Both the position numbers and the translations under genes were made by a program. Of a stretch of DNA of 45,224 bases, positions 1-45,224 are shown piece by piece (position 1 is the stretch's first letter; every line of letters begins with the position of its first letter). Location: positions 1-45,224 of the forward strand of contig JAAYNZ010000149.1 in NCBI GenBank assembly GCA_012520595.1, written 5' to 3'. The notes beneath the pieces are model-generated. The model worked only from the letters and a program-made list of their open reading frames with translations, had not been told where the DNA came from and made no database searches. This stretch comes from Candidatus Epulonipiscium sp. (GTDB lineage Bacteria > Bacillota > Clostridia > Lachnospirales > JAAYNZ01).

Positions 1-716
1 TCAGGTGCCTCTCTTGATTTTAAAGGTGTTCTATTTTCAATGGAAAGTTGAATGGGAAAAATAGTTTTAACCGTAGCAGGACGTTTGGTTAATACGATGA
101 CGCGATCCGACATACTAATAGCTTCTGAAATATCATGGGTAACAAGAATCGCTGTTTTATTTTCCTTTTTAATAATCATGCCGATTTCATCAGCTACTGA
201 CAAACGCGTTTGATAATCTAGAGCCGAAAAAGGTTCATCTAATAATAAAATTTCAGGTTTGATGGCTAACGTACGAATCAATGCAACACGTTGCCTCATT
301 CCTCCAGAAAGCTGGGAAGGAAAGTAGGTCTTAAAATCTTTTAAACCATATAAGTCTAATAATTCTTCTGCATATTTCTTATTTTCTTTCGTTAATTTAT
401 TTTGTATCTCCAATCCCAAGTATGCATTACTTAAAATATTTCTCCATTCAAACAAATGATCTTTTTGCAGCATATACCCAACTGTACAGGAACGTCCGTT
501 GGTCGAAGCACAGTGTAGCGTAATTTTACCTGATGTAGGTTTTAGCAAACCAGAGATTAAAGATAATAAAGTGGATTTTCCACATCCACTGGGTCCTACA
601 ATACTAATAAATTCTCCTGAATGAACTGAAAGAGATAAATTTTCTATTGCTTTTGTTTCCTCATATAGGGTATGATAATTCATAGAAACCTGATTTAATT
701 CGACAACAGGGGTCAT
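1..716 (-). CDS. ABC transporter ATP-binding protein, NitT/TauT type (partial, 3' end outside window)
   Basis: The reading frame starts at the ATG at 716 and runs off the window edge with 238 codons visible, so only the C-terminal end is missing. It has a Walker A motif (GPSGCGKST, about residue 41), the signature LSGGMRQRVAL, Walker B (ILLLDEPFSALD) and an H-loop (LVTHDISEA). The pattern matches ATPases of the nitrate/sulfonate/taurine/thiamine-precursor importer family, which energise a membrane permease served by a lipoprotein. The ribosome-binding site AAGGAGG lies six bases before the start. The partner permease and binding protein would lie beyond position 1, so the substrate cannot be named. 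The general family is clear. Confidence 0.9.
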   Translation of the reverse strand, partial: MTPVVELNQVSMNYHTLYEETKAIENLSLSVHSGEFISIVGPSGCGKSTLLSLISGLLKPTSGKITLHCASTNGRSCTVGYMLQKDHLFEWRNILSNAYLGLEIQNKLTKENKKYAEELLDLYGLKDFKTYFPSQLSGGMRQRVALIRTLAIKPEILLLDEPFSALDYQTRLSVADEIGMIIKKENKTAILVTHDISEAISMSDRVIVLTKRPATVKTIFPIQLSIENRTPLKSREAP

Positions 717-837
717 TGATATCCTCCTTCCAAAATCACTGTTTACTATAATATATTAGAGAAGGAAGGGTTATGTGAAATATCTATGTACTGTAAAACA
801 ATAAGTTTTACTTTGTTGAAAAGAGAGAGGGATGCCC

Positions 838-1074
838 ATGCTTTGCCCAAAATGCCATGCAAAACAAAAAATTGGTGCTCATTTTTGTCACCAATGTGGT
901 TGGGATTTTTTTACTACGAGTCAACCTGTACCAACCTCGGTAAATGTCCCTAAAAAAAAGAAAAGTAACCTTCCCCCTATTGATCGAATCATTCATATTT
1001 TTTTTATGACTTTAATTGTACTTAGCATCATAGGAATTTCTCTTATTATTATTGGTATTTTATTTATCCGATAA
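838..1074 (+). CDS. small zinc-ribbon membrane protein
   Basis: A protein of 78 residues with an N-terminal zinc ribbon (CPKC, ten residues, CHQC), a short Pro/Lys-rich linker and one C-terminal hydrophobic helix ending in IGILFIR. An ATG at 832 would add two residues but sits directly against the GAGAGGG ribosome-binding site; the ATG at 838 has proper spacing, so I chose it. Such zinc_ribbon_2-plus-helix proteins are common in Firmicutes and mostly uncharacterised; binding of a metal at the membrane face is inference. It is transcribed divergently from the ABC ATPase gene and ends before a bidirectional terminator. Confidence 0.75.
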   Translation: MLCPKCHAKQKIGAHFCHQCGWDFFTTSQPVPTSVNVPKKKKSNLPPIDRIIHIFFMTLIVLSIIGISLIIIGILFIR

Positions 1075-1121
1075 GTTTTTCAAGAAGTTTATAAATAATC
1101 AAAAACATTTTCTGTATACAC

Positions 1122-1177
1122 AAAAAGATATGTAAATATAAGGATTTTAAAATCCTACATTATTACATATCTTTTTT
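1122..1177. terminator. bidirectional terminator between convergent genes
   Basis: An inverted repeat pairs AAAAAGATATGTAA (1122-1135) with its complement at 1163-1176, with a second palindrome (1141-1156) inside the loop. It is flanked by A and T runs on both sides and lies between the stop at 1074 and the convergent gene ending at 1200. Confidence 0.75.
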
Positions 1178-1199
1178 AGATCACCATATTTCTTTTTTA

Positions 1200-1580
1200 T
1201 TAAAGTGCTCTTCCTGGAATAAGGGCGTTTAAAATACCAATGATTAAAGAGCCAATAATCGCCCCTAAAAGAGAGATGGAAAAACCTTTAACTAAAAACT
1301 GAGTGGCATATAAAATAAGTGCCGAAACAATAAAGCCTACAATTCCTCTACCAAAAGGAGATGCGTCAATACCTGTAATTTTTTCGATAAGATAGTCCAA
1401 GCCTGTTATAACAATGGCTGCTATAACCAGAGTCCACAATCCATCAATCGTAAATCCAGGTGTTAAAAACGCCGTTACTGCTAATACAACAGCTGTAAAT
1501 AAAAAACGTAAAAGAATATGTGTAATATCCATATTCTTTTGTTCTTCCTGACGCACGTTATTTCCTTTATTATCTTCCAT
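1200..1580 (-). CDS. phage holin family membrane protein (PF04020-like, YvlD type)
   Basis: A 126-residue protein with a charged N-terminal tail of about 18 residues and four hydrophobic segments with glycine-rich turns (for example GIDASPFGRGIVGFIVSA). This is the layout of the PF04020 family, annotated as holin-like but common on chromosomes; B. subtilis YvlD, in a cell-envelope stress operon, is a relative. A holin role is not shown, and no phage genes lie nearby. The ATG at 1580 follows GGAGGAAC; the ATG at 1584 is out of frame and stops after four codons. A hairpin lies just upstream of the ribosome-binding site (1592-1632). Confidence 0.8.
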   Translation of the reverse strand: MEDNKGNNVRQEEQKNMDITHILLRFLFTAVVLAVTAFLTPGFTIDGLWTLVIAAIVITGLDYLIEKITGIDASPFGRGIVGFIVSALILYATQFLVKGFSISLLGAIIGSLIIGILNALIPGRAL

Positions 1581-1591
1581 CCATGTTCCTC

Positions 1592-1632
1592 CTTACTGCA
1601 TAGATAGTAACAAAGTTATTATGCGCAGTAAG
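1592..1632 (-). promoter_or_regulatory. hairpin in the leader of the holin-family gene
   Basis: CTTACTGCATA at 1592-1602 is the complement of 1620-1632 apart from a two-base bulge. On the minus strand the 3' arm abuts the GGAGG ribosome-binding site. It could influence translation; no T-run follows, so it is not a terminator. Confidence 0.35.
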
Positions 1633-1749
1633 AACGAAATTATACCCGATAAAAACCTTTTCTTTACAGCATAAAACTTCTATAAACTTCCCATTTGTTT
1701 CTATGTATCCTTGTCTATAATGTTTTTGCTTTTACGCATCCTTGAATTT

Positions 1750-2106
1750 TTAAGAATGAAGTCCTAAACTGATGATCAGTCCTTGATCTACTTTTTCCAT
1801 TAAACCACAATCTAAATGGCAAATTTTTTCCCTTAACCTTTTTTTGTCAATAGTCCGTATTTGTTCCAAAAGTATAACTGAGTCTTTTACTAAGGTATAT
1901 TGTTTCGCATGTATTTCAATATGAGTAGGTAATTTTGCCTTATTAATTTGTGAGGTAATGGCTGCACAAATTACTGTAGGACTGTATTTATTTCCAATAT
2001 CATTTTGAATAATAAGAACAGGTCGAATACCTCCCTGCTCTGAACCGATCACCGGGCTTAGATCAGCATAAAATATATCTCCACGTTTCACCTGCACGCT
2101 ACTCAC
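1750..2106 (-). CDS. ndoA: type II toxin, MazF/PemK-family endoribonuclease EndoA
   Basis: A 118-residue protein matching EndoA (MazF) throughout: the start motif [20 protein letters not shown], then RPVLIIQND, the central [11 protein letters not shown] and a C-terminal [13 protein letters not shown]. The family cuts mRNA (the B. subtilis enzyme at UACAU) and is held inactive by its antitoxin. It starts at a GTG (2104-2106) that overlaps the antitoxin stop by eight bases, so the two are translationally coupled. The location after alr is as in Bacillus. Length and conserved residues look intact, so I expect an active toxin. Confidence 0.93.
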
Positions 2107-2335
2107 ACTCCGCTATTCGTTGCTCAAAAAATTGCTCAACCTCACTTTCAACTTCAAAACACAATTCTGATAAGCCCAAATTAATTTCCGCCATTTCTTT
2201 ATATCCTTTTTCTATTTCTGCCACTTCATACAAGTAATGATCTCTCATCATACTGCCAACAAGCTCAAAAAAACCATAGTCTGGACGCACACCAAGCCAT
2301 TTACTTTTTTTCTTCACAGCCTGTTCACTCCCCAT
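2099..2335 (-). CDS. probable EndoA antitoxin with divergent N-terminus
   Basis: A 78-residue protein directly upstream of and overlapping ndoA. Residues about 43-66 ([18 protein letters not shown]) match the C-terminal toxin-binding tail of clostridial EndoAI antitoxins. Those antitoxins normally start with a ribbon-helix-helix DNA-binding domain (KRIxISLPxxLL pattern) and have about 90 residues. Here the strand and first helix are not recognisable; [16 protein letters not shown] may correspond to the second helix. I checked the other two frames upstream and saw no displaced copy of the missing motif. The start at 2335 follows AAGGT, a modest ribosome-binding site. The position makes the antitoxin role likely; loss of DNA binding is inference. 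Confidence 0.75.
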
Positions 2336-2396
2336 CTTACCTTGCCTAGGCTCTCTTTGATATTATTACCACAGAACAAAAGATGTATACGAATTA

Positions 2397-3557
2397 TTAA
2401 AAGTAATTCACCATTTTAATTAAATGATGATTTTCTACATAGACTCTAGGAATTCGTTTCCCCACCATACAAACAACTTCATAGTGGATCGTTCCTAAAA
2501 CATCTGCTATTTCCTCTGCTAAAATTGACTGTCTACCTTGGGTTCCCATTAAAACAACTTCGTCTCCAATCTGTGCTTGAGGAATATTTGTAATATCCAC
2601 CATACACTGATCCATACAAATACGCCCAATAATAGGTGCTTTTATCCCCCTAATGAGTACCTTTCCTCCTGGCGAAAGCCTTCTTGAATAACCATCTGCA
2701 TAACCAACTGGTAAGGTAGCAACCAAGGTTTTTTTCTCAGTAATATAGGTTCTTCCATAACTAATAGGAACTCCTTTTTCTACTTCTTTTATGTGACTAA
2801 TATGAGTCTTTAGGGACATGACTGGATATAATTTTAGTTTTTCTTGATTTATACTAGCAGAAGGATACAATCCATATAGTATAATCCCTGGACGCACTAA
2901 ATTAAAATGACCTTCTTCAAATTCAATGATTCCTGCACTATTAGATGCATGTTTAATAGGAACGTTGATTCCTCTTTTTTCTAAGCGATGAATAAAAGAA
3001 TAAAATTGGTTCATCTGTTGGCAAGTAAAGGATTGGTCTTCTTCATCAGCTGTTGAAAAATGAGTGTAAATTCCTTCTATTTGTAAATAAGGAAGATTCT
3101 TAATTCTTTCAATCTCTTCTAGACTTTGCTCCTTAACGAGAAAACCAATTCTCCCCATGCCAGTATCCATTTTAAGATGAATAGGAACTACCTGATTGTA
3201 TTCTTCTCCCGCTTTCGAAAAAGCTTGAGCGATCTCATATGTAAATACAGTTGGAGTTAAATGATATTGAACTGCTGTCTTTGCTTGGCAAGGCGGAGTA
3301 TAACCTAAAATCAATATAGGAACCTGTATACCTGCTTCTCGCAGTTGAATTCCTTCTTCTAAAATAGCAACAGCTAATCTCTCAACGCCTTGTTCTATTA
3401 ATACTTTTGATACTTCTATAGCCCCATGTCCATAAGCATCAGCCTTGACAACTCCCATGATCTTACTTTGGGGCTGTAGAATATTTTTAATTTGTTTTAT
3501 ATTATGTTGTAATGCATCTAAATTAATTTCAGCAACGACTCGTTGGTAACTTTCCAA
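2397..3557 (-). CDS. alr: alanine racemase
   Basis: A 386-residue PLP enzyme that interconverts L- and D-alanine for peptidoglycan. Lys38 in VVKADAYGHG is the PLP lysine and Tyr267 in SYGRTY the second catalytic base; the MDTGMGRIGF and GYADGYSR motifs are present. The start is a TTG at 3557, seven bases after GGAGGG. It lies in the order lipoprotein, alr, antitoxin, toxin, as in Bacillus. Full family length, no oddities. Confidence 0.97.
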   Translation of the reverse strand: MESYQRVVAEINLDALQHNIKQIKNILQPQSKIMGVVKADAYGHGAIEVSKVLIEQGVERLAVAILEEGIQLREAGIQVPILILGYTPPCQAKTAVQYHLTPTVFTYEIAQAFSKAGEEYNQVVPIHLKMDTGMGRIGFLVKEQSLEEIERIKNLPYLQIEGIYTHFSTADEEDQSFTCQQMNQFYSFIHRLEKRGINVPIKHASNSAGIIEFEEGHFNLVRPGIILYGLYPSASINQEKLKLYPVMSLKTHISHIKEVEKGVPISYGRTYITEKKTLVATLPVGYADGYSRRLSPGGKVLIRGIKAPIIGRICMDQCMVDITNIPQAQIGDEVVLMGTQGRQSILAEEIADVLGTIHYEVVCMVGKRIPRVYVENHHLIKMVNYF

Positions 3558-3587
3558 AACGTATCCCTCCCTGGGATGCTCTTCTAA

Positions 3588-4223
3588 TTATTCCATTGAT
3601 TCAATGAAAAAAAGTGCATCATCCAAGGTTTTATTATACATAAATTCTTCATATTGTACAACAATTCGTTTTTCTTGATTTTGATCATATACAATCATTA
3701 CATGAGGATTTAAGGTTTTATGGTCCACCCACAATCGTTCTATATCCAGGAGCCGATGTCCACCTGGTACCTGGGTTTCAAACACTGTTGTTTCCCCTTC
3801 TGGTAGATTGGCTACTGCAATAGCAGTTTCTTGAGATTGGAAATAATTTTTCAAAAAATTTCCTAACAAAATCTCATCTCGATACGGAGATTTTTCAACT
3901 TCTATCATTACTTTCCCTTCAATTTTAGGATTGACCTGAACCACCTTTTGTCCATTGAAAATAGTTGTAATCCCCTCTACTTTTTTAGGCTCTAGGATTT
4001 CAATCCGATATTCTCCTGTACGTTTATAATAGTGCCTCATTTTATATTCATTTTTTCCTTGATTTGAAATATAAGCAACACGCACTACACTTTCATAAGA
4101 ATCTAATTCCATAAAACGCTTTTGTATTTTTTCCATTGTTGAAAGTTCTTTGGCCTTTTCTGTTTTACAACCTGTTAACAAACTAATTATCATTAGCACC
4201 AAAAGTAACTTCCTTCTCTTCAC
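3588..4223 (-). CDS. LolA-like lipoprotein related to sporulation protein YdcC
   Basis: A 211-residue lipoprotein with a basic N-terminus, a hydrophobic stretch and a lipobox LLTGC, so it should be lipid-anchored outside the membrane. The remainder (for example YRIEILEPKKVEGITTIFNG and a C-terminal VVQYEEFMYN) has the character of the LolA/LppX beta fold seen in outer-membrane lipoprotein-sorting protein homologues of Gram-positives. The place between acpS and alr matches B. subtilis ydcC, a sigma-E-dependent gene. GTG start at 4223 after GGGGGA; the ATG at 4228 is out of frame. The biochemical role of this family is unknown. Confidence 0.8.
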   Translation of the reverse strand: MKRRKLLLVLMIISLLTGCKTEKAKELSTMEKIQKRFMELDSYESVVRVAYISNQGKNEYKMRHYYKRTGEYRIEILEPKKVEGITTIFNGQKVVQVNPKIEGKVMIEVEKSPYRDEILLGNFLKNYFQSQETAIAVANLPEGETTVFETQVPGGHRLLDIERLWVDHKTLNPHVMIVYDQNQEKRIVVQYEEFMYNKTLDDALFFIESME

Positions 4224-4240
4224 AACATTCCCCCTTATTG

Positions 4241-4693
4241 CTACTGATTTAATAACGATTTTAACATATCAGCTCGACTAATAATACCTACGAGTTCTCC
4301 TTTTGTATTCACTACAGGTACACGATTAATTCTTTTTTCCACCATTAAAGCAGCTACTTCTTCGATGGTTGCATTTTCTTCCACTGTATGAGCAGGAGTT
4401 GTCATAATTTCTTTTGCCTTACTAGCTACTAGTTTCTTTAAATCTTCCTCATATTGTTTGACTCCTTCTATGTATATTATACTCCCTAAAAACTCAATAT
4501 ATGAAGGAAAACGAGGCTCTTTTTCTTTACTTAGTAAATCTGCTTCTGTAACAATCCCTATCACTTGCTTTTTTTCATCTACAACAGGTACTCCGCTAAT
4601 TTTATTTTTCATTAATATTTTAGCAATTTCTTCTACAGACATATCTCCATCAATGGATATTACCGCCTTTTCCATAATATCTTTCGCTAACAT
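4241..4693 (-). CDS. tandem CBS-domain protein
   Basis: A 150-residue protein made of two CBS domains (about residues 5-60 and 90-150), each ending in the typical GIVTEADLL / GIISRADML. CBS pairs bind adenosine nucleotides and act as sensors. I start it at the ATG at 4693, seven bases after AGGAGG; the ATG at 4699 is too close to that site, and the further upstream ATG (4762) would overlap the previous gene. It sits between the NAD(P)H-hydrate repair gene and the lipoprotein gene in one minus-strand chain. The partner is unknown. Confidence 0.88.
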   Translation of the reverse strand: MLAKDIMEKAVISIDGDMSVEEIAKILMKNKISGVPVVDEKKQVIGIVTEADLLSKEKEPRFPSYIEFLGSIIYIEGVKQYEEDLKKLVASKAKEIMTTPAHTVEENATIEEVAALMVEKRINRVPVVNTKGELVGIISRADMLKSLLNQ

Positions 4694-4731
4694 TTTCATT
4701 CCTCCTATCTTTTTACTTGTATATCTATGCA

Positions 4732-6264
4732 TCATCCTAGTACTTGAGAAATCCAATAGCATAGGTCTGAAGCCATCATCCCATGGAGTCCTGCTTTTTT
4801 AGCAGCTGCATCTCCTGCCTTTCCATGAAGATACGTGCCCATTATGGCTGCTTCATAAGGTTCACACCTTTGGGCAATAAAACTGGTAATAATCCCTGTT
4901 AAAACATCCCCAGCACCAGCCGTAGCCATACCAGGATTCCCTGTTGTATTCATATAAAGCTCTCCATTTGGGTGGGCAATCAAACTAGTTGCATCTTTTA
5001 AAACGGTAATGACGTTCCAACGCGCAGAAAACTCGCGAACTACTTCCACTGGATTCGATATAATATAAGAGATGGGTCTTTGAATTAATCGTGACATCTC
5101 TCCTATATGAGGAGTAAGTATAATAGGGACTTGACTTTGTTGTAATAAAGAAAGATTTTTTGATAATGCATTTAAACCATCTGCATCAATCACTAGAGGA
5201 ACCTCTGCTTCTTCAATTACTTTCCATGCAATTTCTGTTACTTCCTCTCCTTGTCCCAATCCAGGTCCAATGGCAACAACATCAGATTCTTTCATTACTT
5301 TTTGAATCTTAGGCCATGCTTTTTTTGAAATCATTCCTTCTTTTTCATCTAAGGGTGTACTAATACCTTCTTTGACTTGGTTTCCTAGGATCGATAAAAT
5401 GCTCTGGGGTACACATAAATGAACTAAGCCTGCTCCTGTTCGATAAGCAGCTTGAGCTGATAATATGGCTGCCCCTGGCATACCTCTGGATCCAGCTATC
5501 AATTGAATTTTCCCATAACTACCTTTATGGGTTCGTAATGGCCGTGGAGGAACTTTCCTTTTGAATTCTTCTGCTGTTAAGACATGTTGATACAAAGATT
5601 GTGTTCTGATAACTTCTTTGGGAATTCCGATATCCGCTATGGTTATCTTGCCCGCATATTCTGCTCCTGGATATAGATAAAGTCCCAATTTAGGTAAAGC
5701 AAAAGTAATGGTTTCTTGAGCCTTTACTGCAATTCCTAAAATTTTACCCGTATTTCCTTGTATACCTGAAGGAATATCAATGGAAATAATATATTTTCCA
5801 TACTGATTCATCAAATCAATACTGCTTCTGAGATCCCCTACAATCTCCCTGATCAGTCCTGTACCAAAAATAGCATCTACTATAATACTGCTGAATTGAA
5901 TATGATGAATCATCTCTTGCTCTGATAAAGATTGGAGAGTCTTAATGGAGATGCCTAAATTTTGTGCCATCTTATAATTAATTTCTGCATCTTTTGCTAA
6001 CTTAGCTTCTTCTCCTACAAATATAATATGTACTAAAACATTTTGATTATGCAGCAATCGTGCAAGAGCAAAACCATCTCCACCATTATTGCCATGACCT
6101 GCAAAAATCAATACATTTTTCTTATCTTGTACTTCCAACTTCTGTAAAACTTTCTTCATTACAGCTAAAGCTGCATGTTCCATTAATAAAATACTTGGAA
6201 TTTCCCATTCTTCTATACTTTTAGAATCCATTTCATTCATTCCTTCTACCGTTGCAACCTTCAT
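4732..6264 (-). CDS. nnrD: bifunctional NAD(P)H-hydrate epimerase / ADP-dependent NAD(P)H-hydrate dehydratase
   Basis: A 510-residue fusion protein that repairs damaged NAD(P)H hydrates. The N-terminal half (about 1-215) is the YjeF_N epimerase with GHGNNGGDGFALARLL; the C-terminal half (about 225-505) is the ribokinase-like dehydratase with AIGPGLGQG and GNPGMATAGAGDVLTG, the nucleotide-binding and catalytic Asp region. The start at 6264 overlaps the end of acpS by 32 bases and has AGGAGGGAG upstream, so the pair is translationally coupled, as is common in Firmicutes. Confidence 0.96.
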   Translation of the reverse strand: MKVATVEGMNEMDSKSIEEWEIPSILLMEHAALAVMKKVLQKLEVQDKKNVLIFAGHGNNGGDGFALARLLHNQNVLVHIIFVGEEAKLAKDAEINYKMAQNLGISIKTLQSLSEQEMIHHIQFSSIIVDAIFGTGLIREIVGDLRSSIDLMNQYGKYIISIDIPSGIQGNTGKILGIAVKAQETITFALPKLGLYLYPGAEYAGKITIADIGIPKEVIRTQSLYQHVLTAEEFKRKVPPRPLRTHKGSYGKIQLIAGSRGMPGAAILSAQAAYRTGAGLVHLCVPQSILSILGNQVKEGISTPLDEKEGMISKKAWPKIQKVMKESDVVAIGPGLGQGEEVTEIAWKVIEEAEVPLVIDADGLNALSKNLSLLQQSQVPIILTPHIGEMSRLIQRPISYIISNPVEVVREFSARWNVITVLKDATSLIAHPNGELYMNTTGNPGMATAGAGDVLTGIITSFIAQRCEPYEAAIMGTYLHGKAGDAAAKKAGLHGMMASDLCYWISQVLG

Positions 6265-6637
6265 TTTCTCCCTCCTCTATGGTAGCATATGCAATGGCAT
6301 ATTCTTTACAATGAGAAATAGATACCCATATCTTGCCATTCCCTAATTCTTCTTTTCTCTTTTGGGCTCCTCCATATAATTGAATATAAGGTTGTCCCTG
6401 CTCATTTCTTAAAACTTCAATATCAATAAGGCCAAAGTTTCGAAATCCAGTACCTAAGGCTTTAGCTACAGCTTCTTTTGCACAAAAATTACCTGCTATT
6501 GTTTGTACAAGGTATTTTTTACGTTGAAATAATTGGTTTTCTTCCATTGTAAAATACTTTGTGAGAAAATTAGGATGTTGTTCAATGGCTCTCTGAATTC
6601 TTTTGATCTCAATGATGTCCACCCCAATCCCTTTCAT
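6233..6637 (-). CDS. acpS: holo-[acyl-carrier-protein] synthase
   Basis: A 134-residue enzyme that transfers 4'-phosphopantetheine from CoA to acyl carrier protein for fatty-acid synthesis. Metal-binding Asp7 (GIGVDIIEI) and Glu55 (NFCAKEAVAKAL) and the C-terminal VSISH motif are present. A strong ribosome-binding site (GGGGGTGA) precedes the ATG. Slightly longer at the C-terminus than usual because the final residues overlap nnrD. Confidence 0.96.
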   Translation of the reverse strand: MKGIGVDIIEIKRIQRAIEQHPNFLTKYFTMEENQLFQRKKYLVQTIAGNFCAKEAVAKALGTGFRNFGLIDIEVLRNEQGQPYIQLYGGAQKRKEELGNGKIWVSISHCKEYAIAYATIEEGENEGCNGRRNE

Positions 6638-6641
6638 ATCT

Positions 6642-7259
6642 TCACCCCCAGTATTCTTGGTCTAATTTTTCTATGAAATCTGCTCCTACTAAATGATGAA
6701 GATAAGAATAAAGTTGCTCTACATTTTCTTCATTGATGGTTTTTTTATCTAAACATTCCTTTAATTCTGTACGAAGGTGTTCTATTCTTTCATTTAGTTC
6801 TTTCATTTCTTTTCTTCCTGCTCTCATTTCAGCATAACATATTTTAACACTTTCTTCTAGTAATTCTCCATTAGCTCTTTGAATTTCTCCTGGAAGTAAT
6901 TTTAATTGTTCATCCATTTGTTCTATTTTCTCATTAATTTCTAAAACATATTGCTGGTTTTTAACCATTTTATCCTTAGCCTGTTCATTTTCAAGTTCAT
7001 AGGCGTCGGAAGTCAATTCTAAAATTTCTTTCATCATTCTTTTTTTTAATTTTATATAATCTTTTCGATCGTTTGTCAGCTGCCCTTGTTTTTTTATTAA
7101 ATTATTTAAGTTTGTTTCTAATACCATAATTTGCTTGGTTTTTCTTGTTGAAGAAAAAATATCATGCCAAAGTTTATCCAAAACTAGTATGGGTACTTTA
7201 CTATATTTTAATTCTTCCATTGAAAAATGGGTCTTTTTACGTTTTTTCCAAAAAAACAT
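6642..7259 (-). CDS. coiled-coil protein of unknown function
   Basis: A 205-residue, highly charged protein. After a basic start (MFFWKKRKK) and a short segment, residues about 45-190 are almost continuous heptad-like helix, broken at LPGEIQRANG. There is no signal peptide or membrane helix. It is the first gene of the acpS-alr chain, four bases before acpS. I do not recognise a family with a known function. Confidence 0.7.
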   Translation of the reverse strand: MFFWKKRKKTHFSMEELKYSKVPILVLDKLWHDIFSSTRKTKQIMVLETNLNNLIKKQGQLTNDRKDYIKLKKRMMKEILELTSDAYELENEQAKDKMVKNQQYVLEINEKIEQMDEQLKLLPGEIQRANGELLEESVKICYAEMRAGRKEMKELNERIEHLRTELKECLDKKTINEENVEQLYSYLHHLVGADFIEKLDQEYWG

Positions 7260-7370
7260 TTCATCCCTCTTTCCTTATCAATCCTTCGTGCTTCAAGGAT
7301 ATGGATGTTGCTTTGTAACAGACTCTCCTCTTATAGTATATCGGATATTATAATGTTTTTCTATACTGTA

Positions 7371-7410
7371 AAAAAAGTAAAAAAGCACTCTACTAAAAAG
7401 TAGAAGTGCT
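7371..7410 (-). terminator. terminator after the S-layer homology gene
   Basis: AGCACTTCTAC and its near complement (7384-7410) form a stem just behind the stop codon at 7411-7413, followed on the minus strand by a T-rich run. Confidence 0.8.
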
Positions 7411-9132
7411 TTATATAAGATGTAAAAGTCCGTGAAGAATTTTAATAGCTTCCCCACGAGTAGCATTTTTCCTAGGACGAAAATGGCCATCTGGATATCC
7501 CTGTATAATATGACAAGATGCCATTGCTATTATTTCTTTTTTATATTGAAAACTTTCTTGATCCCGAAACTGAATGGGTTCTAAGCATTGACCATCTACT
7601 CCAAATAATAAGTCTAGGCATCGATCTGAAATAAAGGCCATTTCCTCTCTCGTTATAGGTCCATCCACTTTAAATTTTTCAAAATTTTTTCCGTAGTCGT
7701 CCTTTCGAACAAGTCCTAAATTTTCTGCTGCTTGAAAATAACCTTCTTTAAAAAACCAGTGTTGACTTTGAAAATTTTCTTGTAATTCTGTATAATAAAA
7801 ACTTCGTATTACCAAACTAATAAATTCACCTCGGGTAATAGGGGAATCTGCTCGAAATGTACCATCAGGATAACCTTTAATCAAACCCATTTGTAATAAA
7901 GGCTCTGCATAAGAATAGGACCAATGCTCTGAAAAATCATCAATAAATGTAGGTAAATGCCGGCTATCATAAGTAAATACTACTTCTAAAGGATCCGATG
8001 TAAATAGATATCCACGTTGATCTTTAATAAATAACTGAAAAGTATAAGACCCCTCATAATTTTCTAAAAGAACATTCATCGTTCCATCTCCATTATAATG
8101 CAGTGCACTACCTGCTACGGCCTCTAAAGGCTGACCTGTGAATACCGTTTTAATGGCCTCTGGAAAACTGCTATCTCCTGTGGGATAAGCCACTAAAGTA
8201 TACTCATATTTTTCTTGAGAATTAGAAGAAACAGGAGTCCATTGGAAGTGATACTGATAATAATCCTCATAAATTGGATAATAATCCTTTAAAATTAATT
8301 GTGGTTTTTTAGATAATGTGGGCACACTCCCCGTATAACCAGCTAAACCTAACCAATAAAGATACAAACCTGACACTTCTGTAGCTAAAGGAAGATTTAA
8401 ATTTTCTTGAGGAAGTAAGTTGAAACTATGACTGTCATACTCTACTTCCTTTATATTTTGCTGTGCCCTTTGTGCCGAATCATAATAAATAGTGGAACGT
8501 TTTGCTAAGGGGGATCCAAATAATTGCACATAATCTTCTGCCGCGATTTCACAAATATCCCATCGATGATCGTAATCCTCACCGTAGTTATAATAATAGG
8601 TCACCTTAGGATATGCTTTAAGATTTCGAATGTTAGCATACTCTGTATCTTTCCACTGAGCAAAATGCTTATTTTCTTTAGTAATTAGATAATAGTATGT
8701 AAAGTGGTGTCCATATTCATGGGAAAGGATTCTTGCAAATTGGGCAATATTCGTATAATCGTTTCCGTTAAATATTTCAATATAACGTCCTTTTTTATAA
8801 ATATACTCTCCATTTTCTCCAAAATCAAAATCCGGATAATAGTAGGCAGCCACTCCTTCCGGAGAGTCAGGGTAAATGTAAACTGCTGAAAAATATGCCA
8901 ACTCTTCTCCATGAAAATTATTAAGAAGCTCCTTATAAATGGATTCCAATGCTTTTGGATTGGACCAATTGGATGAAAAACTAATAATCTCTACTCCTAA
9001 AGGCCCTTTGTACTGAGCAATAGGTTTTCCATACCCTGTACGTGGTTGACCAAAAACACTTCCAGTCCATGGAATAAAGAGAAAGAATAAAAATAAAATC
9101 ATTGTTTTCGATGTATTCCATTTTTTTTTCAT
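7411..9132 (-). CDS. secreted zincin-like protein with three S-layer homology repeats
   Basis: A 573-residue protein. Residues 1-28 form a signal peptide ending near SVFGQ. The N-terminal domain contains HEYGHH (His138-His142, an HExxH zinc site), and EIAAEDY (Glu195, Glu199) downstream could give the third ligand. A middle region of beta character (about 290-390) looks like a fibronectin-type segment. Three S-layer homology repeats follow (about 400-573), with GYPDGTFRADSPITRGEF and GYPDGHFRPRKNATRGEA as typical cores; these bind pyruvylated wall polymers. A cell-wall-attached metallopeptidase is therefore likely. I start at the ATG at 9132, after AAGGGTGA, instead of the ATG at 9159. No protease family can be named with certainty. 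Confidence 0.85.
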   Translation of the reverse strand: MKKKWNTSKTMILFLFFLFIPWTGSVFGQPRTGYGKPIAQYKGPLGVEIISFSSNWSNPKALESIYKELLNNFHGEELAYFSAVYIYPDSPEGVAAYYYPDFDFGENGEYIYKKGRYIEIFNGNDYTNIAQFARILSHEYGHHFTYYYLITKENKHFAQWKDTEYANIRNLKAYPKVTYYYNYGEDYDHRWDICEIAAEDYVQLFGSPLAKRSTIYYDSAQRAQQNIKEVEYDSHSFNLLPQENLNLPLATEVSGLYLYWLGLAGYTGSVPTLSKKPQLILKDYYPIYEDYYQYHFQWTPVSSNSQEKYEYTLVAYPTGDSSFPEAIKTVFTGQPLEAVAGSALHYNGDGTMNVLLENYEGSYTFQLFIKDQRGYLFTSDPLEVVFTYDSRHLPTFIDDFSEHWSYSYAEPLLQMGLIKGYPDGTFRADSPITRGEFISLVIRSFYYTELQENFQSQHWFFKEGYFQAAENLGLVRKDDYGKNFEKFKVDGPITREEMAFISDRCLDLLFGVDGQCLEPIQFRDQESFQYKKEIIAMASCHIIQGYPDGHFRPRKNATRGEAIKILHGLLHLI

Positions 9133-9297
9133 TGAATCACCCTTATATGTATTTATCAAATGCTATCCTAGTAACGCTGACTCCTTATTATTTTTATTAT
9201 ACTATAAATATATAGAAAGCATATTACACAAAGATTAAATCTTCTTTTCATAACTATGTATAAAGGGCTACAATATATTACATTTTATTAATAAAGT

Positions 9298-9337
9298 AAA
9301 AAGTGTATCTCTTTACTATTTCAAAGATACACTTTTT
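9298..9337 (-). terminator. terminator after the DUF445 gene
   Basis: A 13-bp inverted repeat (AAAAAGTGTATCT at 9298-9310 with its complement at 9325-9337), A-rich before and T-rich after, directly behind the stop of the minus-strand gene. Confidence 0.8.
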
Positions 9338-9349
9338 ATCTATTGATTC

Positions 9350-10813
9350 TTATATAAAATTAAGAACAATCCCCATAATAAATCCTAATAATGCTCCTAA
9401 CCAAGTTATGGCTTGTAGTTCCTTTTTGGCAATGGATAAGATAATCTTTTCCGTGTACGCCATATCAAAAGATTGTATTTGATCTTCTACCATTTGAGGT
9501 AAATTTAAAAACTGTATCAGCGAGGTACCTTTTTCCCTTACCAATTGTAAATAGCCTTCTACAATCTTATCTTGTATTTTTTCTAATTCTATTGGCTTAA
9601 TCTTGCGAAATAAATGATAAATAGGGTACTGCAAGACTTCTTTGCGACATTGAGCAATGAGAAACTGGCATTTTTTATAAAATGTTTCAGAATGACTAAG
9701 ATACCCGACACCCCTGGTGATCCATGGTAAAATAGAATCTTTCTGCTGTTGTAAAAATGATTCATTCCAGTAAGAAACAGAAAGAAAAGAAGTAAAAATC
9801 TTATCTGTTAAATAATGATACCCTTGTTCTAAACCCGTTTCTTTTAAAGACGGAGGAATCTTTTGGAGCAGAGAACTTACAGGTGTTTTTAGCCCTTTTT
9901 TAAGAAAATGATTTATCTCTTGAAGTAATTCTTCCTGATTTTCTTCCTTGTTTAAATATTTTTCTATTTCATCCAAAAATCGTTGATAAATTTTATCTGG
10001 GTTAACGAAAAAAGCCGCAAACTTTCCTAACTGATTTTGCAATATTTGGGTCAATAATTGCTTTACGTTGTTTTGTACTGTAGGTTGATAAAATATTTTT
10101 TGAACATAAAAAGATAAGGTAGGTCCTTGCATCAAAAGATAAGCCTCCATCTCCTGTAACATAGAAAGAGAAAGAAAGTCACTAATGGATCGTTGTTTTT
10201 TTTCCCATTTTTCTACTTTCTTTTGAATCCATTGATTAAAAGCAAGTCGAGTCTGTTCTCTCTGAAAATATTCATGTCCACTTTTTAGTAACTGCTCTTG
10301 GATCTTTTGAAACATTTGTTCCATTTCTGGTTTTTTTAATTGTTCCATGACCTGATCTAAAATCCAAGAAGCGATCTGCTTTTGTACTTCTGGATTTCGT
10401 AGTTCTTCTCCTATTTGATGAATTATTTTTGCTTCCCACTTGATAAAAACAGAATCTACATCTTTCCCTATTCTTTTTTCTAGCCAAGTTTGTAGTGTCA
10501 TTTCATCTTGCTGTAGATGCAATATCAACTGACGGACTTTTTTCCCCAATTGTTCTTGCACTTGAGGACCTTCTAGCGCATTGGTTAGTATTTCAGGTGT
10601 TAATAAATGTTCTCCAATGGTTTGTCCTACAGAATGAGCGATCCGATGTTGTTCTTTTGGAATTAATCCAGGTGTGAAAGGTATTTTTATGGGTCCGAAT
10701 CGTTTTTCAGTATAGGGACGAAATAACATTTTAATGGCAAGCCAATTTGTAATATATCCAATAAACCCTCCTACTACAGCAGGAGTTAACCATTGTATCA
10801 CTGCCATTGTCAT
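9350..10813 (-). CDS. DUF445 family membrane protein
   Basis: A 487-residue protein with an N-terminal membrane hairpin containing GGFIGYITNWLAIKMLFRP and FTPGLIPKE, a long helical middle part rich in Gln, Glu and Lys, and a C-terminal hydrophobic segment (WLGALLGFIMGIVLNFI). This is the pattern of the YheB/DUF445 family, whose function is unknown. It begins ten bases after the rex stop and is probably cotranscribed with rex. Start at 10813 after AGGAGAG; an ATG two codons later is possible. Confidence 0.88.
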   Translation of the reverse strand: MTMAVIQWLTPAVVGGFIGYITNWLAIKMLFRPYTEKRFGPIKIPFTPGLIPKEQHRIAHSVGQTIGEHLLTPEILTNALEGPQVQEQLGKKVRQLILHLQQDEMTLQTWLEKRIGKDVDSVFIKWEAKIIHQIGEELRNPEVQKQIASWILDQVMEQLKKPEMEQMFQKIQEQLLKSGHEYFQREQTRLAFNQWIQKKVEKWEKKQRSISDFLSLSMLQEMEAYLLMQGPTLSFYVQKIFYQPTVQNNVKQLLTQILQNQLGKFAAFFVNPDKIYQRFLDEIEKYLNKEENQEELLQEINHFLKKGLKTPVSSLLQKIPPSLKETGLEQGYHYLTDKIFTSFLSVSYWNESFLQQQKDSILPWITRGVGYLSHSETFYKKCQFLIAQCRKEVLQYPIYHLFRKIKPIELEKIQDKIVEGYLQLVREKGTSLIQFLNLPQMVEDQIQSFDMAYTEKIILSIAKKELQAITWLGALLGFIMGIVLNFI

Positions 10814-10823
10814 AGGTACTCTC

Positions 10824-11531
10824 CTAACTTTTTCGAGTATTATGATTGGAAATTTTTAATCCCAACGTTTCCCTTTTCTGCTTTTCTTGCTTTTGTTGCA
10901 TCTTTTGCTCATTTAATTTATAAGATAAAGTCATTAGACTATCAGATAAATGGACGTTTTCTACAATTACATGCTTGGGAACCTTTAAATCAATAGGCGA
11001 AAAATTCCAAAGTCCTTTGATGCCCCATCTTGCTAAATCCTGTCCTATTTTCGATGCTTTTGTTTTGGGTAATGTCAAAATTGCAATATCAATTTCATGT
11101 TCCTTTACAAAATCCTCCAACTCATCAATATCTTGAATCTCAATCCCACGAATGGACATTCCAATTAAACGAGGGTTAATATCAAAAAGACCTTTGATGA
11201 CAAATCCTCGCTTTTCAAAATTGGTATAATTAGCTAATGCTTGTCCTAAATTTCCTACACCAACGATAATCACTTTATATGTATTTTCCAATCCAAGAAT
11301 TTTCCCAATTTCATTGTATAAATACTCTACATTATATCCATACCCTTGTTGACCAAATCCTCCAAAATTATTTAAATCTTGACGAATTTGAGAAGCTGTA
11401 ACCCCCATTCGTTCACTTAATTCACGAGACGAAATACGGGTAACATCATTTTCTAATAACTCACCTAAATACCGAAAATAACGTGGCAAACGCTTAATAA
11501 CTGCCATAGAAATCTTTTTTTCTTCTCCCAA
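10824..11531 (-). CDS. rex: redox-sensing transcriptional repressor Rex
   Basis: A 235-residue protein with an N-terminal winged helix (about 10-80, with RISSRELSERMGVTASQIR and FGGFGQQGYGYN) and a Rossmann domain with GVGNLGQAL (about 91-99) that reads the NADH/NAD+ ratio. Rex represses fermentation and reductive pathways until NADH rises. The start is a TTG at 11531 with AGGGAG about eight bases upstream; the ATG at 11507 lacks a well-placed site. It is divergent to the ABC-F gene and preceded by a consensus promoter (11642-11670). Confidence 0.96.
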   Translation of the reverse strand: MGEEKKISMAVIKRLPRYFRYLGELLENDVTRISSRELSERMGVTASQIRQDLNNFGGFGQQGYGYNVEYLYNEIGKILGLENTYKVIIVGVGNLGQALANYTNFEKRGFVIKGLFDINPRLIGMSIRGIEIQDIDELEDFVKEHEIDIAILTLPKTKASKIGQDLARWGIKGLWNFSPIDLKVPKHVIVENVHLSDSLMTLSYKLNEQKMQQKQEKQKRETLGLKISNHNTRKS

Positions 11532-11641
11532 TTCCTCATCTCCCTTCTACTTTTAGGATATTCTCAAGTGAACTACTCCTATTTTATTTGAATCCACATG
11601 GGCTCTCTATGATTGTTTGTAATTGATTATAGTTAAAACTT

Positions 11642-11670
11642 ATTATACCTTGACGTGAAAATTGTGTCAA
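11642..11670 (-). promoter_or_regulatory. sigma-A promoter of rex with embedded inverted repeat
   Basis: On the minus strand TTGACA (11670-11665), a 17-base spacer and TATAAT (11647-11642) match the vegetative consensus exactly. The -35 element and spacer also carry the inverted repeat TTGAC...GTCAA (11650-11670), a position suited to a repressor. The repeat is not the usual Rex operator, so autoregulation is a guess. Confidence 0.85.
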
Positions 11671-11739
11671 TCATGCATCTTTTCAATCCTCTTGTTTTTT
11701 GCTATGATAGTAGTAGTTTAGAAACGGAGGTTTGCCCAC

Positions 11740-13641
11740 ATGATTATAGCATGTAAAGATATTACAAAATCCTTTGGTACCAATGTGATTTTAGATGGTA
11801 TTTCATTTCAAATAGAAGAACAAGATAAAGTAGCTATTGTAGGAACAAATGGAGCTGGAAAATCCACTTTATTTAAAATCTTAGCTGGTGAATGGTCGCC
11901 TGATGGAGGTGATATTTTCCTTAGTAAAGGTACTAGTTTAGGTTACTTATCCCAACATTTAGACTTAGATGAAAACAATTCTATTTACCAAGAAATGATT
12001 CTAATTTTTTCCCACCTATTAGAAATGGAAAAACAATTACGAGAGTATGAACAAAAAATGGGACAATTGCAAGGGAAATCCCTCCAAGAAATTATGGAAA
12101 AATACTCTATCTTACAGCATCAATTTGAAGAAAATATGGGGTACGGTTACAAAAGTAAAATTCAAGGTGTTCTAATGGGTTTAGGATTTACAAAGGATGA
12201 ATTTAATCAACCCATTTATCAGTTATCTGGAGGTCAGAAAACAAGAGTCTCTTTAGCTAAATTGCTCTTACAACAACCTTCTATTCTTTTATTAGACGAG
12301 CCTACCAATCATTTAGATATTGCCTCTATTGAGTGGCTAGAGCTTTTTCTTAAAAATTATCCTGGAACCGTCCTTCTAATCTCTCATGACCGTTATTTTT
12401 TAGACCGAATTATAACCCAAACTATAGAAATTGAAAATAAAAAATCAACTGTATATCGAGGCAATTATTCCTTCTATGCCAAACAAAAATCGATCAACCG
12501 GGAGATTCAATTGCACCAATACTACCACCAGCAAAAAGAAATCCAAAGGCAAGAAACAATTATTCAACAACTTCGTTCTTTTAACCGCGAAAAATCAATT
12601 AAACGAGCCAAAAGCAGAGAAAAAGCCTTGGCGAAAATCGAGCGAATCGAAAAACCACAATTTATTCCTACTGAAATGAAACTATCCTTAGCTCCTAAGA
12701 TTCAAAGTGGTTTTGATGTCTTGTCTGTAGAGGGACTTTGTAAATCTTTTGATGAAAATCCCTTATTCTCCAATGTATCCTTTCAAGTACACAAAGGGGA
12801 ACGAGTGGCTTTAATTGGTCCTAATGGGGTAGGAAAAACAACTCTGTTTCGTATCCTATTAAACGAGCTTTCTTCTGATGGTGGAAGTTTCCACTTGGGA
12901 AGCAACGTTTATATTGGATATTATGACCAAGAACAGCAACACTTATCACCTGAAAAAACAATTTTTGATGAAATTTCAGATGCTTTTCCTGCTTTAACCC
13001 AAGGTGAAATTCGTAATACCTTAGCTGCCTTTTTATTTACAGGAGACGATGTTTTTAAACAAATTAGTTCCCTTAGTGGTGGCGAAAAAGGCCGAGTTAG
13101 TTTAGCTAAGATCATGCTATCCCAAGCAAATTTTTTATTACTCGATGAGCCTACAAATCATCTAGATATGATATCAAAAGAAATTTTAGAACAGGCTCTT
13201 ATTGGATACGAAGGGACCGTTTTATACATTTCTCATGATCGTTATTTTATTAATAAAACAGCTGATAAAGTTTTGGAGTTAACTTCTGAAGGTGTTACCA
13301 GTTATCTTGGAAACTATGATTATTATATAGAGAAAAAAAATAAACAGGATACCTTTCCTCCCTCAGAGTCTCCTGAAAATACAAAAACCAGTCAAACAAA
13401 AGAAGAGTGGTTACTTCAAAAAGAACTGCAAGCTCAACAGCGAAAAAAAGAATCGGAAATTGCAAAGGTTGAAAAAGAAATCGAAGAACTTGAAAAAGAA
13501 TTACAACAGTTGGATGAAAAACTATGTCTCGAAGAATTCTATAGTATACCTGAAAAAGCACAAGAAGTATATTATGCAAAAAAATCTGTAGAAGAAAAAC
13601 TAGAATCTTTATATGAAACTTGGGAAGAACTACATCTGTAA
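11740..13641 (+). CDS. ABC-F family ATPase (YdiF/Uup type)
   Basis: A 633-residue soluble protein with two ABC domains and no membrane part. Domain 1 has GTNGAGKST, LSGGQKTRVSLAK and LLLDEPTNHLD; domain 2 has GPNGVGKTT, LSGGEKGRVSLAK and LLLDEPTNHLD. The linker and a C-terminal coiled coil of about 80 residues (EKEIEELEKELQQLDEKL) are as in YdiF/Uup. ABC-F proteins act on the ribosome during translation; the exact task of this branch is not settled. Start at 11740 after GGAGG. The pairing with rex is also found in Bacillus (ydiF/ydiH). Confidence 0.93.
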   Translation: MIIACKDITKSFGTNVILDGISFQIEEQDKVAIVGTNGAGKSTLFKILAGEWSPDGGDIFLSKGTSLGYLSQHLDLDENNSIYQEMILIFSHLLEMEKQLREYEQKMGQLQGKSLQEIMEKYSILQHQFEENMGYGYKSKIQGVLMGLGFTKDEFNQPIYQLSGGQKTRVSLAKLLLQQPSILLLDEPTNHLDIASIEWLELFLKNYPGTVLLISHDRYFLDRIITQTIEIENKKSTVYRGNYSFYAKQKSINREIQLHQYYHQQKEIQRQETIIQQLRSFNREKSIKRAKSREKALAKIERIEKPQFIPTEMKLSLAPKIQSGFDVLSVEGLCKSFDENPLFSNVSFQVHKGERVALIGPNGVGKTTLFRILLNELSSDGGSFHLGSNVYIGYYDQEQQHLSPEKTIFDEISDAFPALTQGEIRNTLAAFLFTGDDVFKQISSLSGGEKGRVSLAKIMLSQANFLLLDEPTNHLDMISKEILEQALIGYEGTVLYISHDRYFINKTADKVLELTSEGVTSYLGNYDYYIEKKNKQDTFPPSESPENTKTSQTKEEWLLQKELQAQQRKKESEIAKVEKEIEELEKELQQLDEKLCLEEFYSIPEKAQEVYYAKKSVEEKLESLYETWEELHL

Positions 13642-13660
13642 GCACAAAATATCAAAGAAA

Positions 13661-13698
13661 AGAAGTGTAGATAAAGTATACATCTACACTTCTTTTTA
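13661..13698. terminator. bidirectional terminator between ABC-F and isocitrate dehydrogenase genes
   Basis: A perfect 12-bp inverted repeat (AGAAGTGTAGAT at 13661-13672 with 13682-13693), with A-rich and T-rich flanks, between two convergent genes. Confidence 0.88.
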
Positions 13699-13701
13699 TT
13701 C

Positions 13702-14865
13702 TTAGGATAAGGTTTGTATGGTTTCCATGATGTAATCTGCAAATTCTCCGCTCGTAGCTCCTGTATCTCGTCCAGTAATGGTTAATTTTTTCTCTGTAAT
13801 GGTACAAATATCTAAAGCTTGAGTTAATTGATCTGCTTCTTTTATATATCCAATATGAGATAAAAGCATAGCTGCTGCTCGAATGATACTACAAGGATCT
13901 GCATACTGTGCCCTTCCTTCTTCTACCATTCGTGGGGCAGAACCATGAATGGCTTCAAACATGGCATATTGTTTCCCAATATTTGCACTACCTGCTGTTC
14001 CTACTCCACCTTGAAATTCAGCCGCTTCATCTGTCAAAATATCTCCATATAAATTGGGTAAAATAAAAACTTGAAATTGGGTTCTTCTTTTTTCATCAAT
14101 TAATTTGGCGGTCATAATATCAATGTACCAATCGTCCATTTCTATTTCTGGATACTCTTTGGATATTTCTTTACAAATATCTAAGAATTTTCCGTCTGTT
14201 GTTTTTACAACATTAGCCTTTGTAACAACAGTCACTTTTTTCTTTCCATTCTTTCTTGCAAAATCAAAAGCGGATCTTGCAATTCTCTCTACTCCTTGAG
14301 TTGTGATTACTTTAAAATCAAAAGCAACGTCTTCTGTAACATGAAATCCTTGGCTACCTAAAACATAAGCACCTTCTGTGTTTTCTCTAAAAAAAGTCCA
14401 ATCAATTCCTAACTCTGGCACTTTTACAGGTCGAACATTGGCAAATAAGTCTAATTCTTTTCGCATAGCTACATTCGCACTTTCAATATTAGGCCAAGGA
14501 TCTCCTTGTCTTGGAGTTGTTGTAGGACCCTTTAAAATAACATGGCATTGTTTTAATTCTTCTAAGACATCATCAGGAATTGCTTTTCCTACTTTTGCCC
14601 TGTTTTCAATGGTGCAACCTTGAATTTCTTTAATCTTAATTTTTCCTTTTTCTATTTCTGATTGAAGCAAAAATTCTAAAATTCTTTGGGCTTGGTGAGT
14701 AATGGAAGGACCTATACCATCTCCACCTACGACTCCAATTACAATAGTATCCAATTGATCATACTGAATAAAATCCTCTTGATTTTTCATTCGTTCGACT
14801 CGTTCTAGTTGTTGTTGAATTAACTTTCCAAACTTTTCTTTTGCGTCTGTAATCAATGATTCCAT
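13702..14865 (-). CDS. icd: NAD(P)-dependent isocitrate/isopropylmalate-family dehydrogenase, probably isocitrate dehydrogenase
   Basis: A 387-residue beta-decarboxylating dehydrogenase that should turn isocitrate into 2-oxoglutarate. It has the family motifs VGGDGIGP, FRENTEGAY (substrate serine replaced in the Thr/Glu-rich pattern usual for this branch), NLYGDILTDEAAEFQGG and EAIHGSAP. The family also includes isopropylmalate and homoisocitrate dehydrogenases; the aconitase and citrate synthase genes directly upstream decide for isocitrate. Cofactor preference cannot be read securely. Start at 14865 after AAGGAGG, 60 bases behind the aconitase stop. Confidence 0.88.
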   Translation of the reverse strand: MESLITDAKEKFGKLIQQQLERVERMKNQEDFIQYDQLDTIVIGVVGGDGIGPSITHQAQRILEFLLQSEIEKGKIKIKEIQGCTIENRAKVGKAIPDDVLEELKQCHVILKGPTTTPRQGDPWPNIESANVAMRKELDLFANVRPVKVPELGIDWTFFRENTEGAYVLGSQGFHVTEDVAFDFKVITTQGVERIARSAFDFARKNGKKKVTVVTKANVVKTTDGKFLDICKEISKEYPEIEMDDWYIDIMTAKLIDEKRRTQFQVFILPNLYGDILTDEAAEFQGGVGTAGSANIGKQYAMFEAIHGSAPRMVEEGRAQYADPCSIIRAAAMLLSHIGYIKEADQLTQALDICTITEKKLTITGRDTGATSGEFADYIMETIQTLS

Positions 14866-14925
14866 TTTTTTCCTCCTTACGTTTTACTTGTCAAAAAAGA
14901 TACAACTTTATAAAGCAAAAAATTT

Positions 14926-16848
14926 TTATGCTTCTGCTTTGATCAAATTAATTTTACCACCAGCTAATAAAGTCTTCCACTCTTTTTCTGTACAATTTAT
15001 TGTCATCTTATATTTTTTTTGTTTTGTTATATTTTCTACATAAACAAGATTTTCTTTTATTGCTTCTTTTACATCTTGAATTTTTAATTCATCAAACTCT
15101 GCAATATCATCATAATCTCTGGCATTACAAAAAACCAATGGAAGAATACCTGCATTAATTAAATTGGATCGATGAATTCGAGCAAAACTTTTTGCCAATA
15201 CAGCTTTGATCCCTAAATACAAAGGTACTAAAGCTGCATGTTCACGACTCGAGCCTTGACCATAATTTTCTCCTCCTATAATAAATCCTCCTCCATTATC
15301 CTTTGCCCTTTTAGGAAATTCTGGATCACAAGGCGTCAGACAATATTCAGCTAAATGAGGAATATTGGAGCGAAAAGGAAGTAATTTTGCATTGGAAGGC
15401 ATAATATGATCGGTTGTAATATTATCTTCTACTTTAATGAGAACTTTTCCTTCTAATACATTAGAAAGAGGAACATTCCTTGGAAAAGGTTTAATATTAG
15501 GTCCTTTAATAACTTCAACTTGACTTCCATCTTCCGCTGGAGGAATAATCATATTATCATCAACAGTAAATGTTTCCGGCATTTCTACTGAAATCTCTAC
15601 GGGATACGTCCGAGGATCCACTAATTTTCCTTCGATAGCACTGATAGCTGCTGTTTCAGGACTTACTAAATAAACACTAGCCGAAGGCGTACCACATCGG
15701 CCTTTAAAATTACGATTAAACGTTCGAAGAGAAATAGCGTTACTAGCAGGTGCTTGCCCCATACCAATACAAGGACCACACCCGGATTCTAAAATTCGAG
15801 CTCCTGCACTAATTAAATCAGCTAATGCACCGTTACTAGCTAACATATTTAAAACTTGTTTAGAACCTGGAGAAATTACTAAACTTACATTGGGGTGGAC
15901 CGTCTTTCCTTTTAATATCTTTGCTACTTTCATTAAATCTTGGTAGGAACTATTGGTACAGCTTCCAATGGCTACTTGATCCACAAGAATTTCTCCTATT
16001 TCACTTACCTTTTTTACATTATCAGGACTATGTGGCATAGCTGCTAAAGGTTCTAAGTCATCCAAACAAATTTCTATGGTTTCATCATAGGTAGCATCTT
16101 CATCTGGCAATATGGATTCCCATACTTCTTCCCGTTGTTGTGCCTTTAAAAACTCTCTTGTAATTTCATCACTTGGGAAAACAGAAGTGGTCGCTCCCAA
16201 TTCTGCTCCCATATTTGTAATGGTTGCCCTTTCTGGTACGGATAAAGACTTAACACCTTCTCCTGTATATTCAATGACCTTCCCTACTCCACCCTTTACT
16301 GTCAGGCGACGTAAGACTTCTAAGATAATATCCTTAGCAGAAACAAAAGGTTTCAACCTTCCAGTCAATCGGACATTAACTACTTTAGGCATAGTAATAT
16401 AATAGGTTCCGCCTCCCATGGCTACGGCCACATCCAATCCTCCTGCTCCAATGGCCAACATACCAAGGCCTCCCCCTGTTGGAGTATGGCTATCTGAGCC
16501 TAAAAGAGTTTCTCCTGGTACTCCAAAACGTTCCAAATGAACTTGATGGCAAATTCCATTTCCAGGTCGAGAAAAATAAATACCATGCTTATGAGCTACG
16601 GTTTGAATGTACTTATGATCGTCAGCATTTTCAAATCCTTGTTGTAACATATTATGATCAATATATGCAACAGATTTTTTTGTTTTGACTCGATCAATTT
16701 CCATGGCTTCAAACTGTAGATAGGCCATGGTTCCTGTAGAATCTTGTGTTAACGTTTGATCAATACGAATACCTATTTCGGTACCCGGTATTAAGTCTCC
16801 TTCCACTAAGTGATTTTGTAAAATTTTTTGTGTAATATTCAGTCCCAT
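14926..16848 (-). CDS. aconitate hydratase
   Basis: A 640-residue aconitase of the short, monomeric-like clostridial type. It converts citrate to isocitrate with a 4Fe-4S cluster, whose cysteines lie in IGSCTNSS and ESGCGPCIGMG. The swivel domain with GENYGQGSSREHAAL follows at about residue 530. The ATG at 16848 is eight bases from GGAGG; the ATG at 16854 is only two bases away, so I chose the inner one. It begins 15 bases behind the citrate synthase stop, so the two are one transcript. Confidence 0.94.
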   Translation of the reverse strand: MGLNITQKILQNHLVEGDLIPGTEIGIRIDQTLTQDSTGTMAYLQFEAMEIDRVKTKKSVAYIDHNMLQQGFENADDHKYIQTVAHKHGIYFSRPGNGICHQVHLERFGVPGETLLGSDSHTPTGGGLGMLAIGAGGLDVAVAMGGGTYYITMPKVVNVRLTGRLKPFVSAKDIILEVLRRLTVKGGVGKVIEYTGEGVKSLSVPERATITNMGAELGATTSVFPSDEITREFLKAQQREEVWESILPDEDATYDETIEICLDDLEPLAAMPHSPDNVKKVSEIGEILVDQVAIGSCTNSSYQDLMKVAKILKGKTVHPNVSLVISPGSKQVLNMLASNGALADLISAGARILESGCGPCIGMGQAPASNAISLRTFNRNFKGRCGTPSASVYLVSPETAAISAIEGKLVDPRTYPVEISVEMPETFTVDDNMIIPPAEDGSQVEVIKGPNIKPFPRNVPLSNVLEGKVLIKVEDNITTDHIMPSNAKLLPFRSNIPHLAEYCLTPCDPEFPKRAKDNGGGFIIGGENYGQGSSREHAALVPLYLGIKAVLAKSFARIHRSNLINAGILPLVFCNARDYDDIAEFDELKIQDVKEAIKENLVYVENITKQKKYKMTINCTEKEWKTLLAGGKINLIKAEA

Positions 16849-16863
16849 GAACATAGCCTCCCT

Positions 16864-18231
16864 CTATTTTATCTTTTTCATGATTTCTAAGGTTACCTTT
16901 TCCAATTCCTCATCTGTAATAGTTGTCACTCGGCCTTCTTCATATTGAGCATCGACCCATTCTTTCACAGCTACTACTACAGGATGTTGTTTATCCATTT
17001 CTTCCTCTTGGGATAAACGAAAATAAGAATTAATCCAGTGAGCGACCCCTGCTAAACCAGAGGTATTACTAACAGCAATTCGCACAGGACGATTCAACAA
17101 TAAATCTGTATTAAATATATTATAAATTTCTTCATTCTTAAGGAGCCCATCAGCATGAATACCAGCTCGAGTAACATTAAAGTTTTTACCAACAAAAGGT
17201 GTTTGAGGTGGTATTTTATACCCAATTTCTTTTTCAAAATAATCCGCTATTTCTGTAATCACAGTAAGATCCATGCCCTCTAAACTTCCTTTAAACTGGG
17301 CATATTCAATAACCATGGCCTCTAAAGGTGTATTCCCTGTCCTTTCTCCTATTCCTAATAAAGAAGCATTTACAGCAGAAGCTCCATACAACCAAGCACA
17401 AGAGGAATTTTGAACTGCTTTATAAAAATCATTATGTCCATGCCATTCTAATAATTCAGAAGGTACTCGCCCATGATGATTAAGTCCATAAATAATTCCT
17501 TGTACACTTCTAGGTAAAGTTGTTCCTGGATAGGTAACCCCATACCCCATTGTATCACAAGCACGAATTTTAATAGGCACTCCTGTTTCTTCCATCAATT
17601 TCATTAATTCGAATACAAAAGGCACAACAAATCCATAGAAATCGGCTCTTGTAATATCTTCAAAATGACATCGAGGACGGATGCCATATTCTATACATTG
17701 TCGAACAACCCTTAGATAATGATCAATGGCTTGTTTTCGAGTCATTTTTAATTTATAGAAAATATGATAATCAGAGCAACTGACTAAAATTCCTGTTTCT
17801 TTTAGTCCAATTTCCTTTACCAACTCAAAATCTTTTTGAGAAGCTCGAATCCAACTTGTAACTTCTGGAAATTCATATCCTCGCTCTAAACATTGGTAAA
17901 CAGCATCGCGATCTTTTTTACTGTATAAAAAAAATTCGCTTTGACGAATAATTCCCTTAGGCCCTCCTAACTTATGCAATAAGTCATATAAATGAACAAT
18001 TTGTTCTGTTGTATAAGGTTCTCTTGATTGCTGTCCATCTCGAAATGTTGTATCTGTAATCCAAATTTCTTCCGGCATATTAATGGGTACAATCCGATGG
18101 TTAAAAGCAATTTTAGGTACTTCATCATAATTATATAAATTACGATATAAATTAGGTTCCTCTACATCTTGAAGTGGATATTTAAACTCAGTACGCTCTA
18201 GTAAATTTGTTTTCTTATTAAATTCTAACAC
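16864..18231 (-). CDS. citrate synthase, Re-type (homocitrate/isopropylmalate synthase-like)
   Basis: A 455-residue member of the HMGL/DRE-TIM superfamily. The metal-binding start motif is ITDTTFRDGQQSR, and EWHGHNDF gives the downstream histidines. The long N-terminal extension (about 50 residues) and overall pattern match the Re-citrate synthase of Clostridium kluyveri, which joins acetyl-CoA and oxaloacetate with the opposite stereochemistry to the usual enzyme. The following aconitase and isocitrate dehydrogenase genes support this over homocitrate or isopropylmalate synthase. GTG start at 18231 with AGGGGG ten bases upstream; a nearby ATG is out of frame. Promoter at 18312-18340. Confidence 0.9.
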   Translation of the reverse strand: MLEFNKKTNLLERTEFKYPLQDVEEPNLYRNLYNYDEVPKIAFNHRIVPINMPEEIWITDTTFRDGQQSREPYTTEQIVHLYDLLHKLGGPKGIIRQSEFFLYSKKDRDAVYQCLERGYEFPEVTSWIRASQKDFELVKEIGLKETGILVSCSDYHIFYKLKMTRKQAIDHYLRVVRQCIEYGIRPRCHFEDITRADFYGFVVPFVFELMKLMEETGVPIKIRACDTMGYGVTYPGTTLPRSVQGIIYGLNHHGRVPSELLEWHGHNDFYKAVQNSSCAWLYGASAVNASLLGIGERTGNTPLEAMVIEYAQFKGSLEGMDLTVITEIADYFEKEIGYKIPPQTPFVGKNFNVTRAGIHADGLLKNEEIYNIFNTDLLLNRPVRIAVSNTSGLAGVAHWINSYFRLSQEEEMDKQHPVVVAVKEWVDAQYEEGRVTTITDEELEKVTLEIMKKIK

Positions 18232-18311
18232 AATTCATCTACCCCCTAAAAGTTCTCGCTATCATTTAAATTGTACCGGACAAAATCCATTGAACAAAAA
18301 TTATAAATAAC

Positions 18312-18340
18312 ATTGTATATGATTCCATCTATATTGTCAA
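18312..18340 (-). promoter_or_regulatory. sigma-A promoter of the citrate synthase-aconitase-icd operon
   Basis: On the minus strand TTGACA (18340-18335), 17 bases, TACAAT (18317-18312). It lies about 75 bases before the GTG start. I saw no riboswitch or T-box in the short leader, nor any gene in the rest of the gap up to 18527. Confidence 0.85.
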
Positions 18341-18527
18341 CAAATTTTCTAAAAATTGTACTTAATTTTATTTTAATTGCATTTTAAAATTATTTTTTTA
18401 GAAAAACAATTTTAAAAACCCTATTAAATAAGGCTTCTATTGTATATTCTAATTTTACAAGGATTAAGTTTATTGCTTATATGCAAACATACACATCAAA
18501 ACTTGCATTTTTATATCATAAAAAGGA

Positions 18528-18770
18528 TCATATTATATAAGGAGAAATTAAAATCTTTTTTTCTTTTTTACAATAGGAACAGCGAAATAGATGAAGGCAT
18601 TCCTCTCCTATTACTCCATCATTTTGATTTTTAATATCCATCGAAATCGTAGGCATATAGGAATCTAAATAATCAATGACAGCTCCTTCATCTTTCATTA
18701 CATGATGACAAGAAGGACAATCCATTTCTTGCTTTCGTAAACCATTGCATAAAGGGCAAACAATTTCCAT
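18528..18770 (-). CDS. small cysteine-rich (zinc-finger-like) protein
   Basis: An 80-residue protein with CPLC, CPSC and a C-terminal CSYCKK, so two or three CxxC knuckles that could hold one or two zinc ions. The middle part carries VIDYLDSYMPTI. The ATG at 18770 follows AAGGAG. Similar short CPxC proteins occur in spore-forming Firmicutes without an assigned role. It stands alone, beside the DnaA-box region. Confidence 0.7.
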   Translation of the reverse strand: MEIVCPLCNGLRKQEMDCPSCHHVMKDEGAVIDYLDSYMPTISMDIKNQNDGVIGEECLHLFRCSYCKKEKKILISPYII

Positions 18771-19132
18771 AGTATAACTCCTTTTTATTTTTATTCTTCT
18801 AAAATCAGTTCTAAAATAAATACAAAAGTATATTTATAATAATATAGTAACTTATTTTTTTGTTTTTATTACTATCGAAAAAATTACAATTTTTTTAATA
18901 TTTTATTGCTATTTTACATAAAAACATTCTTTTTTGTGGATAACTTTATATTTTATCCACATTATCCACATAGTTATACACAATTCTATTTTCTTTGAAC
19001 CGTCGATTCTACTATGTTTTTATTCTATTTCCACATCTTTCACTTTTTATTTACTCACAGAATGAAAATTGTGGATAAACCAGAAAAATATTAACATAAC
19101 TTGAAACAAACAATAAAAAGGAGGTTTTTTAC
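18771..19132. other. AT-rich gap with DnaA-box cluster
   Basis: No gene is present. 18780-18934 is almost pure A+T and could unwind easily. TTATCCACA (the consensus DnaA box) occurs four times without mismatch: 18935-18943 (minus), 18953-18961 (plus), 18962-18970 (plus) and 19070-19078 (minus). TTATACACA at 18974-18982 is a one-mismatch box. Such a density is typical of replication origins or DnaA-titrating/regulating clusters. No dnaA, dnaN or rpmH lies in the window, so a regulatory cluster is the safer reading. Confidence 0.75.
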
Positions 19133-19351
19133 ATGTTCATAAAACAAGCTTCTTATCGAAATCTAGAAGATATTCCTCTTCCCTTTCGTCGTTCTTCTCC
19201 TTCTTTTTTTGCAGAATCAAAAGAACCTTTGAAATCAGAAATCCCGATTGATTCTACTTCACGTACCTCTCTCCCATTGGAAAATATTTTATTTTTGCTC
19301 CTTTTATTTTTACTTCTCTTTAATCTAAACAGCTCTTTGATTTCTTTTTAA
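19133..19351 (+). CDS. small Phe/Leu-rich protein, family member 1 (single hydrophobic block)
   Basis: A 72-residue protein with a soluble N-terminal half (about 45 residues, Ser/Pro-rich) and a C-terminal block ENILFLLLLFLLLFNLN. That block matches the first hydrophobic block of the four small proteins at 19463, 19731, 21790 and 21985; the second block is absent. The ribosome-binding site AAGGAGG is very strong. The last codons lie in a terminator stem. I know no described function. Confidence 0.7.
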   Translation: MFIKQASYRNLEDIPLPFRRSSPSFFAESKEPLKSEIPIDSTSRTSLPLENILFLLLLFLLLFNLNSSLISF

Positions 19352-19366
19352 TCAAAGAGCTCTTCT
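19331..19366 (+). terminator. terminator overlapping the end of small protein 1
   Basis: A perfect 11-bp inverted repeat (AGCTCTTTGAT at 19331-19341 with 19351-19361) followed by a T-rich stretch; the stop codon (19349-19351) is in the loop. Confidence 0.75.
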
Positions 19367-19370
19367 TTTG

Positions 19371-19400
19371 TCACACTCTTTCCTTCTTTTTCATAATATA
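19371..19400 (+). promoter_or_regulatory. possible mother-cell sporulation promoter (sigma-E or sigma-K)
   Basis: TCACACT (19371-19377), 14 bases, CATAATATA (19392-19400). It fits five of seven positions of the sigma-E -35 element, and the -10 element also fits the sigma-K pattern CATANNNTA with AC upstream. It lies about 60 bases before the start at 19463. Confidence 0.45.
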
Positions 19401-19462
19401 TACTGTGTAACAGGTCCAGCAACATTTTCTAGGACCTAAAATTAGAAAGGAGGAGTAGAACA

Positions 19463-19639
19463 ATGGCTGAAGCTACAAATTTCTGGGGTGGAAAAAATAA
19501 TAACATCATCTTTTTATTTTTCTTCTTACTACTTTTTAATACTGGGTGGGGATCTGGAAAAGAGAATAGCTTATTCTTTATATTGATTCTATTCTTGATT
19601 GTTTTCTTTGGCGGTTTTGGTGGTGGCGGATTCTGCTAG
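19463..19639 (+). CDS. small Phe/Leu-rich protein, family member 2
   Basis: A 58-residue protein with two hydrophobic blocks, NNNIIFLFFFLLLFN and LFFILILFLIVFF, joined by a short polar turn (TGWGSGKENS), and a glycine-rich tail GGFGGGGFC. Ribosome-binding site AAAGGAGGAG. Layout and sequence agree closely with the proteins at 19731, 21790 and 21985. The size and glycine-rich end recall small spore-coat proteins of Firmicutes, but this is analogy only. Membrane insertion is possible, although each block is short for a helix crossing a membrane. Confidence 0.8.
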   Translation: MAEATNFWGGKNNNIIFLFFFLLLFNTGWGSGKENSLFFILILFLIVFFGGFGGGGFC

Positions 19640-19661
19640 TTCTTACTCTCGTTTGACTTTC

Positions 19662-19685
19662 TAGCTCCCTTTTTACAGGGAGCTA
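19662..19685. repeat. inverted repeat between small proteins 2 and 3
   Basis: TAGCTCCCT (19662-19670) pairs perfectly with 19677-19685. No T-run follows on either strand, so it is more likely an RNA stabiliser or processing site than a terminator; the next small gene may be read through it. Confidence 0.5.
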
Positions 19686-19730
19686 ATAACCTTACCATTC
19701 ACCTACATTGTACTGAAAGGAGGATCTTTA

Positions 19731-19898
19731 ATGTCTACAAATATCGGATGGGGTAAAAATTCCAATATTATTTTCTTATTCTTTTTCTTACTTTTATTCA
19801 ACAATGGTAGCTGTCAAGGATTTAAAGAAAATAGTATGTTTTTCGTCTTAATTTTATTCTTAATTGTTTTTTCTAGTGGATTTGGATTTGGATTCTAA
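19731..19898 (+). CDS. small Phe/Leu-rich protein, family member 3
   Basis: A 55-residue protein with the same plan as its neighbour: SNIIFLFFFLLLFN, a polar turn with FKENSM, FFVLILFLIVF and a tail SSGFGFGF. Ribosome-binding site AAAGGAGG. I see no own promoter, so it is probably cotranscribed with the gene at 19463. It ends in front of a bidirectional terminator. Confidence 0.8.
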   Translation: MSTNIGWGKNSNIIFLFFFLLLFNNGSCQGFKENSMFFVLILFLIVFSSGFGFGF

Positions 19899-19911
19899 TT
19901 AATAAATCAAT

Positions 19912-19941
19912 AAAAAGCAGAGGTTTTTCCTCTGCTTTTTT
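19912..19941. terminator. bidirectional terminator between small protein 3 and the helical protein gene
   Basis: GCAGAGG (19917-19923) pairs with CCTCTGC (19929-19935), with A-run before and T-run after, so it ends transcription from both convergent genes. Confidence 0.88.
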
Positions 19942-20407
19942 AGAGCTCTTTAAACAATAATACAACAGCAAGTAACATGATCATATCGCCTCTGGGATTG
20001 CCTGTTCCTAATAAATTACCACGCATACAATCTTCATCAACTTCATACACTCCATCTTTCCGATAAAGATGATCAATGGATGGAGAAGATGAAAACCAAT
20101 AACTTTGTAAATCCCTTTTTAAAGATTGAATCGTATGAAAAGCTTGCATGGTTTCTACCAATTGGTCAATTACTGGATGCTGATTAATAGTAATAAAGGG
20201 CTTTATGGCTTCTAACAGTTGAACCTCTTTAGTGGCATTTTGTTTTGTTTGCTGATGTTGATCTTGAATCACACTCCGAAGGGTTCCTATATACTTATCA
20301 TGAATCATAGATTTTATTTCTTTCATGATCTCCTCAAAATCTTTTTTAATATGTTCTTCACTGGTCATCATATGAGCCACTTGATAAATCGATGGATGAT
20401 CAGACAT
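19940..20407 (-). CDS. helical protein of unknown function in operon with the S8 protease
   Basis: A 155-residue, mostly helical, charged protein. Residues 64-90 (QLLEAIKPFITINQ and following) carry a motif also found twice in the protein at 22342 and once in that at 23019. A predicted C-terminal hydrophobic tail MIMLLAVVLLFKEL follows NLLGTGNPRGD. The ATG at 20407 overlaps the protease stop by eight bases, and its ribosome-binding site AGGAGGGG lies in the last protease codons, so the two are coupled. No known family recognised. Confidence 0.75.
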   Translation of the reverse strand: MSDHPSIYQVAHMMTSEEHIKKDFEEIMKEIKSMIHDKYIGTLRSVIQDQHQQTKQNATKEVQLLEAIKPFITINQHPVIDQLVETMQAFHTIQSLKRDLQSYWFSSSPSIDHLYRKDGVYEVDEDCMRGNLLGTGNPRGDMIMLLAVVLLFKEL

Positions 20408-21647
20408 TTCCTTCCCCTCCTAATACTAATTTTTCTACCTGAATAAGCCCCCATCCTTGTTGAGATTGAGGATAGTTTAAATCCATTGTTGCATTTTTTA
20501 ATCTAGCTTTAACTTCATTGGGTGTTAATTTAGGATTGCGTTCTAATAAAAGAGCAATGGCTCCACTAATCATAGGAGTCGACATGGATGTGCCACTGGA
20601 TTTTCGGTATCCTGTATTTCCATTGAAAGTGAAATAGTTTACAGAAGAAGAAGGAATGTACTCTTTATTGGAGTCGCAAGACATAATATTGGATCCCGGG
20701 GCAACAACATCGGGTTTTTTTATGCAAGCTTTGGTAGGTCCTCTTCCCGAATAATCTGTAATCGTATCTCCATGAATTTGCACTGTATTTTGATCATCCG
20801 ATGCCCCCACAGTAATCACTTTTCGCCCAATACCTGGAATCGTAACACTTTGTGGCTTTGGCCCATTATTCCCAGCTGCAACAACTACAACAATCCCTGC
20901 ATCCCATGCTGCATTGACAGCCTTTATTAAAGGAGACTCTTCTCCTTCCTCTGGATCTGTACCAATCGATAGATTAGCAACTCGAATATTATATTGCTGT
21001 CTATGGTCAATCATCCATTGTATCCCCGCTAGTACATCAGATGTATTTCCTTTTCCTTTTTCATCTAAAATTTTGATTCCTATTAAGTTACATGCTGGAG
21101 CAATTCCACGATATTTTCCATTGGAACGATATCCATCTCCCCCTATAATTCCTGCCACATGAGTACCATGATAATGATCATCATAAGGTTGTTGATGCCC
21201 ATTGACAAAATCTTTAAAGGCCACAATTCGATTCCGATGGTAATGTAAGTCATCATGAGGAAAGATTCCTGAATCTAATACTGCTACTCCTATACCTGAT
21301 CCTCTATAGCCTTTTCCTTGTACTTGTTCTGCTCCAACGGCTTTCCTAGCTATATCCATTTGAGCCGTTACATGATTATCCCTTGTAATTTGCTTAACTC
21401 CATGAAGATGACGTAAAAATTTCATATGTTTTTTTGGTAATTCTACAACATAGGCATCAATCATAGGCAGCGTATATTTAACAACTCCTAATTCCTTTAT
21501 TTTCTCTTCTTCTTCATCTGCCATACTGCATTCTACAATTACTTGGATCATTTCTTCTTCCTTTTCTTCTTTAGCCACTCCTTCTATTTTAGGTAGAAAG
21601 GATTGTAAAGAAAGTCCTAATGCCATAAGTAATAACTCCTTTTTCAT
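20400..21647 (-). CDS. subtilisin-like serine protease (peptidase S8)
   Basis: A 415-residue secreted protease. Residues 1-25 form a signal peptide, about 33-92 look like an I9-type propeptide (MIQVIVECS ... DAYVVELPKKH), and the catalytic domain follows with Asp125 (VAVLDSG), His160 (HGTHVAG), oxyanion Asn260 (VAAGNNG) and Ser354 (SGTSMSTP). All active-site residues are present. The ATG at 21647 follows GAGGTGA; the upstream extension to 21689 lacks a ribosome-binding site. A sigma-E-like promoter lies at 21674-21702. It probably acts outside the cell or in the forespore-surrounding space; its substrate is unknown. Confidence 0.95.
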   Translation of the reverse strand: MKKELLLMALGLSLQSFLPKIEGVAKEEKEEEMIQVIVECSMADEEEEKIKELGVVKYTLPMIDAYVVELPKKHMKFLRHLHGVKQITRDNHVTAQMDIARKAVGAEQVQGKGYRGSGIGVAVLDSGIFPHDDLHYHRNRIVAFKDFVNGHQQPYDDHYHGTHVAGIIGGDGYRSNGKYRGIAPACNLIGIKILDEKGKGNTSDVLAGIQWMIDHRQQYNIRVANLSIGTDPEEGEESPLIKAVNAAWDAGIVVVVAAGNNGPKPQSVTIPGIGRKVITVGASDDQNTVQIHGDTITDYSGRGPTKACIKKPDVVAPGSNIMSCDSNKEYIPSSSVNYFTFNGNTGYRKSSGTSMSTPMISGAIALLLERNPKLTPNEVKARLKNATMDLNYPQSQQGWGLIQVEKLVLGGEGNV

Positions 21648-21673
21648 TTTTTTCACCTCACTTCTTCCCCTAC

Positions 21674-21702
21674 AGTATATGAAATACATTGAAAAAAGTT
21701 GA
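21674..21702 (-). promoter_or_regulatory. sigma-E-like promoter of the protease operon
   Basis: On the minus strand TCAACTT (21702-21696), 14 bases, CATATACT (21681-21674). The -10 element agrees at seven of eight positions with CATACANT and the -35 at five of seven with KMATATT; spacing is as expected for this sporulation sigma factor. Confidence 0.6.
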
Positions 21703-21728
21703 TGATATAAATTTTTTTTAAAAAAGTG

Positions 21729-21757
21729 TCAAATTTTATTCCTTTCGTTCATACAAT
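21729..21757 (+). promoter_or_regulatory. sigma-E-like promoter of small proteins 4 and 5
   Basis: TCAAATT (21729-21735), 14 bases, CATACAAT (21750-21757). The -10 element fits the sigma-E consensus fully and the -35 element at six of seven positions. It is about 30 bases before the start at 21790. Confidence 0.7.
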
Positions 21758-21789
21758 AAAATGAAAGTGTTTTTATAGGAGGGAATTTT

Positions 21790-21948
21790 ATGACAGAAGC
21801 ATCTTACAAAGGAGGACAAAATAACTTAATTTTCCTTTTGTTCTTTTTACTTTTATTTAACGATAACTCTTGGATTGGATTCCAAGAAGATAAACTATTC
21901 TTTATTCTTATTTTATTTGTACTTATTTTTTTCAGCACCTCGTTTTAG
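21790..21948 (+). CDS. small Phe/Leu-rich protein, family member 4
   Basis: A 52-residue protein: NNLIFLLFFLLLFN, a polar turn with FQEDK, LFFILILFVLIFF and a short tail STSF without the glycines. Ribosome-binding site AGGAGGG. It is first in a two-gene unit with the protein at 21985 and has a good sigma-E-like promoter, which links the family to sporulation. The function is unknown. Confidence 0.8.
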   Translation: MTEASYKGGQNNLIFLLFFLLLFNDNSWIGFQEDKLFFILILFVLIFFSTSF

Positions 21949-21984
21949 TGCAGGTATTTAAAAATGATTTAGGAGGTATTGTAT

Positions 21985-22155
21985 ATGGGTTTTGGAGATT
22001 TTTTTAAAGGTAATAACATCTTCTTTTTATTCTTCTTCCTATTGCTTTTCAATGACAATACTCGATTTGATTTTAAAGAAAACAACTTATTTTTTATCTT
22101 AATTCTATTTCTTATCGTTTTTAACGATGGCTTTATTGGAGGATTCCAAAAATAA
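21985..22155 (+). CDS. small Phe/Leu-rich protein, family member 5
   Basis: A 56-residue protein: NNIFFLFFFLLLFN, a polar turn with FDFKENN, LFFILILFLIVFN and a tail DGFIGGFQK. Ribosome-binding site AGGAGG. It lies 36 bases behind the protein at 21790 without its own promoter and is followed by a terminator. Confidence 0.8.
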   Translation: MGFGDFFKGNNIFFLFFFLLLFNDNTRFDFKENNLFFILILFLIVFNDGFIGGFQK

Positions 22156-22170
22156 TATTTACCCACTTCT

Positions 22171-22210
22171 TGCAGACAGTAGAAACCATCTGCTGTCTGC
22201 AGATTCTTTT
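22171..22210 (+). terminator. terminator after small proteins 4 and 5
   Basis: TGCAGACAG (22171-22179) pairs with CTGTCTGCA (22193-22201), followed by a T-rich stretch. Confidence 0.75.
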
Positions 22211-22254
22211 TGCTTCTAGTTATTTTTTTGTCTTCCATTACATATATTTAAATA

Positions 22255-22283
22255 GTCTATTGTATTATGGATATCCATACTCA
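22255..22283 (+). promoter_or_regulatory. weak sigma-E-like promoter of the helical protein pair
   Basis: GTCTATT (22255-22261), 14 bases, CATACTCA (22276-22283); five of seven and about six of eight matches. Spacing fits, but the match is weaker than at 21729. Confidence 0.35.
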
Positions 22284-22341
22284 TAATCTAAATATCTCAA
22301 GATGTATATCTATAAAAATAAAAAAGGAGGGAAGCTGGAGA

Positions 22342-23004
22342 ATGCCTTTAGAATCGCTAAAACCGTTAAAGCCTTTAGAAACGGTTGCAACAGCAGAAAA
22401 CAATGAAACCTCTTTTGATTTCACTAAATGGATGGACATGGCCAAATTATTTTCTGAACTGGTAGAAGATGAACCTTCCCCTATAACGACAGCTCCTCTG
22501 TCTTCTACACCCGTAGTTACTTATTTTGATCAAACTTTGGCAAGTCCTCAAATCAATATGCTTAAAGCAATAATTCCTTATTTCGAAGTTCCTCAACAAC
22601 GTTTTTTGGGGATTTTTATAAAATCCTTAGAACTAAAAAAAGTATTGGACTTATACCCTGCTTCCCAACTTTCTTCTTTAGAGAATCCTTTTCCAAGAAA
22701 CTCTGATTGGAAAGTAGGGATCTTACAATCCATTCGTCCTCATTGCCCAAAAGAAAAACAAAAAATTTTAGATATGATGCTTAACCTTTTCCAAATGCAA
22801 AATATGATAGAAAAAACTCAATTGTTTCAAAAAACTTTTACCCCTCCTGAAACAATAAATCCTATCCTCAATGAAAATAATCCCAGCTTACTTAGTGAGC
22901 AAAATCAAGATATGTTCTTCAAGCTTCTTGAGATGTTTTCTTCTTTATCTTCACCTATGAACGCTTCAAAACAAAATTCATATACTAATAATGAAAAACA
23001 ATAG
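22342..23004 (+). CDS. helical repeat protein of unknown function
   Basis: A 220-residue protein. After a Pro/Thr-rich N-terminal third, two helical motif copies lie at residues 73-98 (MLKAIIPYFEVPQQRFLG) and 127-152 (ILQSIRPHCPKEKQKILD), each followed by amphipathic helix. There is a low-complexity Asn/Ser-rich end. No signal peptide or membrane segment. I start at the ATG at 22342 (GGAGG 11 bases upstream) and not at 22267, which lacks a site. The stop is 14 bases before the gene at 23019. I do not recognise a characterised family. Confidence 0.75.
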   Translation: MPLESLKPLKPLETVATAENNETSFDFTKWMDMAKLFSELVEDEPSPITTAPLSSTPVVTYFDQTLASPQINMLKAIIPYFEVPQQRFLGIFIKSLELKKVLDLYPASQLSSLENPFPRNSDWKVGILQSIRPHCPKEKQKILDMMLNLFQMQNMIEKTQLFQKTFTPPETINPILNENNPSLLSEQNQDMFFKLLEMFSSLSSPMNASKQNSYTNNEKQ

Positions 23005-23018
23005 AAAGGACGTTGCTT

Positions 23019-23303
23019 ATGCCAAACTCCATGGAACAACTTTTTCAAGAAGAAGTCTTTCAAAGAATGGATCCTAAAAAGATCGATTTTATTAAAAAAA
23101 TGATTGCGGGCATGGAAGGAAAATCAGACGAACAAAAATTTCAGTATCTAATGAGAATCGGAATGGAAATGAAACAATCAGGTCAAAAATTTACTAGGCA
23201 AGAACTAGCTCTGATCATTGACACACTAAAATCTACTTTATCTCCTCAACAAAGAAGAACATTTGATATGTTAGTACAAATGATGGAAACAATGAATAAA
23301 TAA
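23019..23303 (+). CDS. small helical protein of unknown function
   Basis: A 94-residue, all-helical, charged and methionine-rich protein. Residues 66-90 (IIDTLKSTLSPQQRRTFDML) line up without gaps with the motif in the two proteins at 19940 and 22342, including the Gln and Asp at fixed distance. Start at the ATG at 23019, eight bases after AAAGGA; the TTG at 23013 is too close. It forms a pair with the gene at 22342. Confidence 0.75.
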   Translation: MPNSMEQLFQEEVFQRMDPKKIDFIKKMIAGMEGKSDEQKFQYLMRIGMEMKQSGQKFTRQELALIIDTLKSTLSPQQRRTFDMLVQMMETMNK

Positions 23304-23319
23304 TTCATAAAATAACAAA

Positions 23320-23350
23320 AACCATAGGTTGATCCTATGGTTACCTTTTT
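23320..23350. terminator. bidirectional terminator
   Basis: AACCATAGG (23320-23328) pairs with CCTATGGTT (23334-23342), followed by T-run on the plus strand and by a T-rich flank on the minus strand, between convergent genes. Confidence 0.82.
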
Positions 23351-23559
23351 TATAAGACATATTCGTCTTCATCTAAAATACCTAATTCATATTCTCTAGT
23401 CCAATTACGATTTTTTGTACCCCCACCCGTTTTAAGTCTTTTTTTCTTTTTGCTACTAGAAATCTCTGTTCCTAATGCTTTCCTTTTCGTTAATTCAGCT
23501 TCCTTTTGAAGCTTTTGCATCCTTTCATAGCGTTCAAATTCTGTTTCTTTCTTGGACAC
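23350..23559 (-). CDS. small basic protein of unknown function
   Basis: A 69-residue charged protein with a helical Glu/Lys-rich first half, a basic cluster SSSKKKKRLK, TGGGTKNRNWTREYELG and an acidic end DEDEYVL. The start is a GTG at 23559, seven bases after AGGAGGAG. A sigma-A promoter (TTGACA at 23632-23627, 16 bases, CATAAT at 23610-23605) lies upstream. Nucleic-acid binding is possible but not shown. Confidence 0.65.
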   Translation of the reverse strand: MSKKETEFERYERMQKLQKEAELTKRKALGTEISSSKKKKRLKTGGGTKNRNWTREYELGILDEDEYVL

Positions 23560-23604
23560 TACTCTTCTCCTCCTACTTTGTATTAAAGCATTTTACACTA
23601 TATA

Positions 23605-23632
23605 ATTATGCATATTCAACACCTTTTGTCAA
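23605..23632 (-). promoter_or_regulatory. sigma-A promoter of the small basic protein gene
   Basis: TTGACA, 16 bases, CATAAT on the minus strand, about 45 bases before the start at 23559. Confidence 0.6.
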
Positions 23633-23724
23633 TACTTCCAATCAAGAATCCAAGATTTTATTTTTTCATTTTATCTAGATATACACACTGGAAATCCAAT
23701 TTTTTCAAAATACATATCCACTGC

Positions 23725-24624
23725 TCACTCTCTGATTGTCCCTCCTGTTGCTCCAAATATAAAAGCAGGAATAAACTGTTCAAATCCAGTACCATAATTA
23801 GTTTCTCCTGAAAAGCGATAAGCTGGCTGTATTCCCTCTAAAGCTACATATACAAGTTCTACCTGTTGAATATCTACTTGTAATCCTTCTTCTATACTAT
23901 AAGGATATAAGGTTTTCATTTCTTTATAAGCTTCTTCTGCAGTCTTGATACGAAAATTTCCATTAGACACATATTGTATTTTATAATAATCTAGTTGAAG
24001 AATGTTTCCTTTTTCATCAGTAATTACCTTTTTCATGTAACTATAATTATGAAAACTTCCTAATGTATTAATAAAATAAACGCTATATTGCCTTTCTACT
24101 GGATGGTGTTGAATCACAACCTTGGTATATTCTAAGGGCAAGTTTTTGCTTTGTATAAAACTAGCAGCCTCCTTTATTATCCTATTTTCCGATAAACTAG
24201 GGAAGAAATCCTTTTCTGGAGACGATAAGGAAGTCCTTTTATATTGCAATAATCCTGATTTTTTATGAATCATCAATTGGGCCTTTTCATCCTTAAAGAA
24301 ATAGCTATCTTCTGTTTCTTCTATAGGGATCAATAGCTGAAATACCTTAGCATATTGTTCTGCTTCTTCTTTAGTATAGGCATATCCCCTTACTTTATAT
24401 TCTTTCATCTGTGTAATGCGAATGGCATTCAGTGAAGTATTTATGTCATAGTCTATTTTATATCCTTCCATAGGAAGTTCCTGTTTCTGTTTATAAGGAA
24501 ATAATTGATTTTGAATTTGCTTTGAAAAATTTAAAACTGCTTTTTGATTATTCCATAAAACCAAAAATAGTAACATAATCCCTACTACAAAAAATTGCAG
24601 CCACTTTTTATTTTTTTTTCGCAT
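23725..24624 (-). CDS. membrane-anchored extracytoplasmic protein, possibly YycI-like
   Basis: A 299-residue protein with a basic N-terminus and one hydrophobic helix (about 9-25) without a lipobox, so it should be anchored with its body outside. The body alternates strands and helices in a way that recalls YycH/YycI or PepSY-type folds (AYTKEEAEQYAKVF; FRIKTAEEAYKEMKTLYP; PAYRFSGETNYGTGFEQFIPAF). There is no two-component system nearby, so the YycI likeness is only a suggestion. Confidence 0.65.
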   Translation of the reverse strand: MRKKNKKWLQFFVVGIMLLFLVLWNNQKAVLNFSKQIQNQLFPYKQKQELPMEGYKIDYDINTSLNAIRITQMKEYKVRGYAYTKEEAEQYAKVFQLLIPIEETEDSYFFKDEKAQLMIHKKSGLLQYKRTSLSSPEKDFFPSLSENRIIKEAASFIQSKNLPLEYTKVVIQHHPVERQYSVYFINTLGSFHNYSYMKKVITDEKGNILQLDYYKIQYVSNGNFRIKTAEEAYKEMKTLYPYSIEEGLQVDIQQVELVYVALEGIQPAYRFSGETNYGTGFEQFIPAFIFGATGGTIRE

Positions 24625-24720
24625 AAAAGACCCTCTTTTCTATGATTCCTTATTTACTTATATAGATATCCATTGGACATGCAACTTCTATTGTGGCCTT
24701 ACTTGTTTTATTTAACTAAT

Positions 24721-24757
24721 ATAAAAGCTCTACAGCCTTAGGCTATAGAGCTTTTAT
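24721..24757 (-). terminator. terminator after the CBS gene
   Basis: ATAAAAGCTCTA (24721-24732) pairs with its complement at 24746-24757 around an inner stem AGCC/GGCT; it directly follows the stop at 24759. Confidence 0.8.
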
Positions 24758-24758
24758 A

Positions 24759-25184
24759 TTAGGATAAATCAGATGGATTAGGTGTGGATATATCCTCTAA
24801 TGCCTCTTGTGCTTCGTCTTGAAACCTCTCATCAGTAGCTAAATCAGCCAAAGCAACCATTCCTACAATTTCTCCATTTTCCATAACGGGTAGTCGCCTT
24901 ACCTGATGTTCTGCCATTAAATCACTAACTTCATCTATATCTGTATTGGCATCACAACTAATTACACCTGTTGACATAATGTCTTTGCAAGTCTGGCTGG
25001 ACTGCTGGCTAGCCACATCTCGGATAGCAATATCTCGATCTGTAATAATTCCTACCATTTCATTCCTATCTTGCACTGGAACTGCACCTACATTGGCATC
25101 TCTCATCACTTGAGCTGCTTTCCATATGGGATCATTAGCTTGAACTGTATATACATCTTGGGTCATAACATCTTTTACTTTCAT
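24759..25184 (-). CDS. tandem CBS-domain protein
   Basis: A 141-residue protein of two CBS domains (about 3-57 and 68-122) with the typical VGIITDRDIAIR and VGMVALADLA ends, and an acidic tail. Close to stress-linked single-gene CBS proteins such as B. subtilis YhcV. Ribosome-binding site AAGGAGG. It stands as its own unit with a terminator. The ligand is unknown. Confidence 0.9.
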   Translation of the reverse strand: MKVKDVMTQDVYTVQANDPIWKAAQVMRDANVGAVPVQDRNEMVGIITDRDIAIRDVASQQSSQTCKDIMSTGVISCDANTDIDEVSDLMAEHQVRRLPVMENGEIVGMVALADLATDERFQDEAQEALEDISTPNPSDLS

Positions 25185-25332
25185 AAAAAACCTCCTTGAC
25201 CTTTTTCAAAGATACTTATCTCCTTTCTTATTGTGTACATTTTTTTTGAAAATATGATGTAAAATTCTAATCTTTTTAAAATAAATCTCTTGTTTCTTAT
25301 AATAAAAATGCAAAAGCTATAATAATTCATTT

Positions 25333-25369
25333 AAAAAAAGATCCTATCATTTTTATAGGATCTTTTTTT
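25333..25369. terminator. leuS terminator
   Basis: A perfect 15-bp inverted repeat (25333-25347 with 25355-25369) with core AGATCCTAT and flanking A and T runs, just behind the leuS stop at 25382. Confidence 0.9.
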
Positions 25370-25381
25370 TAAACCATATCT

Positions 25382-27793
25382 TTACTTTACTACAATATTA
25401 ATAATTTTATTAGGAACATAAATTTCTTTTACGATGGTTTTTCCTTGGATACGATCTGCTATAGCAGTTTTTGCTTTGGAAAGGACTTCTTCTTTATCTT
25501 CTTCTAATCCTACCGTAATGGTATCCCTCACTTTTCCATTAATTTGAACTGCCATTTCAATGCGATCTTCTTTCATTTTTTCTTCATCATAAATAGGCCA
25601 CGTTTGCTCAAATACACTGTTTTTATGCCCTCTCATTTCCCAAAACTCTTCTGCAATATGAGGAGTAAAAGGAGCTAGTAAAATAATAAGAGCATCCATG
25701 GTTTCTGGATCGATACCACCTTCTTTTTTTGCTAAATCAATCAACTTATTGGTATACTCCATAAATCCACTTACTACTGTATTTAAATTAAATTGATCCA
25801 AGCGAGTTGTTATTTCATAGATCATTTGATGGCGAAGTCTTTCCATTTCTTCTGTTGCTTCTTTCTTGGAAGTAGCATTTTCTGCGATCAAGTTCCAAAC
25901 TTTATTAATGAATCGATAAACGCCTTCAATTCCACGATCATCCCATTCTGAATCTAATTCAGGTGGTCCTACAAATAACTCATACATTCGTAATGAATCA
26001 CAACCATAACGATTGACTAAATCATCAGGAGACACAACATTCCCTTTGGATTTACTCATTTTTATACCGTCTTTGGTAATCATCCCTTGATTAAATAAAA
26101 AGGTAAACGGTTCTTCAAAATCAATTACACCAATGTCATATAAAAACTTCGTATAAAAGCGAACATATAAGAGGTGAAGAACCGCGTGTTCAATTCCTCC
26201 AACATACATATCTACAGGAAGCCATTCTTTCGCCTTATCTTTATCAATGATTTCCTTTTCGTTGTAAGGATCTACATATCGTAAATAATACCAAGAAGAT
26301 CCAGCCCATTGAGGCATGGTATTGGTTTCCCTTCGTGCTGGTTCTCCGCAACGTGGACAAGTTGTAAGTACCCAATCAGAAATGGCTGCCAAAGGTGATT
26401 CACCTGTGCCTGTCGGTTCATAGGATTCTACTTCTGGTAAAGTAACTGGTAATTGATGCTCAGGAACGGGAGTGGCTCCACATTTTTCACAATGAATAAT
26501 AGGAATAGGTTCCCCCCAATATCGCTGTCTAGAAAATACCCAGTCTCTCAATTTATAGCTTACGGTTTTCTTTCCAATTTGTTGTTCTTCTAGGTAGGTT
26601 GCTATTACTTCTTTTGCTTCTTCGGAAGAGATACCATTAAACTGCCCAGAGTTAATCATCTTTCCTTCCCCTGTATAAGGTTCTGTTATTTCCTGTATAT
26701 CTCCTTCTTCTTTTTGAATAACGGGGGTAATGGATAAATTAAATTTTTTAGCAAATTCGAAATCTCTTTCATCATGAGCAGGTACACACATAATCGCACC
26801 TGTTCCATAATCAGCTAAAACATAATCAGCAATCCAAATAGGAATGGGTTTTTGGGTTAAGGGGTTGATGGCATAACTTCCTGTAAAAGCTCCTGTTTTT
26901 TCTTTATCTGCCATACGATCCACTGAAGATTTCATAGATGCAGTCTGTACATATTGTTCAACGACTTCTTTTTGTCCTTCAGTAGTAAGTTCTTTCACCA
27001 TTGCATGTTCAGGGGCCAATACCATAAAAGTAGCACCATATAAAGTATCTGGCCGAGTGGTAAATACTTTAATGCTTTTATCCATTCCTTCTATTGTAAA
27101 ATCAACTTCTGCACCATAGCTTTTTCCAATCCAATCCCGTTGCATTTTTTTTACTTTTTCTGGCCAATCCAGTTGATCTAAATCTTCTAATAATCGATCC
27201 GCATACGCTGTAATCTTTAACATCCACTGTCTCAAATTTTTCTTTGTAACTCCGGATCCACATCTTTCACAACTTCCATTAACCACTTCTTCATTGGCTA
27301 AACCTGTTTTACAACTTGGACACCAGTTAATAGGCATTTCTTTTTCATAAGCGAGTCCTTTTTTGAACATCTGAACAAAAATCCATTGGGTCCATTTATA
27401 ATATTCTGGATCTGTAGTGTTAATCTCTCGATCCCAATCGTAGATAGCACTAATTTCATGAAGTTGACGTTTAAAAGTTGCAATATTACGAGCTGTACCT
27501 ACTTCTGGGTGAATTCCTTTTTGGATGGCATCATTTTCTGCCGGAAGCCCAAAGGCATCCCAACCCATGGGATGAAGTACTTGGTATCCTTGTAATACCT
27601 TATAACGACTCCATACATCACTTAAAACATAGCCCCGCCAATGGCCTACATGTAGTCCACTTCCCGAAGGATAAGGAAACATATCTAAACAATAATATTT
27701 AGGTTTACTAGGATCTTCTTGATTAACAGGGTTTTCTTCCCAATATTTTCTCCATTTTTTCTCTACTTTCTCGTGATTGTATTTGATACACAT
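25382..27793 (-). CDS. leuS: leucyl-tRNA synthetase
   Basis: An 803-residue class I synthetase. HVGH (48-51) within PYPSGSGLHVGH is the HIGH motif, KMSKSKGN the second ATP-binding motif. The editing domain lies between, with TTRPDTLYGATF, and a zinc-type CEKCG and a CPRCG occur in the insert. Length fits bacterial LeuRS. ATG at 27793 with AAAGGAGG about 11 bases upstream. Expression is controlled by the T-box leader at 27832-28078. Confidence 0.98.
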   Translation of the reverse strand: MCIKYNHEKVEKKWRKYWEENPVNQEDPSKPKYYCLDMFPYPSGSGLHVGHWRGYVLSDVWSRYKVLQGYQVLHPMGWDAFGLPAENDAIQKGIHPEVGTARNIATFKRQLHEISAIYDWDREINTTDPEYYKWTQWIFVQMFKKGLAYEKEMPINWCPSCKTGLANEEVVNGSCERCGSGVTKKNLRQWMLKITAYADRLLEDLDQLDWPEKVKKMQRDWIGKSYGAEVDFTIEGMDKSIKVFTTRPDTLYGATFMVLAPEHAMVKELTTEGQKEVVEQYVQTASMKSSVDRMADKEKTGAFTGSYAINPLTQKPIPIWIADYVLADYGTGAIMCVPAHDERDFEFAKKFNLSITPVIQKEEGDIQEITEPYTGEGKMINSGQFNGISSEEAKEVIATYLEEQQIGKKTVSYKLRDWVFSRQRYWGEPIPIIHCEKCGATPVPEHQLPVTLPEVESYEPTGTGESPLAAISDWVLTTCPRCGEPARRETNTMPQWAGSSWYYLRYVDPYNEKEIIDKDKAKEWLPVDMYVGGIEHAVLHLLYVRFYTKFLYDIGVIDFEEPFTFLFNQGMITKDGIKMSKSKGNVVSPDDLVNRYGCDSLRMYELFVGPPELDSEWDDRGIEGVYRFINKVWNLIAENATSKKEATEEMERLRHQMIYEITTRLDQFNLNTVVSGFMEYTNKLIDLAKKEGGIDPETMDALIILLAPFTPHIAEEFWEMRGHKNSVFEQTWPIYDEEKMKEDRIEMAVQINGKVRDTITVGLEEDKEEVLSKAKTAIADRIQGKTIVKEIYVPNKIINIVVK

Positions 27794-27831
27794 CAGTATA
27801 AAATCCTCCTTTGATCATCGATAAATAAAAT

Positions 27832-28078
27832 AAAACCTTCCGTCTTTTAGAGACGAAAGGTTTTCGCGGTACCACTCTAGTTTATTCTTATTTTACATAC
27901 GTAAATAAGAATACTCTTTTGCTCCTATAACGGAGAGCCACCGTCATTACCTACTAAAAAGTTCAGCAAGAAACTCCAAGGCTAGTTCAATATTGTTAGA
28001 TACTGCTTCGCACCAACCAACAGCTCTCTGAAATCCTCCAAATACCTACTACTCCTTTTCAACGTCTTTCCCAATTTT
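27832..28078 (-). promoter_or_regulatory. T-box leader (riboswitch) of leuS
   Basis: The minus-strand leader carries the T-box antiterminator core GAGTGGTACCGCG (27877-27865), the terminator stem (27832-27845 with 27851-27864, one mismatch) followed by T-rich DNA, and stem I elements including AGAGAGCTG and GGTTGGTG. The likely specifier codon is CTA (27985-27983, in GAACTAGCC), a leucine codon, in agreement with leuS. Uncharged tRNA-Leu should allow read-through. Confidence 0.92.
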
Positions 28079-28084
28079 GAAGCT

Positions 28085-28113
28085 ATTGTATCATACTCTT
28101 TTTTAAAAATCAA
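28085..28113 (-). promoter_or_regulatory. sigma-A promoter of the leuS leader
   Basis: On the minus strand TTGATT (28113-28108), 17 bases, TACAAT (28090-28085). The -35 element overlaps the last codons of the upstream EF-G-like gene. Confidence 0.7.
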
Positions 28114-30185
28114 GATACTTCTTGTTTTTTTGCCTCAATGACTTTTAATTGAATATCACTAGGGACTTTTTCATAACGTTCAAATTTCAAGGTATAACTT
28201 CCTCGTCCTTGGGTCATGGAACGAAGATCAGTAGCATATTTAAACATTTCTGCTAAAGGAACTTCTGCTACAACTTCCTGCCCATTATTTTTAGGGTGCA
28301 TACCCAATATTCGGCCTCTTCTTTTATTTAAGTCTCCAATAATATCGCCTAAATATTCATCTGGAATCATTACTGTAACAGCTGCAATAGGCTCTAATAT
28401 AACTGGGTTGGCTTTTTTCATTCCTTCTTTAAAAGCCAAACTAGTAGCAATTTTAAAAGCCATTTCAGAAGAATCTACAGGGTGATAAGAACCATCTACT
28501 AAAGTAGCCTTAAGACCTACTACAGGATAACCTGCTAAAATCCCGCTACGGACAGACTCTTGTATTCCTTTTTCAACAGCAGGAAAATATTGCTTAGGAA
28601 CAGCTCCTCCAAATATTTTTTCTTCAAAAACATAGGGTTTTTCTAAATCACCGGAAGGTTCAAATTCCATATGGACATCCCCATATTGTCCATGACCTCC
28701 TGACTGTTTCTTATGTTTTCCTTGTACTTTGACTTTCTTTTTTATGGTTTCTCGATAAGGAACTTTAGGCGGCATTAGCTCTACCTCTAATTTAAATTTT
28801 GCCTTTAGTTTATTTACAATCACATCTAAATGCTGTTCTCCAATGCCTGATAATAAAGATTCCTTTGTATCCGGGTCAATAAGTATTCGCATGGTAAGAT
28901 CTTCTTCTAATAACCTTTGTAAACCAGTAGAAAGTTTATCTTCATCTCCCTTTTTAGGCATAATAGCCATGGTCATTAATGATTCTGGAAAAACAATGGC
29001 TGGAAATAAAACCGCCCTATTTTTTACACATAATGTATCTCCTGTGCCTGTTTCTTGAAGCTTAGCAATAGCTCCAATATCCCCAGCTTGTAATTGGGAT
29101 ACAGGAATTTGTTCTTTCCCTCGCAACATATAAATTTGAGAAACTCGTTCCATGCAATCTTTATTTGCATTATATACATTAGAATCAGCTTTAAAAACAC
29201 CAGAATAGACTTTGAAAAGTGAAAGTCTTCCTACATAGGGATCCACAATGGTCTTAAAAACAAAAGCAGTCAATGGCTCAGAAGAATCACAACGAATTTG
29301 GTGAGGTTCATGGGTAGTAATATCTTCCACTACCATGGTAGGTTGATGATCTTTAAGAGAAGGCATGTATTTTACTAGCGAATGAAGCAATACTTGGATT
29401 CCCTTATTATAAATAGCGGATCCGCAAAGAACAGGCACAATGCTACCATCAAGAATACCTTTACGAAGAGCATCTTGAATTTCCTCTAACGTAAAAGGTT
29501 CTTCATTAAAATATTTTTCTAATAATTCTTCATCAGTTTCAGCGACAGCCTCCAAAATCATATTGCGAACCACTGCCACTTCATCACTCATGTGTTCAGG
29601 CACATCACAAGTAATGACCTTTCCATCTACATACCTTCGTCCTTCCATTTTTACTACATTTACAAAACCTACAAATTTTTCGTTTTCACGGATAGGCACT
29701 TGAAAAGGTGCAATGCTTTTACCGAATTTATTTTTTAATTGTTCCAGTACCTTTCCCATATTGGCTGTTTCTTCATCCATTCCGTTTACAAAAATCATTT
29801 TAGATAAATTCATTTCTTCTGCATATTCCCAAGCCTTTTCTGTTCCTACTTCTACTCCTGATTTACCTGAAACTACAATTAAAGCTCCGTCTGCTACTTG
29901 GACCGCCTGCTTTACCTCTCCAACAAAATCAAAATATCCTGGGGTATCTAATATGTTTAACTTTGCCTCTTCCCATTCTAAAGGCAAAATTGAAGTATTA
30001 ATGGAGGCATGACGCCGTATTTCCTCTGGATCATAATCACTGACTGTATTTCCTTCTTCTATTTTACCTCTCCTCTTAGTAATCCCTGCCACTTGGAGCA
30101 TAGCTTCGGTCAGAGTTGTTTTCCCTGCACCACTATGCCCCATAAGGACAATGTTGCGAATTTGCTCCGTCATATAATTTTTCAT
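28110..30185 (-). CDS. elongation factor G paralogue (FusA2 type) with altered G4 motif
   Basis: A 691-residue translational GTPase with all EF-G domains. G1 is GHSGAGKTTL (16-25), G3 is DTPGYFDF (about 80-87), and domain IV begins near KVQGKHKKQSGGHGQYG. The G1 form and divergence mark it as the FusA2 (EF-G2) subgroup, not the housekeeping factor. The G4 motif, normally NKxD, reads NGMD (134-137) here. GGGGG lies about nine bases before the ATG at 30185. FusA2 proteins are of unclear function; a recycling-type role is possible. No str operon genes nearby. Confidence 0.88.
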   Translation of the reverse strand: MKNYMTEQIRNIVLMGHSGAGKTTLTEAMLQVAGITKRRGKIEEGNTVSDYDPEEIRRHASINTSILPLEWEEAKLNILDTPGYFDFVGEVKQAVQVADGALIVVSGKSGVEVGTEKAWEYAEEMNLSKMIFVNGMDEETANMGKVLEQLKNKFGKSIAPFQVPIRENEKFVGFVNVVKMEGRRYVDGKVITCDVPEHMSDEVAVVRNMILEAVAETDEELLEKYFNEEPFTLEEIQDALRKGILDGSIVPVLCGSAIYNKGIQVLLHSLVKYMPSLKDHQPTMVVEDITTHEPHQIRCDSSEPLTAFVFKTIVDPYVGRLSLFKVYSGVFKADSNVYNANKDCMERVSQIYMLRGKEQIPVSQLQAGDIGAIAKLQETGTGDTLCVKNRAVLFPAIVFPESLMTMAIMPKKGDEDKLSTGLQRLLEEDLTMRILIDPDTKESLLSGIGEQHLDVIVNKLKAKFKLEVELMPPKVPYRETIKKKVKVQGKHKKQSGGHGQYGDVHMEFEPSGDLEKPYVFEEKIFGGAVPKQYFPAVEKGIQESVRSGILAGYPVVGLKATLVDGSYHPVDSSEMAFKIATSLAFKEGMKKANPVILEPIAAVTVMIPDEYLGDIIGDLNKRRGRILGMHPKNNGQEVVAEVPLAEMFKYATDLRSMTQGRGSYTLKFERYEKVPSDIQLKVIEAKKQEVS

Positions 30186-30569
30186 ACATTGTTTCCCCCA
30201 ATCTTGATTGATAAGTTTTACTTTTTTGATTTTTGTAGTCTAGTCTGATAGTTTTATCTTTTCAGTATATTATTTATATTCTACTTAAAGACATAAAATC
30301 CTTCTTTATTTTTTACTTTTTTAAATCTTCTCTATATAGATATACACACTTATACACACTCATAAATGGGAAGTAAGATGCATATTTATCGGCTCACGCT
30401 CTGATTTTCATTAAGTTGTTTCTAAAAACCCTAAAAAAAAGATTTTTTTAAAGGTGCAAAAAAGGTATCACCATATTTCTTGAAATATCTATAAAGATGA
30501 ATTGACATTCATGCTTTATCGTTGTAAAATGTTAAAAACATTGCGAAAAAATGAAAGTAAGGTGAGGTC
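30186..30569. other. divergent intergenic region between the EF-G paralogue and hisC
   Basis: No gene is seen. It holds the hisC promoter (30502-30530), a tandem 10-base repeat TATACACACT at 30341-30360, and a palindrome-like CATATTTCTTGAAATAT near 30470-30487. I saw no convincing promoter for the minus-strand gene. Confidence 0.6.
30502..30530 (+). promoter_or_regulatory. sigma-A promoter of the hisC-aroF-tyrA-aroA operon
   Basis: TTGACA (30502-30507), 17 bases, TAAAAT (30525-30530), about 35 bases before the hisC start. No T-box or attenuator was seen between it and the start. Confidence 0.85.
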
Positions 30570-31658
30570 ATGATTTCTTATCGAAAAGTTGTGGGAAAAA
30601 TGAAGCCCTATGTTCCTGGCAAACCCATTGATGAAGTAAAAAGAGAGTTAGGATTGGATGATGTGATTAAACTGGCTTCCAATGAAAATCCTTTAGGGTG
30701 TTCTAGTAAAGCCAAACAAGCTGTTATTAACAGTTTAGATGCTCCTTCTTTATATCCAGATGGAAATTGTACTGTTTTACGATGGGCCCTTTGTGAAAAA
30801 CTAAAAATCAATCCAGATCAATTGATTTTTGGAGCTGGCTCCGATGAACTATTGGGAATGATCCCCCAAGCTTTTTTAGAACCTGGAGAAGAAGTATTAA
30901 CCTGTACCCCTAGTTTTCCTCGATATGCTTCTGCGACTCAATTAATGGGTGGTACTTTCATTGAATTGCCCCTTAACAATCATACTTTTGATCTAGAAGC
31001 CTTAGCCAATGGAGTTACCCCACGTACAAAAATTATTTTTATTGCTAACCCTAACAATCCTACTGGAACGATTTATACCCAAGAAGAGCAAAGAGCTTTT
31101 TTGGAGAAAATTCCTCCTCATGTACTAGTTGTTTTGGATGAAGCCTATTATGAATATGTGGACGATTCAAATTATCCTGATTCTTTAGCCATGTTATCGG
31201 ATTTTCCTAATTGTATTATTTTACGTACTTTTTCTAAAATTTATGGATTGGCATCCCTACGGGTAGGATATGGAATTAGTTCTCCTACTATTATTTCAGC
31301 CTTAAATCGAATCCGTAGTCCCTTTAATGTCAATACAGCAGCTCAAGAAGCAGCCTATGCTAGCCTCTTGGATGATCCTTTTGTAAAAGAAAGCTATGAA
31401 CTAAATCAACAAGTAAAACAGAATCTTTATCAAACCTTAAACCAAATGGGTCTTTCTTATATTCCTAGTCAAGGAAATTTTATTATGATGGATACAGGTA
31501 AGCCTAGCCAAATGATGTTTGAAAAATTATTACAAAAAGGAATTATTACTCGTCCTGGTTTTTATTTTGGAATGGATACTTATCTACGCGTTACCTTAGG
31601 TACTCCTGCACAAATGAATCGATTTATAGCTACATTACGTGAATTATTAGAAAGGTGA
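30570..31658 (+). CDS. hisC: histidinol-phosphate aminotransferase family; likely aromatic aminotransferase in tyrosine/phenylalanine synthesis
   Basis: A 362-residue class I/II PLP aminotransferase of the HisC subgroup. [20 protein letters not shown] and [15 protein letters not shown] (PLP lysine in SKIYG) are present. It heads an operon with aroF, tyrA and aroA, away from any his gene, so it may well transaminate phenylpyruvate, 4-hydroxyphenylpyruvate or prephenate; HisC-like enzymes in Bacillus do both. Start at 30570 after AAGGTGAGG. Confidence 0.92.
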
Positions 31659-31665
31659 TTTAACC

Positions 31666-32691
31666 ATGATTATTATTATGAAGCCCAATGCTAATGAAAG
31701 TCAAATTCAAAACATTACTTCTTTTTTAGAACAGACTGGATTACACCCCCATTTATCCCATGGTACTCAAGTAACCATCATCGGGGTAGTAGGTGATAAA
31801 TCTCTTCTTTCCAATTACAACATCGAATTAATGGAAGGCGTCGATCGTTTAGTCCCTGTTACAGAATCCTATAAGCTAGCTAATAAAAAATTCCATCCCC
31901 ATCCCACAGAAATACAAATAGGAAATACAACCATTGGTGGAAAAGAATTTGTTATTATGGCTGGTCCCTGTGCCATTGAAAGCAAAGAACAACTACTGGA
32001 AGCTGCTTATGCCATAAAAGAAGGAGGAGCTCAAATCCTAAGAGGAGGGGCTTATAAACCCCGAACTTCTCCCTATGCTTTTCAAGGTTTAGAAGAAGAA
32101 GGGCTAAAATATATGAAAGAAGCAAAAGAAAAAACAGGTCTTTCTATTGTTTGTGAAGTTACAAGTGGAAAAGCAGTAGAAATTGCCTCTCAATATGTTG
32201 ATATTTTACAAATTGGTGCCCGTAATATGCAGAATTTTTATCTTTTAAAAGAAGTGGGAAGAACAAAGCTACCTGTTTTATTAAAGCGTGGATTATCAGC
32301 TACCATCGATGAGTGGCTAAATGCAGCTGAATACATTATGAGTGAAGGAAATCCTAACGTGATCCTGTGTGAAAGAGGAATTCGTACCTTTGAAACAGCC
32401 ACAAGGAATACCTTAGATCTAAGTGCCATTCCTGTTGTAAAATCCAAAAGCCATCTTCCTATTATTGTAGACCCTAGTCATGCCACTGGAATACGAGATT
32501 TGGTACCTGCTCTTTCCAAAGCAGCCATTGCTGCTGGTGCAGATGGCCTTATGATTGAAGTCCATCCCGATCCAACCAAAGCTTTGTCTGACGGACCCCA
32601 ATCCTTAACCCCTTCGTCCTTTAAAACCCTCTGCAAAGAATTACAACCTTTTATTCATCTTATGGGAAGAGACTTTTTTATTTATGAATAA
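31666..32691 (+). CDS. aroF: 3-deoxy-7-phosphoheptulonate (DAHP) synthase, type I-beta with N-terminal regulatory domain
   Basis: A 341-residue enzyme for the first shikimate step (PEP + erythrose 4-phosphate). The N-terminal 70 or so residues form the ferredoxin-like regulatory domain; the TIM barrel shows [25 protein letters not shown] and DPSHATG (metal). It overlaps tyrA by eight bases. The N-terminal domain suggests feedback control by an aromatic amino acid. Confidence 0.96.
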
Positions 32692-33778
32692 AATAGGCAT
32701 TATTGGATTGGGTTTAATAGGGGGATCCATCGCCAAAGCATTGAAATATAACGATCCAAATGTATTTATTGTTGCCATGGATTCTCATACAGAGAGTCTT
32801 CAACAAGCTTTGAATGAAAAAGTCATAGATCACTACACCACCACTTTGGATTCGTCTTTTTCCTCATGCCATATTATTTTTTTCTGCACTCCTGTACAAA
32901 AAATGATGGACTTGGTTCCTTCCCTACTTCCTTTTATATCTTCCCAGTGTATTATCACTGATGTAGGAAGTACAAAAAAAGCCGTCATGGAATGCATGAA
33001 ACAATATCAAGATCGAATTTGTTTCATTGGTGGCCATCCTATGGCTGGATCTGAAAAAACAGGATATGCAGCTTCTAAACATTACCTTTTTCAAAATGCC
33101 TACTATATTTTGACTCCTTTTCCTTTTACACCTTTGGATCAACTCCAAAAATTGACGGATGTCATTTCTTCTCTTGGCGCCTTACCTATTACAATAGAAC
33201 CCACACTTCACGATTTTATTACAGCCTCTATTAGCCATGTTCCCCACGTGATTGCGGCTGCTTTGGTTCATATGGTAAAGGAGCTAGATACAGAGAAAGG
33301 GCACATGAAACAATTGGCTGCTGGAGGTTTTAAAGACATTACACGCATTGCTTCTTCTTCTCCTGACATGTGGTCCCAAATCTGTATGACCAATACAGAG
33401 GAAATATTACAAATACTAAGCAAAATGAAGGAAAAATTATCTGATTTTGAAAACATACTGATCAATAGAAAAGAAAAGGAACTATGGGACTTTTTTTATA
33501 ATGCTCAACAATATCGAAATGAATTTTCTAGCCGCAACCCTGGACCTTTTATAAAATCCTACGAAATAGTCGTGGATATCGTTGATCAACCAGGTGTGAT
33601 TGCTACATTAGCAACTCTTTTAAGCAAACATCATATTAATATTAAAAATATTGGTATTATCTCTAATCGTGAATTTGAAAATGGTGTCTTGCAGATTATT
33701 TTTGAAACCCAAGAAGATCAAAAACAAAGCATTGATCTTCTTCAACAATTAGGATACCAAGTATATCCAAAAGAATAA
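32684..33778 (+). CDS. tyrA: prephenate dehydrogenase with C-terminal ACT domain
   Basis: A 364-residue enzyme that converts prephenate to 4-hydroxyphenylpyruvate. NAD-binding [13 protein letters not shown] lies at the start, [12 protein letters not shown] and the ISHVPHV catalytic-His region follow, and a C-terminal ACT domain (about 290-364, [17 protein letters not shown]) should bind tyrosine for feedback inhibition. The start ATG overlaps the aroF stop. Confidence 0.95.
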
Positions 33779-33790
33779 GAGGGATTTACA

Positions 33791-35071
33791 ATGAAAATCA
33801 AACCTAAAAAACAAGTACATGGCTTATTTTCTATTCCTGGTGATAAATCCATCTCCCATCGTGCTGTTATTCTCGGTTCTTTAGCAGAAGGGATCACTGA
33901 AATTGAAGGATTTCTTATGAGTGCTGATTGTTTAGCCACCATCGAATGTTTTCGTCAAATGGGAATTTTGATTGATATTCAGGATGAAATTATACGAATT
34001 CATGGAAAAGGATTGCACGGATTATTAGCCCCTAAAATTCCTTTAGATGTAGGTAACAGTGGCACAACCATTCGTTTACTGAGTGGTTTATTATCTGCTC
34101 AACCTTTTACTTCTACCATTACCGGAGATGCTTCCATCCAAAAAAGGCCCATGCGGCGAGTAGTAGAACCTTTACGAAAAATGGGGGCTCATATTGATGG
34201 AAAAGAAGACGGTAATTTTTGTCCATTAACCATTAAAGGATCTCCTTTACACGGCATTACCTATTCTCTTCCTGTCGCTAGTGCCCAAGTCAAATCATCA
34301 CTTTTACTGGCTAGTTTGTATGCTGACACAGCAAGTACTTTGATTGAACCTGCAAAATCTAGAAACCATACAGAAATTATGATCAATTATTTTGGTGGCA
34401 ATGTAGTATCAAAAGGATTGACGATTCAATCTCAGCCCACTCATCATGGATTGATTGCTAAAAAAGTATTGATTCCTGGAGATATTTCCTCTGCTGCTTA
34501 CTTTCTAGTGGCAGGCACTGTTTTACCTAATTCTAAATTGCATATTACAAATGTAGGCATCAATCCTACACGAAGTGGAATTATTACGATTTTAAAAGAG
34601 ATGGGGGCCAATATCCAAGTACTCCATCCTCGAAATTTATGCGGAGAACGGGTGGCTGATCTTGTTGTAAGTTCTTCTCATTTACAAGGTACAACCATTC
34701 AAGGAACCATTATCCCACGATTGATTGATGAACTTCCTATTTTAGCTGTGGCTGCCTGCTATGCCCAAGGTACAACCATCATTAAAGATGCGACTGAACT
34801 AAAAGTAAAAGAGTCCAATCGAATTGCTACCATGACCCAAGAATTAAATAAATTAGGTGCTCATATTCAAGAAACAGAAGATGGAATGATTATTCAAGGA
34901 GGCCGACCTTTAACGGGTGGCATTGTGGATAGTTACGGTGATCACCGTGTGGCTATGTCTTTAGCCATCGCTGCTTTAGGTAGCCAAGAAGGTGTTGATA
35001 TCCTTCAAAGTGAATGTGTTGATATTTCATTTCCTGGATTTTATGATCTCCTTGAATATTTAAGTAATTAA
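33791..35071 (+). CDS. aroA: 3-phosphoshikimate 1-carboxyvinyltransferase (EPSP synthase)
   Basis: A 426-residue enzyme. GDKSISHRAVIL, GNSGTTIRLLSGLL (class II-like motif), GDASIQKRPMRRVVEP and the C-terminal YGDHRVAMS with catalytic residues are present. It ends the operon; the remaining shikimate genes are not in the window. Its stop overlaps the convergent gene at 35060 by 12 bases. Confidence 0.96.
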   Translation: MKIKPKKQVHGLFSIPGDKSISHRAVILGSLAEGITEIEGFLMSADCLATIECFRQMGILIDIQDEIIRIHGKGLHGLLAPKIPLDVGNSGTTIRLLSGLLSAQPFTSTITGDASIQKRPMRRVVEPLRKMGAHIDGKEDGNFCPLTIKGSPLHGITYSLPVASAQVKSSLLLASLYADTASTLIEPAKSRNHTEIMINYFGGNVVSKGLTIQSQPTHHGLIAKKVLIPGDISSAAYFLVAGTVLPNSKLHITNVGINPTRSGIITILKEMGANIQVLHPRNLCGERVADLVVSSSHLQGTTIQGTIIPRLIDELPILAVAACYAQGTTIIKDATELKVKESNRIATMTQELNKLGAHIQETEDGMIIQGGRPLTGGIVDSYGDHRVAMSLAIAALGSQEGVDILQSECVDISFPGFYDLLEYLSN

Positions 35072-36076
35072 ATAAAAAGCAAGGCAGTTCTTCATTTTAG
35101 AAGATGCTGCCTTGTTTTTATTTAAACTAACTTGTACATCTTTTTTCATTTTATTAGAGATTATTTCGTTTTTTGGTACTTCTTCCATCTGTCCTGATGC
35201 TCTCTTAATCCGATACATCTCTTCTTCATACCCTACCAAAGTAAAAGGGTTATCTGATAAATCTTCTAATATGGCTACCTTTCCACCTGTTTTTTGATCG
35301 ATCCCTTCCCCTAAAATAAATGCATTCCAATTTGGATTCCAGTAATATTCTCTTTTTATTTCCCTTGTTTTTTCAACTTGAAAATTATCTTCTGATGGCA
35401 TCTCAATTTGATTCCTATCTTTGCTTGCAGAAAAATTTTGATGGCTAACTACATGAACTATAGGATAAAAATCATTTTCCCATTGAATATAACTTTTTTG
35501 GGCCATTTGCAACCATCGACTTTCTTTTTTAGGTTTCTTACCGTCCCATAATTCATTCCAATAAGCATGATATTCTTCTATTAACGTTAAAACGGGGAGA
35601 ACTTTCTTTGTACGCCAATCATATACCTTAATCCAAGTGGTTTCTTCAAAAGATCCTAACAGTTGGTTCATGTATTCTTCAATAACCAAAAGATCTTTTT
35701 GTATTCCCTTCATTTTCATAGGCTGTATGGCTTTGAGCTCTCCCATGATTTCCATACAAGACACATATTGATATGCATTATGCTTGTTTTCATAAAGAGC
35801 AAGAAGGGTTTCTTTTTTATGTTTCCCTTGTAGGATCCAAATTTGATCTAAAGCCTCATCACCAATAAAATCTCCTTCTAACTTGCGAGTTTCAATATGA
35901 ACATCCTCATTAATCCAGCCTTCTTTTTTTGTGTCCCCTAAAATCTTATGAATCCACCCATCCTCTTTCTCTGTATTCTTTCGAGAAAGTTGATCATATT
36001 TCTTATATCCGTATTGGCTTCCCATAAATACGCACAATAAAAACATAACAACAATACCTACTTTTTGTAGATGCAT
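35060..36076 (-). CDS. membrane-anchored protein of unknown function
   Basis: A 338-residue protein with an N-terminal hydrophobic helix (about 6-20), no lipobox, and a large extracytoplasmic part rich in Trp, Lys and Glu. No known domain recognised. The ribosome-binding site AGGAGGG precedes the ATG at 36076. The last ten or so codons overlap the aroA end and lie in the hairpin at 35079-35114, so the true stop is unusual in place. A weak sigma-E-like promoter lies upstream (36144-36172). Confidence 0.7.
   Translation of the reverse strand: MHLQKVGIVVMFLLCVFMGSQYGYKKYDQLSRKNTEKEDGWIHKILGDTKKEGWINEDVHIETRKLEGDFIGDEALDQIWILQGKHKKETLLALYENKHNAYQYVSCMEIMGELKAIQPMKMKGIQKDLLVIEEYMNQLLGSFEETTWIKVYDWRTKKVLPVLTLIEEYHAYWNELWDGKKPKKESRWLQMAQKSYIQWENDFYPIVHVVSHQNFSASKDRNQIEMPSEDNFQVEKTREIKREYYWNPNWNAFILGEGIDQKTGGKVAILEDLSDNPFTLVGYEEEMYRIKRASGQMEEVPKNEIISNKMKKDVQVSLNKNKAASSKMKNCLAFYLIT
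35075..35120. terminator. terminator of the aro operon, within the convergent gene's frame
   Basis: CAAGGCAG (35080-35087) pairs with CTGCCTTG (35107-35114), with an inner TTCT/AGAA stem, and is flanked by A and T runs. Confidence 0.8.
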
Positions 36077-36143
36077 AAAAAATACCCTCCTTTCCTATTA
36101 AGAGATATAAAAACATGAAATGCTTTATTGATCTTTATAATCT

Positions 36144-36172
36144 ATCTTATGACATCTCTACAAAAAACATGA
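36144..36172 (-). promoter_or_regulatory. possible sigma-E-like promoter upstream of the anchored protein gene
   Basis: TCATGTT (36172-36166), 14 bases, CATAAGAT (36151-36144); six of seven and five of seven informative positions match. It is suggestive only. Confidence 0.3.
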
Positions 36173-36182
36173 AACATAAATC

Positions 36183-36947
36183 CTAAAGTTTAAGCTGCAT
36201 AAATTTTGTAAAATATTGTCGATATCCTAAGGCGACAGCAATGCCTACGGTTAAAAAAGGACTGCCTAAAAGCATATACATAATAATAACTTGAAATCGT
36301 ACAGCTGCCAAGGGAGAAGCCCCTGCTAAAATCATTCCGCTCATTCCTCCAGGCAAACTCACAATACCCACAATTTTTGCCCGGTCAATAACAGGAATCA
36401 TGGAAATTTGAATTGCCTTTTGAATAGCTGGATTAGCAGCTTGCCTAGGAGAAGCTCCTAAAGATAGAGCCGCTTCAATTTGATTTTGTTTATCCTTTAA
36501 TTCATCATGCATACGCATTAAGGCGAGAGACGCTGCATTCATCACATTACCAATAACCATTCCTGCCACAGGAATAATCATCTGAGGTTCATAAGGAATA
36601 ATGCCAAATCCAGATAAAATACCTATGGTAATAATTGTAGTACCATAAATGGCAATGCCACTAATCCAATAAGAACCTTGGACGGCTTCTCCTCGTTTTC
36701 CTGCATGATATGTAGCGATTCCTGCCATAAAAAAAATCATTACAGTCGTATAAATTGGTGATTTTAAATTAAAGATAAAAGTAAGCAAATAACCAATCAA
36801 CATCAGCTGCAAAAAAGCCCTAATAGTAGCTACTAAAATATCCTTTTCTAGATTTACTTTAAAGTAAAAAGATAGATATAATGCTATACACACCAAAACT
36901 AAAGCCAGCAGAACTTGTCCCGTAGTAATACTCTCCATATAATTCAT
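36183..36947 (-). CDS. fetB: FetB-type ABC transporter permease (UPF0014)
   Basis: A 254-residue protein with about seven membrane segments. Typical family motifs are ALSLGASPRQAA, IQKAIQISMIPVIDRAKIVGIVSLPGGMSGMILAGASP. E. coli FetAB exports iron; a metal-export role here is by analogy. It follows fetA by ten bases, and its ribosome-binding site AGGAGAG overlaps the fetA stop. Confidence 0.93.
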   Translation of the reverse strand: MNYMESITTGQVLLALVLVCIALYLSFYFKVNLEKDILVATIRAFLQLMLIGYLLTFIFNLKSPIYTTVMIFFMAGIATYHAGKRGEAVQGSYWISGIAIYGTTIITIGILSGFGIIPYEPQMIIPVAGMVIGNVMNAASLALMRMHDELKDKQNQIEAALSLGASPRQAANPAIQKAIQISMIPVIDRAKIVGIVSLPGGMSGMILAGASPLAAVRFQVIIMYMLLGSPFLTVGIAVALGYRQYFTKFMQLKL

Positions 36948-36957
36948 ATGATCTCTC

Positions 36958-37686
36958 CTATAAAAAACTCATATCTTCTCCATGCTGTTCAATAAAATCT
37001 TCTGCTGTTCCTTGATATATGGTTTCCCCCTGTTTAATAACAGCAATATGATGGGAAAGCCTTTTCACTTGTTGCATATTATGACTTACAAAAACAATGG
37101 TCTTTTTATACTCTTGATTTAAATTCAAAATTAGTTGTTCGATGGTCTGAGTAGAAGCAGGATCTAATGCTGCAGTAGGTTCATCTAATAATATTATTTC
37201 TGGTTTGGCTGCCAAGGTTCTAGCAATATTCACCCTTTGTTTTTCTCCTCCAGATAATCGGGTAATCTCTTTATCTAGGAAACTTTCTTCCAGCCCTACC
37301 ATAGCAATCATCTCTTTGGCTACTGACTTTTCTTTGCTTTTTTTGATTCCTCGAATCCTAGGAGCATATAAAATATTATCCATTACCGTTCCTGGAAACA
37401 AAGAAGATTCTTGAAATACAAAGCCTATTTTATTACGTAAATCACGAACCTGCCATTGGCCTATTGTTTTTCCTTCAATATAAATATCTCCAGAAGTAGC
37501 TTCTTCCAAACGATTTAATAACCGAAGAATACTACTCTTACCTGATCCTGAGGGACCAATTAACGCATGAATTTCTGTAGAAAGCACTGACAATTTGATA
37601 TCTTTTAACACTGAAATCATTCTTCCCCTGTGATCTGTCTTTATCAGACCTACATGATTCATCATGATGATCGGATCTTGTGCCAT
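36958..37686 (-). CDS. fetA: FetA-type ABC transporter ATP-binding protein
   Basis: A 242-residue ATPase with GPSGSGKSS (Walker A), LSGGEKQRVNIARTLA (signature) and IILLDEPTAALDP (Walker B). It pairs with the FetB permease directly downstream. ATG at 37686 with AAAGGAGG upstream. The metal cannot be read from sequence. Confidence 0.92.
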   Translation of the reverse strand: MAQDPIIMMNHVGLIKTDHRGRMISVLKDIKLSVLSTEIHALIGPSGSGKSSILRLLNRLEEATSGDIYIEGKTIGQWQVRDLRNKIGFVFQESSLFPGTVMDNILYAPRIRGIKKSKEKSVAKEMIAMVGLEESFLDKEITRLSGGEKQRVNIARTLAAKPEIILLDEPTAALDPASTQTIEQLILNLNQEYKKTIVFVSHNMQQVKRLSHHIAVIKQGETIYQGTAEDFIEQHGEDMSFL

Positions 37687-37860
37687 GAATTATCCTCCTT
37701 TGACAGATATATCAATGGTTAACCATATTCTTTTCTGATACTATTTATATAAAAAGAGATTATTGGTTTATTTTCATAAACTTCTATTGAATAAAGATGG
37801 TTTTCTTGCACAAAGCGTGATACAATGAGAAAGAATCATACATCAGAAAGGATTTTTAAC

Positions 37861-38709
37861 ATGGTTTTACAGAAAAGTGATTGGAAAAAAGTTGTTCTTA
37901 TCCTCTGCGGTACTTGCATTTCTGCCATTAATACCAATGGCATCTTAATTCCCCATCAACTATTAAGTGGTGGAGTTACTGGATTAGCTATTTTCATCCA
38001 TCTTATTACTAGCTGGGATACTGCTTTATTAATCCTATTATTTAATATCCCTATTTTCATTTTAGGATATAAATTCGTAAACAAACAATTTGTTGTATTA
38101 AGCCTTATTGGAACAGGAAGCTTTTCTTTGTTTCTCTCCTTAACGAAACATATTCACTTTCCTATTAATGACACTTTAGGTGCCATTTTATTAGGAGGAA
38201 CTTTAGGTGGATTAGGGCTAGGTACCGTATTTCGTGGACATGGTTCCACAGGAGGAACTGATATTCTCGCCAAAATTATTAATCGATATTTTGGTTTCAG
38301 TATAGGATCTATTATGTTTGTTTTTAACATTATTGTAATTTCTTTATCTGTATACACTTTTGGTTTTGATCTTGCCATTTACACATTAACTACCATGTTT
38401 ATTACAAGTTATACTTTAAATTATGTGATTGAAGGAATTCATCATCGTAGAAGTGTTCTCATCATTTCTCTAAAACATGAAGAAATCGCAGAGGCTATTT
38501 TAAAACAGCTTAAACGTGGCGTTACTAAAATCCCCGGAGAAGGAGTTTATACGAAACAACCTCGACCTATCTTATACTGTACTGTCAGCATTCAACAATT
38601 GGCTAAACTGAAGGATATCATCAGAACCATCGATCCAACTGCTTTTGTAAGCATTACGGAAGTAGCCCAAGTATTTGGAAAAGGATTTTTTGATATTAAA
38701 AATATATAG
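37861..38709 (+). CDS. YitT family membrane protein (DUF161/DUF2179)
   Basis: A 282-residue protein with five to six hydrophobic segments, GGVTGLAIFIH and GTVFRGHGSTGGTDILAKI, and a C-terminal cytosolic DUF2179 domain (about 210-275, ILKQLKRGVTKIPGEGVYT). The family is widespread in Firmicutes and of unknown function. The ATG at 37861 is eight bases behind AAAGGA; the ATG at 37825 has no site. Confidence 0.92.
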   Translation: MVLQKSDWKKVVLILCGTCISAINTNGILIPHQLLSGGVTGLAIFIHLITSWDTALLILLFNIPIFILGYKFVNKQFVVLSLIGTGSFSLFLSLTKHIHFPINDTLGAILLGGTLGGLGLGTVFRGHGSTGGTDILAKIINRYFGFSIGSIMFVFNIIVISLSVYTFGFDLAIYTLTTMFITSYTLNYVIEGIHHRRSVLIISLKHEEIAEAILKQLKRGVTKIPGEGVYTKQPRPILYCTVSIQQLAKLKDIIRTIDPTAFVSITEVAQVFGKGFFDIKNI

Positions 38710-38716
38710 GTGATAA

Positions 38717-38755
38717 GAAAAGCATTTCTACTTTTAGCAGAAATGCTTTTTATCT
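38717..38755. terminator. bidirectional terminator
   Basis: AGCATTTCT (38721-38729) pairs with AGAAATGCT (38739-38747), A-rich before and T-rich after, between the convergent yitT-type and nitroreductase genes. Confidence 0.85.
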
Positions 38756-38765
38756 ATGCTTATCT

Positions 38766-39350
38766 CTAAAATCCTAACCACGTCACCTTTTGGGTTAAAT
38801 CAGGATCTTGCCTTTCTGGTACTGGAGGGCTCATAGCTGGATAACCAATCGGAATGATTCCTGCAATTTTTTGATTTTTAGGTAGCTTTATGATCTCTTT
38901 AGTTGCTTCTTTGTATGCCACTTCTCCAGCAATCCATACGGTTCCTAATCCTTCTTCATAAGCTGCCAGACATAAGTTTTGAATAGCTGCACTAGCTGCC
39001 ATTAAAGCCTCTTCTGTCTTAATAAGATCTTCATCTGTCTCATAGGTAACGACAATATGAACAGGAGCTCCTCCAAAATCCTTGGCATACTCTAACATCG
39101 GTCCTCTCTTCTCTGCTGGAATATAAGGAGCCTTTGGAATATAATCCTGTGCCCATTCAGAAAAAACAGCACATATTTGCTTTCTTGGTTCTCCTTTCAA
39201 AACAATAAAATTCCAAGGTTGGCTATTTCCATTAGAAGGAGCCCAATTGGCTGCGTGAAGTACCCTTTTAATTTTTTCTACAGGCACTTCCTTATCTTCA
39301 TATTTTCGTATGCTTCTTCTTTCTTGGATCACATCAAAAATTTTTTTCAT
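38766..39350 (-). CDS. nitroreductase family flavoprotein
   Basis: A 194-residue FMN protein. The typical start RRSIRKYEDKEVP, APSNGNSQPWNFIVLKG and the C-terminal GIIPIGYPA are present. Such enzymes reduce nitro groups, quinones or flavins with NAD(P)H; the substrate is unknown. ATG at 39350 after AAGGAG. Confidence 0.93.
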   Translation of the reverse strand: MKKIFDVIQERRSIRKYEDKEVPVEKIKRVLHAANWAPSNGNSQPWNFIVLKGEPRKQICAVFSEWAQDYIPKAPYIPAEKRGPMLEYAKDFGGAPVHIVVTYETDEDLIKTEEALMAASAAIQNLCLAAYEEGLGTVWIAGEVAYKEATKEIIKLPKNQKIAGIIPIGYPAMSPPVPERQDPDLTQKVTWLGF

Positions 39351-39387
39351 ATTTTTCTCCTTCCCATCTAAAATATTTTTTTATTCT

Positions 39388-40404
39388 TTACACTCTAGGT
39401 GGAAAACCTACCTTTTTCTGTACTTTGCGTAATGTTCTTTGTGCCAACGCATTGGCTTTATCTCCATTGTCCTTAATGATTTGATCAATGTAATCCTTGT
39501 TTTTTTCTAGTTCTTGAAACTTTTCTTGAATAGGACGAAGAGCTTCTACAATGGTTTCCCCTACTTCTTTTTTTAGGTCTCCATATCCTTTACTTTGAAA
39601 ATGATCTACTGCAGATTCTACTGATTCTTCCCGCAAACTACAATAAATGTCTAGAAGATTTTTGATTCCCGGTTGCTCGTCAGAATAGCAAATTTGTCCT
39701 TTTGAATCGGTAACAGCTCGTTTAATCTTATTCATAATCCGATTGGGTTCATCTAAAATTCGAATATATCCATTTTCATTTTCATCAGATTTAGACATTT
39801 TTTTAGTTGGATCTTGCAAACTCATAATCCTTGCTCCCACCTTAGGTATATAACCTTCAGGAATTGTAAAGACATCTCCATAAATATTATTAAATCGAGT
39901 GGCAATATCCCTAGCAATCTCTAAATGTTGCTTTTGATCTTCTCCTACAGGCACTAAATCAGTCTGATATAGTAAAATATCAGCTGCCATCAATACAGGA
40001 TAGGTAAACAAACCTGCATTTACATTACTTTCATTTTTTTGAGCCTTTTCTTTAAACTGGGTCATTCGATTTAGTTCTCCCATGTATGTAAAGCAACTTA
40101 AAATCCAAGATAGTTCTGAATGAGCTGGAACATGAGACTGATAAAAAATAATATTTTTCTCTGGATCTAATCCTGCAGCAATATACTGCATCAAAACTTC
40201 TCTCGAGCGTTTTCTTAAATTAGCCGGATCTTGTCGAACTGTTAAAGAATGAAGATCCACAATGCAATATAAACAATGATACTGATCTTGTAAGCCAATC
40301 CAATTTTTTAATGCTCCAATGTAATTTCCTAAAGTTAAAAAGCCTGTAGGCTGCATTCCACTAAAAATAACTTGTTTTTTTTGTTCTTTTTGCACTATAT
40401 CCAT
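39388..40404 (-). CDS. trpS: tryptophanyl-tRNA synthetase
   Basis: A 338-residue class I synthetase. PTGFLTLGNYIG is the HIGH-like motif and KMSKSDENE the KMSKS motif. The ribosome-binding site GAGGTGA lies before the ATG at 40404. A promoter (TTGCAT, 17 bases, TATACT at 40464-40436 on the minus strand) leaves a leader of only about 25 bases, too short for a T-box, unlike leuS. Confidence 0.97.
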   Translation of the reverse strand: MDIVQKEQKKQVIFSGMQPTGFLTLGNYIGALKNWIGLQDQYHCLYCIVDLHSLTVRQDPANLRKRSREVLMQYIAAGLDPEKNIIFYQSHVPAHSELSWILSCFTYMGELNRMTQFKEKAQKNESNVNAGLFTYPVLMAADILLYQTDLVPVGEDQKQHLEIARDIATRFNNIYGDVFTIPEGYIPKVGARIMSLQDPTKKMSKSDENENGYIRILDEPNRIMNKIKRAVTDSKGQICYSDEQPGIKNLLDIYCSLREESVESAVDHFQSKGYGDLKKEVGETIVEALRPIQEKFQELEKNKDYIDQIIKDNGDKANALAQRTLRKVQKKVGFPPRV

Positions 40405-40435
40405 GTATGTTCACCTCATTAATCCTATTTCATTC

Positions 40436-40464
40436 AGTATAACGATTTTTCCTAAAATATGCAA
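40436..40464 (-). promoter_or_regulatory. sigma-A promoter of trpS
   Basis: TTGCAT (40464-40459), 17 bases, TATACT (40441-40436) on the minus strand. Confidence 0.65.
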
Positions 40465-40544
40465 GGGCATGTCCAAAGGCAATGTCATTAAAAGAAGGTT
40501 CAAATTTTTAACTTTTTTCATCGTTTTTTTGCTATAATAGAGAT

Positions 40545-40690
40545 TATATGCAACAATTTAATTTATAGTCCCTCCTGTTGCTTTAAGTCAGGAATTGAGT
40601 TTTGTTCTTTTTTGATATGGTTTGCATATCAAAAGAAATGCTTACTGGAATTTTATTTTTTCAACATATATATTTATAAAGAAAGGACTT
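40545..40690 (+). other. structured luxS leader region
   Basis: Downstream of a good -10 element (TATAAT near 40535) the leader has complementary segments GCAACA/TGTTGC, TCCTG/CAGGA followed by a T-rich stretch, and TTGATATG/CATATCAA (near 40613-40633). I do not recognise a known riboswitch. No gene is seen in it. Confidence 0.35.
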
Positions 40691-40696
40691 ATGAAG

Positions 40697-41179
40697 ATGA
40701 AAAAAATCGAAAGTTTTCAAATTAACCATTTAACTTTACTACGTGGTATCTATGTTTCAAGGCAAGACAAAGTTGGGGATGAAATCATTACTTCTTTTGA
40801 TATTCGAATGAAAGAACCCAACCGTCAACCTGTAATGAACACAGCAGAAATGCATGCTATGGAACACTTAGGTGCTACTTTTTTACGAAATCATCCGATC
40901 TATAGCACAAAAACCATTTATTTTGGACCCATGGGATGCCGAACTGGTTTTTATCTTCTTTTATCAGGAGATTTAGAGTCAAAAGATATTGTAGCTCTTG
41001 TAACAGAAATGTTTATGTTTATAATTCACTATAATGATACCATTCCAGGTGCTTCTCCACGGGACTGTGGAAATTATCTAGATATGAACTTGCCTATGGC
41101 ACAATACGAAGCGAAAAAATTTGTAGAGGAAGTACTTGAAAAAATCCAAGAAGAAAATCTAATCTATCCTAAAGAATAA
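40697..41179 (+). CDS. luxS: S-ribosylhomocysteine lyase LuxS
   Basis: A 160-residue enzyme that splits S-ribosylhomocysteine into homocysteine and DPD, the autoinducer-2 precursor. The metal site HAMEHLGATFLR and the catalytic-Cys motif GPMGCRTGFYL are present. ATG at 40697 is nine bases from AAAGGA; the ATG at 40691 is only three bases away. Neighbouring ABC and P-loop genes downstream have no evident link. Confidence 0.96.
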   Translation: MKKIESFQINHLTLLRGIYVSRQDKVGDEIITSFDIRMKEPNRQPVMNTAEMHAMEHLGATFLRNHPIYSTKTIYFGPMGCRTGFYLLLSGDLESKDIVALVTEMFMFIIHYNDTIPGASPRDCGNYLDMNLPMAQYEAKKFVEEVLEKIQEENLIYPKE

Positions 41180-41223
41180 AATTCTTTGCTAATCAGTAAA
41201 AAAACATAACAAAGGAGGCCTTT

Positions 41224-42969
41224 ATGCAAGTCATCTTACGCCTATTACAATCTGCACGAAAATATTGGAAATACTTAATGATCTCCATGGTAGCTTTGCT
41301 TGTTTTAACAGCTACCCAATTATACACCCCTTGGATTATACGTGATCTAATCACTCTCGTTACTAACCAAGATCCCCTGTTGGGAAAAAAAGCTCTGCAT
41401 TTAGCTCTTGTTTTATGTATTACCTATGGTATTCAAGGTATTAGTCAATACATTCGAGCTTATTATACTCACTTTGCTGCATGGAACTTTGTATCTGACA
41501 TTCGAGTTCAAATGTATGAGCATCTACAACAACTTTCCTTAGAATACTACCATGATAAACAAACAGGTCAGTTGATGTCTAGGGTATCCAATGATACTGC
41601 TACCCTAGAATTGCTAATCGCTCACGCTGCTCCTGATTTAATCATTAATCTCTTAATTTTAATTGGGGTAGCCTTTATTTTGTTTTCCATTAATGTAACC
41701 CTGGCTTTGCTAAGTATTATTTCTGTCCCTTTTTTAATATTAATGGGTATTTATTTTGCAACGAAAGTTCGCCCTACCTTTCGTCAGGCACACCAAACTT
41801 TAGCCGAATTTAATGCCACTTTACACGATAATTTAGCAGGAATTAAAGAAATACAAGTCTTTAATCAGCAAGATCGCGAAAAAAAACGAATTTTTAAAAG
41901 TTCTCAAACCTATACCATTGCGATGCTAAAAGCATTGCGATTAAGTGCCTTTTATCATCCAGCTATGCAGTTTTTAAACAATATGGGAACTGTTCTTGTA
42001 ATCGGCTACGGTGGTTATTTAGCTTCCATTGGGAAGGTTCCCCTAGAAGATTTGATTGCTTTTATTTTATATTTAAATATTTTTTATCAACCCATTAGTA
42101 ACTTAGCCCGCTTAAACGAAGACTTACAAAATGCTTATGCCGGTGCTCAAAGAATTTTTGAAATATTAGATACTCCTTCCGTAGTACAAGAAGCCGAAAA
42201 CCCGATTTCCCTTAAAACAGTGAAAGGAGACATTGTGTTTGAAAATGTTTCTTTTGCCTATGAGCCTGGAAATGATGTCCTAAAAAACATTAATCTACAT
42301 ATTAAGCCGGGAGAAATGGTGGCCTTGGTTGGTCCCACTGGAGTCGGTAAAACAACATTGATTAGTTTGCTCCATCGTTTTTACGATCCTACAGAAGGAA
42401 ACATTCGAGTGGATGGGCAGGATCTTCGTTTTGTAAGCCTAGATAGCCTTCGAAGTCAGATGAGTATTGTTTTACAAGATACTTTTTTATTTAATGGAAC
42501 TGTAGCAGAAAACATTGCTTATGGAAAGCCCAATGCCACAAAGGAAGAAATCATTGCAGCTGCCAAAGCAGCGCACGCCCACGAATTTATCGAAAAATTA
42601 GATTATGGGTATGACAGTATCATTGGCGAACGGGGAATCAAGCTTTCTGGTGGACAAAAACAACGTCTTTCCATTGCTCGTGCCATACTTCGAAATGCTC
42701 CTATCTTAATTCTAGATGAAGCCACTGCTTCTGTGGATGTACAGACCGAAAAGCTTATTTATGAAGCCATGGACAATGTGGTAGCAAATCGTACCACTCT
42801 CATGATTGCTCATCGGCTTTCTACCGTAAAAAAAGCAGATAAAATTGTCGTTCTCCATGAAGGAAAAATTAAAGAAATGGGTACACACCAAGAACTTTAT
42901 GAAAAAAAAGGATTTTACTATCAGCTTTGTCAAATTCAATTTCAATACCAATCGAAGTCTATCTATTGA
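41224..42969 (+). CDS. ABC exporter (fused membrane and ATPase domains, MsbA/LmrA type)
   Basis: A 581-residue protein. The N-terminal 300 or so residues have six hydrophobic segments of the type I exporter fold; the ATPase half has VGPTGVGKTT (Walker A), LSGGQKQRLSIARAIL (signature) and ILILDEATASVD (Walker B). Such transporters form homodimers and export lipids, peptides or drugs. The substrate is not predictable. AAGGAGG precedes the ATG at 41224. Confidence 0.94.
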   Translation: MQVILRLLQSARKYWKYLMISMVALLVLTATQLYTPWIIRDLITLVTNQDPLLGKKALHLALVLCITYGIQGISQYIRAYYTHFAAWNFVSDIRVQMYEHLQQLSLEYYHDKQTGQLMSRVSNDTATLELLIAHAAPDLIINLLILIGVAFILFSINVTLALLSIISVPFLILMGIYFATKVRPTFRQAHQTLAEFNATLHDNLAGIKEIQVFNQQDREKKRIFKSSQTYTIAMLKALRLSAFYHPAMQFLNNMGTVLVIGYGGYLASIGKVPLEDLIAFILYLNIFYQPISNLARLNEDLQNAYAGAQRIFEILDTPSVVQEAENPISLKTVKGDIVFENVSFAYEPGNDVLKNINLHIKPGEMVALVGPTGVGKTTLISLLHRFYDPTEGNIRVDGQDLRFVSLDSLRSQMSIVLQDTFLFNGTVAENIAYGKPNATKEEIIAAAKAAHAHEFIEKLDYGYDSIIGERGIKLSGGQKQRLSIARAILRNAPILILDEATASVDVQTEKLIYEAMDNVVANRTTLMIAHRLSTVKKADKIVVLHEGKIKEMGTHQELYEKKGFYYQLCQIQFQYQSKSIY

Positions 42970-42987
42970 TTTGGATTTGTATATTTT

Positions 42988-43031
42988 ATCCTCCTTCTTC
43001 ATACACTATACCATGTATATAGAAGGAGGAT
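42988..43031 (+). promoter_or_regulatory. hairpin that buries the ribosome-binding site of the P-loop ATPase gene
   Basis: ATCCTCCTTCT (42988-42998) pairs perfectly with AGAAGGAGGAT (43021-43031), and the loop contains a second short stem. The right arm is the ribosome-binding site of the next gene and is followed by TTTTT, so it looks both like a terminator of the ABC exporter gene and like a translation switch. Confidence 0.65.
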
Positions 43032-43035
43032 TTTT

Positions 43036-44127
43036 ATGTCAAAACCTTGGATTAAACGGGTTTTCCCCGGTGGAAATACCCCTTTAGGATTTTATTCATT
43101 TTATGATTTTGTTTTACCTCGTGAAAAAGGGAAAAAACTTATTCTTTTAAAAGGAGGACCGGGAACTGGCAAATCTTCTTTTATGAAAACCATTGGTCAG
43201 AAGTTTTTGGACCTGCAATATAATATTGAATTTCATCATTGTTCTTCTGATCCTGCTTCTGTGGATGCCATGGTTGTTCCCGAACTAAAAGTAGGCATTA
43301 TTGATGGAACAGCTCCTCATATAGTGGACCCTATCTATCCTGGTGCTGTAGATGAAATTCTTTATCTTGGAAACCATTGGGACGGAAAAAAATTACAACA
43401 ACAAAAAGAAAAAATCATCTCTTTGAAAAAACAAACCAACCTTTGCTTTCAAAAAGCCTATGGTTATCTTCGGGCTGCTGGAATGATCTACGACAATTGG
43501 ATCATGAATCAAAAACAATACATGGATAAAGGTAAGTATAACGAAAAAGTCCAATCCCTTTTAGAAACCCTATTAGGAAACCTTCCTATTTCCCCCACAC
43601 TTGGTGAAGAACGTCATTTATTTGGCAGTGCCATTACCCCTGAAGGCTTTACAAATTTTTTGCCTAGTATTATTGGTCATTATTCTAGGGTCTATGAAAT
43701 TAAAGATGAGCCTGGGGCCTCTGCTGAAGAACTTTTAAATACTCTTTATCAGCAAGCGATTAGGCGAGGATTAGATGTAGAATGTTATCATTCCCCTATT
43801 CAAGTAGGAAAAATAGAAGATCTCCTGATTCCTTCCTTGGATATTGCTATTACTGTGTCTAATGTATACCATCACACCTCTGTAGCACCCACTCAAACCA
43901 TGGACTTAACCTCTTGCATTGATCAATCAAAACAACAGTCCATAATCTTAGAACTAGAACAAGACCAAAAAACTTTTGAAAACCTAGTAGAAAAAGCAGT
44001 TGAATATCTCAAAAAAGCAAAAGCATCCCATCATGAACTCGAAAGCTACTATATTGAAAGTATGAATTTTGAATCCATGGTTGATCTAATGGAATCTACT
44101 TTTCAAAGACTTTTACAACTGGCTTGA
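43036..44127 (+). CDS. P-loop ATPase of unknown function (PRK06851-like)
   Basis: A 363-residue protein with Walker A KGGPGTGKSSF near residue 40, followed by HHCSSDPASVDAMVVPEL, GIIDGTAPHIVDP and a second half ending in a helical region. It matches a conserved clostridial/bacillar family of unknown function with a second nucleotide-kinase-like half. The ribosome-binding site AGAAGGAGG lies in the hairpin at 42988-43031. The 3' end overlaps the convergent alcohol dehydrogenase gene by 25 bases. Confidence 0.85.
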   Translation: MSKPWIKRVFPGGNTPLGFYSFYDFVLPREKGKKLILLKGGPGTGKSSFMKTIGQKFLDLQYNIEFHHCSSDPASVDAMVVPELKVGIIDGTAPHIVDPIYPGAVDEILYLGNHWDGKKLQQQKEKIISLKKQTNLCFQKAYGYLRAAGMIYDNWIMNQKQYMDKGKYNEKVQSLLETLLGNLPISPTLGEERHLFGSAITPEGFTNFLPSIIGHYSRVYEIKDEPGASAEELLNTLYQQAIRRGLDVECYHSPIQVGKIEDLLIPSLDIAITVSNVYHHTSVAPTQTMDLTSCIDQSKQQSIILELEQDQKTFENLVEKAVEYLKKAKASHHELESYYIESMNFESMVDLMESTFQRLLQLA

Positions 44128-45206
44128 TAAATCTGATAAATTTGTTCTTTTGTCACCTTTCCTGGATGATTTTTTAATTTAGCTTCATTTTCAATCATCC
44201 CTTGGGTGTAACTTTCCATTTCTTCTGGGGTTAAACATATTTCCCCGCCTAAAATGTTCTTTAGAAATGTGTCTAACTCTTGTAAGGTATCCATCTGTAA
44301 AAGTTCCAAAATTCGTTGTATCTTTTCTTGATGAGGATGGATGGCTAAATAAGGAGACATTAATAAGCCATTGGCTTTTCCATGAGGAATGTCTTTAAAA
44401 TAAGTAAAAGCATATCCCATACCATGGGGCAATGAAGTTCCTGTTTGGGCAATCACCATGCCTCCAATGGTGGAAGCTAGTATCATTTTTTCTCTTTGTT
44501 TTACACTCCATTGATTGGTTTTCAATGAAAGGATACAATCTTGCCATAACGAGATACCATACTCTGCCAATCCATCACTAAATGGGTTGGCTTTTACCGT
44601 TAAATATCCTTCCACTAAGTGAGAAAGAGCATCTACTCCAGTATGGATCGCTACAAAATCAGGCATGGTTGAAAAATAACGAACATCTAGAAAAGCCATC
44701 TCAGGAAAAATTTTAGGTTGAAAATTTCTTTTGGTTTGAAGTTGATGATCTGTAAAGATAGCATAAGGAGTGGTTTCTGTTCCTGTACCAGAAGTTGTAG
44801 GAATGGCCATGATAGGAACAGAAGAAAGATCCCCTTCTTCCAATAAATCATAGGCTGTCTTGTTGGGGTTGGCCAGTAATACACCAATTCCTTTGGCTGC
44901 ATCAATAGGTGATCCCCCTCCAATCCCAATGATAAACTGGGCTCCATAGGCTTTCCCCTGCTTTGCTGCCTTTTCGAGAGTTTCAATGGAAGGATTTTCT
45001 TCTACCTCATCAAAAATCTGATAAAAAATTTCTTGTTTTTGCAGTACCTGGATCACATCCTCTAAGGAACCATTCTTCTTAGAAGACCAACGTCCAGTAA
45101 CAATAAAGGCACGAGATCCATACTTTTTAAATGCATCTTGATTTTGAAGAAGACAGTGCTGTCCAAAGAAAATCTTAGTAGGCATGTAATATTGAAAAAA
45201 ATCCAT
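44103..45206 (-). CDS. iron-containing alcohol dehydrogenase
   Basis: A 367-residue group III alcohol dehydrogenase. GIGGGSPIDAAKGIG binds NAD(P); metal ligands lie in GVDALSHLVEG and LPHGMGYAF ... IPHGKANG. The likely substrate class is primary alcohols/aldehydes or 1,3-propanediol/butanol, not decidable. Start at the ATG 45206, nine bases from AAAGG; the ATG at 45215 abuts that site. Its end overlaps the convergent P-loop gene. Confidence 0.94.
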   Translation of the reverse strand: MDFFQYYMPTKIFFGQHCLLQNQDAFKKYGSRAFIVTGRWSSKKNGSLEDVIQVLQKQEIFYQIFDEVEENPSIETLEKAAKQGKAYGAQFIIGIGGGSPIDAAKGIGVLLANPNKTAYDLLEEGDLSSVPIMAIPTTSGTGTETTPYAIFTDHQLQTKRNFQPKIFPEMAFLDVRYFSTMPDFVAIHTGVDALSHLVEGYLTVKANPFSDGLAEYGISLWQDCILSLKTNQWSVKQREKMILASTIGGMVIAQTGTSLPHGMGYAFTYFKDIPHGKANGLLMSPYLAIHPHQEKIQRILELLQMDTLQELDTFLKNILGGEICLTPEEMESYTQGMIENEAKLKNHPGKVTKEQIYQIYQASCKSL

Positions 45207-45224
45207 ATGTTTCATCCTTTCTCA

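Follow-up and report, generated by a model that had tools for sequence, protein, structure and literature searches.

What is a dense cluster of DnaA boxes doing far from any dnaA gene? The question is raised by a stretch of 45,224 nucleotides from Candidatus Epulonipiscium sp. (contig JAAYNZ010000149.1; hereafter the window), in which four exact copies of the DnaA box TTATCCACA and one of TTATACACA lie inside 144 bp. A first-pass annotation of the window had placed these five boxes correctly, as a pattern scan confirms; it does not list F4 (19027) and F5 (19036), both weak boxes, or the TTNACATAA motifs on either flank.

A DnaA-box array in the window

The array and its flank consist of the following features (R and F boxes lie on the minus and plus strands, respectively):

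18785..18934, no strand: A+T-rich flank, 12.7% G+C, on the R1 side of the array
18913..18921, plus strand: M1, companion motif TTNACATAA (TTTACATAA), 40 bp ahead of F1
18935..18943, minus strand: R1, exact DnaA box TTATCCACA, kept 18 bp upstream of F1
18953..18961, plus strand: F1, DnaA box TTATCCACA, unchanged across eight homologues
18962..18970, plus strand: F2, DnaA box TTATCCACA, at F1 + 9 bp
18974..18982, plus strand: F3, DnaA box TTATACACA, at F2 + 12 bp
19027..19035, plus strand: F4, weak DnaA box ATTTCCACA (TTTTCCACA in relatives)
19036..19044, plus strand: F5, degenerate DnaA box TCTTTCACT (TNNTCCACA in relatives)
19070..19078, minus strand: R3, exact DnaA box TTATCCACA (TGTGGATA in 8/8)
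19091..19099, plus strand: M2, second companion motif TTAACATAA (TATACATAA or GTTACATAA in relatives)

The flank has the lowest G+C content of any 150 bp of the window, so that the A+T-rich stretch of the first-pass annotation is real, but its description as nearly pure A+T was overstated. Dinucleotide shuffles of the window gave 0.63 exact boxes on average and in none of 100 cases the four observed. A genome-wide count, proposed in the annotation as a check, returned 47 exact copies of TTATCCACA against 35 of a reversed control pattern (2.52 Mb, 230 contigs); boxes are thus not unusually common in this genome, and four-box clusters of such density, with about 1.5e-7 expected genome-wide by chance, are not frequent at random. 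At least three exact boxes stand close together at two sites of the genome only, the array and positions 10831-11244 of contig C15. Two exact copies of TTATCCACA 12 bp apart, with TTCTCCACA near, make G000:C173:5565-5585 (G000 being the source genome) a possible small third cluster. The DnaA protein of the genome has an intact DNA-binding domain (Bac_DnaA_C match).

Box arrays recur at two addresses in the Lachnospirales

The core TTATCCACA-TTATCCACA-nnn-TTATNCACA, with at most three mismatches, was found in 92 of 295 Lachnospirales genomes and its reversed control in none; the genomes are draft sets, and these counts hold for the samples. Analysis of the neighbouring genes, with families and neighbours named from Pfam and NCBIfam matches, BLAST clusters or reading of the sequence, revealed two recurring addresses, class A and class B. 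Class A arrays lie 3' of murC, usually ahead of dnaD-dnaI and often as twins 140-180 bp apart; in family f17 the array is still at murC, though dnaD is not adjacent. The source genome has twin three-box arrays of this kind (G000:C15:11053-11244, locus L014) between murC and the genes for DnaD (DnaB_2 domain) and a DnaI-like helicase loader. The class A array recurs at murC across much of the order, and through it DnaA could control its own loader genes.

The array of the window belongs to class B, which lies between a synthase-aconitase-icd operon and a locus that encodes an S8 protease along with small hydrophobic proteins. Class B arrays were found in 8/8 sampled genomes of family f24, 2/2 of f21 and 3/22 of f22, as well as in the source genome, whose one congener has a contig that stops short of the site; at a further class B site (L184, JACMMQ010000110.1) the array is upstream of the synthase. 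The full element (R1-18-F1-9-F2-12-F3-42-F4-9-F5, joined by R3 and a TTNACATAA motif on either flank) is present in all eight sampled genomes of one sister family, and a reduced three-box core occupies the syntenic place in four families. In the alignment of f1 and f24, M1, R1, F1 to F5, R3 and M2 keep near-constant spacing except between F3 and F4, which are 42 bp apart (start to start) in f24 and 53 bp, i.e., 11 bp more, in the window; the distance from F4 to R3 is 43 bp in the window and 42-43 bp in relatives. Identity between the window and f24 is 86% for the elements and 44% for the spacers. With a model of the element built from sequence alone, full-length matches (99-138 bits) were confined to f1 and f24; the next match scored 46 bits. 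Outside these families only the F1-F3 core is clearly retained, which is also most of what is left in f21 and f22. Thus, the array is a conserved element at a syntenic place.

A companion motif in register with the boxes

In all eight f1/f24 elements TTNACATAA stands at -40 (once -39) from F1, and the motif or a close variant recurs after R3, where ACATAA of M2 is invariant (8/8). Near arrays the motif is enriched 25-31x. At the class A discovery loci it is found mostly at +60 to +74, a 25-fold enrichment over the remainder of these loci; 11 of 12 oriC loci scanned were without it. A pattern search of named genomes gave a second set of 58 class A or dnaD-side loci, with some species in common with the first set; here, TTNACATAA was present at 34 loci, 33 at +72 to +74 (best other core permutation, 7), often 5 bp after a TGTGNATAA box, which in turn has a further box-like site 11 bp away. 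The motif may bind DnaA weakly, reading TTATGTNAA on the opposite strand, or be bound by a different protein. We also considered a -35 hexamer (TTNACA), and rejected it: no consistent -10 was seen by eye 17 bp downstream, and the conserved TAA does not fit.

An oriC2-like geometry without the unwinding module

The next-best matches to the element model that could be placed lay mostly in dnaA-dnaN intergenic regions. In Clostridioides difficile, oriC2 with its trio is the unwinding side of a bipartite origin (PMC7561715). A template derived from class B (18/9-11/12/42-43/9) was placed on 12 dnaA-dnaN regions, chosen as class B model matches and not an order-wide sample, with 300 random templates as a control. 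In 11 of the 12, F5 fell directly before the GC patch (GCCCC) and the TACTACTACT (TACTAC) trios; since the position of the trios was not used in placing the template, this agreement is independent support. The best five regions (1, 2, 6, 6 and 7 mismatches) beat all 300 random templates, whereas for the oriC2 regions of L304, L308, L313 and L318 the fit was not clearly better than that of random templates. Class A arrays do not fit the full oriC2 template and have the three-box core alone in common with it.

The array thus has a DnaA-box scaffold with the spacing seen in the order's oriC2, its F5 being the counterpart of the trio-proximal box, but beside this last box it has neither GC patch nor DnaA-trios. 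A DnaA box followed by a trio module was detected in 10 of 13 oriC2 controls and in none of 14 class B loci, bar one poor match made of A+T only (L087). Our main new finding is that the element has the geometry of oriC2, the dnaA-dnaN side of the origin, of other families in the order, with the unwinding module absent.

The first-pass annotation had seen in the cluster the look of an origin, which the box geometry bears out, and had argued against forks leaving it in both directions, which the GC skew bears out as well. The genome's dnaA maps to another contig (C229:9948-11234), flanked by dnaN, recF and gyrB to one side and by rnpA and yidC to the other (names from translations), so that, as annotated, the window has no dnaA, and the true oriC (rnpA-dnaA-dnaN-recF-gyrB) is on a different contig from the array. 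The GC skew, whose switch the annotation had proposed to locate in the full genome, is negative in the window to the left and right of the array; there is no switch at this site and dnaA and dnaN are not its neighbours. In a complete relative (G037), dnaA (1,912,981) marks the skew switch; the orthologous array (1,426,427), 486 kb off, shows none. A working second replication origin would agree with an oriC2-like scaffold that adjoins an A+T-rich stretch; however, this stretch is on the R1 side, and the trios and unwinding region of oriC2 are on the opposite side. With the skew, the missing trios and the location of oriC elsewhere we rejected this candidate, to which we give hardly any probability.

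The same geometry without the unwinding module would also be left by an old duplication of oriC2 that has since become an inert relic. Against this, the elements were held at 86% while the spacers dropped to 44% between families, and the array fits the scaffold better (2-5 mismatches) than the same lineages' own oriC2 regions do (7-10). In the source genome, the dnaA-dnaN intergenic region (L013, reverse complement) has R1, F2, F4, F5 and trios, with F1 and F3 degenerate, and shows 7 mismatches over six boxes against 3 in the ectopic copy. We regard a relic as quite improbable.

The genes next to the array vary

In the window, the array is flanked by the following features:

18528..18770, minus strand: left neighbour, zinc-ribbon-like ORF of 80 aa, CxxC motifs by eye, no family match
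19133..19351, plus strand: right neighbour, ORF of 72 aa ending in a hydrophobic tail, the first in a series of small hydrophobic proteins
16864..18231, minus strand: HMGL-family synthase (Pfam/NCBIfam), with aconitase (14926-16854) and isocitrate dehydrogenase (13702-14865)
18312..18340, minus strand: promoter of the citrate-synthase operon, TTGACA-N17-TACAAT, 11/12 consensus matches, about 600 bp from the array

From its operon context, the synthase is probably a Re-citrate synthase. Its promoter is found at five other class B loci, 78-183 bp from F1. A TTGTATACAAT-like palindrome lies at the -10 of the synthase promoter in the window (18305-18345) and in L086, L087, L098, L099 and L184, and L087, L098 and L099 have a gene for a GntR-type regulator (by eye) in the operon; palindrome and regulator gene likely form a local repressor circuit. 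On the right (19133-22155), proteins of 50-70 aa with a FLFFFLLLFN motif and an S8 protease adjoin the array at most class B loci; those of the small proteins that were tested have no Pfam or NCBIfam family match. Among loci, the left neighbour is a phosphoesterase, a zinc ribbon, citrate synthase or icd, and the right neighbour is a small protein or leuS; in G047 the array is kept while acn, the synthase and the small-protein locus are gone. None of the adjacent genes, on either side, is constant.

These data bear on the main rival to the reading that we favour (see below), namely that DnaA acts here as a local transcription regulator, which represses or activates the leftward gene or the citrate-synthase operon and/or the rightward small-protein gene. 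Replication state would then be coupled to the supply of 2-oxoglutarate or to a sporulation-like locus, as at B. subtilis sda. DnaA does control transcription at several B. subtilis clusters (PMC4447404), in every case the array lies upstream of the citrate-branch operon, also when this is reduced to icd as in G047, and R3 of f24 may coincide in part with a weak -35 (TTGTGG-N17-TATACA) ahead of the small-protein gene. Moreover, all copies are intergenic and near promoters, which speaks against a pure scaffold and leaves room for local regulation. However, the neighbours and their distance vary widely while the internal geometry is fixed, and the operon has a strong promoter of its own, 78-183 bp off or, in the window, about 600 bp. 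A promoter scan of positions 18200-20000 gave 9 hits against 10.2 in shuffles, and a promoter for the right-hand gene is unsupported. An Sda-like tie to sporulation, suggested in the first-pass annotation, is not supported: those right-hand proteins that were tested had no hit in Pfam or NCBIfam, and thus none to Sda, for which reason an Sda-type sporulation gene was rejected, and the array of G047 survives without the small-protein locus. We consider local regulation by DnaA possible, if rather doubtful.

A putative non-unwinding sink for DnaA

We favour the reading that the array serves as a conserved DnaA-binding scaffold at an ectopic site, whose boxes are ordered and spaced as in oriC2 but which has no unwinding module, and that it titrates or competes for DnaA; the chances for and against it seem to us about equal. 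Variable neighbours and promoter distances together with a fixed internal spacing favour a role in trans, in the availability of DnaA, over the control of one promoter. The array keeps what would organise DnaA on double-stranded DNA, without that by which DnaA opens DNA, and probably serves as a decoy or sink that contributes to the timing of replication start. DnaA-ATP would assemble on it as on oriC2 and yet be unable to open the DNA, and each copy would retain DnaA, as a cooperative complex, at a distance from oriC. Duplication of the site by a fork would double the sink and lower free DnaA, so that the next initiation would be delayed or steadied. DnaA binding, its titration and a change in timing are what we infer. 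Against the scaffold, F5 is degenerate in the window and the F3-F4 spacer 11 bp longer; titration by a single extra cluster may, in addition, be small, which counts against a sink.

More tentatively, the array could represent a new class of control element in the Lachnospirales, in which a vertically inherited non-unwinding mimic, the sister three-box array at murC/dnaD and a dedicated TTNACATAA-binding factor set the availability or activity of DnaA. The element bears on how Firmicutes without datA, DARS, SeqA and Hda restrain DnaA outside oriC, and it points to exact sites across a large gut-bacterial order; our literature search returned no paper combining 'DnaA boxes' with 'Lachnospiraceae'.

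Comparison with known systems

In E. coli, datA is a non-origin DnaA-binding locus that restrains initiation, as the array putatively is, and needs an IHF site; DARS1 and DARS2 share with the array opposed DnaA boxes at fixed spacing in a non-origin locus. The array could be a nucleotide-state element, whose complex hydrolyses or exchanges the DnaA nucleotide while TTNACATAA binds an IHF- or Fis-like architectural cofactor, and its fixed multi-box geometry, opposed boxes and conserved non-box motif in register agree with this. However, in the DARS core box I is opposed to boxes II and III (PMC5742627), and in the DARS1 region, on which our comparison rests (the DARS2 stretch scanned had too few boxes to use), the boxes converge at 14 and 12 bp, whereas R1 and F1 diverge at 18 bp. 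The array does not have a three-box core with DARS spacing, and we rejected DARS as a match. Moreover, datA, DARS and IHF are absent from B. subtilis (PMC13220808). Such an element seems to us improbable.

The array can also be set beside the DnaA-box clusters of B. subtilis (sda/yqeG, ywlC, ywcI/vpr, gcp-ydiF, yydA and others). Several boxes stand near each other in the array, in an intergenic region outside oriC, and the likeness to such clusters seen in the first-pass annotation is well founded. Six of the B. subtilis clusters jointly restrain initiation, and their deletion leads to early initiation (PMC13220808, PMC5295017). The sink that we favour would work like these clusters and be built from an origin scaffold; the array differs from them in its fixed spacing shared with oriC2, its conservation across families, the companion TTNACATAA and its other flanking genes.

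With oriC2, as known from C. difficile and B. subtilis, the array shares order, orientation and spacing (R1-18-F1-F2-12-F3-42/43-F4-9-F5). It differs in F1-F2, 9 bp apart against 10-11 bp in oriC2, in having R3 and the TTNACATAA motifs in addition, and in being without GC patch, DnaA-trios and dnaA-dnaN. Here, the assembly platform of an origin would have been copied minus its opening module, and the assembly of DnaA separated from the unwinding of DNA.
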